From positions 1 to 37,564 of the forward strand of contig NZ_QGGO01000002.1 of assembly GCF_003148625.1 (NCBI RefSeq): a DNA stretch of 37,564 nt, written 5' to 3'. This DNA is from Arcicella aurantiaca (GTDB taxonomy: Bacteria; Bacteroidota; Bacteroidia; Cytophagales; Spirosomataceae). Below, in pieces: positions 1 to 37,564 of this stretch. The notes beneath the pieces were generated by a model. The model worked only from the letters and a program-made list of their open reading frames with translations, had not been told where the DNA came from and ran no database searches. The translations under genes were made by a program, and so were the position numbers. Positions within the stretch are counted from its first letter, which is position 1, and the number at the start of each line of letters is the position of its first letter.

Positions 1-475
1 GGTTGGCATTGGCTTCCCATTTAGAACCATCTATGTACAAAGTATCTAAATCAATATAGCCCAGTTCCAACAACATCAATAACACTTCTTTGAAAACCGT
101 ATCGACCATCGTTTCCATTTTATTACTCCGAAAATCACATAAAGTCTTGAAACAGGGGTGTTGATTACCTGATAACCAAATGAAATTTACGTTCTCTCGC
201 AGGGCTTTGCATAATCTACGACTCGTATAAATACGCTCACAATAACCATATATCCATATCTTTATCATCATCTTGGGATGAAAAGCGGGACAACCAAAAT
301 TGCTGTAATAGTCCTCAAAATACGACATATCTAATTTTTCGATACAATCGTTTACAATTCTGACCAAATGACACGCTGGAATCAGCTTATCTATTTCAAG
401 CGGTACTCGTAAAACCTGTAATTGGTCATAAGTCTTAAACCGTAGTATCGGTTTTTTTACTATATTTGTTCCCAT
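1..475 (-). CDS. IS1182-type transposase, 5' part only (cut by window edge)
   Basis: Reading leftwards from the ATG at 475-473, an open frame of 158 codons runs off the window without a stop. The protein begins MGTNIVKKPILRF and carries the N-terminal pattern of IS1182/IS5-superfamily transposases (DUF772 region): a Pro-Leu-Glu-Ile-Asp-Lys-Leu-Ile-Pro stretch, then HLVRIVND, FHPKMMIKIWIYGYCER, TSRRLCKAL, then FKTLCDFRS and DLDTLYIDGSKWEAN. The last is where the first catalytic Asp of the DDE domain is expected. These enzymes cut and paste the insertion sequence. The rest of the gene and the far IS end lie outside the window; the near end should lie to the right of 475, but I could not identify a terminal inverted repeat. 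Family assignment is from motif memory. Confidence 0.8.
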   Translation of the reverse strand, partial: MGTNIVKKPILRFKTYDQLQVLRVPLEIDKLIPACHLVRIVNDCIEKLDMSYFEDYYSNFGCPAFHPKMMIKIWIYGYCERIYTSRRLCKALRENVNFIWLSGNQHPCFKTLCDFRSNKMETMVDTVFKEVLLMLLELGYIDLDTLYIDGSKWEANAN

Positions 476-617
476 GAGCGTCTGTTCCAACTTTTGTTTT
501 CCAAATACAAAGTACAGAATTTTCGCTCATATTTCTTTTTATGGACTTTTTACACAACCCCAAAAAGAAAATGACCATTTTTTGAGTTCCGGTAGGAATG
601 AGGCATTTAAAATGGGT

Positions 618-707
618 CGAGCCTATGGCTCTAAAATTGCTTTTCGCATCATTTTCGGTGGGTTAAAACCCAACGCTACAAAATTTAACCGAGCCTATGG
701 CTCTAAA
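618..707. repeat. Pair of 18-bp direct repeats around a palindrome
   Basis: Identical 18-mers at 618-635 and 690-707, 72 bp apart start to start, bracket a gggttaaaaccc palindrome at about 659-670. The look is that of a REP-type or decayed mobile element rather than a gene. No transposase partner for it is visible. Confidence 0.6.
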
Positions 708-841
708 TACATATTCAAATACTTGTGTATAAACCGTAGCCTTCAAAAGGACGATTTCCGTAAAATACGCACCGAATATTTAAAACTGGTATAAACAAAA
801 AAATACCCCTCCCAAATTCACATTCAGAAGGGGCGTTTAAT

Positions 842-861
842 AGACGTTTTAGGAAACGTCT
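842..861. repeat. Palindromic hairpin (REP-like)
   Basis: The sequence agacgttt-tagg-aaacgtct forms a perfect 8-bp stem with a 4-nt loop. It directly abuts the stop codon of the CBM remnant on the minus strand, so it may end that transcript, though no T-run follows on either side. It resembles the short dispersed palindromes seen in several other gaps of this window. Confidence 0.55.
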
Positions 862-1006
862 CTACTTTGATTTCTCAGCCGTAATATCCATTACCGCAAA
901 AAGTGGTTTTCCTTTTGCTTCTGAGTTTGTGAAAACTAAGAATACATTATGAAAACCTGTTGTTGACGTAATGGGTGTTTTTATTTTCTGCCTTTGTTGA
1001 TATTTT
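862..1006 (-). pseudogene. C-terminal remnant of a carbohydrate-binding module protein
   Basis: On the minus strand an open stretch of about 47 codons ends at a TAG (864-862) and reads ...KTPITSTTGFHNVFLVF followed by TNSEAKGKPLFAVMDIT. The pattern T-[ST]-[TG]-G-x-H-[DN]-x-[FYL]-x-V-F is the usual last strand of family 6-like carbohydrate-binding modules attached to secreted glycoside hydrolases. The frame is closed by a TGA at 1009-1007 and has no plausible start, so only the gene's 3' end survives. It probably belonged to the polysaccharide-use cluster to its right and was truncated by the insertion of other DNA. The resemblance is from motif memory, hence moderate confidence. Confidence 0.4.
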
Positions 1007-1042
1007 CACCAATAAGGGCGGAATTCTTTGTTTCAAAAATAT

Positions 1043-1071
1043 AATTGCCAACTTTCGAAAAGTTGGCAATT
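1043..1071 (-). terminator. Intrinsic terminator after the DUF2264 gene
   Basis: A 13-bp perfect stem (aattgccaacttt / aaagttggcaatt) with a 3-nt loop lies 12 bp past the stop of the DUF2264 gene. On the minus strand it is followed by TATTTTTGAAA. Confidence 0.75.
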
Positions 1072-1083
1072 GTAAAATAATAT

Positions 1084-2313
1084 CTACAAACTAAGTGCAT
1101 GGTCGGCACTGACTTCTGCTCCTTGCCAAATTTTTTGCGATGTCCACGCTTGGGCTGGACTTGCCCAAAAAGCATCTGTTTCGGGAAGACCCAAAGGCAA
1201 TAAAACCGATGAACACAAATAAGAACTACCCGTCACGACGTAATTTTCAAGAATACTTGGTTGAAAACCGTATAAACCCGGGCGTAACCAACCATTTTTA
1301 TCAAAGGTATCTTTGTGTTCGGTGGTTTTACGAATCACGGCGGTTAAAGCCTCTCGCACTTGTGCAGGACTCAATTCTGTTGGCAATGATTGATGCAACG
1401 AAACATTTGCCAAATGATGAAAACAGCCCGCTCGATAACCCAATGAACGCCCATAAGCCGTAAAAGAACCATCAGGATTAATCATTCGTTCTTGAATGAT
1501 GGCATAACGACCATATATTTTATCTGCTTTCTGTTTGAAATTATTGTACTCAGAATGCTTTGGAACGGCAACTCTCAAAATCTCATACAGAAATGGTTGT
1601 ATCACGAACGAATTGTAATAATCCCAATGAAAATCTGGACCATCACCAAAAGTTCCATCACCTTTGTACCATTGTTCATGCTGACGAATGGCAAAATCTA
1701 AACGCATTTTATCGTAATCTTCCCCAATATTTAAGAAAAAGGCTTCTATCATTCCCGAAAAAAGCAACCAATTACTAAAATAAGGTTTGATATTTCGAGT
1801 AAGTTGAAACGACGCTACCACATTTTTACGCAATTGAGCGTCAGCCATTTCCCAAATTTTAGGACAACGCATAAGACCCAAAGCCAAAAAAGCGGCATCC
1901 ACCAAAGGTTGCGATGGCGTACTCCAAGGCATATAATCTTTTGCCTGCGGATTGGTAGCATTTGCCAAACCTTGAATGGTCAATTTCAAATATTTTTCCC
2001 GAAGAATTTTCTCTTTTTCACTTCCTGCGTCTGATTGTAACCAAGGAGAAATTCCAACGATTAATCTGCCGAAACCTTCCAACGTATTACAAAAAGCATG
2101 ACTTTCTACCCCAATTTTTGTGCCTTCATTAGGCATATTGGCTTTGAGTTGGTCTTTGGCTAAATTAGTCAAAAGTGGTTCGGCAAGCTTCTGGAGATAT
2201 TCTACCCAAAATTCTCTTGGCGTTTGTGCAACAGAAACTTCTTTTTTAGCTTCTACTGAAAATGGTAAAATTGACGTTAAACCAATACCTTTTAAAAAAT
2301 TCCTTCTAAACAT
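1084..2313 (-). CDS. DUF2264 domain protein with twin-arginine-like signal
   Basis: Protein of 409 residues from the ATG at 2313. The frame extends 16 codons further upstream, but the start MFRRNFLKGIG gives a proper export signal with an RRxFLK twin-arginine-type motif. The body matches DUF2264 (COG4289): near the middle DGTFGDGPDFHWDYYNSF, before it SNWLLFSGMIEAF, and later GSFTAYGRSLGYRAG. Members lie in Bacteroidota loci for uronate-rich polysaccharides and have an alpha/alpha-barrel-like helical fold; their reaction is not settled. The gene is followed on the same strand order by GH88 and KduI genes (168 bp to GH88), supporting a role in rhamnogalacturonan or glycosaminoglycan use. Function beyond the family name is inference. 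Confidence 0.8.
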   Translation of the reverse strand: MFRRNFLKGIGLTSILPFSVEAKKEVSVAQTPREFWVEYLQKLAEPLLTNLAKDQLKANMPNEGTKIGVESHAFCNTLEGFGRLIVGISPWLQSDAGSEKEKILREKYLKLTIQGLANATNPQAKDYMPWSTPSQPLVDAAFLALGLMRCPKIWEMADAQLRKNVVASFQLTRNIKPYFSNWLLFSGMIEAFFLNIGEDYDKMRLDFAIRQHEQWYKGDGTFGDGPDFHWDYYNSFVIQPFLYEILRVAVPKHSEYNNFKQKADKIYGRYAIIQERMINPDGSFTAYGRSLGYRAGCFHHLANVSLHQSLPTELSPAQVREALTAVIRKTTEHKDTFDKNGWLRPGLYGFQPSILENYVVTGSSYLCSSVLLPLGLPETDAFWASPAQAWTSQKIWQGAEVSADHALSL

Positions 2314-2481
2314 GATTGAAAGTTGGGTTTCAGTGTAAAAAGTATTATGTACTAAGTCCAAAGTACGGGTTAGGGAAATTAGGTTTTAAGTTGTATCAAT
2401 TTCCTCGCTATGGATATCTATTTACCTAAACACAAATTTTAATTTGTTCTGCCTTTCTTGGTACTTAATACATTGGACTTA

Positions 2482-3648
2482 TTACTTTTTTGTTAACTTT
2501 TGGTATCTCAAAAGTGCTTCTAAATAGTAATAATCAGCATAAACTAAAGGCACATCAACCTCTGATTTAGCAGGTTTGTGTCCTGTGCTGTGCATTAAAA
2601 TAAAGTGATTATTTTCTCCAATTTTTGCCTTGTAAGCAGGCGAAGAAAGGCTTTTCAACATGATTTCAGCATTGTTGAAATATTCTTTTGATTTCGCTGT
2701 TTTCATCGTTGAAAGCTCTAAAAGTGCAGAAGCAGTAATGGCTGCCGCCGAAGCATCACGCTCTTCATTTGGAATATTGGGAGCGTTGTAATCCCAATAT
2801 GGAACTTTATCTTTTGGCAAGTTTGGATTATTTAAAATATAGTCTGCAATGCGTTGAGCCTGAGCTAAATATTTTTTCTGTTTTGTCTCACGATACATCA
2901 CGATATAACCGTACAAACCCCAAGCTTGACCTCTCGCCCAAGCAGAATAATCGGCATAACCTTGAGCTGTTTTTTTACGTAAAACCTTACCGTCTTTGTC
3001 GTAACAAATTACGTGATAAGAGCTTCCATTTGGTCTGAAATGGTGTTTTAACGTACTGTCTGCGTGCGAAAGACAAATATTATAGAACTCTTTATTGCCA
3101 GATTCACGAGCCGCCCAGAATAAAAATTCTAAGTTCATCATGTTGTCAATAATCACGGGATAATCAAAGGATTGAAATTTATTCCAAGATTTAATAACAC
3201 CAACTTTTGGGTCGAAACGAGTAGCCAAAGACTTCGCACCCGTAAGCATAATGTTTTTGTATTCTGGATTTTTCGTCAAACGTAAACCATTTCCAAAAGG
3301 GCAATAAAGCATAAATCCTAAGTCGTGCGTACCTGTGTTGTATTGCTCTTTTTGTACTGCCATTGTCCATTTTTCGGCAGCGGCTTTCCATTGAGGGTCT
3401 TTGGTTTCTTCAAAAATATACCATAATGAACCACCAAAAAATCCGCTACACCACCAATCAGTAGGCATATCTCTTGGCGAACCATCTTTATTAGTTGATT
3501 GTGGCGTTTTGGTAATATCTTGATGTGATTTCAACATTCCTTCATACTGTTGGGCAGCTAAGGCAAATTCTTTTTTTACATCAATTTTCGACTGACTAAA
3601 AGCATTAAATGTCAAGGAGACAAGCAATAAGAGGAATGTTTTTTTCAT
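2482..3648 (-). CDS. GH88 unsaturated glucuronyl hydrolase
   Basis: Protein of 388 residues from the ATG at 3648; a 15-codon upstream extension is discarded because MKKTFLLLLVSLTFNAFSQ is a typical signal peptide, so the enzyme is exported, probably periplasmic. It removes the 4,5-unsaturated uronic acid left at the non-reducing end of oligosaccharides by polysaccharide lyases. GH88 signs are DWWCSGFFGGSLWY near the N-terminus, THDLGF and DNMMNLEFL holding the two Asp residues expected at the active site, YSAWARGQAWGLYGY, DASAAAITASALLEL and the C-terminal YADYYYLEALLRYQ. The usual length is about 370-400. The free unsaturated uronate rearranges to a 5-keto sugar, the substrate of the neighbouring KduI, so the two genes form consecutive steps. 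Substrate (pectin, ulvan or glycosaminoglycan) cannot be told. Confidence 0.88.
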   Translation of the reverse strand: MKKTFLLLLVSLTFNAFSQSKIDVKKEFALAAQQYEGMLKSHQDITKTPQSTNKDGSPRDMPTDWWCSGFFGGSLWYIFEETKDPQWKAAAEKWTMAVQKEQYNTGTHDLGFMLYCPFGNGLRLTKNPEYKNIMLTGAKSLATRFDPKVGVIKSWNKFQSFDYPVIIDNMMNLEFLFWAARESGNKEFYNICLSHADSTLKHHFRPNGSSYHVICYDKDGKVLRKKTAQGYADYSAWARGQAWGLYGYIVMYRETKQKKYLAQAQRIADYILNNPNLPKDKVPYWDYNAPNIPNEERDASAAAITASALLELSTMKTAKSKEYFNNAEIMLKSLSSPAYKAKIGENNHFILMHSTGHKPAKSEVDVPLVYADYYYLEALLRYQKLTKK

Positions 3649-3678
3649 GGTTGTTTTTGGTTTTATTGTTAAATCAAC

Positions 3679-3757
3679 GAAGGCTTCGCACAATGCGAAG
3701 CCTTCAATTTAGAAAATTCTTTGCTAACGCAGGCAGAGTTCAAACCCTACCTGCGTT
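3679..3757. repeat. Two hairpins in the kduI-GH88 gap
   Basis: The first is a perfect 12-bp stem, gaaggcttcgca / tgcgaagccttc, with loop caa (3679-3705). The second has arms aacgcagg (3726-3733) and cctgcgtt (3750-3757). Neither is followed by a T-run in the direction of transcription, so they look like REP-type palindromes or mRNA-stabilising hairpins rather than terminators. Confidence 0.6.
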
Positions 3758-3775
3758 AAATATCATTATTAAGCA

Positions 3776-4606
3776 TTATTTCAAATCAGCAATATTTGCA
3801 AAATCCATATCGGTAAAATCAAGGTTTTCGCCTGCCATTGCCCAAATAAATGAATAATTAGTTGTACCAGCTCCTGAGTGGATTGACCACGGTGGCGACA
3901 AAATCGCTTGGTGATTCGCTACCACTAAGTGACGAGTTTCCTGTGGTTGTCCCATTAAATGGAATACACGGTGTGCTGCATCAAGGTCGAAATACAAATA
4001 CGCTTCCATACGACGGTCGTGTACGTGTGCAGGCATAGTATTCCAGATACTTCCTTGTTTTAGAACAGTCAAACCCATTACTACCTGACAGCTCTGAATT
4101 CCGTCACGGTGAATATATTTATAAATAGTACGTTCGTTAGCTGTTTCTGCACTGCCTAATGATACTGGCGAAGCTTCTTCTTTACTCATTTTACGAGTAG
4201 GATACGTTTGATGAGCAGGAGCTGACAATAAGAAATATTGAGCAGGAGCATCAGCAGAATTACTTTTAAAAGTAACTGATTTAGAACCTTTACCGATATA
4301 AAGTGCGTCTAATTTTGATAAAGCGAAAGTTTCGCCATCAACTGTAATTTCGCCATCACCACCAACGTTGATAATACCAATTTCACGACGTTCTAAAAAG
4401 TAGTCAGCCTTTAGGTTATCATCCGTTTGTAAATCTAAAGTAGAATAAACAGGCATTGCTCCACCCAAAATTACACGGTCGTAATGCGTGTAGTACATGG
4501 CAATTTCGTTATTACGAAATATTGATTCAATCAAAAAGTTTTCACGAAGTTGTTGAGTGTTGAACCCCTGTGCTTCTCTCTGGCTTATGGCTTGATAAAT
4601 TTGCAT
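3776..4606 (-). CDS. kduI: 4-deoxy-L-threo-5-hexosulose-uronate ketol-isomerase
   Basis: Protein of 276 residues, the normal KduI length, starting MQIYQAISQREAQGFNTQQL. It interconverts 5-dehydro-4-deoxy-D-glucuronate and 3-deoxy-D-glycero-2,5-hexodiulosonate in the cytoplasm, a middle step of pectin and glycosaminoglycan uronate breakdown. The cupin metal site is visible: PAHVHDRRMEAYLYFD supplies two His and a Glu, and SPPWSIHSGAGT supplies the last His. RVILGGAMP near residue 45 and YFLERREIGIINVGG are also family signatures. It is the upstream gene of a pair with GH88 (127 bp gap) and follows the hydrolase in the pathway. KduD, the next enzyme, is not in the window. Confidence 0.95.
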   Translation of the reverse strand: MQIYQAISQREAQGFNTQQLRENFLIESIFRNNEIAMYYTHYDRVILGGAMPVYSTLDLQTDDNLKADYFLERREIGIINVGGDGEITVDGETFALSKLDALYIGKGSKSVTFKSNSADAPAQYFLLSAPAHQTYPTRKMSKEEASPVSLGSAETANERTIYKYIHRDGIQSCQVVMGLTVLKQGSIWNTMPAHVHDRRMEAYLYFDLDAAHRVFHLMGQPQETRHLVVANHQAILSPPWSIHSGAGTTNYSFIWAMAGENLDFTDMDFANIADLK

Positions 4607-4738
4607 AATATTATGTTAGTATTATATAAAGAATTGAGAAATTTCCCTCAAAATGATATTTTAGTTGTGCTTCTAAAAGCCAGAGCAATTCTTTTTATAC
4701 TGAATTTCCACGCTTGATATTTATCATTATTCATCAAA

Positions 4739-4780
4739 AAAGCCCAATAAACAAGCTTTCAAACTTGATTATTGGGCTTT
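4739..4780 (-). terminator. Intrinsic terminator downstream of the barrel gene
   Basis: Arms aaagcccaataa (4739-4750) and ttattgggcttt (4769-4780) pair perfectly, and an inner caag/cttg extends the hairpin. On the minus strand it is followed by TTTTTGATGA. It lies 81 bp after the stop of the barrel gene and 132 bp before the kduI start, so it separates the two transcripts. Confidence 0.8.
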
Positions 4781-4861
4781 CAATATTAATGAAACTTCTT
4801 ATTACAATCATCATTTTGGCATTATTGCTCGCTCGCTAATCGCTTTTCGCTATACATTTAA

Positions 4862-5470
4862 CTATTTCTTTCCAAAACTGAAAGAAACATACGCTTGTAA
4901 TCCTGTATTTTTCATTTGGAAATAATCTGAGAAATTAGAATTGCTCCCTAAAGAAAAATCTTTATTAACATTCGTCATTCCTAAGTAATAACGTCCACCA
5001 AGTGATACATTATCTGAAATTTTATATTCAACTCCTGCCACAGCACCTGCGTCAATGTCATTAAACAACCCTTTGTAAGAAACTGAAAATAAATCACTTA
5101 CAACACCTACACGAGAATTAACCATATAACTTACTTGTGGACCAACTTGTAATTCTAAACCGTCGGCAACAGGAAAAGTAACCAATAAAGGAACAGACAA
5201 ATAATGAATGCCCACATTACCAACACCTGCCACTTTAAAGCCCTGCATCGAATATAAAACTTCTGGTTGGAAGCCAATTTTATCATTCAATTTCAAATCT
5301 TTGATGGCAATACCTGCGTGAAAAGTTTCTTTTGGCGTGAAAATATTAGCTGGTTCTGGCGAAACCAAAACATCTGAATGCGTATATCCTGCTTTGAAAG
5401 CAACACTTTGAGCGTTGATTTTAGCGAAAGTAATAACTGAAAGGGCGATAGCTGCCATTAACTTTTTCAT
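4862..5470 (-). CDS. Outer-membrane beta-barrel protein (OMP_b-brl type)
   Basis: Protein of 202 residues with signal peptide MKKLMAAIALSVITFAKINAQS. Downstream are alternating amphipathic strands, such as VAFKAGYTHSDVLVS, IGFQPEVLYSMQGFKVA, IHYLSVPLLVTFPVADGLE, LQVGPQVSYMVNS, AGVEYKISDNVSLGGRYYLGMTN and the terminal LQAYVSFSFGKK ending in aromatic and basic residues. This is the small 8-stranded barrel type common in Bacteroidota (PF13568-like, 'porin family'). Its cargo is unknown; such proteins are usually structural or minor channels. It is monocistronic, with a terminator after it and 205 bp before it. Confidence 0.8.
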   Translation of the reverse strand: MKKLMAAIALSVITFAKINAQSVAFKAGYTHSDVLVSPEPANIFTPKETFHAGIAIKDLKLNDKIGFQPEVLYSMQGFKVAGVGNVGIHYLSVPLLVTFPVADGLELQVGPQVSYMVNSRVGVVSDLFSVSYKGLFNDIDAGAVAGVEYKISDNVSLGGRYYLGMTNVNKDFSLGSNSNFSDYFQMKNTGLQAYVSFSFGKK

Positions 5471-5618
5471 GTCTTGTATGCGTTTACGTTTGGTTTAAAT
5501 CTCAAAATTTGAACTTATAACGCAGGAAGCCTTCGGAGGTAAGTTAATGAAACGTTAACGCTTGTTAAGGAAATGTTAATAGGGCAAAATATAGAAATTT
5601 GAAATATTTTAAACACAA

Positions 5619-5651
5619 AAAAGGTTTCCTTGAATAACAAGAAAACCTTTT
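5619..5651 (-). terminator. Intrinsic terminator after the DUF6249 gene
   Basis: Arms of 14 nt (5619-5632 and 5638-5651) pair with one mismatch around loop aataa. On the minus strand TTTTGTGTTT follows. It lies 25 bp past the DUF6249 stop. Confidence 0.7.
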
Positions 5652-5675
5652 CTTAATACACTGATTTACTGATAA

Positions 5676-6050
5676 TTAAATCTCTTTATTTGCTTGATTT
5701 TTCTTATCTAAGTGCATTTGATAAAAATAAGAAGCTAAAAGTCCCAAACCGCCAAAAATAAAAATCATGGAGAAATGAGCTACATCATCATCAATATGTG
5801 TTAATGCTTCTAATACAGAACCCATTAACAAACCCACTCCAAAACCAATCAGGATAAAGCCCCAACGTAATGAATGACTTGGATTTACAGGATTCGACAT
5901 TTTTTGTGGTGGAGTGATGCCCTTAGCAATCATTGCCATTCTTTCATCATTTTCGTACTTGCGGATAAAAACAATCATTGTAAATAATCCGATTGTTCCA
6001 ATTATTGGGATTAACATTCCTACAATTGGCACCATATTTCCATCTATCAT
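5676..6050 (-). CDS. DUF6249-like small membrane protein
   Basis: Protein of 124 residues. Three hydrophobic segments are seen: residues 6-28 (VPIVGMLIPIIGTIGLFTMI), about 62-80 (WGFILIGFGVGLLMGSVLE) and about 92-110 (FSMIFIFGGLGLLASYF). Between the first two is RKYENDERMAMIAKGITPP, the charged stretch with 'alIekGi' shape characteristic of DUF6249 proteins, which typically sit next to ECF sigma factors in Bacteroidota. Here it is divergent from the sigma gene with a 230-bp shared promoter region containing symmetric repeats, so it may be a target of that sigma factor. Function unknown; a regulatory or envelope-stress role is inferred from context only. Confidence 0.7.
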   Translation of the reverse strand: MIDGNMVPIVGMLIPIIGTIGLFTMIVFIRKYENDERMAMIAKGITPPQKMSNPVNPSHSLRWGFILIGFGVGLLMGSVLEALTHIDDDVAHFSMIFIFGGLGLLASYFYQMHLDKKNQANKEI

Positions 6051-6111
6051 AGTCGTAAATATTTTAATTGTTAATTAATTGATTTCTGGTGATATGATGT
6101 AACTTGTATTA

Positions 6112-6256
6112 GAAAGGTTACAGGTAATTTGAAAAAAACTATGATTTGTCTGAACTATGATTCATTGGATTTAATGATTTAGGATTTTATAATCTCAAAA
6201 TACGCTAATCCCATAAATCTTAGTTCAGACAAAATATAATCTTAGTGTAACCTTTC
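6112..6256. promoter_or_regulatory. Divergent control region with two mirrored two-part motifs
   Basis: Motif A, gaaaggttaca (6112-6122), and motif B, tttgtctgaacta (6145-6157), recur as their reverse complements in mirror order: B' at 6221-6233 and A' at 6246-6256. Read on the minus strand, the right copy is GGTTACA - 16 bp - TCTGAAC, the spacing and shape of an ECF-type -35/-10 promoter aimed at the DUF6249 gene. In the left copy, read on the plus strand towards the sigma gene, the same elements are 26 bp apart, exactly one helical turn more. The control region therefore probably serves both genes and may be recognised by the adjacent sigma factor. Confidence 0.5.
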
Positions 6257-6280
6257 CAAACAAACCCGCATCTAACAAAT

Positions 6281-6850
6281 GTGAAAACCAACGAAACAGA
6301 TAATTCTATCATTGAACGCATTTTGTCTGGCGATAAGTCGGGGTATAAAGACCTTGCTAATCGCCATAAAGACTATGCGTTTACGGTGGCGTACAAAATT
6401 GCGGGAACACGTGAAGATGCCGAAGAAATTGCCCAAGATGCCTTTATTCAAGCATTTCAAGCATTGCCAAATTTTAATCAAGAAGCAAAATTTACAACTT
6501 GGTTTTATCGAATTGTCTTCAATGCGGCTTTGATGTTTAAGCGTAAAAATCGAATCCATACAGAAGATATTGAAGCCTCACAATCAGCTCAATTTGTTTC
6601 AGCAGATACCGATAATGACCTAAAAATCAAAGAACAAAGAAAATATATTCAGCAAGCTCTCAATCATTTACCGCCCGATGACGTTACTATCATAACCCTA
6701 TTTTATCTGAAAGAACAATCTTTAGAAGAAATAGCCCAAGTAGTAGGCGTTTCTGCTGAAACGATAAAAGTAAAACTTTGTCGAGCCAGAAAAAAACTGG
6801 CAGAAGAAATGAAAAAGATTTTAGGAGGCGAAGTAAAAACATTAATATAA
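6281..6850 (+). CDS. ECF-family RNA polymerase sigma factor (GTG start)
   Basis: Protein of 189 residues. The start is GTG at 6281; the overlapping ATG at 6279 is followed at once by TGA and cannot be used. Region 2 lies at about residues 10-80: ANRHKDYAFTVAYKIAGTREDAEEIAQDAFIQAF, then FTTWFYRIVFNAAL, the ECF -10 recognition helix pattern. Region 4 lies at about 120-180: LPPDDVTIITLFYLKEQSLEEIAQVVGVSAETIKVKLCRARKKL, a helix-turn-helix for the -35 element. It directs RNA polymerase to a limited set of promoters, probably in response to an envelope signal. The next gene (35 bp away) encodes a membrane protein that looks like its anti-sigma partner, and the divergent DUF6249 gene is a plausible target. 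Confidence 0.92.
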   Translation: MKTNETDNSIIERILSGDKSGYKDLANRHKDYAFTVAYKIAGTREDAEEIAQDAFIQAFQALPNFNQEAKFTTWFYRIVFNAALMFKRKNRIHTEDIEASQSAQFVSADTDNDLKIKEQRKYIQQALNHLPPDDVTIITLFYLKEQSLEEIAQVVGVSAETIKVKLCRARKKLAEEMKKILGGEVKTLI

Positions 6851-6879
6851 AGTAGGACAGGTTGGAAACCTATCCTACT
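6851..6879. repeat. Hairpin in the sigma / anti-sigma gap
   Basis: Immediately after the sigma stop codon, arms agtaggacaggtt (6851-6863) and aacctatcctact (6867-6879) form a 13-bp stem with one mismatch and a 3-nt loop. It ends 6 bp before the ATG of the next gene. There is no T-run, so it may modulate the ratio of the two proteins, or be a dispersed REP-type palindrome. A TTG at 6862 inside it would extend the next frame by 8 codons but is an unlikely start. Confidence 0.6.
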
Positions 6880-6885
6880 AAAAAC

Positions 6886-7356
6886 ATGAAAGACGAAGAT
6901 ATTTTTGATATTCTTGACGGTATTGCTTCAGAAGAAACAATGCGTCAGCACCATAAAATGCTCGCTGAAAATACTGATTATCAGTCTCTTTTCAATGAGT
7001 ATGCACAAACTCACGCATTATTAACGGACGTAAGCATAGAAAAAACAGCTTTTAATTTTACCGATAAATTAATAGACCGTTGGGAGCTTTCGCAAGAAGT
7101 TGTAACCGTTCGTAAGACCAGTAAATTACCCATTTACTTCTTGTCACTGATGGCAGTTCTGTTTGTTTGTCTATTCATTACCGTTTTACCAATGCTCAAT
7201 AGCCAAGCCATTCAAGTTGATTTGAGTAAACCATTGAGAATTTTACAAGATAAGGGTTTTACTCGTTTATTCTTGATAATCAATGTATTGGTAGCCTTGT
7301 TTTTTATTGACAAACGAGTTTTGAAGCCTTATTTTCAAAAACGTTTAGGATTATAA
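6886..7356 (+). CDS. Putative membrane anti-sigma factor
   Basis: Protein of 156 residues from the ATG at 6886. The N-terminal half (MKDEDIFDILDGIASEETM...) is acidic and helical, with 'LAENTDYQSLFNEYAQTHALL', the pattern of cytoplasmic anti-sigma N-termini in Bacteroidota (a short helix of the form DG-x-L-x2-E/ASEE followed by an inter-repeat 'n.el...' helix). Two hydrophobic segments follow: about residues 84-104 (PIYFLSLMAVLFVCLFITVL) and 128-143 (TRLFLIINVLVALFFI). Placement 35 bp behind an ECF sigma gene supports a role in holding the sigma factor at the membrane. No zinc-binding ZAS motif (HxxxCxxC) is present, so the call rests on context and topology. Confidence 0.55.
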   Translation: MKDEDIFDILDGIASEETMRQHHKMLAENTDYQSLFNEYAQTHALLTDVSIEKTAFNFTDKLIDRWELSQEVVTVRKTSKLPIYFLSLMAVLFVCLFITVLPMLNSQAIQVDLSKPLRILQDKGFTRLFLIINVLVALFFIDKRVLKPYFQKRLGL

Positions 7357-7400
7357 AAAAGCAAATTTGTTTTCTAATAGAAAACTATTTACTTTGTAGT

Positions 7401-7712
7401 ATGTTCAATATCATTACTCGTAAAACTTTATTATTTTATTGTCTTCTCTACCCAAAGGCTTCAAACGCACTTCGTGAATGGTATGCGGAGTTAGTAAAGA
7501 GCGACTTTCAAAATTTCAATGAATTAAAGGAGGTTTATAAAAACGCCAGTATCGTGGCGGATGATAGGGTGGTTTTTAATATAATGGGAAATAAATACAG
7601 ATTGATAGTAAGAATGGTATTTGAGTATAAAGTGATTCAAATCAAATGGTTTGGTACACATTCAGAATACGATGATATTGATGTTGAAACTGTAAAATTC
7701 AAAAAGAAATGA
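7401..7712 (+). CDS. higB: HigB-type mRNA interferase toxin
   Basis: Protein of 103 residues with the HigB_toxin (PF09907) pattern: ALREWYAELVKSDFQNFNELKEVYKNASIVADDRVVFNI, then NKYRLIVRMVFEYKVIQIKWFGTHSEYDDI. The WFGTHSEYD block is the family hallmark near the C-terminus. HigB toxins cleave mRNA, usually on the ribosome, and are blocked by HigA. The toxin gene comes first and overlaps the next start by 4 bp, the reverse gene order typical of higBA. An ATGA overlap couples translation. Promoter lies in the 44-bp gap behind the anti-sigma gene, or the pair is read through from it. Confidence 0.88.
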   Translation: MFNIITRKTLLFYCLLYPKASNALREWYAELVKSDFQNFNELKEVYKNASIVADDRVVFNIMGNKYRLIVRMVFEYKVIQIKWFGTHSEYDDIDVETVKFKKK

Positions 7713-8065
7713 CATTAAAACCGATAAAAACAGAGGAGCAATACGAAGAATATTTAGAATGGATAGATGCTCAGTTTGACAAAAAAATACCCTCTAATAG
7801 TCCTCAGGGAGAAAAACTACAAGTGGCTTTATTATTAGTTAAAGCTTACGAAGACGAGTTTTATTCTATTCCTGCTCCTGACCCAATCGAAGCGGTAAAG
7901 TTAAAAATGCTTGAAAGTGGATTGAAAAATAAAGATTTAGTGGGCATTATTGGAAGTAAAGGCTATGTCTCTTCCATTTTAAATCGTAGAAAGCCATTAA
8001 CTTTAGAAATTGCTAAAATTTTTCACCATAAATTTGGCATTCCCGCAGAGGTATTATTATCTTAA
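7709..8065 (+). CDS. higA: HigA-type antitoxin with helix-turn-helix
   Basis: Protein of 118 residues, partner of HigB, with which it overlaps by 4 bp. The N-terminal half (EEQYEEYLEWIDAQFD..., then GEKLQVALLLVKAYEDEFY) is the toxin-binding part of this antitoxin type. The C-terminal half is an XRE-type helix-turn-helix: GLKNKDLVGIIGSKGYVSSILNRRKPLTLEIAKIFHHKFGIPAEVLLS. It neutralises the toxin and probably represses the operon promoter. An intrinsic terminator follows 5 bp after the stop. Confidence 0.88.
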   Translation: MTLKPIKTEEQYEEYLEWIDAQFDKKIPSNSPQGEKLQVALLLVKAYEDEFYSIPAPDPIEAVKLKMLESGLKNKDLVGIIGSKGYVSSILNRRKPLTLEIAKIFHHKFGIPAEVLLS

Positions 8066-8069
8066 AACA

Positions 8070-8100
8070 AAAACGGCAACCTTTTGAGGGTTGCCGTTTT
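8070..8100 (+). terminator. Intrinsic terminator after higA
   Basis: Perfect 12-bp stem (aaaacggcaacc at 8070-8081 / ggttgccgtttt at 8089-8100) with a 7-nt loop. The converging rubredoxin-type gene ends at 8121, so the terminator probably serves both directions. Confidence 0.85.
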
Positions 8101-8120
8101 AATATCATTCTTTTCAAAAT

Positions 8121-9578
8121 CTATACCAATAACGCATCAACTTTCACTTCTGCAAATTCTTCTTTAGAAGCCTCGCAAACTGGACAACAATAATCTTTCG
8201 GTAAATCTGCAAACTTCACTCCCACTGCAATATTATTTACCGAATCGCCAAAACGTTCATCATAAACGGTAAAACAAACTTTACATTGATGCACTTTAAT
8301 CAATTGTAAATCAGAAGATTTGCGTTCTTTTTCTTTAACCACGGTCACTTCTTGTTTTGAGCTGATAGCATAAAAACGCTTTGAAAGTCGTTGCAAAATT
8401 TCTGGCACATGGGCTTTATTGACACCTTTTTCAAAAAGGGTTAACTCACGAGTATTTGGGTTAAAATCAATAGTATGATAAATATCAAAAACGCTTGAAA
8501 TTCCATTGAAAATATTTCGTTTTTTAATCACAACAGAACCAAAAACCTCTGATTTTGAGCGAGTTTGAATAGCAAAACTTAATCCAAAAGTACGCACATC
8601 TTCATCGTCAAATTCTCTAATAATTGATTTTTTCAATGCCAAACCTTCTGGCGAAAGGTCTTCAACTTGCCAATTCAGTTCATTGGCAGCATGACGCACA
8701 TTAATGGTATGTTTACCCAAAAGTCCGTCCCAAAGGCTACGATGTTTATTTTCAATACCTTTAATAATCAGTGACTTCCAAGGAGTTATACAAATTTGAC
8801 CAACTTTTGTATCCAAACAAACATCACAAATATCTTGAAGAAAATCTACTGAAAAAGTTTCGTTTCTACGATAAATACCGAGCCACGTTTTATCTCCATA
8901 GCGGTTGAATCCTTCATAGTATGGCAATGAAAATTTAGGCAATTTCAAATCTTCTGGAATTACCTGCGAGATAATTTCGCCTTGGGCAATTACTTTTTCA
9001 TACACTTCATTTTCATCCATTTCTGGATTATTCCAAATTACTTCTTCTATTCTTTTAGAAATTTTAGGGATTTCTAAGGTATAAATCAAAATCGGGAAAC
9101 GGAAAATACGGTTTGTTTGCTTCGGACGTACATATAAGTACCAAAAATTTTGTGTATTAGAAGCAATGAAATTTAGATTACCCGTAAAAAATGGCGTAAA
9201 CGACTGCTGAAAATCAGAAATATTGACTTTTAATTTTGGCTGATAATCAAAACCATCAAATATATCCTTATAAATACCTTCTGAAATCCATTGCCCCGTT
9301 GGGAATACTTCTTCTGCACAATATGAAGAAATAATATTAGGAAAATCATCTGTATCAATCTCGAAGTCAATATTAGAAATATCCAATTTATTCTTTAAAT
9401 CAAATATTCCACTTCCTCGCACAGTTTCAGCCTTTACGTACATTAACAATTGCTGTCTCGCTCCAAAACTAATTTCTCTTACACCTGCTTCACGAGCTGC
9501 CAAAAGGATGTATTGTAAAGTACCAGGAGAAACAATTCCTCCCATCAAGTTTATTTTTAATAACGAATAGTCTTTCAT
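8121..9578 (-). CDS. Rubredoxin-domain protein with nitrite/sulfite-reductase-like half domain
   Basis: Protein of 485 residues. The N-terminus (LLKINLMGGIVSPGTLQYILLAAREAGVREISFGARQQLLMYV) matches the ferredoxin-like half domain of nitrite and sulfite reductases, and GDKTWLGIYRRNETFSVDFLQDIC near residue 230 looks like a second such half domain. However, the Cys-x5-Cys / Cys-x3-Cys pair that binds siroheme and the 4Fe-4S cluster is not seen, so it is probably not itself a reductase. The last 55 residues are a rubredoxin: HQCKVCFTVYDERFGD ... LPKDYCCPVCEASKEEF, with both CxxC pairs. It is likely a cytoplasmic electron-transfer or accessory protein of nitrate/nitrite reduction, given its position at the edge of the nitrate locus. 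Function is inferred. Confidence 0.75.
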   Translation of the reverse strand: MKDYSLLKINLMGGIVSPGTLQYILLAAREAGVREISFGARQQLLMYVKAETVRGSGIFDLKNKLDISNIDFEIDTDDFPNIISSYCAEEVFPTGQWISEGIYKDIFDGFDYQPKLKVNISDFQQSFTPFFTGNLNFIASNTQNFWYLYVRPKQTNRIFRFPILIYTLEIPKISKRIEEVIWNNPEMDENEVYEKVIAQGEIISQVIPEDLKLPKFSLPYYEGFNRYGDKTWLGIYRRNETFSVDFLQDICDVCLDTKVGQICITPWKSLIIKGIENKHRSLWDGLLGKHTINVRHAANELNWQVEDLSPEGLALKKSIIREFDDEDVRTFGLSFAIQTRSKSEVFGSVVIKKRNIFNGISSVFDIYHTIDFNPNTRELTLFEKGVNKAHVPEILQRLSKRFYAISSKQEVTVVKEKERKSSDLQLIKVHQCKVCFTVYDERFGDSVNNIAVGVKFADLPKDYCCPVCEASKEEFAEVKVDALLV

Positions 9579-10095
9579 GATACTTTTCTGGTTAATATTC
9601 TACATTATTAAATCATTATTCCTACCCCAAAGTTAGTAATAATTACTTAATATATTGAAAATCAGAATAATGTATTTGCTAATTTTAGCATATCACTTTT
9701 CTAACAATAAATATAAATCTGATTTTCAGAATAGTATTATTTCGTGAAATATGATTTTTTTTAGAAGAACTTTCTTGAAAAAGTTAAAATTTTACTCATT
9801 TTGTGATTGGTATTCAAAAACAATTTTCTAAGTTTACATCGTCAAACGATTGACACAGATGTATTTCTGAGTATTTAAAAGAATTAAAAAACAAGTTTTG
9901 TAAGCCTTGTGAATTCATTTTTTGATAAACAAATATTTTTAACAAAGTAACGTTCGAGTTAAAAATATTTCATAATTCAGAAAAATAAATTCTTAGAAAT
10001 ATACAAATTTAGTTTAACGAATAAATCTATCAATCGGGAGTTTAAGATTGTACTTACAAATTAAATATCCCATAAATAAAAAAACATTTAATATC
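9579..10095. other. Divergent gap, AT-rich
   Basis: 517 bp between the divergent rubredoxin-type gene and the small secreted protein gene. No gene or strong hairpin found. A possible plus-strand promoter is ttgg (9807-9810) with taagttta (9829-9836), 18 bp apart, which would give a leader of about 250 nt. This is a weak match to the Bacteroidota TTTG / TAnnTTTG pattern. Confidence 0.4.
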
Positions 10096-10497
10096 ATGAA
10101 CAAGAACACAGTAAAAGCATTTATCGTAGCGATAGCTATGGTTTGCACATCGAACTTAACTTCATTCGCAGGAACAACAAACGACGAAGCAACTGCTTCT
10201 GTAAAAACTAAAATTTCTCAAGTAAGTAAATCTTTGAGTTTCAATATTTGGGTAGAAAACGTAGCAAGCAAAAAAGTAGTTGTACTTGTTGTTGATGCTG
10301 ACAAAAACGAAATCTACCGTGAATATATTAGCCCAAAAGACGCTAAATTCGCTAAAACTCTTGATTTCTCTAACTTGAACGACGGTAAATATACTATCGA
10401 GGTTCTTAGCTCAAACGTTGACGTAATTGATTCAAAAACTTTTGAAATCAAAACTAATCAAACTGTAAATCGTGACATCGTTGTGGCTATCCGTTAG
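10096..10497 (+). CDS. Small secreted protein of unknown function
   Basis: Protein of 133 residues from the ATG at 10096; sixteen extra upstream codons are rejected because MNKNTVKAFIVAIAMVCTSNLTSFAG gives a clear signal peptide. The mature part is a short beta-rich domain (SLSFNIWVENVASKKVVVLVVDADKNEIY, then YISPKDAKFAKTLDFSNLNDGKYTIEVLS) resembling the immunoglobulin-like folds of small Bacteroidota periplasmic proteins, including the GxYTIEV strand common to fibronectin-like and T9SS C-terminal domains. No enzyme motif and no cysteines after the signal. Codon use is GC-richer and more regular than its flanks, consistent with high expression. It sits inside the nitrate locus but nothing ties it to nitrate. 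Confidence 0.7.
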   Translation: MNKNTVKAFIVAIAMVCTSNLTSFAGTTNDEATASVKTKISQVSKSLSFNIWVENVASKKVVVLVVDADKNEIYREYISPKDAKFAKTLDFSNLNDGKYTIEVLSSNVDVIDSKTFEIKTNQTVNRDIVVAIR

Positions 10498-10545
10498 TCA
10501 TACTTAAAATTGATGTTACTATGATTTTAACCTCAGAATCAATAT

Positions 10546-10582
10546 TAGGGAAGTTCATCGAGAGATTGCTTCCCTATTTTTG
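10546..10582 (+). terminator. Intrinsic terminator after the small secreted protein gene
   Basis: Arms tagggaag (10546-10553) and cttcccta (10569-10576) pair perfectly and are followed by tttttgtttt. It lies 48 bp past the stop and faces the converging nitrate reductase gene. Confidence 0.75.
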
Positions 10583-10644
10583 TTTTAAGCTAATTTGATG
10601 GCATCGGAATATGAAATTATACATTATCCCGATGCTCAATAACT

Positions 10645-13600
10645 TTAGGCAACTTCTACTAATTCTTCTGCCAACGCTTTTTCTAAAATTGCTCTTACTT
10701 CTGGGCGACAACTTCCGCATCCTGTGCCTGCTCCTGTGGTTGAACAAAGTGCTGTAAAATCTTTGCAACCTCCTGCAATACAAGACTTTAAGTTTCCTTC
10801 TCCTACGTTATTGCATGAACAAACTAATTTTCCCATTACTGGGTCTGCTTTTTTGCCACTTCTGAGTAATTCTAAACGTTTGTCTGACAATTCGATTCCG
10901 TTGGCTATCAAATCTTTAAATTCTAAGAATTCCGATTTATCACCAATCAACGTTGCTCCGACCAATTTATCGTTGTGAATGATACATTTTTTGTAATATC
11001 TTTTTGCTTTGTCAATAAAGATAATTTCCTCATAATCAGGTGATTTTGGTGTTTCAATGATTCCCATTGAGCATAATTGAACTCCTTGGATTTTCATGAT
11101 ATTTACCGACAAAGAACCTTTGTAATAGCTCGCCCAATCGCCCGCAATATATTTGGCAATTACGTCGGCTTGTTGTTCGGCAGCAGCCGTGATTCCCCAC
11201 ATTTCGCCACGCCATTGAGCAATTTCTCCTGCGGCAAAAATATCAGGGTCAGACGTTTGTAAGTAATCATTTACAACCACTCCACGATTCACTTCTAAAC
11301 CTGCGGCACGGGCAATTTCAACATTTGGTGATGTTCCAATAGCAAAAACGGCTACTTGTGCATCTATTTTACGACCTGATTTTAAACGTACACCTTCAAA
11401 TTTATCTGTTCCATAAAATGCTGAAACTTCATCGTTATAATAAACGTCGATACCTAAATTCACGATTTCTTCATGGAGCAAATCAGAACCTAATTGGTCT
11501 AATTGTCTATCCATAAAACGGCTAATACGTTGAACAATGGTCACTTTTACGTTAATTTCACGCAATGATGCCGCCAATTCTAAACCTAATAAACCACCTC
11601 CAACAATTAAAGCATGAGGGTTTTCACGATTCATAAACGGCTTCATGCTATCTGCATCCAAGCGAGAACGCATATTGAAAATACCCGGAATTTTTGGCAC
11701 AGATGGAGGCATAAACGCACGTGAACCCATTCCTAAAATTAGGCGGTCGTAGGTATGTTCATTTCCTTCTGAATCAACGATAATTTTATTCTTTCTATCA
11801 ATATTTACAATCTCTAAACCTTTATGAACCTGAATGTTGGCATCGGCAAATTGGTCTTCACGTAATTTCACCAATTGTTCCCATTCCTGAGCTCCAGAAA
11901 TATAATCGGGCAACATTACACGGTTATAAAAAGGATAAATTTCTTTTGAGAACACATGGATTTCATCCGTTTTATTCAAATTTCGGTACGAGTTGATAAA
12001 TCCTAAACCCGCAGAACCAGCTCCGATAATGACAATTTTTTCCGCTGGCTTCACGTAAGTACGTATTTGCACCGCCGAGAATTTAAAATCTGGCTCTTTT
12101 GAGCGTGCATCTACCAAAGTATTAGTTAAGCTATTGGTTCTTCCGAAGGCATTTCCTAAGATTTTCCCAAAGTGCATTGGCATAAAACAAACGCCTTCTT
12201 TAATATCTTCGGTAATTTTAACTTTTACTTGATTTTTACCTCTAATACTTTCAATCTCAATTACTTGACCTTCTATAATACCTCTTTTCTGAGCATCTTT
12301 TGGGTGGATTTCCACATAAGGTTGGGCAATATGCTGGTTTAATTTATTGACTTTCCCAGTTTTAGTCATGGTATGCCATTGGTCACGGATACGACCTGTG
12401 GTAAGAATTAACGGAAAATCTTCTGATAGTTTTTCTGATAAGTTTTCATCAGGAACGGCATGAATTTTAGCACGAGAATTTAAGGTGTAGAACTTGCTGT
12501 CTGTAAACAAGCGTCTTGTTCCGAAACCAGAAGTCTGATTGTCGGTATAAGGCCATTGAACACTACGTTTTTCTTTCAAAATATCGTAGTCAAGCCCTGT
12601 AATATCTATATTTGTGCCTTTGGTTGAAAGGCAGTGTTCGTCGTATATTTCACTGTTATTCTGATAGTTAAAAGATTCTCCAAAGCCCATTTTCTGAGCA
12701 AATCTTTTAATAATTTCAGTATCGTCTAAGGCTTCACCCGGAGCATCAACTACTTTTGGCAAGAAGGTAATTCTTCTTTCTGAATTGGTAAAAACCGATT
12801 CTTTTTCAGCCCAAGCTGCCGCAGGAAGTACCACATCGGCGTATTTTACGGTATCTGAACGGTTAGAAATATCTTGGACAACCACAAATTTGGCATTTTG
12901 AAGTCCTTTTTCTACCATGTTCAAATCTGGCAAACTCACCATTGGATTGGTGGTAACAATCCAAATTGCTTTCATTCTTCCATCAGCAAGAGCTTGGAAC
13001 ATTTCGGTAGCCGTAAAACCCGGTTTATCAGAAATTTTTGTACCGCCCCAAAACGCTTGAACTTCGTCACGGTGAGCAGGGTTTAATAAATCACGGTGAG
13101 CGGGCAACATATTCGCCAAACCTCCCACTTCACGTCCGCCCATAGCGTTGGGTTGTCCAGTCAATGAAAAAGGGCCATTTCCTTCTTTTCCAATTCTACC
13201 CGTGATTAAGTGTAAATCAATGAGTGACAGGTTTTTATTAACCCCAACAACCGACTGATTCAAGCCCATTGTCCACATTGAAAGAAAACCTTTTGATTCA
13301 TGAATGTATTGAGCAGCCAATAAAATATCACTTTCTGCAAGCCCACAAATATTTGCGGCTTCCGTAAGAGTTCTTGAGAAAACTTGCTCACGGTAAGCCT
13401 CAAAACCGTCTGTGTGATTAGTGATAAAATCTTGGTCAATCCAGTTATTTTCGATAAGAATTCTACCGATGATATTTGTGAGTACAATATCAGTTCCGGG
13501 ATTGAGTTGTAAATGTAAATCTGCCTGAGCTGCCGTTTGCGTTTTTCTCGGGTCGATTACGATAATTTTTACGTCAGGATTAGCTTGTTTGTGAGCTTCA

Positions 13601-14178
13601 ACTCGTCTCCAAATAATTGGATGACACCATGCAGGATTTGCTCCTGTTACAAAAAAGCAGTCAGCCAATTCAATATCGTCATAACAAACAGGCACAGAAT
13701 CTTCGCCCAAAGTGAGTTTATAACCCACCACCGCCGATGACATACATAGACGAGAGTTAGTATCAATATTGTTTGAGCCAATAAAACCTTTGATAAGTTT
13801 ATTGATGACATAATATTCTTCAGTAGAACATTGTCCAGACACATAAAAGCCTACTGCGTCGGGTCCATATTTTTGGATTATTGCTTTAAATATAGCGGCA
13901 GTACGGTCGAGTGCGGTATCCCAACTTACCCTTTGAAGAGGCATATTTCGGTTAAAACGCATTTCTGGGTACAGTAATCTATCAGACTTATCATTAACGG
14001 TATAATGCAAGTTCATACCTTTTGAACAAAGCATACCTTTACTTGAAGGGTGGTCTTTGTCGCCTTCTACATAAATTTTGCCGTTGTCAATTTTAGTAAT
14101 TTCAACGCCACATCCAACCCCACAATATGAGCAGGTAGATTTATATTTAGTTTGAGTATTATTATTTAAACTGCTCAT
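10645..14178 (-). CDS. nasC: Assimilatory nitrate reductase fused to its NAD(P)H/FAD electron-transfer module
   Basis: Protein of 1177 residues from the ATG at 14178; a TTG two codons earlier is unlikely. Residues 1-700 are a molybdopterin oxidoreductase. Its N-terminal 4Fe-4S site is CSYCGVGC plus MLCSKG, RLCMSSAVVGY supplies the likely Mo-ligand Cys, and VVLPAAAWAEKESVFTNSERR and TTGRIRDQWHTMTKTG are cofactor-binding blocks. From about residue 710 a pyridine-nucleotide/FAD oxidoreductase begins (IVIIGAGSAGLGFI, later LIVGGGLLGLELAASL and DIFAAGEIAQ). The last 50 residues are a BFD-type 2Fe-2S domain (VCSCNNVGEGNLKSC ... GAGTGCGSCRPEV). In Bacillus and many others these are two proteins (NasC and NasB); here one chain can take electrons from NAD(P)H to nitrate. 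It is cytoplasmic. Neighbouring nrt, narK and nirBD genes confirm the role. Confidence 0.9.
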   Translation of the reverse strand: MSSLNNNTQTKYKSTCSYCGVGCGVEITKIDNGKIYVEGDKDHPSSKGMLCSKGMNLHYTVNDKSDRLLYPEMRFNRNMPLQRVSWDTALDRTAAIFKAIIQKYGPDAVGFYVSGQCSTEEYYVINKLIKGFIGSNNIDTNSRLCMSSAVVGYKLTLGEDSVPVCYDDIELADCFFVTGANPAWCHPIIWRRVEAHKQANPDVKIIVIDPRKTQTAAQADLHLQLNPGTDIVLTNIIGRILIENNWIDQDFITNHTDGFEAYREQVFSRTLTEAANICGLAESDILLAAQYIHESKGFLSMWTMGLNQSVVGVNKNLSLIDLHLITGRIGKEGNGPFSLTGQPNAMGGREVGGLANMLPAHRDLLNPAHRDEVQAFWGGTKISDKPGFTATEMFQALADGRMKAIWIVTTNPMVSLPDLNMVEKGLQNAKFVVVQDISNRSDTVKYADVVLPAAAWAEKESVFTNSERRITFLPKVVDAPGEALDDTEIIKRFAQKMGFGESFNYQNNSEIYDEHCLSTKGTNIDITGLDYDILKEKRSVQWPYTDNQTSGFGTRRLFTDSKFYTLNSRAKIHAVPDENLSEKLSEDFPLILTTGRIRDQWHTMTKTGKVNKLNQHIAQPYVEIHPKDAQKRGIIEGQVIEIESIRGKNQVKVKITEDIKEGVCFMPMHFGKILGNAFGRTNSLTNTLVDARSKEPDFKFSAVQIRTYVKPAEKIVIIGAGSAGLGFINSYRNLNKTDEIHVFSKEIYPFYNRVMLPDYISGAQEWEQLVKLREDQFADANIQVHKGLEIVNIDRKNKIIVDSEGNEHTYDRLILGMGSRAFMPPSVPKIPGIFNMRSRLDADSMKPFMNRENPHALIVGGGLLGLELAASLREINVKVTIVQRISRFMDRQLDQLGSDLLHEEIVNLGIDVYYNDEVSAFYGTDKFEGVRLKSGRKIDAQVAVFAIGTSPNVEIARAAGLEVNRGVVVNDYLQTSDPDIFAAGEIAQWRGEMWGITAAAEQQADVIAKYIAGDWASYYKGSLSVNIMKIQGVQLCSMGIIETPKSPDYEEIIFIDKAKRYYKKCIIHNDKLVGATLIGDKSEFLEFKDLIANGIELSDKRLELLRSGKKADPVMGKLVCSCNNVGEGNLKSCIAGGCKDFTALCSTTGAGTGCGSCRPEVRAILEKALAEELVEVA

Positions 14179-14302
14179 AATCAAATAAATAATTGTTTAT
14201 AATATGTGACTTTTATATAATTATCGTGTCAATACTTAGTCCGCTTCAATTACTACACACTAAAATATCAGGTAAAGGAAGGGTTTAAAATCTTTCCGTT
14301 AT

Positions 14303-14337
14303 GCCCGTAATGTTCCGCCAGACGTTCGGGCTTTTTT
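14303..14337 (-). promoter_or_regulatory. Leader hairpin of the nitrate reductase gene (variant of the UGGGGG-loop family)
   Basis: On the minus strand AAAAAAGCCCGAAC begins a stem GCCCG-AACGT / ACATT-A-CGGGC whose apex contains UGGCGG, one base from the UGGGGG hexaloop of the nrtA, porin and narK leaders. The start AAAAAAGCCC is shared with the porin leader. It lies 125 nt before the start codon. Read on the plus strand it resembles a terminator (CGGGC then six T), but no plus-strand gene lies upstream. Confidence 0.45.
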
Positions 14338-14611
14338 GTTTCAACTATCTTTATTTTAACAGTTTTAAGTTAATACGTGCAGTATTTACACTGATATAAC
14401 TGTCCTACACTGTTCTAATAATTAAATTATTCAAATATTTATTTGCATTTTTTCTTGTTTTAATGCGAATAAATATTTATGTTTGTTTAGCAAATTTATT
14501 AAAAGCAATAACATCCGAATAAAATAGCTTTTAAGTCAATTTACATTTCAAGCAATACAACTAACCATTACCCACTTCATACCTAATCATTACCGCCATT
14601 TTGTTAGGTGC

Positions 14612-14645
14612 AAAACCCGAAGTTTCGAACTTCGGGTTTTTTGTT
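14612..14645 (-). terminator. Hairpin terminator downstream of nrtD
   Basis: A 13-bp perfect stem (aaaacccgaagtt / aacttcgggtttt) with loop tcg lies 119 bp past the nrtD stop. The longer T-run (about 12 nt with one G) is on the plus strand and only four T follow on the minus strand, so it may act in both directions. Confidence 0.6.
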
Positions 14646-14758
14646 TTTCAACACCATAGCAATATTATAAAACTTTGAAAAAGTTGAATAAAATGCTCTT
14701 TGAAGCATTCTATTCCTTGTTTTACTATGTTGTTGTCAATAACTATATGTTTTTTATA

Positions 14759-15616
14759 TTAATCTTCAATAGAGAATTTATCAAATAACAAGTTTAATAA
14801 TTCGTCGTGAACCTTGATATATTCTGGGTCATGGGCAATGTCTTTTTTGTTACGTGGTCTTGGTAAATTAATATCTACAATTTTCTTGATTGTAGCTTCA
14901 GGACCATTATTCATTACCACAACTCTATCCGACAAGAAGATAGCTTCTTCAATATCGTGGGTAACCATGACGATAGTTTTGTTACGATTATCTAAATTCC
15001 AAAGTTTCAATAATTCAATGTGCATTGACCCTTTTGTAAGGGCATCCAACGCTCCGAAAGGCTCGTCGAGCAACAAAATACTTGGGTTAATAGCAAATGC
15101 ACGGGCAATGGCAACTCGTTGTTTCATTCCTCCAGAAAGTTGTCCTGGTAATTTGTCTTTGTGTTGGATAAGATTTACCATTTTCAGGTTTTCTTCAACC
15201 AACTCGTGTTTCTCGGTCGATGTTTTGTCCTTAAAAACTGAATCAACGGCTTCATAAATATTCTTGTAAACTGTTAACCAAGGCAAAAGAGAATAATTTT
15301 GAAAAACAATTCCTCTGTCTGGTCCCGGTCCTTTTACTGGGTTTCCGTTGGCAATAACTTCTCCTTTTGAAGGTAAAACCATTCCAGAAATGGTATTCAT
15401 TAAAGTTGATTTTCCACAACCTGAGTGACCAATAAGGGCTACAATTTCACCTTTTTTGATTTCAAGATTTATATCTTTAATTGCGGTAAATGTTCCTTTT
15501 GAGCCTTTAAATGAAACCGTTACATCTTTGATACTAACTGAAGTTTCATTGGCATTTATTTTATGAAAGTCATTCGCTGAATCAACGAATTTGACTGAAT
15601 TTCCGATGTTTGTCAT
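14759..15616 (-). CDS. nrtD: Nitrate ABC importer, ATP-binding subunit
   Basis: Protein of 285 residues. It has all ABC ATPase motifs in order: Walker A GHSGCGKST (near residue 58), Q-loop FQNYSLLPWL, signature LSGGMKQRVAIARA, Walker B ILLLDEPFGALD, and H-loop VMVTHDIEEA. The sequence ISGMVLPSKGEVIANG and the D-loop GALDALTKG are those of the nitrate/sulfonate/taurine importer group (NrtD, SsuB, TauB). Its place in one strand with NrtB- and NrtA-like genes (105 bp to nrtB) in a nitrate-reduction locus makes nitrate or nitrite the likely substrate. It powers uptake at the inner membrane. About 30 residues precede the ATPase core. Confidence 0.9.
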   Translation of the reverse strand: MTNIGNSVKFVDSANDFHKINANETSVSIKDVTVSFKGSKGTFTAIKDINLEIKKGEIVALIGHSGCGKSTLMNTISGMVLPSKGEVIANGNPVKGPGPDRGIVFQNYSLLPWLTVYKNIYEAVDSVFKDKTSTEKHELVEENLKMVNLIQHKDKLPGQLSGGMKQRVAIARAFAINPSILLLDEPFGALDALTKGSMHIELLKLWNLDNRNKTIVMVTHDIEEAIFLSDRVVVMNNGPEATIKKIVDINLPRPRNKKDIAHDPEYIKVHDELLNLLFDKFSIED

Positions 15617-15618
15617 GT

Positions 15619-15713
15619 GTTCAAGTATTAGGTATTAAGTACAAAGTATTAAGTAAAATTGAAGAAGGCTATGTAATACAAATACTTCTTAATACATAAT
15701 ACTTGAGACTTAA
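15619..15713. repeat. Inverted array of short words in the nrtD-nrtB gap
   Basis: Arms tcaagtattaggtattaag (15621-15639) and cttaatacataatacttga (15688-15706) pair with one mismatch, and each is followed or preceded by more copies of the word agtattaag. The gap can therefore fold into one long hairpin within the operon mRNA. Confidence 0.7.
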
Positions 15714-15721
15714 TACAGGTT

Positions 15722-16498
15722 TTACTTTCCTTCCCAAGAGAATAAATTTTGTAAAGCGTTAAAGCCTTTGTCTAAAATCAATCCTACTAAACCAATAATT
15801 AAAATGGCTACAAGAATTTTTTCTAATGAAAGACCATTCCAACTATCCCAAACAAAAAAACCAATTCCTACACCACCCGAAAGCATTTCACCTGCTACAA
15901 TAACCACCCAAGCAATACCAATTGAAAGACGCAAACCTGTAAAAATATGTGGTAAAGCATAAGGAATAACGATTTTGGTCAAATATTTCCAAGTTGAAAA
16001 CCCAAAAGCTTTTCCTACATTTTTATGGTCTTGGGGAATACTCGAAACTCCAAATGCCGTGTTAATTACCGTTGGCCATAATGACGTAATGGCAATGATA
16101 AAAATGGTTGCCCCTCCCGAATCTTTGAAAGCTAAAAGCCCTAAAGGAAACCATGCTAAAGGCGAAACAGGCTTTAAAATTTGAACAATAGGATTCAAAA
16201 GACTCATTCCTATTTTGGTTGACCCCATCAACATTCCCATCGGAATGGCGATAATACTACCTAATAAAAAACCGGTGAATACTCTTCCTATTGAACTAAA
16301 TAAGTTGTTCCCAATTCCTTTATCATTTGGTCCTCTATCATAAAATGGCTCGACCATCAATTCTTTAAAAACTGTCCATGTTGAAACTGGACTTGGGATT
16401 TCAGCTTTAGTGATTATTGAAACTAATTGCCAAAGTCCTATTAAAATTGCCATACTTCCCAAAAAATAGGCAATGCTGATTGCTGATTTTTTTATCAT
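15722..16498 (-). CDS. nrtB: Nitrate ABC importer, permease subunit
   Basis: Protein of 258 residues with about six membrane segments, the first at residues 6-28 (ISIAYFLGSMAILIGLWQLV). The N-terminal signature PSPVSTWTVFKEL, the segment SSIGRVFTGFLLGSIIAIPMGMLMG, the block LNPIVQILKPVSPLAWFPLGLLAF and the EAA-type loop of the ABC importer permeases (GKAFGFSTWKYLTKIVIPYALPHIFTGLRLSIGIAWVVIVAGEM) are all of the NrtB/SsuC/TauC group. It forms the channel with NrtD. It lies between the ATPase and the binding protein genes with 105- and 128-bp gaps, each filled by an inverted repeat array, so the three probably share one message. Confidence 0.9.
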   Translation of the reverse strand: MIKKSAISIAYFLGSMAILIGLWQLVSIITKAEIPSPVSTWTVFKELMVEPFYDRGPNDKGIGNNLFSSIGRVFTGFLLGSIIAIPMGMLMGSTKIGMSLLNPIVQILKPVSPLAWFPLGLLAFKDSGGATIFIIAITSLWPTVINTAFGVSSIPQDHKNVGKAFGFSTWKYLTKIVIPYALPHIFTGLRLSIGIAWVVIVAGEMLSGGVGIGFFVWDSWNGLSLEKILVAILIIGLVGLILDKGFNALQNLFSWEGK

Positions 16499-16511
16499 GA
16501 TTCTTAATTAG

Positions 16512-16616
16512 TTATGAGGTATGAATTATGAGGTATAAAGTCGCAGACAATAAATGAAGATATGGGATTATAAATGTAATCTATTCCATACTTCATACCT
16601 ACGACCTCATACCTTC
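16512..16616. repeat. Inverted array of short words in the nrtB-nrtA gap
   Basis: The left side repeats tatgaggtat and atgaattatgaggtat (from 16513 to 16536). The right side has the complements, ttcatacct and gacctcatacc (16591-16614). The words differ from those of the nrtD-nrtB gap, though the architecture is the same. Confidence 0.65.
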
Positions 16617-16626
16617 TTTCTAATAC

Positions 16627-17841
16627 CTACTTTTTGGTTGCCTTTAGATAGTCGTCAATATTGGCAGGGTCAAAATTGACATCATAAGTAGTTTTAAATG
16701 GCTTCATATCTGGTTGAACAGGTACTTGCATTTCTTTCGCTACTTCAGCAAACAAATCATCAAGAATCAATTTTTCAGCAATCGCTTTATAATTTGGTTC
16801 GGCTTTCAAATATCCAAAACGAACGTATTGAGCCAAAAACCACATAGCGTGAGATTTACGAGGTGTTGATACAAGACCGTTGTTATAAAAAGTCATGTAG
16901 TCATCTTTGTATTTCTGTACGCCTAAATCACAACCTAAATCATTTGAACCTAATAAACGAGATTCGATAGCTGCTAATGGAGCATTTACATAATATGGTT
17001 TTGTAAGCCAACCTGCTGCTTTCTTACGATTTCCCATATTGTCTAACCATTTACAAGCTTCAATAATCGCTTTCATTACTTTTTTCAAATCTTCTTTATC
17101 TTCAGCGGCAAATTTTGAATTTACTACTAATGCTTTCTCTGGGTGGTGTTTCCAAATATCCTGAGAAGCAATATGAGTAAAACCAACGCCTTGAGCCGCT
17201 GCAACGCCATTCCAAGGTTCACCTACACAAAAACCTTCCATGTTATCAACTTTCATATTCGCAACCATTTGTGGTGGTGGAATGGTGATAATACCTACTG
17301 ATTTTTGGTTGATTCCAGCGGCAGCCATCCAGTTTCTCAACCAAATATCGTGTGTACCTCCTGGGAAAGTCATCGCAAATGTTACTTCTTTACGAGCTTT
17401 TACAGCCTTTACTGCTGCCGCAGCCTTATTTACTTCTTTGAAACCTACTAATCCACAAAAATCTTTTGAAAGTGTAATAGCCTGACCGTTGTTGTTCAAA
17501 ACCATCGCAATTTTCATTTCTGAACCTGCCTTACCACCAACTCCTGTATAAACCGACATTGGCATTGAGAATAAACAGTGAGCCCCGTCCAATTCTCCAT
17601 TCAATACTTTATCTCTAATATTCGCCCAAGAGGCTTCTTTTGAAAGTTCTACGTCAACACCATATTTTGCAAAAAGACCTAATTCTTTAGCTGCAACCAA
17701 TGGAGCACAATCTGTAAGTGGAATAAATCCTAACTTAATTTTTTTGGCAGGCGGATTAATTTTGAAAGCCGATACTGCCGTGAATAGTACCATAAGGCAC
17801 AAAATAGACACCGATTTTTTTAACAGAGTTTGCATAAACAT
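16627..17841 (-). CDS. nrtA: Nitrate ABC importer, substrate-binding protein
   Basis: Protein of 404 residues starting MFMQTLLKKS; a second ATG is two codons in and either may be used. An N-terminal signal segment (ILCLMVLFTAVSAFK) exports it to the periplasm; it lacks a lipobox Cys. The mature part is an NrtA-type periplasmic binding protein: KIKLGFIPLTDCAPLVAAKELGLFAKYGVDVEL, then SWANIRDKVLNGELDGAHCLFSMPMS, TFPGGTHDIWLRNWMAAAG and NMEGFCVGEPWNGVAA, all typical of the nitrate-binding family. It captures nitrate and hands it to NrtB. It is the first gene of nrtA-nrtB-nrtD. Its leader carries the UGGGGG hexaloop hairpin. Confidence 0.92.
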   Translation of the reverse strand: MFMQTLLKKSVSILCLMVLFTAVSAFKINPPAKKIKLGFIPLTDCAPLVAAKELGLFAKYGVDVELSKEASWANIRDKVLNGELDGAHCLFSMPMSVYTGVGGKAGSEMKIAMVLNNNGQAITLSKDFCGLVGFKEVNKAAAAVKAVKARKEVTFAMTFPGGTHDIWLRNWMAAAGINQKSVGIITIPPPQMVANMKVDNMEGFCVGEPWNGVAAAQGVGFTHIASQDIWKHHPEKALVVNSKFAAEDKEDLKKVMKAIIEACKWLDNMGNRKKAAGWLTKPYYVNAPLAAIESRLLGSNDLGCDLGVQKYKDDYMTFYNNGLVSTPRKSHAMWFLAQYVRFGYLKAEPNYKAIAEKLILDDLFAEVAKEMQVPVQPDMKPFKTTYDVNFDPANIDDYLKATKK

Positions 17842-17866
17842 TTTGTTTAAAGTTTAATAAATATCT

Positions 17867-17895
17867 CCAAAGTTCGACCCCCATCGAAATTTTGG
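17867..17895 (-). promoter_or_regulatory. Leader hairpin of nrtA with UGGGGG hexaloop
   Basis: Plus-strand loop ccccca (17878-17883) is closed by ttcga (17873-17877) and tcgaa (17884-17888); past one mismatch the stem continues as caaa / ttttgg. On the minus strand the loop is UGGGGG. It lies 32 nt before the first possible ATG of nrtA. The same loop with different stems precedes the porin gene and narK. Confidence 0.6.
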
Positions 17896-17985
17896 AAACT
17901 TGTTGCAGTTAGCAGTAAACAGTTATCAGCCCAAAATAGACTGTTCTAAATTTAATGATAACTGCTTACTGTTAATTGTTTACTG
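17895..17985. repeat. Inverted repeat of cagtaaacagttat-type words
   Basis: Left arm agcagtaaacagttatca (17908-17925) pairs with tgataactgcttactgtt (about 17955-17972), followed by further complement words to 17985. The words belong to the same family as the large array at 27673-28046, 9.8 kb away. Confidence 0.65.
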
Positions 17986-17988
17986 TAA

Positions 17989-19608
17989 TTACTTAATCGC
18001 TACAGGTTTTGAATAAAAGAAATCTGGACGAATGTTAATCATTAGATATAACCATGTTCCTGTTTTATCAAAATCCTTTGCAGCGGCATCCGTTGTAGCT
18101 TGTCCTTTAGCAAAAGGCATATTATCCGTTGCCATCATTACTGAATATCCTAATTCAAGATTTGTAAACTTATTCATATTGTAATTCAATAAGAAATCGA
18201 TTTCATTTCCTAAATCTGTTCCAACGAGCGTTCCGTCACCTTTTGTAGTTGCTTTATTCAAAGCGAATGTGTGATAATCAACTCCAAATGTTAAAGCACT
18301 TCCTGTATATTTTGCTTTTAAATAACCATTATTCAAACCTCCCGCTGGCGAGTTTGTACCTACATAGAAGTAGTCCATATATCCCCAGTGGCGGTGTGGT
18401 GTTCCATACAATGGGTCAAAACGATTATTGTATCCTGTTGAAGCTTTGTAATTATTGGTTGCACTTGAACCATCATTTCCAGAAAGAACGTCATAGCCTA
18501 AAGTAAATGCCCATTTGCTTTTTTGGTACGTTGCTGCCAATGTCCAGTGATAAGCATCCATATCATTTCCTTCACGGTCTTTACCAGTTTGTCCGTAATA
18601 TGCACCTTGTAAAGCAACCTTACCGAATCCAGAAGCATTTCCTAAAGTATGATTCACCATTAAACCATAAGTAGTACGGCTACGAGATTGTGAGTAATCA
18701 AAAAGGTCTGTTGCTCCTGAAGAAACAAATCTTCTTCCATAAACATAACCTGTTGCTGCACTTCCAACTGAGTCTAAACGATAAGCACTAAAATCATCTT
18801 GGAAGAAAAGTCCCGAAAATTTAGTTTGGTTAAACTTACGGCTGATATACACACTTTTGAATGATTTATAATCTTGTGATGCTCCGTTGGTTGATGGAGG
18901 ATTAATCCATGCCAATGCACCGCCTGTTTTTACACTGTTTGCTCCAATGCCTCCACCTACTGTTAATGGAATAATTCCTGCTGGTGTTGGTACTAATACA
19001 CCTGTTGATGTACGTGTGAAAGCGTTTACGTTGGCAGGTACATAACCTGTTCCAACTGTTCCGAAGGCATCAGTATTTTGCCCGAAAGCATAACCTGCGT
19101 CTATTTGCCATCCATGATGAACTGCTTTTAAAAGCACCATGTCATGACGACGCCCTTGTTGTAACCAATCTAAATTTCCGATTAAACGAACATCATCATA
19201 AATCAATTCTTGACGACCAATTTTAACCGTTAATAAGTCAACTGCTTTGAATTTTACGGTTGTATCAGCTTTGTTTGCAAGCGTTACTTCTGCCCAACCT
19301 TCGTGCAACATTAACTTTGCTCCGTCGGCATTTGAGATAGACGAAGCGTCTTGTCCCCAAACTCTAACATCCTGAACAGCAGCTCCAAAAAGAACTCTAT
19401 CCCACTTGTAACCGAAATTCAATCTTGTTCTTTGCGAAGTAAATGCGGCTGATTTTGAATCAGTTGGCACTAAATTTCCAAGTCCATTACGTACCTCAGT
19501 TCGAGTCCTCACTTGCCCTTGCAATGTAAACTGAGCCTTCGTTGTGAATTGAGTACAAATACTCAAAAATAAGAATAGGGCTAATTTAGAAATGTGAAAT
19601 TTTTTCAT
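17989..19608 (-). CDS. Outer-membrane porin, alginate-export family
   Basis: Protein of 539 residues with signal peptide MKKFHISKLALFLFLSICTQFTTKAQ. The mature part opens with FTLQGQVRTRTEVRNGLG, then FTSQRTRLNFGYKWDRVLFGAAVQDVRVWGQD, VKIGRQELIYDDVRLIGNLDWLQQGRRHDM, and ends in a strand with aromatic residues, matching the Alginate_exp / outer-membrane porin family (PF13372). Strands such as LQGAYYGQTGKDREGNDMDAYHW and LELGYSVMMATDN fit an 18-strand barrel. Because the gene lies between the nrt and narK genes on the same strand, its likely role is outer-membrane entry of nitrate rather than alginate export. It has its own leader hairpin (UGGGGG loop), so it may form a separate unit with the same control. 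Confidence 0.82.
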   Translation of the reverse strand: MKKFHISKLALFLFLSICTQFTTKAQFTLQGQVRTRTEVRNGLGNLVPTDSKSAAFTSQRTRLNFGYKWDRVLFGAAVQDVRVWGQDASSISNADGAKLMLHEGWAEVTLANKADTTVKFKAVDLLTVKIGRQELIYDDVRLIGNLDWLQQGRRHDMVLLKAVHHGWQIDAGYAFGQNTDAFGTVGTGYVPANVNAFTRTSTGVLVPTPAGIIPLTVGGGIGANSVKTGGALAWINPPSTNGASQDYKSFKSVYISRKFNQTKFSGLFFQDDFSAYRLDSVGSAATGYVYGRRFVSSGATDLFDYSQSRSRTTYGLMVNHTLGNASGFGKVALQGAYYGQTGKDREGNDMDAYHWTLAATYQKSKWAFTLGYDVLSGNDGSSATNNYKASTGYNNRFDPLYGTPHRHWGYMDYFYVGTNSPAGGLNNGYLKAKYTGSALTFGVDYHTFALNKATTKGDGTLVGTDLGNEIDFLLNYNMNKFTNLELGYSVMMATDNMPFAKGQATTDAAAKDFDKTGTWLYLMINIRPDFFYSKPVAIK

Positions 19609-19654
19609 ACATTTGTGATTGATTGTGAAATTTTAACAGAGTTAAGCAATTTGT

Positions 19655-19690
19655 GCCTAAACAAGACCCCCATCTTGTTTGGGCTTTTTT
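19655..19690 (-). promoter_or_regulatory. Leader hairpin of the porin gene with UGGGGG hexaloop
   Basis: Arms gcctaaacaaga (19655-19666) and tcttgtttgggc (19673-19684) form a 12-bp stem with one G-U pair and a 6-nt loop ccccca, read UGGGGG on the minus strand. It is preceded on the minus strand by AAAAAAGCCC. The porin ATG is 46 nt further. A second weaker hairpin (gaggaa / ttcctc) lies just upstream, at about 19705-19735. Confidence 0.6.
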
Positions 19691-19755
19691 ATAGTTTAAG
19701 CTTTGAGGAATAAGAAATAATCTACCTTGTTCCTCATCGCTGGAAACTCGTACAA

Positions 19756-21051
19756 TTACGCAACTGATAAAGCTGAATTTGTTTCAGCCAATTGCTTTTT
19801 GTCAAATTTGATTAAAGCAGTTATAGCTCCGATTACTGCCACTGCAAAACCAATATAAATAAATGCTTGAGCATAAGAAATCGTTTCTGATTTAAAAAGA
19901 AAACCTGCTAAAACTCCTCCTAAATTTCCACCTGCTCCAACAATTCCAGCTACTGAACCTACGTTTTTGGCATCAATAAATGGTACAATTGCGTAAGTTG
20001 CTCCGTTTGCCATTTTCAAGAACATTGCAAAACCTAACATAGCCATTACTGCCATTGCAATTGAGCCTGTTTGAGCAAAAAGAATAATTCCTAAACCTTC
20101 CAACACTAATAAACCTGCCAATAACCAACCTTTTCCTCTCATTCCGTAAGCACTACCCACCTTGTCAGCAACAATACCCCCAACGGCACGAGCAAATATG
20201 TTCATAAAACCAAATACACCTGCTAAAAGTCCTGCCGTTTTAAGGTCGCATGAGAAACTTTCTGAAAAATAAAGTGCTGCTACGTTATCAAAAGTGATTT
20301 CAATTCCGAAACACGCTCCGTAAGCTAAAAACAAAATCCAAGTACGATAATCAGATGCCGCAGAGATAAATGAACCTTTGGCTTGAGTAGTTGTATCACG
20401 TTCAATTTCTGAATAATTACCCATTGGGGTATCTTTCGTGAATTTATAATAAACAAACGCCATTATTAACAACATTGCTCCTGGTAAAACCATTGCATAA
20501 CGCCAAGCTTGTGGATTTGAGTAACCTAAACCAACAAAACCTGCTAATACTAAAGGCATAACCATATTGGTAATTCCTCCACCAAGATTTCCCCAACCTC
20601 CTGCTACGGCGTTGGCAGTTCCTTTGATTTTTGGAGCAAACATTGCCGATGTATGATATTGTGTAATTACGAATGATGCACCGATAACGCCTATGGCTAA
20701 ACGAAATAATAAAAAGCTTTCATAACTATCTGCCAAACCAATTGTCATTACTGGAAGTGAACCAAAAACTAATAACCAAGTATAAGTCAATCTTGGACCG
20801 ATGGTATCACAAAGGCGACCGATAAGCAAACGAGCAAAAATAGTTGCCGAAACCGATGCAATGATGATATTACCAATTTGTCCTTTTGTCAATCCAAGGT
20901 CATCTTTTACAATTTTCATTAATGGAGCAATACCGAACCATCCGAAGAAACAAAAGAAAAAGGTAATCCAAGTAATATGGAATGTTTGCATTTGTATTCC
21001 TTTGAAAGAAAATACATTAAGCGAGTCCAAGGGTTTTTGAGAATTATTCAT
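19756..21051 (-). CDS. narK: Nitrate/nitrite transporter NarK (MFS, NNP family)
   Basis: Protein of 431 residues from the ATG at 21051 (MNNSQKPLDSLN). The frame extends 27 codons upstream, but those codons include the leader hairpin and have no typical N-terminus. About 12 transmembrane segments. It has the nitrate/nitrite signature AGGWGNLGGGITNMVMPLV, plus ARLLIGRLCDTIGPRLTY, ITQYHTSAMFAPKIKGTANAV and a second NGATYAIVPFIDAKNVGSVAGIVGAGGNLGG motif, so both copies of the NNP nitrate signature are present. It moves nitrate (or exports nitrite) across the inner membrane in addition to the ABC importer. It is downstream of cobA on the same strand. Confidence 0.92.
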   Translation of the reverse strand: MNNSQKPLDSLNVFSFKGIQMQTFHITWITFFFCFFGWFGIAPLMKIVKDDLGLTKGQIGNIIIASVSATIFARLLIGRLCDTIGPRLTYTWLLVFGSLPVMTIGLADSYESFLLFRLAIGVIGASFVITQYHTSAMFAPKIKGTANAVAGGWGNLGGGITNMVMPLVLAGFVGLGYSNPQAWRYAMVLPGAMLLIMAFVYYKFTKDTPMGNYSEIERDTTTQAKGSFISAASDYRTWILFLAYGACFGIEITFDNVAALYFSESFSCDLKTAGLLAGVFGFMNIFARAVGGIVADKVGSAYGMRGKGWLLAGLLVLEGLGIILFAQTGSIAMAVMAMLGFAMFLKMANGATYAIVPFIDAKNVGSVAGIVGAGGNLGGVLAGFLFKSETISYAQAFIYIGFAVAVIGAITALIKFDKKQLAETNSALSVA

Positions 21052-21104
21052 AATTGCTTTTGAAAATGAGTATCTGTTTTCAGGTACTCTAAAATTTAAC
21101 ATCT

Positions 21105-21120
21105 TCTCGCCCCCACGAGA
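21105..21120 (-). promoter_or_regulatory. Leader hairpin of narK with UGGGGG hexaloop
   Basis: Plus-strand tctcg (21105-21109), loop ccccca (21110-21115) and cgaga (21116-21120) form a perfect 5-bp hairpin, loop UGGGGG on the minus strand, 53 nt before the narK ATG. A further hairpin (ttcaac / gttgaa) lies just upstream at about 21128-21143. The loop is identical to those before nrtA and the porin gene; the stem is different. Confidence 0.6.
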
Positions 21121-21208
21121 GACATTTTTCAACCTTTTGTTGAAGGGAAATATTTTCAGTTAATAGCTAATAATTAATAGGTTGTAAGCAAAACTAAAAT
21201 TCTGTTGC

Positions 21209-21973
21209 TTACTTTCTCAATTGATAATTATTAATTATTAATTGTTCATTGAATTGTTCACTTAAACTAACCACTTCACCGATGACGATAACCGCAGGAT
21301 TTGATATTTTCTCAGTATTTGATTTTTCTATAATCGTCGAAACTGTTCCAACTACTGATTTTACATTCTTACGAGTTCCGTTTTGGACAATTGCCATTGG
21401 CGTTTCTGCCTTTCCGTTTTGAGTAAAGATTTCGCAAATCTCAGATAACTTACTCATTCCCATCAAAATCACGATTGTGGCACTTGACTGAGCAGCTAAT
21501 GAAATATCTCTTGACAATTCTCCTTTTTTCGTTGTTCCTGTTATCACCCAAAAGCTTTCTGAAAAACCTCTACTTGTTACTGGTATTCCTACTGATGCGG
21601 GTGCTGCAATCGCTGAAGTAACCCCCGACACAACTTCACATTCTACATTAAAAGCTTTGGCGTATTCTATTTCTTCAAAGCCCCTTCCAAACACAAATGG
21701 GTCACCACCTTTCAATCTTACCACGTGTCCGTATTCCAAAGCAAGCGTTACAATCTTATAATTAATTTCATCTTGCGTGTAAACATATTTTCCTAAACGT
21801 TTACCTACATAAATTCTCAAAGCATCTGGGCGAGCGTATTCTAACAATTCCTCATTTGCCAGAGCATCATATAGAATTACATCCGCAGACTTAATAGCTT
21901 TTATTCCTTTTAGTGTGATTAGCTCAATATCCCCTGGGCCAGCACCAATTAAAGTTAATCTTGGAATATTCAT
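21209..21973 (-). CDS. cobA: Uroporphyrinogen-III C-methyltransferase (siroheme precursor)
   Basis: Protein of 254 residues with the SUMT signatures LIGAGPGDIELITLKGIKAI at the N-terminus, RLKGGDPFVFGRGFEE near residue 85, SGVTSAIAAPASVGIPVTSRGFSESFWVITGT, and IVILMGMSKL. It methylates uroporphyrinogen III twice to precorrin-2, the precursor of siroheme, the cofactor NirB needs. No CysG-type oxidase domain is fused, so the later siroheme steps must be elsewhere. The gene is divergent from nirB and upstream of narK, which fits shared control. The last ten residues (LIINNYQLRK) are encoded by low-complexity attaat/aattg words, suggesting a repeat array has replaced the original 3' end. Confidence 0.93.
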   Translation of the reverse strand: MNIPRLTLIGAGPGDIELITLKGIKAIKSADVILYDALANEELLEYARPDALRIYVGKRLGKYVYTQDEINYKIVTLALEYGHVVRLKGGDPFVFGRGFEEIEYAKAFNVECEVVSGVTSAIAAPASVGIPVTSRGFSESFWVITGTTKKGELSRDISLAAQSSATIVILMGMSKLSEICEIFTQNGKAETPMAIVQNGTRKNVKSVVGTVSTIIEKSNTEKISNPAVIVIGEVVSLSEQFNEQLIINNYQLRK

Positions 21974-22402
21974 ATTATAAGTTTTTTTACTCTGTGAAAC
22001 ACTAATTGTAAATACTCAGTGTTGATTTCGATACAAAAGTTGCACAAAAATGTTAAAAACCAAAATTTAAGTTCATTTTTTAATTAATTTTTTTAAAATA
22101 ATTGCAAAATACCAATTTTTAGGTTTAAATTTGAACCATAAACAAAGCATTTGACAGGAAAATATTAAAAACAGGTTATAAAATAAGTACAATTAATGAA
22201 TTGTTAAATTTTATCTTGAAATAGTTATAAACACTCAATTTGAAGATATACGTAACCTAAATAATTAAAGAAGCATGAGTAATTAAGGCGAGTTAATATT
22301 TAATAGGTATTTATACTCAATATTAAAATATTACTTATTTATATGGCTTCAAATAATACTTAATAACTTCTTATTTATTAATCATTTTGACAAAATCTTA
22401 AT
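21974..22402. other. Divergent cobA-nirB control region
   Basis: 429 bp, very AT-rich, without a gene. It holds the cobA promoter candidate at 22034-22064. I saw no convincing promoter for nirB and no hairpin with the UGGGGG loop. One TACYYMT-like heptamer (tacttat at 22332-22338) is present but such words are expected by chance here. Confidence 0.5.
22034..22064 (-). promoter_or_regulatory. Candidate Bacteroidota-type promoter for cobA
   Basis: On the minus strand, TTTG (22064-22061), a 19-bp spacer and AACTTTTG (22041-22034) fit the primary sigma pattern TTTG-N19-TAnnTTTG with one mismatch. Transcription would begin near 22028, about 55 nt before the cobA start. Confidence 0.45.
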
Positions 22403-24910
22403 ATGAAAAAGAAAATTGTTGTCGTTGGAAATGGAATGGTTGGCTACAAATTTTGTGAAAAACTTATAGCCAAAGACATAGCTAAGAATTTTGAAATCAT
22501 TGTTTTCGGTGAAGAAATTCGTCCAGCTTACGACCGTGTTCATTTATCAGAATACTTCGCAGGGAAAACGGTTGAAGATTTAACAATGGCTCCATCTTCA
22601 TGGTATGCCGAAAACAATATTAACTTAATATTGTCCGACCCAATCGTTGATATCGACCGTGACGCTAAAACCGTTCGTTCACATCATGGTATTGTTGAAG
22701 GTTATGACTATTTGGTTATGGCTACGGGTTCAGGTGCTTTTGTGCCGCCAATTCCAGGAGTTGAAAAAGATGGCGTTTTCGTTTATAGAACCATCGAAGA
22801 TTTGGATTTAATGCAAAACCACGCCAAAAAAGCAACGAAAGGTGCAGTAATCGGTGGTGGTCTTTTAGGATTAGAAGCAGCAAAAGCTCTTTTAGATTTA
22901 GGTTTAAAAGAAGTTCATGTGATAGAATTTGCATCGAGATTGATGCCAAGACAAATTGATGAAGCAGGTTCAAGAGTTTTACAAACAAAATTGGAAACGC
23001 TTGGCTTACAAATTCACTTGAATAAAAATACCCAAGAAATTGTAGGTGATGGTATTATCGAAGCTATGCAATTTGCTGACGGTTCTCGTTTAGACGTTGA
23101 TATGCTTGTGATTTCGGCAGGAATTAAACCACGTGACGAAGTAGCAAGAGTAGCAGGTTTGGAAGTGGGTATTCGTGGTGGAATTGTGGTTGATAATGCC
23201 CTACAAACATCTGACCCGAACATTTTTGCCATTGGCGAATGTGCTTTGGCTCACCACATGATTTACGGTTTGGTTGCTCCGGGTTATGAAATGGCTGAGG
23301 TTGTTGCGACTAAAATTGTGGGTGGCGAAAAAGAATTTATGCCTTTTGATATGTCAACTAAATTAAAATTAATTGGTGTTGACGTAGCAAGTTTTGGAGA
23401 TGCTTTCATTGAAGAACCTAACGCTCAGACAATTGTATTTGAAAATTCAGCAAAAGGAATTTACAAAAGAATCAATATCTCAAATGATGGTAAATATTTG
23501 TTAGGTGGTGTTTTGGTTGGCGATGCAGAGCAATATAATATGCTTTTGCAGAACACTAAAAACAAAACGATTCTCCCTCCAGACCCAGAAGATTTAATGT
23601 TGGGAGCAAGAGGTGGTTCAGAAGGTGGAGCGTCGGGCGTGATGGCATTGCCAGACGAAGCCTTGATTTGTTCTTGCGAAGCCGTTACGAAAGGAGCAAT
23701 TTGTCATGAAATTGTTGAAAATAAAGTTACTACGCTCGACGGCATCAAAAAATGTACAAAAGCAGGAACAGGTTGTGGCGGTTGTGTCCCAATGGTGAAA
23801 GACTTAATCAACGAAACGATGAAGTCGCAAGGTGTTTTTGTGAGAAATATTCTCTGCGAACACTTTGATTATACTCGTCAAGAATTATTCGATTTAGTCA
23901 AAATCAAAGGCTACAAAACTTACAATGAAGTTTTAGATAATTTAGGAAAAGGCGATGGTTGCGAAGTTTGTAAGCCAGCGGTAGCCTCAATTATTGCAAG
24001 TTTATGGAACGAGATGATTTTGGAAAAAGGAAATGCTACCGTCCAAGATTCTAATGACCGTTTCTTAGCCAATATTCAGAAAAACGGTACTTATTCGGTA
24101 GTTCCAAGAATTCCGGGTGGAGAAATTACACCTGAAAAATTGATTGTTATCGGGCAAGTTGCTTTAAAATATAACCTCTATACCAAAATTACGGGTGGAC
24201 AAAGAATAGATTTATTCGGAGCTCACGTGAGTGACCTACCTGAGATTTGGGAAGAATTAGTAAACGCAGGTTTCGAGTCGGGTCATGCCTACGGAAAATC
24301 ATTGAGAACCGTAAAATCTTGCGTTGGTTCAACATGGTGCCGTTTTGGCGTACAAGATGCCGTAAGCTTTGCCATTGAAGTTGAAGAGCGTTACAGAGGT
24401 TTACGTTCTCCACACAAATTAAAATCAGCGGTTTCGGGTTGTACTCGTGAATGTGCAGAGGCACAATCAAAAGACTTCGGAATTATTGCTACTGAAAAAG
24501 GTTGGAACTTATACGTTTGCGGAAATGGTGGCGTAAAACCACGTCACGCAGAATTATTAGCAACTGATATTGACTCAGAAACTTGTTTAAAATATATCGA
24601 CCGTTTCTTGATGTTTTATATCAAAACAGCCGAACCATTAACTCGTACTGCTCCGTGGTTAGACAAAATGGAAGGTGGTATCAATTATTTGAAATCGGTA
24701 GTAATTGACGACGTTTTGGGTATGGGCGAAACTTGGGATGCAGAAATGAATCTTTTGGTAGAAGCCTACAAATGTGAATGGAAAGAAGTTGTTGATAATC
24801 CAGAATTGCGTAAGCGTTTTACACACTTCGTAAACGCTCCGAAAGTAAAAGACCCAAATGCCAAATTTGAACCAATGCGTGAAATGGTAAAAGCCGCAGA
24901 ATGGAAATAA
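22403..24910 (+). CDS. nirB: Nitrite reductase [NAD(P)H] large subunit
   Basis: Protein of 835 residues, the usual NirB length. Residues 1-400 form the FAD/NAD module (VVVGNGMVGYKFCEKLI, later AVIGGGLLGLEAAKALLDLG and PNIFAIGECA). Next come two BFD-type 2Fe-2S regions, around residues 425-475 (ICSCEAVTKGAICHEI, TGCGGCVPMVKD) and 505-535 (GDGCEVCKPAVASI). The siroheme-protein part follows: TKITGGQRIDLFGAHVSDLPEIWEEL and the cluster-binding CVGSTWC and SGCTRECAEAQSKDFG. It reduces nitrite to ammonium with six electrons in the cytoplasm, together with NirD (101 bp downstream). The gap to nirD is an inverted word array. It is divergent from cobA, which makes its siroheme precursor. Confidence 0.96.
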   Translation: MKKKIVVVGNGMVGYKFCEKLIAKDIAKNFEIIVFGEEIRPAYDRVHLSEYFAGKTVEDLTMAPSSWYAENNINLILSDPIVDIDRDAKTVRSHHGIVEGYDYLVMATGSGAFVPPIPGVEKDGVFVYRTIEDLDLMQNHAKKATKGAVIGGGLLGLEAAKALLDLGLKEVHVIEFASRLMPRQIDEAGSRVLQTKLETLGLQIHLNKNTQEIVGDGIIEAMQFADGSRLDVDMLVISAGIKPRDEVARVAGLEVGIRGGIVVDNALQTSDPNIFAIGECALAHHMIYGLVAPGYEMAEVVATKIVGGEKEFMPFDMSTKLKLIGVDVASFGDAFIEEPNAQTIVFENSAKGIYKRINISNDGKYLLGGVLVGDAEQYNMLLQNTKNKTILPPDPEDLMLGARGGSEGGASGVMALPDEALICSCEAVTKGAICHEIVENKVTTLDGIKKCTKAGTGCGGCVPMVKDLINETMKSQGVFVRNILCEHFDYTRQELFDLVKIKGYKTYNEVLDNLGKGDGCEVCKPAVASIIASLWNEMILEKGNATVQDSNDRFLANIQKNGTYSVVPRIPGGEITPEKLIVIGQVALKYNLYTKITGGQRIDLFGAHVSDLPEIWEELVNAGFESGHAYGKSLRTVKSCVGSTWCRFGVQDAVSFAIEVEERYRGLRSPHKLKSAVSGCTRECAEAQSKDFGIIATEKGWNLYVCGNGGVKPRHAELLATDIDSETCLKYIDRFLMFYIKTAEPLTRTAPWLDKMEGGINYLKSVVIDDVLGMGETWDAEMNLLVEAYKCEWKEVVDNPELRKRFTHFVNAPKVKDPNAKFEPMREMVKAAEWK

Positions 24911-24918
24911 GCAATTAT

Positions 24919-25006
24919 GAATTAGTGAATTGTGAGTTAGTGAATCAATCGTCTTTGAATATTTACTAACTCACAACTCACTAAATCACAACTCACTAAA
25001 TCACAA
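24919..25006. repeat. Inverted array of short words in the nirB-nirD gap
   Basis: Arms ttagtgaattgtgagttagt (24922-24941) and actaactcacaactcactaa (24965-24984) pair with one mismatch; the right side continues with a 15-bp tandem copy of tcacaactcactaaa. The hairpin lies within the operon, so it may protect or process the message between nirB and nirD. Confidence 0.7.
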
Positions 25007-25011
25007 ATAAA

Positions 25012-25362
25012 ATGGTTTTAGAACAGACAATAACATGGCACTTAGCGTGCAATACAGAAGATATTCCTGCTGATGGGGGAGCTTGTGCTTTAATTGAAGG
25101 CGAACAAGTAGCGATTTACAACTTCGCAAGACGTGGCGAATGGTACGCAACCCAAAACCTTTGTCCGCACCGTCAGCAAATGGCATTATCAAGAGGAATG
25201 ATTGGCTCAACAGGTGCTGAGGCAGAGCCAAAAGTAGCTTGCCCATTCCACAAAAAAACCTTCTCTTTAAAGTCAGGAGAATGTTTAAGTGGTGATGATT
25301 ATGTAATAAAAACTTATCCTGTAAAAGTAGAAAACGGACAAGTTTTTATTGGTATGGAATAG
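25012..25362 (+). CDS. nirD: Nitrite reductase small subunit (Rieske-type)
   Basis: Protein of 116 residues. The Rieske-like 2Fe-2S ligands are visible as LCPHRQQM (Cys-x-His) and ACPFHKKTFSL (Cys-x2-His), followed by GECLSGDDYVIKTYPVKVENGQVFI, as in NirD. It forms the nitrite reductase with NirB. A long start-proximal stretch (TITWHLACNTEDIPADGGACALIEGEQVAIY) is normal for the family. It is in the same strand and operon as nirB, followed 72 bp later by the sensor kinase gene. Confidence 0.95.
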   Translation: MVLEQTITWHLACNTEDIPADGGACALIEGEQVAIYNFARRGEWYATQNLCPHRQQMALSRGMIGSTGAEAEPKVACPFHKKTFSLKSGECLSGDDYVIKTYPVKVENGQVFIGME

Positions 25363-25365
25363 TAA

Positions 25366-25430
25366 CACGGGAATCCTTCCCGTGAAATTAAAGTAAGAGA
25401 AAGCATTTCACACGGGAAAGACTCTCGTGG
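25366..25430. repeat. Pair of cacggga palindromes in the nirD-sensor gap
   Basis: First hairpin cacggga-atcct-tcccgtg at 25368-25386, and a second cacggga-aagac-tctcgtg at about 25411-25429, each with a 7-bp stem (one G-U in the second). No T-run follows, so these look like REP-type palindromes. Confidence 0.6.
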
Positions 25431-25434
25431 TACT

Positions 25435-26904
25435 ATGATAAAAAAAATCTATAAAAAATTAACGTATCAAGACGCAAACCCACTTGATGCACAAATATTT
25501 CAAAGATTAACACGACTATACGTTATCGCACTTTTAGCGGTAGCGTTATTGTCGTTAATAGGACAGATATTAATTCAGGTATTTTTGAATTCTTTACTTG
25601 ATGATTCGCACGTGGTCAATATTGCTGGGCGACAAAGAATGTTAAGTCAAAGGTTATCAAAAACGGCTATTTTACTCTGTCGCCCACAGGTTTTTCAGGC
25701 GGATGCCGAATATTATTCCAATGATATTAAGGAAATTATTTCGCTTTGGGAAGAAAGCCACGAAGGACTAAAAAACAAAAATCTCAAGACTGACGGCAAA
25801 AGTTATACGGTAAGAAATAGTGAAAAAACCGACAGTATGTTCCGAGAAATTGACCCAATTTTTAAGGTAATTTTGGCGAATGCTAAAAATATAAATAAAG
25901 CAATTCAGAAACCAGCAAAAAATCAACAAGAAGCACTACAAAACTCTCTTAATCAAATACTTGTAAACGAAAGGGCGTTTTTACAAGTAATGAACAAAAT
26001 TGTATTTCAGTATGATTTAGAGTCAAGAAACAGAGTAGATACCACCAAAAAAGTGGAGCTTTTTTTATTCATTTTGTTATTCAGTATTTTAGTTTTAGAA
26101 GGAGCATTTATTTTCCGTCCGATGGCAAATAATATCCGAATTGTCATCAAAAAAATCACAGATTCCGAAAGTAATCTTCGTCAAACAAACGAAACACTAA
26201 TCAAAACTCGGGAAGCATTAGTACAAGCCACCGAAGAAAAATATAAACTTCAATTAGCAGAGGAAAAAGTGCGAGCGGCGTCATTAATTGAAGGACAAGA
26301 AAGTGAAAGAAGACGTTTAGCTGCTGACCTCCACGATGGAATCGGGCAAATGTTAACAGGTTTACGACTGCACAGCGAAAAAGTCAAAAGTTTTAAATTT
26401 ACAGGAATAAAACAAGAGAAATCTTTTGAAGAATTACAAAAGCTCATTCAAGAAACCATAGAAACCACACGGACGGTTTCTTTCAATCTTGCTCCCTCAG
26501 TTTTAAGCGATTTTGGCGTAGTGCCAGCCATCAGAATTTTGAGTGAACAGGTTTCTAAAATGTCAGAAATTAAAATAGAATTTCAAGTACCTAAACTCGC
26601 TCGTTTGACAGAAGGCATTGAAACCTGCTTGTACAGAATAACGCAAGAGGCAATCCACAACGCTGTAAAATATTCAAAAGCAACCTTAATTACTATTAAA
26701 ATAACGAATACAGAAAATGCTGTAAAGTTGGAAGTTGCCGATAATGGTCAAGGGTTTGAAATTCCTAAAAAACGAAAAGCAGTTGGAGGAAGTGGACTGA
26801 AAAATATGCACGCCAGAGCTGAATTACTACACGGTTCTTTTAAAGTGCAGTCCAAAATCGGTAAGGGTACAACCATTCTTGTAAGTATTCCATTAGATAA
26901 GTAA
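25435..26904 (+). CDS. NarX-like sensor histidine kinase
   Basis: Protein of 489 residues. A first membrane segment at about residues 28-52 (LYVIALLAVALLSLIGQILIQVF) is followed by a periplasmic PilJ-type domain to about 200, containing HVVNIAGRQRMLSQRLSKTAILL near residues 58-80, the nitrate-sensing 'P-box' shape of NarX/NarQ. A second membrane segment (VELFLFILLFSILVLEGAFIF) lies at about 205-230. Then a coiled-coil linker (240-285) and a HisKA_3 domain with the phospho-acceptor His in ESERRRLAADLHDGIGQ near residue 300, then a HATPase with NAVKYSKA, VADNGQGFEI and GGSGLKNMHARAELL. It should sense nitrate or nitrite outside the inner membrane and phosphorylate the regulator 117 bp downstream. 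Substrate is inferred from motif and locus. Confidence 0.88.
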   Translation: MIKKIYKKLTYQDANPLDAQIFQRLTRLYVIALLAVALLSLIGQILIQVFLNSLLDDSHVVNIAGRQRMLSQRLSKTAILLCRPQVFQADAEYYSNDIKEIISLWEESHEGLKNKNLKTDGKSYTVRNSEKTDSMFREIDPIFKVILANAKNINKAIQKPAKNQQEALQNSLNQILVNERAFLQVMNKIVFQYDLESRNRVDTTKKVELFLFILLFSILVLEGAFIFRPMANNIRIVIKKITDSESNLRQTNETLIKTREALVQATEEKYKLQLAEEKVRAASLIEGQESERRRLAADLHDGIGQMLTGLRLHSEKVKSFKFTGIKQEKSFEELQKLIQETIETTRTVSFNLAPSVLSDFGVVPAIRILSEQVSKMSEIKIEFQVPKLARLTEGIETCLYRITQEAIHNAVKYSKATLITIKITNTENAVKLEVADNGQGFEIPKKRKAVGGSGLKNMHARAELLHGSFKVQSKIGKGTTILVSIPLDK

Positions 26905-27020
26905 AATATTAGATTGAAAAATAGTATATTTTCAGTGAAAACACTTTCGCAGGAAGTCTATTAAAAGCTAAATGAGATACTGACTGTAAACGAATTGCAA
27001 ACTAAAACAAAAATAAACTT

Positions 27021-27668
27021 ATGACCCCAATCACAGTATTATTAGCGGACGACCACGATGTTGTAAGAAAGGGCATGAAAATGCTTCTGGAGGATGAAGA
27101 AGATGTAAAAGTAATTGGAGAAGCCTCTGATGGTTTAGATGCCATTGAAAAAATAGGAATTTTACTGCCCAATGTCGTTATTTTAGATTTAACAATGCCT
27201 AAAATGAATGGTATTGAGGCGGCAAAGATTATATCAGGCGATTACCCTTCTGTAAAAATTCTGATATTTTCAATGCACAACAACCGTGAATACATTGTCA
27301 ATTCGGTTGAGAATGGAGCAAGTGGTTATTTATTGAAAGATACAGGCAAAGAAGAATTGATGAGAGCCATCAAGGTAGTGTCGGAAGGTAGAAAATATTT
27401 TCCACCAGAAATTTCAGAAGTGATTATTGATGAATTATTAGCCAAAACGACTATTGAAGTTCAAGACGACAAAAACCGTCCGATTTTTCAAAAAATCACG
27501 CCAAAAGAAAAACAAATTTTGGGTATGATTGTACAAGGTTATAACAGCCGTGAAATTGCCGATAAATTATTTCTCAGTATCAGAACGGTTGACAATCATC
27601 GGGCTAACATGATGAAAAAAACCCAAGCCAAAAATACCGCAGATTTAGTAAAAATGGCAATTGGATAA
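27021..27668 (+). CDS. NarL-like response regulator
   Basis: Protein of 215 residues. The receiver domain (1-125) has the acidic pair DD at 10-11, phosphorylated Asp56 in VVILDLTMPKMNG, and the Thr/Lys block FSMHNNREYIV and GYLLKDTGKEEL. The C-terminal LuxR/NarL-type helix-turn-helix (150-215) reads TPKEKQILGMIVQGYNSREIADKLFLSIRTVDNHRANMMKK. It likely controls the nitrate genes on signal from the sensor kinase just upstream. The gene is followed directly by a large tandem repeat array. Confidence 0.9.
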   Translation: MTPITVLLADDHDVVRKGMKMLLEDEEDVKVIGEASDGLDAIEKIGILLPNVVILDLTMPKMNGIEAAKIISGDYPSVKILIFSMHNNREYIVNSVENGASGYLLKDTGKEELMRAIKVVSEGRKYFPPEISEVIIDELLAKTTIEVQDDKNRPIFQKITPKEKQILGMIVQGYNSREIADKLFLSIRTVDNHRANMMKKTQAKNTADLVKMAIG

Positions 27669-27672
27669 TTTT

Positions 27673-28046
27673 CAGTAAACAGTTATCAGTAAACAGTTAT
27701 CAATTAACAGTTATCAGTAAACAGTTATCAATTAACAGTTATCAGTAAACAGTTATCAATTAACAGTTATCAGTAAACAGTTATCAGTAAACAGTTATCA
27801 ATTAACAGTTATCAGTAAACAGTTATCAATTAACAGTTATCAGTAAACAGTTATCAATTAACAGTAAACAGTTTTTATTCATTCAAGTTTTCAAACTATT
27901 AAATACTAATTTTAGTTTATTGATAACTGTTTACTGTTAATTGTTCACTGTTAACTGCTAATTGTTCACTGTTAACTGCTAATTGTTCACTGTTAACTGT
28001 TAACTGTTCACTGTTAACTGCTCACTGTTAATTGTTCACTGTTTCA
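27673..28046. repeat. 14-bp-monomer tandem array with higher-order period, plus inverted copy
   Basis: From 27673 there are 14 monomers of 14 bp of two kinds, A = cagtaaacagttat and B = caattaacagttat, in the order AABABAB AABABAB; the last B is cut after 10 bp and runs into taaacag. A spacer (27872-27919) follows, then from 27920 an inverted, more diverged array (starting tgataactgtttactgttaa) runs to the stop codon of the alkD-like gene at 28036 and slightly into it. The array could fold into a very long hairpin between the convergent narL-like and alkD-like genes. Confidence 0.9.
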
Positions 28047-28731
28047 AATACCCTAACCTCTTTTTTCCCTCCATCCGTTCAATGGCGTATCGTAACATGG
28101 TTCGAGGCATTTTATGGATATGTTCGTCTAAAAATTCTTCCAATGCCAACTCATCTTGCTTTCCCACTTCTCTGAGCATCCAACCGCAAGCTTTGTGCAT
28201 AAGGTCGTGAGGGTGCAAAAGAAATTTTTCAGATAATCGAAAAATATCCGAAAACTCTCCGTTTTTAATCAAAGCAAGGGTAGAAACAACCGCAATTCTC
28301 TCCGACCAAAGATGCCCAGTTGAGGCTAAATCGTATAAAACCTGACGGTCTTTATCCAACAAGTATTTCCCTAAAATTTTGTAACAAGAACAATCCACCA
28401 AATCCCAATTATTGATTTGTTTGACATTTTTAAGATAAAAATCTACGATTTCTTGACGATTAATTTCAGTAGATTTATGAAACTTTGAAACCAAAACCAA
28501 TAAACCCGCAAAACGCAATTCATGGATTTTGTCATCAATCAGTTCTTGAATTTCGAGAAAATTGATAGCCTTCCAATATTCCTTCACCAAAGCCTGCACC
28601 TGTGGGTTCGACAAGCCAATGAATACGTCACCTTCGGCATATTCACCTTTTCCAGTTTTGAAATATCGAGCCATTTGAGCCGCCCGCTCTGGGTTGGCGA
28701 GTTGCAATAGTGCTTGTTTTAGATTGGACAT
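28036..28731 (-). CDS. AlkD-like DNA alkylation repair protein
   Basis: Protein of 231 residues with an all-helical HEAT-like fold. Family signs are LQLANPERAAQMARYFKTGKGEYAEGDVFIG at the N-terminus, VKQINNWDLVDCSCYKILGKYLL (the Trp-Asp-x-x-Asp of the AlkD lesion-binding site), SERIAVVSTLALIKNGEFSD, LMHKACGWMLREVGK and the terminal RTMLRYAIERM. AlkD enzymes excise alkylated or bulky purines from DNA without flipping the base. It is divergent from the retron operon (114 bp to the WGR/HEAT gene). Its last codons (LKQ stop) are in or beside the inverted repeat array, so the array appears to supply its stop codon. Confidence 0.85.
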   Translation of the reverse strand: MSNLKQALLQLANPERAAQMARYFKTGKGEYAEGDVFIGLSNPQVQALVKEYWKAINFLEIQELIDDKIHELRFAGLLVLVSKFHKSTEINRQEIVDFYLKNVKQINNWDLVDCSCYKILGKYLLDKDRQVLYDLASTGHLWSERIAVVSTLALIKNGEFSDIFRLSEKFLLHPHDLMHKACGWMLREVGKQDELALEEFLDEHIHKMPRTMLRYAIERMEGKKRLGYLKQ

Positions 28732-28779
28732 GTTTGATAAATTACTTGGTATATTGTAAAGCCCACAAAGTTAGTATCT

Positions 28780-28810
28780 TTTGCATATTTCGTGTAGAAT
28801 ACCTATTTTG
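28780..28810 (+). promoter_or_regulatory. Candidate promoter of the retron operon
   Basis: TTTG (28780-28783), a 20-bp spacer and TATTTTG (28804-28810), one base shorter than the Bacteroidota TAnnTTTG element. It sits in the 114-bp gap with the divergent alkD-like gene, 35 bp before the WGR/HEAT start. A weak match. Confidence 0.35.
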
Positions 28811-28845
28811 GTGTAATAATTATTTAATACATCCTATCGGACTAC

Positions 28846-31800
28846 ATGAAACTCATCAAACAATCAACATTATTCTTCAAAGAAGGCAATTCAGACAAAG
28901 TTTATGAAATAGACCTATGCGAAATCGGCAGTGGACAATATGTCGTTAATTTTCGATACGGAAAGCGGGGAAGCACCTTAAAAGAAGGAACAAAAACAGA
29001 TAAACCTATCAGTCAGAGTGCTGCTGAACAAGTTTTTGACTCTCTGGAAGCCGAAAAACGTAAAAAAGGGTATCAATCTGAGCAAGAAATGTTTCAGCAA
29101 ATGCCTGATTTACCCGAAGAATCTTCTTCCACAAATCCAATCGAAAAAGCAATTCTGAAACGTTTAAAAGGGTTGATTGATGGACAAAATCCATTTAAAA
29201 CCGAATGGAAACCTTCACGAGTTATCTGGCGTGCAGGAGAACTAAAACTAAAAGCTGCCGTTCCCTATATTATTCGACTTACCGATAGAGGCGACGAAAT
29301 GCAACGATATTCTGCTCTTTGGGCATTAGGACGAATTGGCGACATTTCAGCAGAACGCACGTTAAATGTGTATTTTTCTAATCAAAAATATACTGAAAAA
29401 ACCCGTAGAATTGCAGGGGAAGGCTTAATTCAAATTTTATCAGAAAATGCTCTTCAAGACCACTTAAATACGTACTTAAATCGCTTACCCGAAGACCTAA
29501 AAAATGCTCTTTCAAGTGCTGATGAAATACGAAGTATTTTACAGAATAAAATATTTATCAACCCTGTTGGAGAATATGATTTTTTAGCAAACTTATACAC
29601 ATTATCTATTAATAATCAGGCACTTAAAAAAGAGTTAATAAGTGTTTTGAAAGAAATTCCTTTGAAGGCAGGGTTTTTCAAACCAATCCGACATATTCTA
29701 AAAATTGCTGAGTTACGAGATGATTTTGAGATATTGGGTTTATTGTCTTATCGTTTTGAAAGAACCCTTGAAATGTTTAAAAAACCTGTCATTCATTCAT
29801 GGGAATCTGAAGATGATGGACGAGAAAAAAGTGCGTATATTCAAACCATTGGTCAGTCAATAAAAGTTACATCTGAACTAAAAAAGAAAAATAGCAAAAT
29901 TGCTTATTCTGATAAAACAAGAGCCTATTTAATCCGAAGAACACTTCGACAATTGAAAGAATTAGGGCAAGAAGAGAAAACGGAGTATGTAAAACTGGCT
30001 CTTTCTATTCTGCTTTCGTACAATGCTAAAAAAGACTACAAAGCCCCATACTCAACAACCGAATATAACTATACTAATGGATGGACTACCTTTCAAAAGG
30101 AATACCCTGCCTATTCTGATGCAGTTTTGATGAATCTTATTTTATTTGGTGGTGGAGATAGTTTGACTTTTTATGACAATAAATGGCATAAAACTAATCG
30201 AAATATTACAGTCACAAGTCAAACGACAAATACTCATTATACTCCAAATACTATCACAAACACTACTCAACAAAGTAGTGAGGGAGGCGTATTAAATCGT
30301 GTTTTTGACTCGGTATTCTCCTTGTTTTCCAAACCTAAACAACAAGAAATTACCAACCCCGAGCCAGCAACTCCTCCGATTGAAGTAACTACTCAACCAC
30401 AAGAAGTCATTACACCTGCTCAGAAAAGAGAGGAATTATATCCAGCCTTATGGGATAAAGTACCACAGGCATATTTGCAACTTTTACTAAAAGCAAAAGT
30501 TGACGAAATACACGAGTTCGCTTATAAAAACTTAACGTCACATTCTGATTACCAACAGATTAAAGCAAAAATTGATTTTCCTTTAATGCTTCAATTATTG
30601 GCATCTGAATATTTGATTGCAACACGGTTTGGCTTGGAATTAATCAAAGAAAAGCTAACTAATAATCCAGATAAAACAATTACAATTGCCCTGTTGAATA
30701 GTCCTTTGTGGGAAGCAAGACAGTTCGGTTTAGAAATCATCCAAAAAGACATTAATGGATATTTGGGGGAATCGTCATTTGTTACAAATTTACTTTTTTC
30801 AAAATATGGAGAAGTAAGACAGTGGACTATGAAGATTCTCAACGAACGCCCTCTCAACGAAACCCAACAACAACTTTTGGTAGGACGAAGCATTGCATTA
30901 TTGGCAACGTACCAACAAAATACAGAAGAAGATAATCTTACTATTAAAGACGCCACTAATATTTTACTCAGAAATTGTTCGGAAGCACTCCTCAATATTA
31001 ATAATCAAGTAATGCTTGATTTATTGAATTCGCCGATGGAATCAATCCAAGTTTTTGCAGTTAAAATTATCATTCTCAAAAACGCTCAACCTACCGCTGA
31101 AATCCTGTGTTCGTTGTTGTCAAGTAAGTTTGAACAAGTCAGAAAAACAGGTGCTGAACTATTAACAGAATTAAAAAGTCGTATTGATACTGATACAAAT
31201 TATGCTACACAATTAGTTAATTATCTTGTACCATTATTGATGCGGAAAGAACCCTACGAAGGGCTGCATCAAGATGTTTCCAATATTCTGGGAAATCAAT
31301 TAATGGGGCATCTTCAATCCATAGACACCAATACAAGCATTCGATTGATTCATTCAAATTATAGTCCCGCCCAAGACTTGGGATTGGTGTTATTAAACAA
31401 CTACATCAACACGAACAACCTTACTATCAGGCAAATCGTAAGCATTGGCAACCATGAACAATTGGTTTATCGTCAGTGGTGCTGGGCATATTTTCAAAAA
31501 GATATAGCAAGAATTAAATACGAAAGAGACGAATCTATACGACTCTTAGATGCCAAGTGGGACGATAGTCGAGCATTTGCCATCAACTATTTTAGAGATA
31601 CTTTTGAAGTACACGATTGGACACCCGAGGTTTTAGTTAGCATTGCAGATTCCGTCCGACCAGATATTGAAGCCTTTGGGCGTGAACTGATTAGCCGCTT
31701 TTTTGAAGAAGGGCAAGGCGAAGAATATCTGCTAAAACTGAGCCAACACCCAAGCGTTGGTGTGCAGTTATTTGCCACTAATTATTTAGAAAGATTTGCT

Positions 31801-32085
31801 TCTGATAATCCTGAAAAATTAAAATCCATTACTTTTTATTTCCGTTCGGTTCTTACAAGGGTCAATAAAGGACGAAGTGCAAAATCACGAGTTTTTTCAT
31901 TTTTGCACCAAGAAGCACTCAAATCTGCTGATTCAGCTTTGGCAGTAGCCGATATTTTACGAGATGTCTCTGCAACGGCTTCTATTGAAGACAAGGCTAC
32001 TTGTATTACCATGATGAGAAACCTTCAAGAACAATTTGAAAATTTACATTTACCCTTGAAAGTGGTAGATTTTGAAACACGATAA
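28846..32085 (+). CDS. WGR-HEAT/ARM repeat protein of the retron operon
   Basis: Protein of 1079 residues. Residues 1-80 form a WGR domain (FFKEGNSDKVYEIDL, VNFRYGKRGSTLKEG, AAEQVFDSLEAEKRKKGY), with YGKRG in place of the usual WGR core. The rest is a long alpha-solenoid of HEAT/ARM repeats, visible from about residue 120 (VPYIIRLTDRGDEMQRYSALWALGRIGD) and again from about 590 to 1060 (VRQWTMKIL, QVFAVKIIILKNAQPTAEI, VRKTGAELL, VGVQLFATNYLERFA). A proline/glutamine-rich linker lies near 490-530. WGR domains often bind DNA ends or nucleotides. The gene opens an operon with a membrane protein, a SWIM protein and a retron RT. To my recollection, WGR/ARM and WH-SWIM proteins are the partners of type XIII retrons. 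Enzyme motifs are absent. Confidence 0.8.
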   Translation: MKLIKQSTLFFKEGNSDKVYEIDLCEIGSGQYVVNFRYGKRGSTLKEGTKTDKPISQSAAEQVFDSLEAEKRKKGYQSEQEMFQQMPDLPEESSSTNPIEKAILKRLKGLIDGQNPFKTEWKPSRVIWRAGELKLKAAVPYIIRLTDRGDEMQRYSALWALGRIGDISAERTLNVYFSNQKYTEKTRRIAGEGLIQILSENALQDHLNTYLNRLPEDLKNALSSADEIRSILQNKIFINPVGEYDFLANLYTLSINNQALKKELISVLKEIPLKAGFFKPIRHILKIAELRDDFEILGLLSYRFERTLEMFKKPVIHSWESEDDGREKSAYIQTIGQSIKVTSELKKKNSKIAYSDKTRAYLIRRTLRQLKELGQEEKTEYVKLALSILLSYNAKKDYKAPYSTTEYNYTNGWTTFQKEYPAYSDAVLMNLILFGGGDSLTFYDNKWHKTNRNITVTSQTTNTHYTPNTITNTTQQSSEGGVLNRVFDSVFSLFSKPKQQEITNPEPATPPIEVTTQPQEVITPAQKREELYPALWDKVPQAYLQLLLKAKVDEIHEFAYKNLTSHSDYQQIKAKIDFPLMLQLLASEYLIATRFGLELIKEKLTNNPDKTITIALLNSPLWEARQFGLEIIQKDINGYLGESSFVTNLLFSKYGEVRQWTMKILNERPLNETQQQLLVGRSIALLATYQQNTEEDNLTIKDATNILLRNCSEALLNINNQVMLDLLNSPMESIQVFAVKIIILKNAQPTAEILCSLLSSKFEQVRKTGAELLTELKSRIDTDTNYATQLVNYLVPLLMRKEPYEGLHQDVSNILGNQLMGHLQSIDTNTSIRLIHSNYSPAQDLGLVLLNNYINTNNLTIRQIVSIGNHEQLVYRQWCWAYFQKDIARIKYERDESIRLLDAKWDDSRAFAINYFRDTFEVHDWTPEVLVSIADSVRPDIEAFGRELISRFFEEGQGEEYLLKLSQHPSVGVQLFATNYLERFASDNPEKLKSITFYFRSVLTRVNKGRSAKSRVFSFLHQEALKSADSALAVADILRDVSATASIEDKATCITMMRNLQEQFENLHLPLKVVDFETR

Positions 32086-32096
32086 AACACCTTATT

Positions 32097-32843
32097 ATGC
32101 ACATTTTTTGGGTAATTTTTGCAGAATGTCTATTGGCATTAATTGATTTTCTAACCATGAAATTTATTGAAACCCGTGGTTTTAGAGTAATTGGTATAAA
32201 ATATGGCTTCAAACCTGTTTTGTACGACAAAACGATAAACAATTTTCAGTTTACATTAGGTATTATTCCCTTTTTCGGCGGATTGGCTTCTTATGAATCG
32301 AATGTCAAAAAATATACGCCTAAATTTTTAAGTCCCATAGCCTATGCTTTTCTATGTGAATTGGGGTTTCCATTTTTACTGATTTTGACATTGATGATTT
32401 TCATAGTTCTTTCCATTTGTGGTTTAGAAACAACACGCATTGTATTACAACTCATTTTTACAATGAATATTAATTTAGTCGATTGGGTTTTATTATTCAA
32501 CAAGTTAGACAACTTAGACCCAATAGTCAGAATGCCTATCTCAATTTCAATTTATGTCACCATTTTTTATTTATACGCTGGAATATTGAGACAGTTGGTA
32601 TATATTATTTTGGAAAAAGTCCTTAAAATCACCTCAGATGCAACCCAATATGTTGTTACAACAATTCTTTTATCCATCTTAATCAACAACATTCCAGACG
32701 CATTTTACGGGCATTTGCTAAATTTTAGTACATTTTCCCCTTTTATGCTTTTAGATTGGCTTATTGGTCACTGCATTTTTATTACAATTGTTGGTTTAAT
32801 CATTGAAGTAATCGCTCGAAAACAACAAGAAACTCACTTATAA
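32097..32843 (+). CDS. Polytopic membrane protein between the two retron partners
   Basis: Protein of 248 residues of unknown family. Hydrophobic segments at about residues 3-20 (IFWVIFAECLLALIDFLTM), 50-65, 80-113 (two tight segments, FLLILTLMIFIVLSICG), 115-135, 150-175 (ISIYVTIFYLYAGILRQLVYIIL), 183-200 and 215-240 (MLLDWLIGHCIFITIVGLIIEVI) suggest 6-8 membrane passes. No catalytic motif is recognised. Its start is 11 bp after the WGR/HEAT stop and the next gene begins 10 bp after its own stop, so it is translated as part of the operon. It is a candidate membrane-damaging effector or membrane anchor. It could also be an unrelated inner-membrane protein, but the tight spacing argues against that. 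Confidence 0.7.
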   Translation: MHIFWVIFAECLLALIDFLTMKFIETRGFRVIGIKYGFKPVLYDKTINNFQFTLGIIPFFGGLASYESNVKKYTPKFLSPIAYAFLCELGFPFLLILTLMIFIVLSICGLETTRIVLQLIFTMNINLVDWVLLFNKLDNLDPIVRMPISISIYVTIFYLYAGILRQLVYIILEKVLKITSDATQYVVTTILLSILINNIPDAFYGHLLNFSTFSPFMLLDWLIGHCIFITIVGLIIEVIARKQQETHL

Positions 32844-32853
32844 TCAATACCAA

Positions 32854-34497
32854 ATGCTATTTAACTATAAATACGGTGGCACTTCATCGGTTACAAGCAA
32901 TGCCAATTCGGTGGGAATGTCTTTTGCCCCAGATACACTTCGAGAGCCTACCTTTTTCGTGGGGAAACTGCATAAAAAACTTGCCTTTCGTGAAGCAATG
33001 TCTGCCTTGCACGATGTTGTAGTTTCGGATATGCGGTTTAAGCCTAAGGATAAATCCATGTACAAAGAATGGGCTGCTCAACAAGAAAAAGTATGGTTAT
33101 CTGAATATTTGGAAGAATTGGATATTCAAAACGTCAAAGACCGAATGAGTCTGATTCGTGATGAATTACAAGGCATTTATAAAGAGAAAGACCGTATTTT
33201 AAGTCCTTATTATACTGCTCGTAAAAAATACTTCGACTATCTATATCAAAAAGATAGAGATACGTGGTTTGTTTTAGACCCTGTGATTACGGTACATCCC
33301 GACGAAGTATTTTTTGAGTGTTTTAGTCAAGATGAATCTTCTTACGGTAAATTGGAGTCTAACTATAATGTTTTTAAGCAAATAAATGAGTTTGAATGTG
33401 GCACAACCAACATTGATTATTCTTCTGATTTATATAATGAATTTCAAAAAATAAGAGATTATAAAGAAACCGATTTCAAGATTGACCCCAGTGGTTTTTC
33501 CGTAAAAACTACCAATGAAGATGAATACAAAGAAGTAAAAATTGATTTGCCCGACAGTTGGGTTCGTGGTTTTTTACAGGTAAGTTCAGCCATGACCTTG
33601 CCTACCACCAGCTTTGACTTGCACCCAATGGATATTTACAATATCTGTTTATTATTGCGAAGATTCAAGGAAAAAGAAGGTCCCCGTTCTATCAAGTTTA
33701 TTTTGAAACCTAACCAACCTATCACTTTACTTTTTGAGCCATTCAATAAAGAAATAGTATGTGCAAGGTCAATTTTTCAAGGAAATGAAGCTAAAACAAT
33801 CAGAATTTGGGGCAGACGACGGCTATTAATTTTGGAACGACTCATTCCCGTAGCCAAGAAATTTACGGTACATCTTACAGGTTCGGGTTTACCATCATTT
33901 TACGTAGCAGATTTGGGCGATATGACCTTCACACTCGGGCTTTCGGGCTGGTCAGCCAATGACTGGTCGAGGTCAGGAAATTTTGATTTAATGGCTCCAC
34001 GAGCTGATGTTGACGGTTTTACAGCTCAAAATATTTATAATGCTCTTCGAGAAAATTGGTTTGAAAAACCAGAATCACTCGCCAAACGATTAAATACAGA
34101 TACAAAAACCGTTTTAGGAGCATTAGGCACATTTACACAAGCAGGCAAAACAATTTACGACTTAAATAAAGGCGTTTATAGAATTCGAGAACTATCCAGA
34201 GAGACACTACCCATTCATAAATTACGCTTTGACAATCCGAGAGAAGAATCAGCCACCGCTTTAGTAAATGATAAAAAAGTAAATTTAACAGCAGAAAAAA
34301 TAAGTAATGGCTTACGATTATCAGGAACGGTGAAACAATCAAATCGAATTTTTAACCCAACTGTTGTCATAGATAATGACGAAAGAATAGCACAAGCCTC
34401 CTGCGATTGCGATTTTTATGTTCACAATAAACTATTCAAAGGACCTTGTGAGCATATCATTGCATTGAGAATTGAACATCGAGAGAGAAATCCATGA
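32854..34497 (+). CDS. Winged-helix/SWIM zinc-finger protein of the retron operon
   Basis: Protein of 547 residues. Its central part is a helical and beta region without a recognised enzyme fold. At about 389-447 a winged-helix-like segment is seen (TAQNIYNALRENWFEKPESLAKRLNTDTKTVLGALG, then AGKTIYDLNKGVYRIREL). At the end is a SWIM zinc finger, C517-x-C519 ... C532-x-H534 within SCDCDFYVHNKLFKGPCEHI, fitting CxCxnCxH. SWIM domains bind nucleic acids or proteins. The gene is 10 bp after the membrane protein gene and its stop is 41 bp before the retron RNA. It matches the WHSWIM partner that I recall for type XIII retrons. Confidence 0.8.
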   Translation: MLFNYKYGGTSSVTSNANSVGMSFAPDTLREPTFFVGKLHKKLAFREAMSALHDVVVSDMRFKPKDKSMYKEWAAQQEKVWLSEYLEELDIQNVKDRMSLIRDELQGIYKEKDRILSPYYTARKKYFDYLYQKDRDTWFVLDPVITVHPDEVFFECFSQDESSYGKLESNYNVFKQINEFECGTTNIDYSSDLYNEFQKIRDYKETDFKIDPSGFSVKTTNEDEYKEVKIDLPDSWVRGFLQVSSAMTLPTTSFDLHPMDIYNICLLLRRFKEKEGPRSIKFILKPNQPITLLFEPFNKEIVCARSIFQGNEAKTIRIWGRRRLLILERLIPVAKKFTVHLTGSGLPSFYVADLGDMTFTLGLSGWSANDWSRSGNFDLMAPRADVDGFTAQNIYNALRENWFEKPESLAKRLNTDTKTVLGALGTFTQAGKTIYDLNKGVYRIRELSRETLPIHKLRFDNPREESATALVNDKKVNLTAEKISNGLRLSGTVKQSNRIFNPTVVIDNDERIAQASCDCDFYVHNKLFKGPCEHIIALRIEHRERNP

Positions 34498-34503
34498 GTT
34501 TAA

Positions 34504-34533
34504 TTTGTTAAATCTATTTATTCAATTAATTTG
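34504..34533 (+). promoter_or_regulatory. Candidate promoter of the retron RNA
   Basis: TTTG (34504-34507), an 18-bp spacer and TTAATTTG (34526-34533) fit the Bacteroidota TTTG / TAnnTTTG promoter with one mismatch. The predicted start point falls about 5-7 bp later, at 34538-34540, exactly where the a1 arm of the retron RNA begins. It would let the RNA be made apart from the operon message. Confidence 0.5.
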
Positions 34534-34537
34534 CATC

Positions 34538-34771
34538 AGCAAAGAGAAAAACACAAAGACCTTGCATTCCGAAAGGAAAGAACGATGTTTCGTCGTTCGT
34601 GAAACATGACTACACAAGCATCACTAATTCAATCTTTACTGTGAGGGCAAGTTACCAGTACGCACTTTTACAGTAAAATCTCCGAGAAATTAAAAGTGCG
34701 TACTGGTAACGCCCTCTTGGAGTTGATTGATTTAGTCCTGAGTATCTTCGAAGGTGTTTTTTCTCTTTGCT
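34538..34771 (+). ncRNA. Retron msr-msd RNA
   Basis: A 234-nt RNA between the SWIM gene and the RT. Arm a1 (34538-34554) and arm a2 (34754-34771) pair over 17 bp with one bulged base. The msr part has a GNRA hairpin (ttcc-gaaa-ggaa, 34567-34578) and a 7-bp hairpin (atgtttc / gaaacat, 34585-34591 / 34601-34607). The msd part is a hairpin with a perfect 20-bp stem (34651-34670 / 34691-34710), 20-nt loop, extended by 6 bp (gagggc 34643-34648 / gccctc 34711-34716) after a 2-nt bulge. The RT should copy the msd into cDNA. The branching G is not clear: the familiar AGC is at 34538-34540, within a1 rather than after it, so its position is uncertain. Confidence 0.85.
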
Positions 34772-34814
34772 AACCTTTTGCTTTAATCGGCAAAAGGCTA
34801 AAAATTAAGTTCCT

Positions 34815-36326
34815 ATGTCAGAACGCCTCAGTCGCCAACAACTCTACGACCGTATTCGTGAAACCTCAAAAGACGAATATATTCTTTCCGAAATGAAAAA
34901 ATTAGGCTTTTGGAAGTCTAATGAAACAGAACCCCAAATTTCAGAACAGCTCATTCAACGTGAAGGTGATTTACACCGTGAGCTTAACGACCTTTCCCAG
35001 CAACAACGTCGTTATGATAATCAGCAAGCGATGATTGCCGATATGCGAAAATCTCGGATGGAAGCATCCAAGAAAAAGCAACTCGAAACCAAGCAAAGAA
35101 ATCAACAAAAACGAATTGAAAAAGCCGAAAAATGGAAGACTCAACAGCAAAATTCCATTGTATATCTTGGAGAAGAAGTTTCGGGCGGATTAAATAGTAC
35201 ACAAACGGATATTGCTAAACTGAACAGTTTTGGATTACCACACTTTACCGATGTTTTAGCGTTGGCACAAGCCATGAAATTAACCTTAGGACGACTTCGT
35301 TTTTTGGCTTATAACCGTAAAGTTTCAACGGTGTCTCATTATAAAAGATTTTATTTACCCAAAAAATCAGGAGGGAAACGGTTGATTTCAGCACCAATGC
35401 CCATGCTTAAAGATGCCCAATACTGGATTTTAGAACATATTTTATATAAAGTATCTCCTACCGATTTGGCACATGGTTTTGTTCCAAATCGGTCTATTAT
35501 GACCAATGCACAAAAACACATTGGACAAGATGTAGTCATAAATCTTGATTTGAAAGATTTTTTTCCAACGATTGATTATAAACGAGTGAAGGGCTTATTC
35601 AACAAATTTGGTTATTCCGAACAAATTGCCACCATTTTGGCACTGATTTGTTCAGAACCTGATGTAGAATTACTGGAGATAGACGGAAAGCAATATTACA
35701 CGGCAAAGTCTGAACGTAAACTTCCACAGGGAGCTCCAACCAGTCCAGCCATTACCAACTTAATTTGCTATCGTTTAGATTGTCGTTTTGAGGGAATCGC
35801 TAAAAAATTCGGATTTCAATACAGTCGCTATGCCGACGACTTAACGTTTTCTGCCAAAGGCGAAGGGAAAAAATTAGTTGGACAGTTATTATGGTCAGTC
35901 AAGCAAGTAATTACCAATGAAGGATTTACACTACATCCAGATAAAATTGCCGTTATGCGTAAAGGCTCTCAACAAAAAGTTACGGGTATCGTGGTCAATG
36001 ACAAAGCAGGAATTGACCATAAAGAACTGCACAAATTCAGAGCCTTGATTCATCAAATTGGGAAAACAGGAATCGCAGGAAAGACTTGGCGACAAGGTGT
36101 AAATTTAGAAAATTCAATGCGTGGATACGCAGAGTTTGTATCAATGGTAAAACCCGAACAAGGACAAAAATTCAAAATAGCACTGGATAAAGTTTTTGGC
36201 GTAAAAGTAAAATCAGACAAACAAGATATTCCACAAAATCCGATAATTGAAAATAAACTACCCGAAGAAAAGCCCAAGAATATAAACAAAAATGAAGATG
36301 GGAAATCTTGGTGGGAAGTGATTTAA
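34815..36326 (+). CDS. Retron reverse transcriptase
   Basis: Protein of 503 residues. The retron marks are all present: NAQKH (231-235, NAxxH), catalytic DLKDFF (245-250), LPQGAPTSP (303-311), YADD (339-342) and VTG (389-391). It makes cDNA from the msd RNA, usually priming on the 2'-OH of a G in the msr. Residues 1-135 are an unusual extension with a Gln/Lys/Arg-rich coiled coil (about 50-112), and after about 470 a charged tail ends GKSWWEVI. A hairpin (ccttttgc / gcaaaagg, 34774-34797) lies between the RNA and the ATG at 34815. It ends an operon with WGR/HEAT, membrane and WH-SWIM genes; a tRNA gene follows. Confidence 0.95.
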   Translation: MSERLSRQQLYDRIRETSKDEYILSEMKKLGFWKSNETEPQISEQLIQREGDLHRELNDLSQQQRRYDNQQAMIADMRKSRMEASKKKQLETKQRNQQKRIEKAEKWKTQQQNSIVYLGEEVSGGLNSTQTDIAKLNSFGLPHFTDVLALAQAMKLTLGRLRFLAYNRKVSTVSHYKRFYLPKKSGGKRLISAPMPMLKDAQYWILEHILYKVSPTDLAHGFVPNRSIMTNAQKHIGQDVVINLDLKDFFPTIDYKRVKGLFNKFGYSEQIATILALICSEPDVELLEIDGKQYYTAKSERKLPQGAPTSPAITNLICYRLDCRFEGIAKKFGFQYSRYADDLTFSAKGEGKKLVGQLLWSVKQVITNEGFTLHPDKIAVMRKGSQQKVTGIVVNDKAGIDHKELHKFRALIHQIGKTGIAGKTWRQGVNLENSMRGYAEFVSMVKPEQGQKFKIALDKVFGVKVKSDKQDIPQNPIIENKLPEEKPKNINKNEDGKSWWEVI

Positions 36327-36330
36327 ATTA

Positions 36331-36373
36331 AAAATGCTCTAATTTTCAAAATTCATGAAAATTAGAGCATTTT
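36331..36373. terminator. Intrinsic terminator between the RT and tRNA-Arg
   Basis: Arms of 17 bp (36331-36347 and 36357-36373) pair perfectly around a 9-nt loop. On the minus strand TTTTTAATTT follows, so it ends the tRNA transcript; on the plus strand it also closes the retron operon 5 bp after the RT stop. Confidence 0.85.
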
Positions 36374-36379
36374 ACATTG

Positions 36380-36451
36380 TAGCCTCGAAAGGAATCGAAC
36401 CTTCATCTTAGGTACCGGAAACCCACATTCTATCCATTGAACTACGAAGCC
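36380..36451 (-). tRNA. tRNA-Arg (anticodon CCG)
   Basis: 72-nt cloverleaf on the minus strand: acceptor GGCTTCG with CGAGGCT, D arm GTTC / GAAT, anticodon stem TGGGT / ACCTA with loop TTCCGGT (anticodon CCG, reading CGG), variable AGAT, T arm GAAGG-TTCGATT-CCTTT. CCA is not encoded at the 3' end (the sequence is ...GGCTACA). It lies between the retron and the RluA gene and may be an integration hot spot for the defence island. Confidence 0.9.
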
Positions 36452-36462
36452 AGCTACTAAAT

Positions 36463-36626
36463 GAAGCCCTTTTAGAATAGATTTTGACAAATTTACTTCG
36501 TCTTATTTTGATTAACAAAATCCTATTTTTCACAAAAGATACGCTGTATATTCCTTAAAAAAATACGATTCTGCTAATCAAAAAACACAAATCAACTTTA
36601 TTCAAAATCTATTCTAAAAGGGCTTC
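36463..36626. repeat. 164-bp element bounded by 25-bp perfect inverted repeats
   Basis: The 25 bp at 36463-36487 (starting gaagcccttttag) are perfectly complementary to 36602-36626. The inner 114 bp have a smaller inverted repeat (ttttgatta / taatcaaaa). It starts 11 bp outside the tRNA gene and ends 8 bp before the rlu stop, so it fills the gap. No target duplication is evident. It could be a MITE-like element or a long terminator hairpin between tRNA and rlu. Confidence 0.85.
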
Positions 36627-36634
36627 TCACAAAA

Positions 36635-37354
36635 TTACGAAAACTTATCCAACTGCTTTACCAAAACGTCAAAATCTTTTGGATAGGGTGCTTCTATGGT
36701 TACAACTTCGTCATTCATTAATTTAAAAGTCAATGAACGAGCATGAAGAGCTACTCGCTTAATCAATGGTAATTCTTCTGTCTCTTTTTTCAGATTAAAC
36801 TTTCTCTTCAAATCTGAAAGGTAAATCATATCACCATCATAAGTTGGGTCACAAACAATTGGTGCTTTCAAACAAACCAAATGGATACGAATTTGGTGCA
36901 TTCGTCCCGTAATGGGCATACATTCTACCAAAGTATGATTTCTATATGCTTTAATTGTGTTAAAGATTGTCTCGGCTTCTTTCCCTTTTTGGCGGTCGAT
37001 GGTAACTTGTGTTCCATCACGCTTTTGAGCAATTGGTAAATAAACCGAAATCATCTCAAAATCATGAGCCCCATTTACTACTGCGTGGTATCTTTTGGCA
37101 ACTTCACGATGTTCAAATTGCATGGAAAGATGACGATAAGAAGCTGGATTTTTAGCTATTGCCAAAACTCCAGAAGTCTCTTTATCAAGACGATGAGCCA
37201 ATTGTGCATCATCAGAATATTCTTTAGCCATACGCAAGATACTCAACGAGTTATCTGCTTGGCGTTCATCTAATGAAGCTACGTGAGGAGGCTTATTGAT
37301 AAGAATATAGTCGTCGTTCTCGAATATAATTAAGTCTTTAAAATTCAGTCGCAT
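36635..37354 (-). CDS. RluA-family pseudouridine synthase
   Basis: Protein of 239 residues from the ATG at 37354; a TTG three codons upstream is unlikely. The catalytic Asp is in AHRLDKETSGVLAIAK, the RluA motif HRLDxxTSG; other signs are LINKPPHVAS, AKRYHAVVNG, PITGRMHQIRIHL and the terminal RVALHARSLTFKL. It makes pseudouridine in rRNA or tRNA. There is no S4 RNA-binding domain at the N-terminus, so it may be of the RluA/TruC kind rather than RluC/RluD; the exact target is not told by the sequence. Confidence 0.9.
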   Translation of the reverse strand: MRLNFKDLIIFENDDYILINKPPHVASLDERQADNSLSILRMAKEYSDDAQLAHRLDKETSGVLAIAKNPASYRHLSMQFEHREVAKRYHAVVNGAHDFEMISVYLPIAQKRDGTQVTIDRQKGKEAETIFNTIKAYRNHTLVECMPITGRMHQIRIHLVCLKAPIVCDPTYDGDMIYLSDLKRKFNLKKETEELPLIKRVALHARSLTFKLMNDEVVTIEAPYPKDFDVLVKQLDKFS

Positions 37355-37444
37355 GAGATTCAAAATAGCTGTTTGCTATTGGCTTTAAGCTATCGGCTTT
37401 CTATTAATTGTTAAATTTTCACACAAAGATACGACCTTATTTGA

Positions 37445-37564
37445 TAATGTGCCGAAAGCAAATTAAAACCCTCAACTCATAAACCCATAAACTCATAAAC
37501 CCATAAAACTCATAAACCCATAAACTCATAAACCATAAACTCATAAACCATAAACTCATAAACC
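37445..37564. repeat. Tandem words at the right edge
   Basis: Repeated ctcataaac and ctcataaaccca words from about 37475 to the end of the window, continuing beyond it. It is another member of the family of short-word arrays, here seen in one orientation only; an inverted partner may lie outside the window. Confidence 0.75.

Follow-up and report, generated by a model that had tools for sequence, protein, structure and literature searches.

A type XIII retron of Arcicella aurantiaca and the predicted clamp-like fold of its SWIM protein

Arcicella aurantiaca carries an operon that is, almost certainly, a complete type XIII retron and that probably serves as an anti-phage system. The operon lies in the 37,564-nucleotide stretch of contig NZ_QGGO01000002.1 that we analyzed (hereafter, the window). 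Five elements, all on the + strand, occupy positions 28846-36326: a WGR/HEAT gene, a membrane ORF, a SWIM gene, a structured RNA, and a reverse transcriptase (RT) gene (Table 1). Gaps of 11 bp and 10 bp separate the membrane ORF from the WGR/HEAT gene and from the SWIM gene, respectively, and the RNA sits in the 317-nt gap between the SWIM and RT genes. All four ORFs of the operon are open over their full length. The original prediction had described this same-strand layout with its 10-11 bp gaps and had assigned the operon to type XIII, and both points hold. Specifically, the assignment rests on matches to the WGR_XIII, SWIM_XIII, and RT_XIII models of PADLOC, the program suggested at the outset as a check. 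RT_XIII is the best model for the RT; the runner-up, RT_other, reaches 317 bits. Pfam matches to WGR (30.6 bits), HEAT_2 (31.9 bits), SWIM (27.2 bits), and RVT_1 (92.2 bits) all exceed their cut-offs. The window shares a clustered RT, WGR/HEAT and SWIM partners, and RNA with the type XIII class, which reportedly comes from Mestre et al. 2020, and differs from it by the membrane gene inserted between WGR/HEAT and SWIM. The predicted clamp-like fold of the SWIM protein, the RT tail, the accessory genes, and the tRNA site, all described below, had escaped the original prediction.

Table 1. Features of the operon and of the adjoining tRNA site, in window coordinates.
Feature	Position	Strand	Evidence
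WGR/HEAT protein, 1079 aa	28846-32085	+	PADLOC WGR_XIII, 1116 bits; Pfam WGR, HEAT_2
Membrane protein, 248 aa, optional extra gene	32097-32843	+	ORF; hydrophobic segments
Clamp-like/winged-helix-like/SWIM protein, 547 aa	32854-34497	+	PADLOC SWIM_XIII, 797 bits; Pfam SWIM
Predicted PCNA-like two-domain clamp fold, residues ~34-363	32953-33942	+	AlphaFold model and Foldseek
SWIM zinc finger, residues 503-538	34360-34467	+	Pfam PF04434
a1 arm of retron RNA	34538-34554	+	Pairing with a2
msr region	34559-34619	+	Invariant CTTGC 34561-34565; hairpin 34580-34598; covariance model R1
msd	34623-34736	+	Double-sided covariation; inverted repeat
a2 arm of retron RNA	34754-34771	+	Pairing with a1
Retron RT, 503 aa	34815-36326	+	PADLOC RT_XIII, 617 bits; RVT_1; tree
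C-terminal RT tail GKSWWEVI	36300-36323	+	WW past residue 425 in 74/90 RTs
Hairpin, arms 36326-36348/36356-36378	36326-36378		Inverted repeat, 91%
tRNA-Arg(CCG), edge of variable site	36379-36451	-	ARAGORN, Rfam; congeners

The retron RNA is real, because its fold is exceptionally stable (z = -10.07; 0 of 100 shuffles equally stable), double-sided changes occur at 31 of 34 consensus pairs across 52 loci, and 87 of 97 sources contain a match to a covariance model built for it, as do 44 of the 54 sources outside model building (matches counted at E up to 0.01; that of L049 is weak, at 0.002-0.006). The a1/a2 arms and the long msd hairpin had been recognized at first sight, and both bear out: the arms contain a 14-nt perfect core, and the hairpin pairs 34651-34670 with 34691-34710 as 20 perfect base pairs, enclosed by a long-range helix (34623-34633/34726-34736). 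Both arm regions are present in 63 of 68 RNA loci. When arms were swapped among these 63, each locus's native a1:a2 duplex outscored the median foreign pairing in 63/63 and every foreign pairing in 31/63. We take the candidate branching G to be 34564, by likeness to Eco1. Rfam 15 returned no match to the RNA at gathering score.

The RT displays the NAxxH (N231, A232, H235), YADD (339-342), and VTG (389-391) motifs, all three anticipated by the original prediction. N231, A232, H235, Y339, D341, D342, and V389-T390-G391 are invariant in the seven type XIII RTs compared, and V replaces the A of YADD in two of the seven. The solved structures nearest in sequence are retron RTs, with Ec86 at the top (E = 7e-45); a tree, built from RT_XIII-like sequences only, shows the nearest kin. 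Relatives in viral contigs have 27-40% identity among the 80 matches listed. Ec86, also known as Eco1, is a type II-A retron with an effector different from those of type XIII and an RNA layout similar to that in the window. The RT alignment with Ec86 covers residues 134-415, whereas the window RT has ~130 extra N-terminal residues and a WW-ended tail.

This Trp-Trp (WW) pair, located beyond residue 425 in most type XIII RTs, falls within the first 425 residues in none of the 90 RTs compared, and 16 of them, including all five cyanobacterial RTs, lack it. The tail comparison leaves out L061, L062, L226, L216, and L046 (cut, duplicate, split, or fused), and the tree and WW count additionally leave out L063. 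The charge of the tail varies, from basic-aromatic (KKPWWKFW) to acidic (DKPWWDVV). The possibility that WW is a partner-binding peptide is evenly balanced; that WW binds the clamp described below is a tentative suggestion and less likely than not. The PIP box has the consensus Q-x-x-hydrophobic-x-x-aromatic-aromatic, and we rejected a canonical PIP box in the tail: N493 and G496 precede W499-W500, and the aromatic pair alone fits. Only one weak SWIM column separates 47 WW from 13 non-WW sequences. Thus, no co-variation of the RT tail with the SWIM protein is visible.

Type XIII retrons are spread among Bacteroidota, Pseudomonadota, Cyanobacteriota, Myxococcota, Verrucomicrobiota, and others. 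WGR/HEAT and SWIM are conserved beside related RTs, as the original prediction supposed of the partner genes, given that 72 of 86 RT_XIII-like loci possess all three protein genes; the membrane gene is not so conserved. Gene order in the 72 complete loci is WGR-SWIM-RT in 60 and RT-WGR-SWIM in 11, plus L077 (W-S-R). Among the 14 incomplete loci, the RT or operon lies near the end of the contig or retrieved stretch in eight (L025, L032, L041, L043, L046, L061, L062, L103), and a partner is missing in the remaining six (L029, L048, L059, L063, L088, L098).

PCNA is a ring-forming clamp that keeps DNA polymerases on DNA, and the SWIM protein very likely possesses a PCNA-like clamp fold, as judged from one predicted model. 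That AlphaFold model has a pLDDT of 78.5 and a pTM of 0.68, with pLDDT below 50 at residues 1-10, 25-28, 60-67, 134-140, and 367-375. In Foldseek searches of the PDB, the 50 matches listed, the best at E 9.1e-11, are without exception chains of PCNA or complexes that include it, and the search of a viral library also supports the clamp. The predicted elements, whose domain limits were read by eye from the secondary structure of the model, run beta-alpha-beta(4-5)-alpha-beta(3), twice, which is the topology of PCNA. TM scores by query length against PDB clamps are 0.31-0.37, low since the clamp makes up a portion of the full chain. Identity to PCNA is 7-14% among the 50 PDB matches listed; Pfam on 60 SWIM proteins gave no clamp family (first 25 of 68 families listed), and a profile search of PDB sequences gave no clamp match. 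Since it has no sequence match to a clamp family, we do not file the protein as a PCNA family member. Compared with PCNA, it adds a helical insert at residues ~68-133, a fused winged-helix-like part, which has weak Pfam matches in a few of 60 members, and the SWIM finger, in which C517, C519, and C532 are invariant and H534 is conserved in at least 90% of 60 sequences. Several polar residues of the clamp region (H148, E155, D160, E161, T184, N186, R321-R323) are likewise invariant.

The second partner, the WGR/HEAT protein, has its WGR domain at residues 13-80 and a HEAT match at 125-167 plus weaker ones. Domain profile searches, including Pfam and PADLOC, reveal no catalytic domain in either partner; any toxic step is therefore a guess. 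We give a slight preference to the explanation that the operon is a complete type XIII retron, probably anti-phage, whose DNA-acting protein pair is held by RT-msDNA. The notion is that the RT would copy msd into branched msDNA and remain bound to it, and that this complex would keep the WGR/HEAT and clamp/SWIM proteins inactive, joined via the RT Trp-Trp motif. WGR and SWIM could contact DNA, the clamp fold could act as ring or tether, and HEAT could provide a scaffold. Phage damage to msDNA or to host DNA metabolism would release the pair, which would then seize DNA, halt replication, and bring about cell death. Taken as a full chain of restraint, release, DNA seizure, and death, this mechanism is doubtful. 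We also offer, tentatively, a view of the whole class as clamp retrons: the strongly conserved SWIM protein would combine a PCNA-like DNA clamp with winged-helix and SWIM domains, RT-msDNA would dock on it through Trp-Trp as polymerases do on sliding clamps, infection would load the clamp and WGR/HEAT onto phage or host DNA, and swappable extra genes (membrane, WGR-propeller, Fic) would tune the response.

The clamp-like domain might instead be a mere scaffold for msDNA or ncRNA that neither encircles phage DNA nor acts on it, with killing performed by an unrecognized part of WGR/HEAT. In two cyanobacteria (L098, L105), ncRNA and SWIM gene remain together even with the RT 2-4 kb further on, and the invariant polar residues suggest a specialized binding or active site. 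Nonetheless, winged-helix-like, SWIM, and WGR domains favor DNA contact, RNA binding draws no support from these data, and we regard the scaffold as rather unlikely.

The membrane protein is an optional extra and not a standing part of the type XIII system. Of the operon as originally predicted, WGR/HEAT, SWIM, RNA, and RT stand; the membrane protein as a fixed component does not, as tblastn at E 1e-3 matched it in none of the 86 related loci. Nor did PADLOC match it. It has about five hydrophobic segments (3-21, 89-107, 115-133, 154-172, 222-240). In one of the 86 loci, Runella L031, the same slot holds a gene of weak similarity, and likely relatives, of weak likeness, occur only in Runella (L031/L225) and a congener (L224). 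The window and Runella proteins give a pairwise E of 0.025. Of 1000 shuffles, 13-30 score as high as the real pair in global alignment and 16-38 do so in local alignment, although among the 15 other hydrophobic ORFs compared, the two of the Runella kind rank at the top. These values are no more than suggestive of homology. Relatives were found in no plasmids or viral contigs and, besides the own genome, in none of 58 related genomes. Across 390 genomes of the order, hits comprise the own genome, G588, and seven matches at E 0.001-0.006, six of which, examined by eye, contain no similar ORF. Accessory genes vary across the clade (membrane protein, WGR-propeller, Fic). In Bacteroidota and Myxococcota, WGR-propeller genes, assigned by Pfam for L031, L035, and L056 and by BLAST for the remaining loci, lie next to the core set; they have no strong PADLOC match (18.7 bits), and the window's own genome has none. 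In the mechanism above, the membrane protein would be a swappable extra, either anchoring the complex or damaging membranes.

A membrane-tethered retron assigns that protein a larger role: the Trp-rich RT tail would be a peripheral membrane anchor, comparable to the TM-like tail of Pseudomonadota RTs, and the membrane protein a depolarizing effector once RT-msDNA is disturbed. Some retrons, e.g., Ec48, do have TM effectors. By hydropathy, 22 of 23 Pseudomonadota RTs have a TM-like tail, some WW tails are basic-aromatic, and extra genes with hydrophobic segments exist in the window, L031, L224, L045, L105, L056, and L215. However, 20 of 22 RTs with TM-like tails retain WW internally, so WW is not simply exchanged for a TM helix. 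Moreover, some WW tails are acidic, and, as noted, tblastn on the 86 loci gave no match to the window's membrane gene. This tether, too, we consider improbable.

Much less likely is a non-defensive operon, with the RT system serving, for example, DNA repair or gene regulation. Non-retron SWIM relatives (L203-L213) resemble the window protein in their family match (SWIM_XIII 177-194 bits) and in a similar Cys-rich C-terminal finger; they differ in their length of ~445 aa and in a profile match that begins near position 100. No RT was seen within ~1.5 kb on either side, and in 8 of the 11 loci (L204-L210 and L212), the gene adjoins a partner of ~330-420 aa. Thus, a similar pair may serve outside retrons. 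Against this idea stand the open ORFs, the conserved RNA pairing, and the variable tRNA site: the tRNA-Arg site that carries the operon is empty in two congeners. At that site, the hairpin is probably a terminator common to RT and tRNA, and no att-like repeats were recognized at the insertion edges. Finally, a role of the membrane protein as an inactive, M50 protease-like sensor is highly improbable: its Pfam M50 match (E 0.0099) scores 15.7 bits against a 27.2 cut-off, HExxH is absent, Pfam yields nothing for the Runella relative at E up to 1, and the structure model of the window protein is too poor for use (pLDDT 48.5). We accordingly rejected M50 as its identity.

Other retron classes have recognizable effectors, such as nucleases, TIR domains, or proteases, unlike the type XIII partners, which show no enzyme domain in the profile searches. 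The original remark that type XIII is little characterized agrees with our literature search: among the papers searched, PMC11953036 alone mentions "retron" together with "type XIII", and its retrieved portion lists a PADLOC type XIII call in Variovorax and nothing more on the class. Within the text retrieved, no literature joined retrons with WGR/SWIM function or with a clamp; PMC8628076 was rejected as a WGR source, its "WGR" being, in the portion retrieved, the index wGRR.

If the clamp fold is true, it would give type XIII a testable mode of action, namely, a defense that copies the docking of polymerases on their clamp. The retron RNA and the spread of the class would, in addition, aid annotation and supply new RT/ncRNA pairs.

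The five elements of the Arcicella aurantiaca operon (positions 28846-36326) lie where the original prediction had placed them, with gaps of 11 and 10 bp between the first three genes. Its proteins have Pfam matches above cut-off for WGR, HEAT_2, SWIM, and RVT_1. The proposed type XIII assignment is borne out by the PADLOC profiles WGR_XIII, SWIM_XIII, and RT_XIII, which match at 1116, 797, and 617 bits, respectively. PADLOC gave no match for the membrane ORF, and in the window Rfam at gathering score matched a tRNA alone, not the retron RNA. By every feature testable in this analysis, the operon belongs to the type XIII retrons; we infer all aspects of how it acts.

The expectation that partner genes are conserved beside related RTs also holds for WGR/HEAT and SWIM: WGR/HEAT, SWIM, and RT genes are all present in 72 of the 86 inventory loci (the best 80 from a genome scan plus six others). 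Among these complete loci, 60 have the order WGR/HEAT-SWIM-RT and 11 have RT-WGR/HEAT-SWIM; locus L077, counted in addition, has WGR/HEAT-SWIM-RT. On a tree of 90 RTs, the window RT groups with those of L217 and L032, next with Emticicia (L035, L221), and then with Runella (L031, L224). Three loci with type XIII-like RTs (L048, L059, L088) had no WGR/HEAT, SWIM, or RNA match in the flanking stretch examined. The SWIM proteins encoded in L203-L213, about 445 aa long, are related to SWIM_XIII, and 8 of the 11 adjoin a gene of about 330-420 aa, a possible ancestral pair. The window's genome carries a second retron-like RT (L227, G000:C4:101107-101979; best PADLOC match RT-Protease_XI, 370 bits) adjoining genes for a HisKin-conflict protein and an iREC/response-regulator protein.

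The gap 5' of the window RT has a fold z of -10, and a motif scan detected the RNA 5' of 68 of 96 RTs. The consensus fold of 52 of these 68 RNA loci comprises a short msr hairpin, a long-range helix, and an msd hairpin; 31 of its 34 pairs show at least one double-sided change. Some msd-stem pairs fail to form or contain gaps in as many as 18 of the 52 rows, the alignment being poor there. CTTGC, TCG, and CGAAG are invariant. The a1/a2 arms vary between loci, yet each pairs with its own partner: mean duplex energy is -29.7 kcal/mol for own and -13.7 kcal/mol for foreign pairings, and the own duplex is stronger than every foreign pairing in 31 of 63 loci and than the median foreign pairing in 63 of 63. 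The six weakest own-duplex ranks belong to loci whose gene order begins with the RT. A covariance model, built from the msr part of 43 sequences, matches 87 of 97 sources at E <=0.01, including 44 of 54 outside its training set. Of the ten misses, the contig begins <=366 nt before the RT match in L032, L043, L046, L061, and L216 (L032 and L216 being one locus); L048, L059, and L088 have no partner genes in the stretch examined; L063 has the start of SWIM fused to the RT; and L029 is the longest branch in the RT tree. In cyanobacterial loci L105 and L098, an RNase III-like gene lies directly upstream of the RT (L105:8232-8945, by Pfam; L098:8099-8785, by eye), and the RNA is next to the SWIM gene. 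Six of the 87 matching sources have two or three RNA copies, and such loci may yield several msDNAs per single RT.

Loci with multiple retron RNA copies
Locus	Position	Remark
L041	149-899	three full copies, differing msd stems, plus 3' end of a fourth
L045	8264-8817	
L049	7838-8527	weak matches
L099	8352-8800	
L103	1466-1898	
L094	6015 and 8641	

The SWIM protein is predicted to have a PCNA-like clamp fold. Its AlphaFold model (from 60 sequences; pLDDT 78.5, pTM 0.68) gave 467 Foldseek matches in the PDB at E <=0.001, and the 50 listed are all PCNA chains or complexes (best E 9.1e-11). Among these 50, TM by target is 0.61-0.79 in 49 and 0.23 in a fused PCNA entry, TM by query is 0.31-0.37, and identity is 7-14%. 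Viral models gave 101 matches at E <=0.001; 31 of the 50 listed carry the name PCNA, clamp, or processivity factor, and the others are unnamed or uncharacterised. Judged by secondary structure, the clamp part of the model spans approximately residues 34-363, with helices inserted at 68-133; a helical winged-helix-like part and then the SWIM finger come after it. No sequence method used found a clamp family. The clamp assignment therefore depends on the model, and for lack of a sequence match we do not file the protein as a PCNA family member.

After the RT core comes a variable linker. Of 90 RTs, 74 have a Trp-Trp motif C-terminal to residue 425, and none has one N-terminal to it. In motif-bearing RTs lacking a transmembrane-like tail (n=54), three to five residues follow the motif in 53 and ten in one. 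An aromatic pair lies within the last eight residues of 63 of 91 RTs and is Trp-Trp in 54; TM-tailed RTs account for four of the 63. For comparison, 3 of 86 SWIM proteins and 0 of 82 WGR/HEAT proteins end in this way, and among all RT 8-mers the frequency is 6.3%. By hydropathy, 22 of 91 RTs have a TM-like tail, every one within a Pseudomonadota clade (including L064, L072, L078, L080, L083, L091, L092, L096, L100, and L109); its distribution amounts to one change on the RT tree, and 20 of the 22 retain Trp-Trp inside the linker. These ends point to a possible membrane location for the Pseudomonadota RT itself.

In congeners G398 and G399, a DNA-alkylation gene directly adjoins tRNA-Arg(CCG), and in G398 a pseudouridine-synthase gene comes next, as in the window. 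The window operon occupies this same gap and so was probably acquired at this site. In G396, the flanks are about 9.5 kb apart, and between them is a gene that by eye looks like a tyrosine recombinase; RT_XIII was not found there. The comparison rests on these three genomes, the flanks lying on different contigs in G395 and G400. No att-like repeat was recognised at the edges of the window operon. Beside the tRNA, window positions 36463-36626 hold a MITE-like pair of perfectly matching 25-nt inverted repeats separated by 114 nt; a resembling stretch was seen by eye in G399 (L252), not in G398 (L249).

A full SWIM_XIII gene occurs in 12 of 222 genomes of the window's family, its own included; the operon is split over contigs in G400 and cut by a contig end in G427. 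Eight of the 12 operons contain a gene combining WGR with a beta-propeller, which is absent from the window operon and was not found elsewhere in its genome. By BLAST, three Myxococcota loci and L056 likewise have such a gene adjoining type XIII genes (in L056 also by Pfam). In Myxococcota L095, L102, and L107, the WGR-propeller gene opens the operon, 1 bp before WGR/HEAT. A membrane gene of similar size directly precedes SWIM in three of the 12: the window, Runella sp. MFBS21 (L031), and its congener G588. Identity of 26-27% between the window and Runella kinds is only suggestive of common descent. Other extras are a transglutaminase-like and a TPR gene in G400, a Fic gene and a 268-aa gene lacking a Pfam match in G427, and a TPR/DUF4034 gene in both Runella operons; G546, G544, and G551 have no same-strand extra ORF of at least 90 aa within the operon. 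Extra genes thus differ among relatives, and accessory genes are therefore optional in type XIII retrons.
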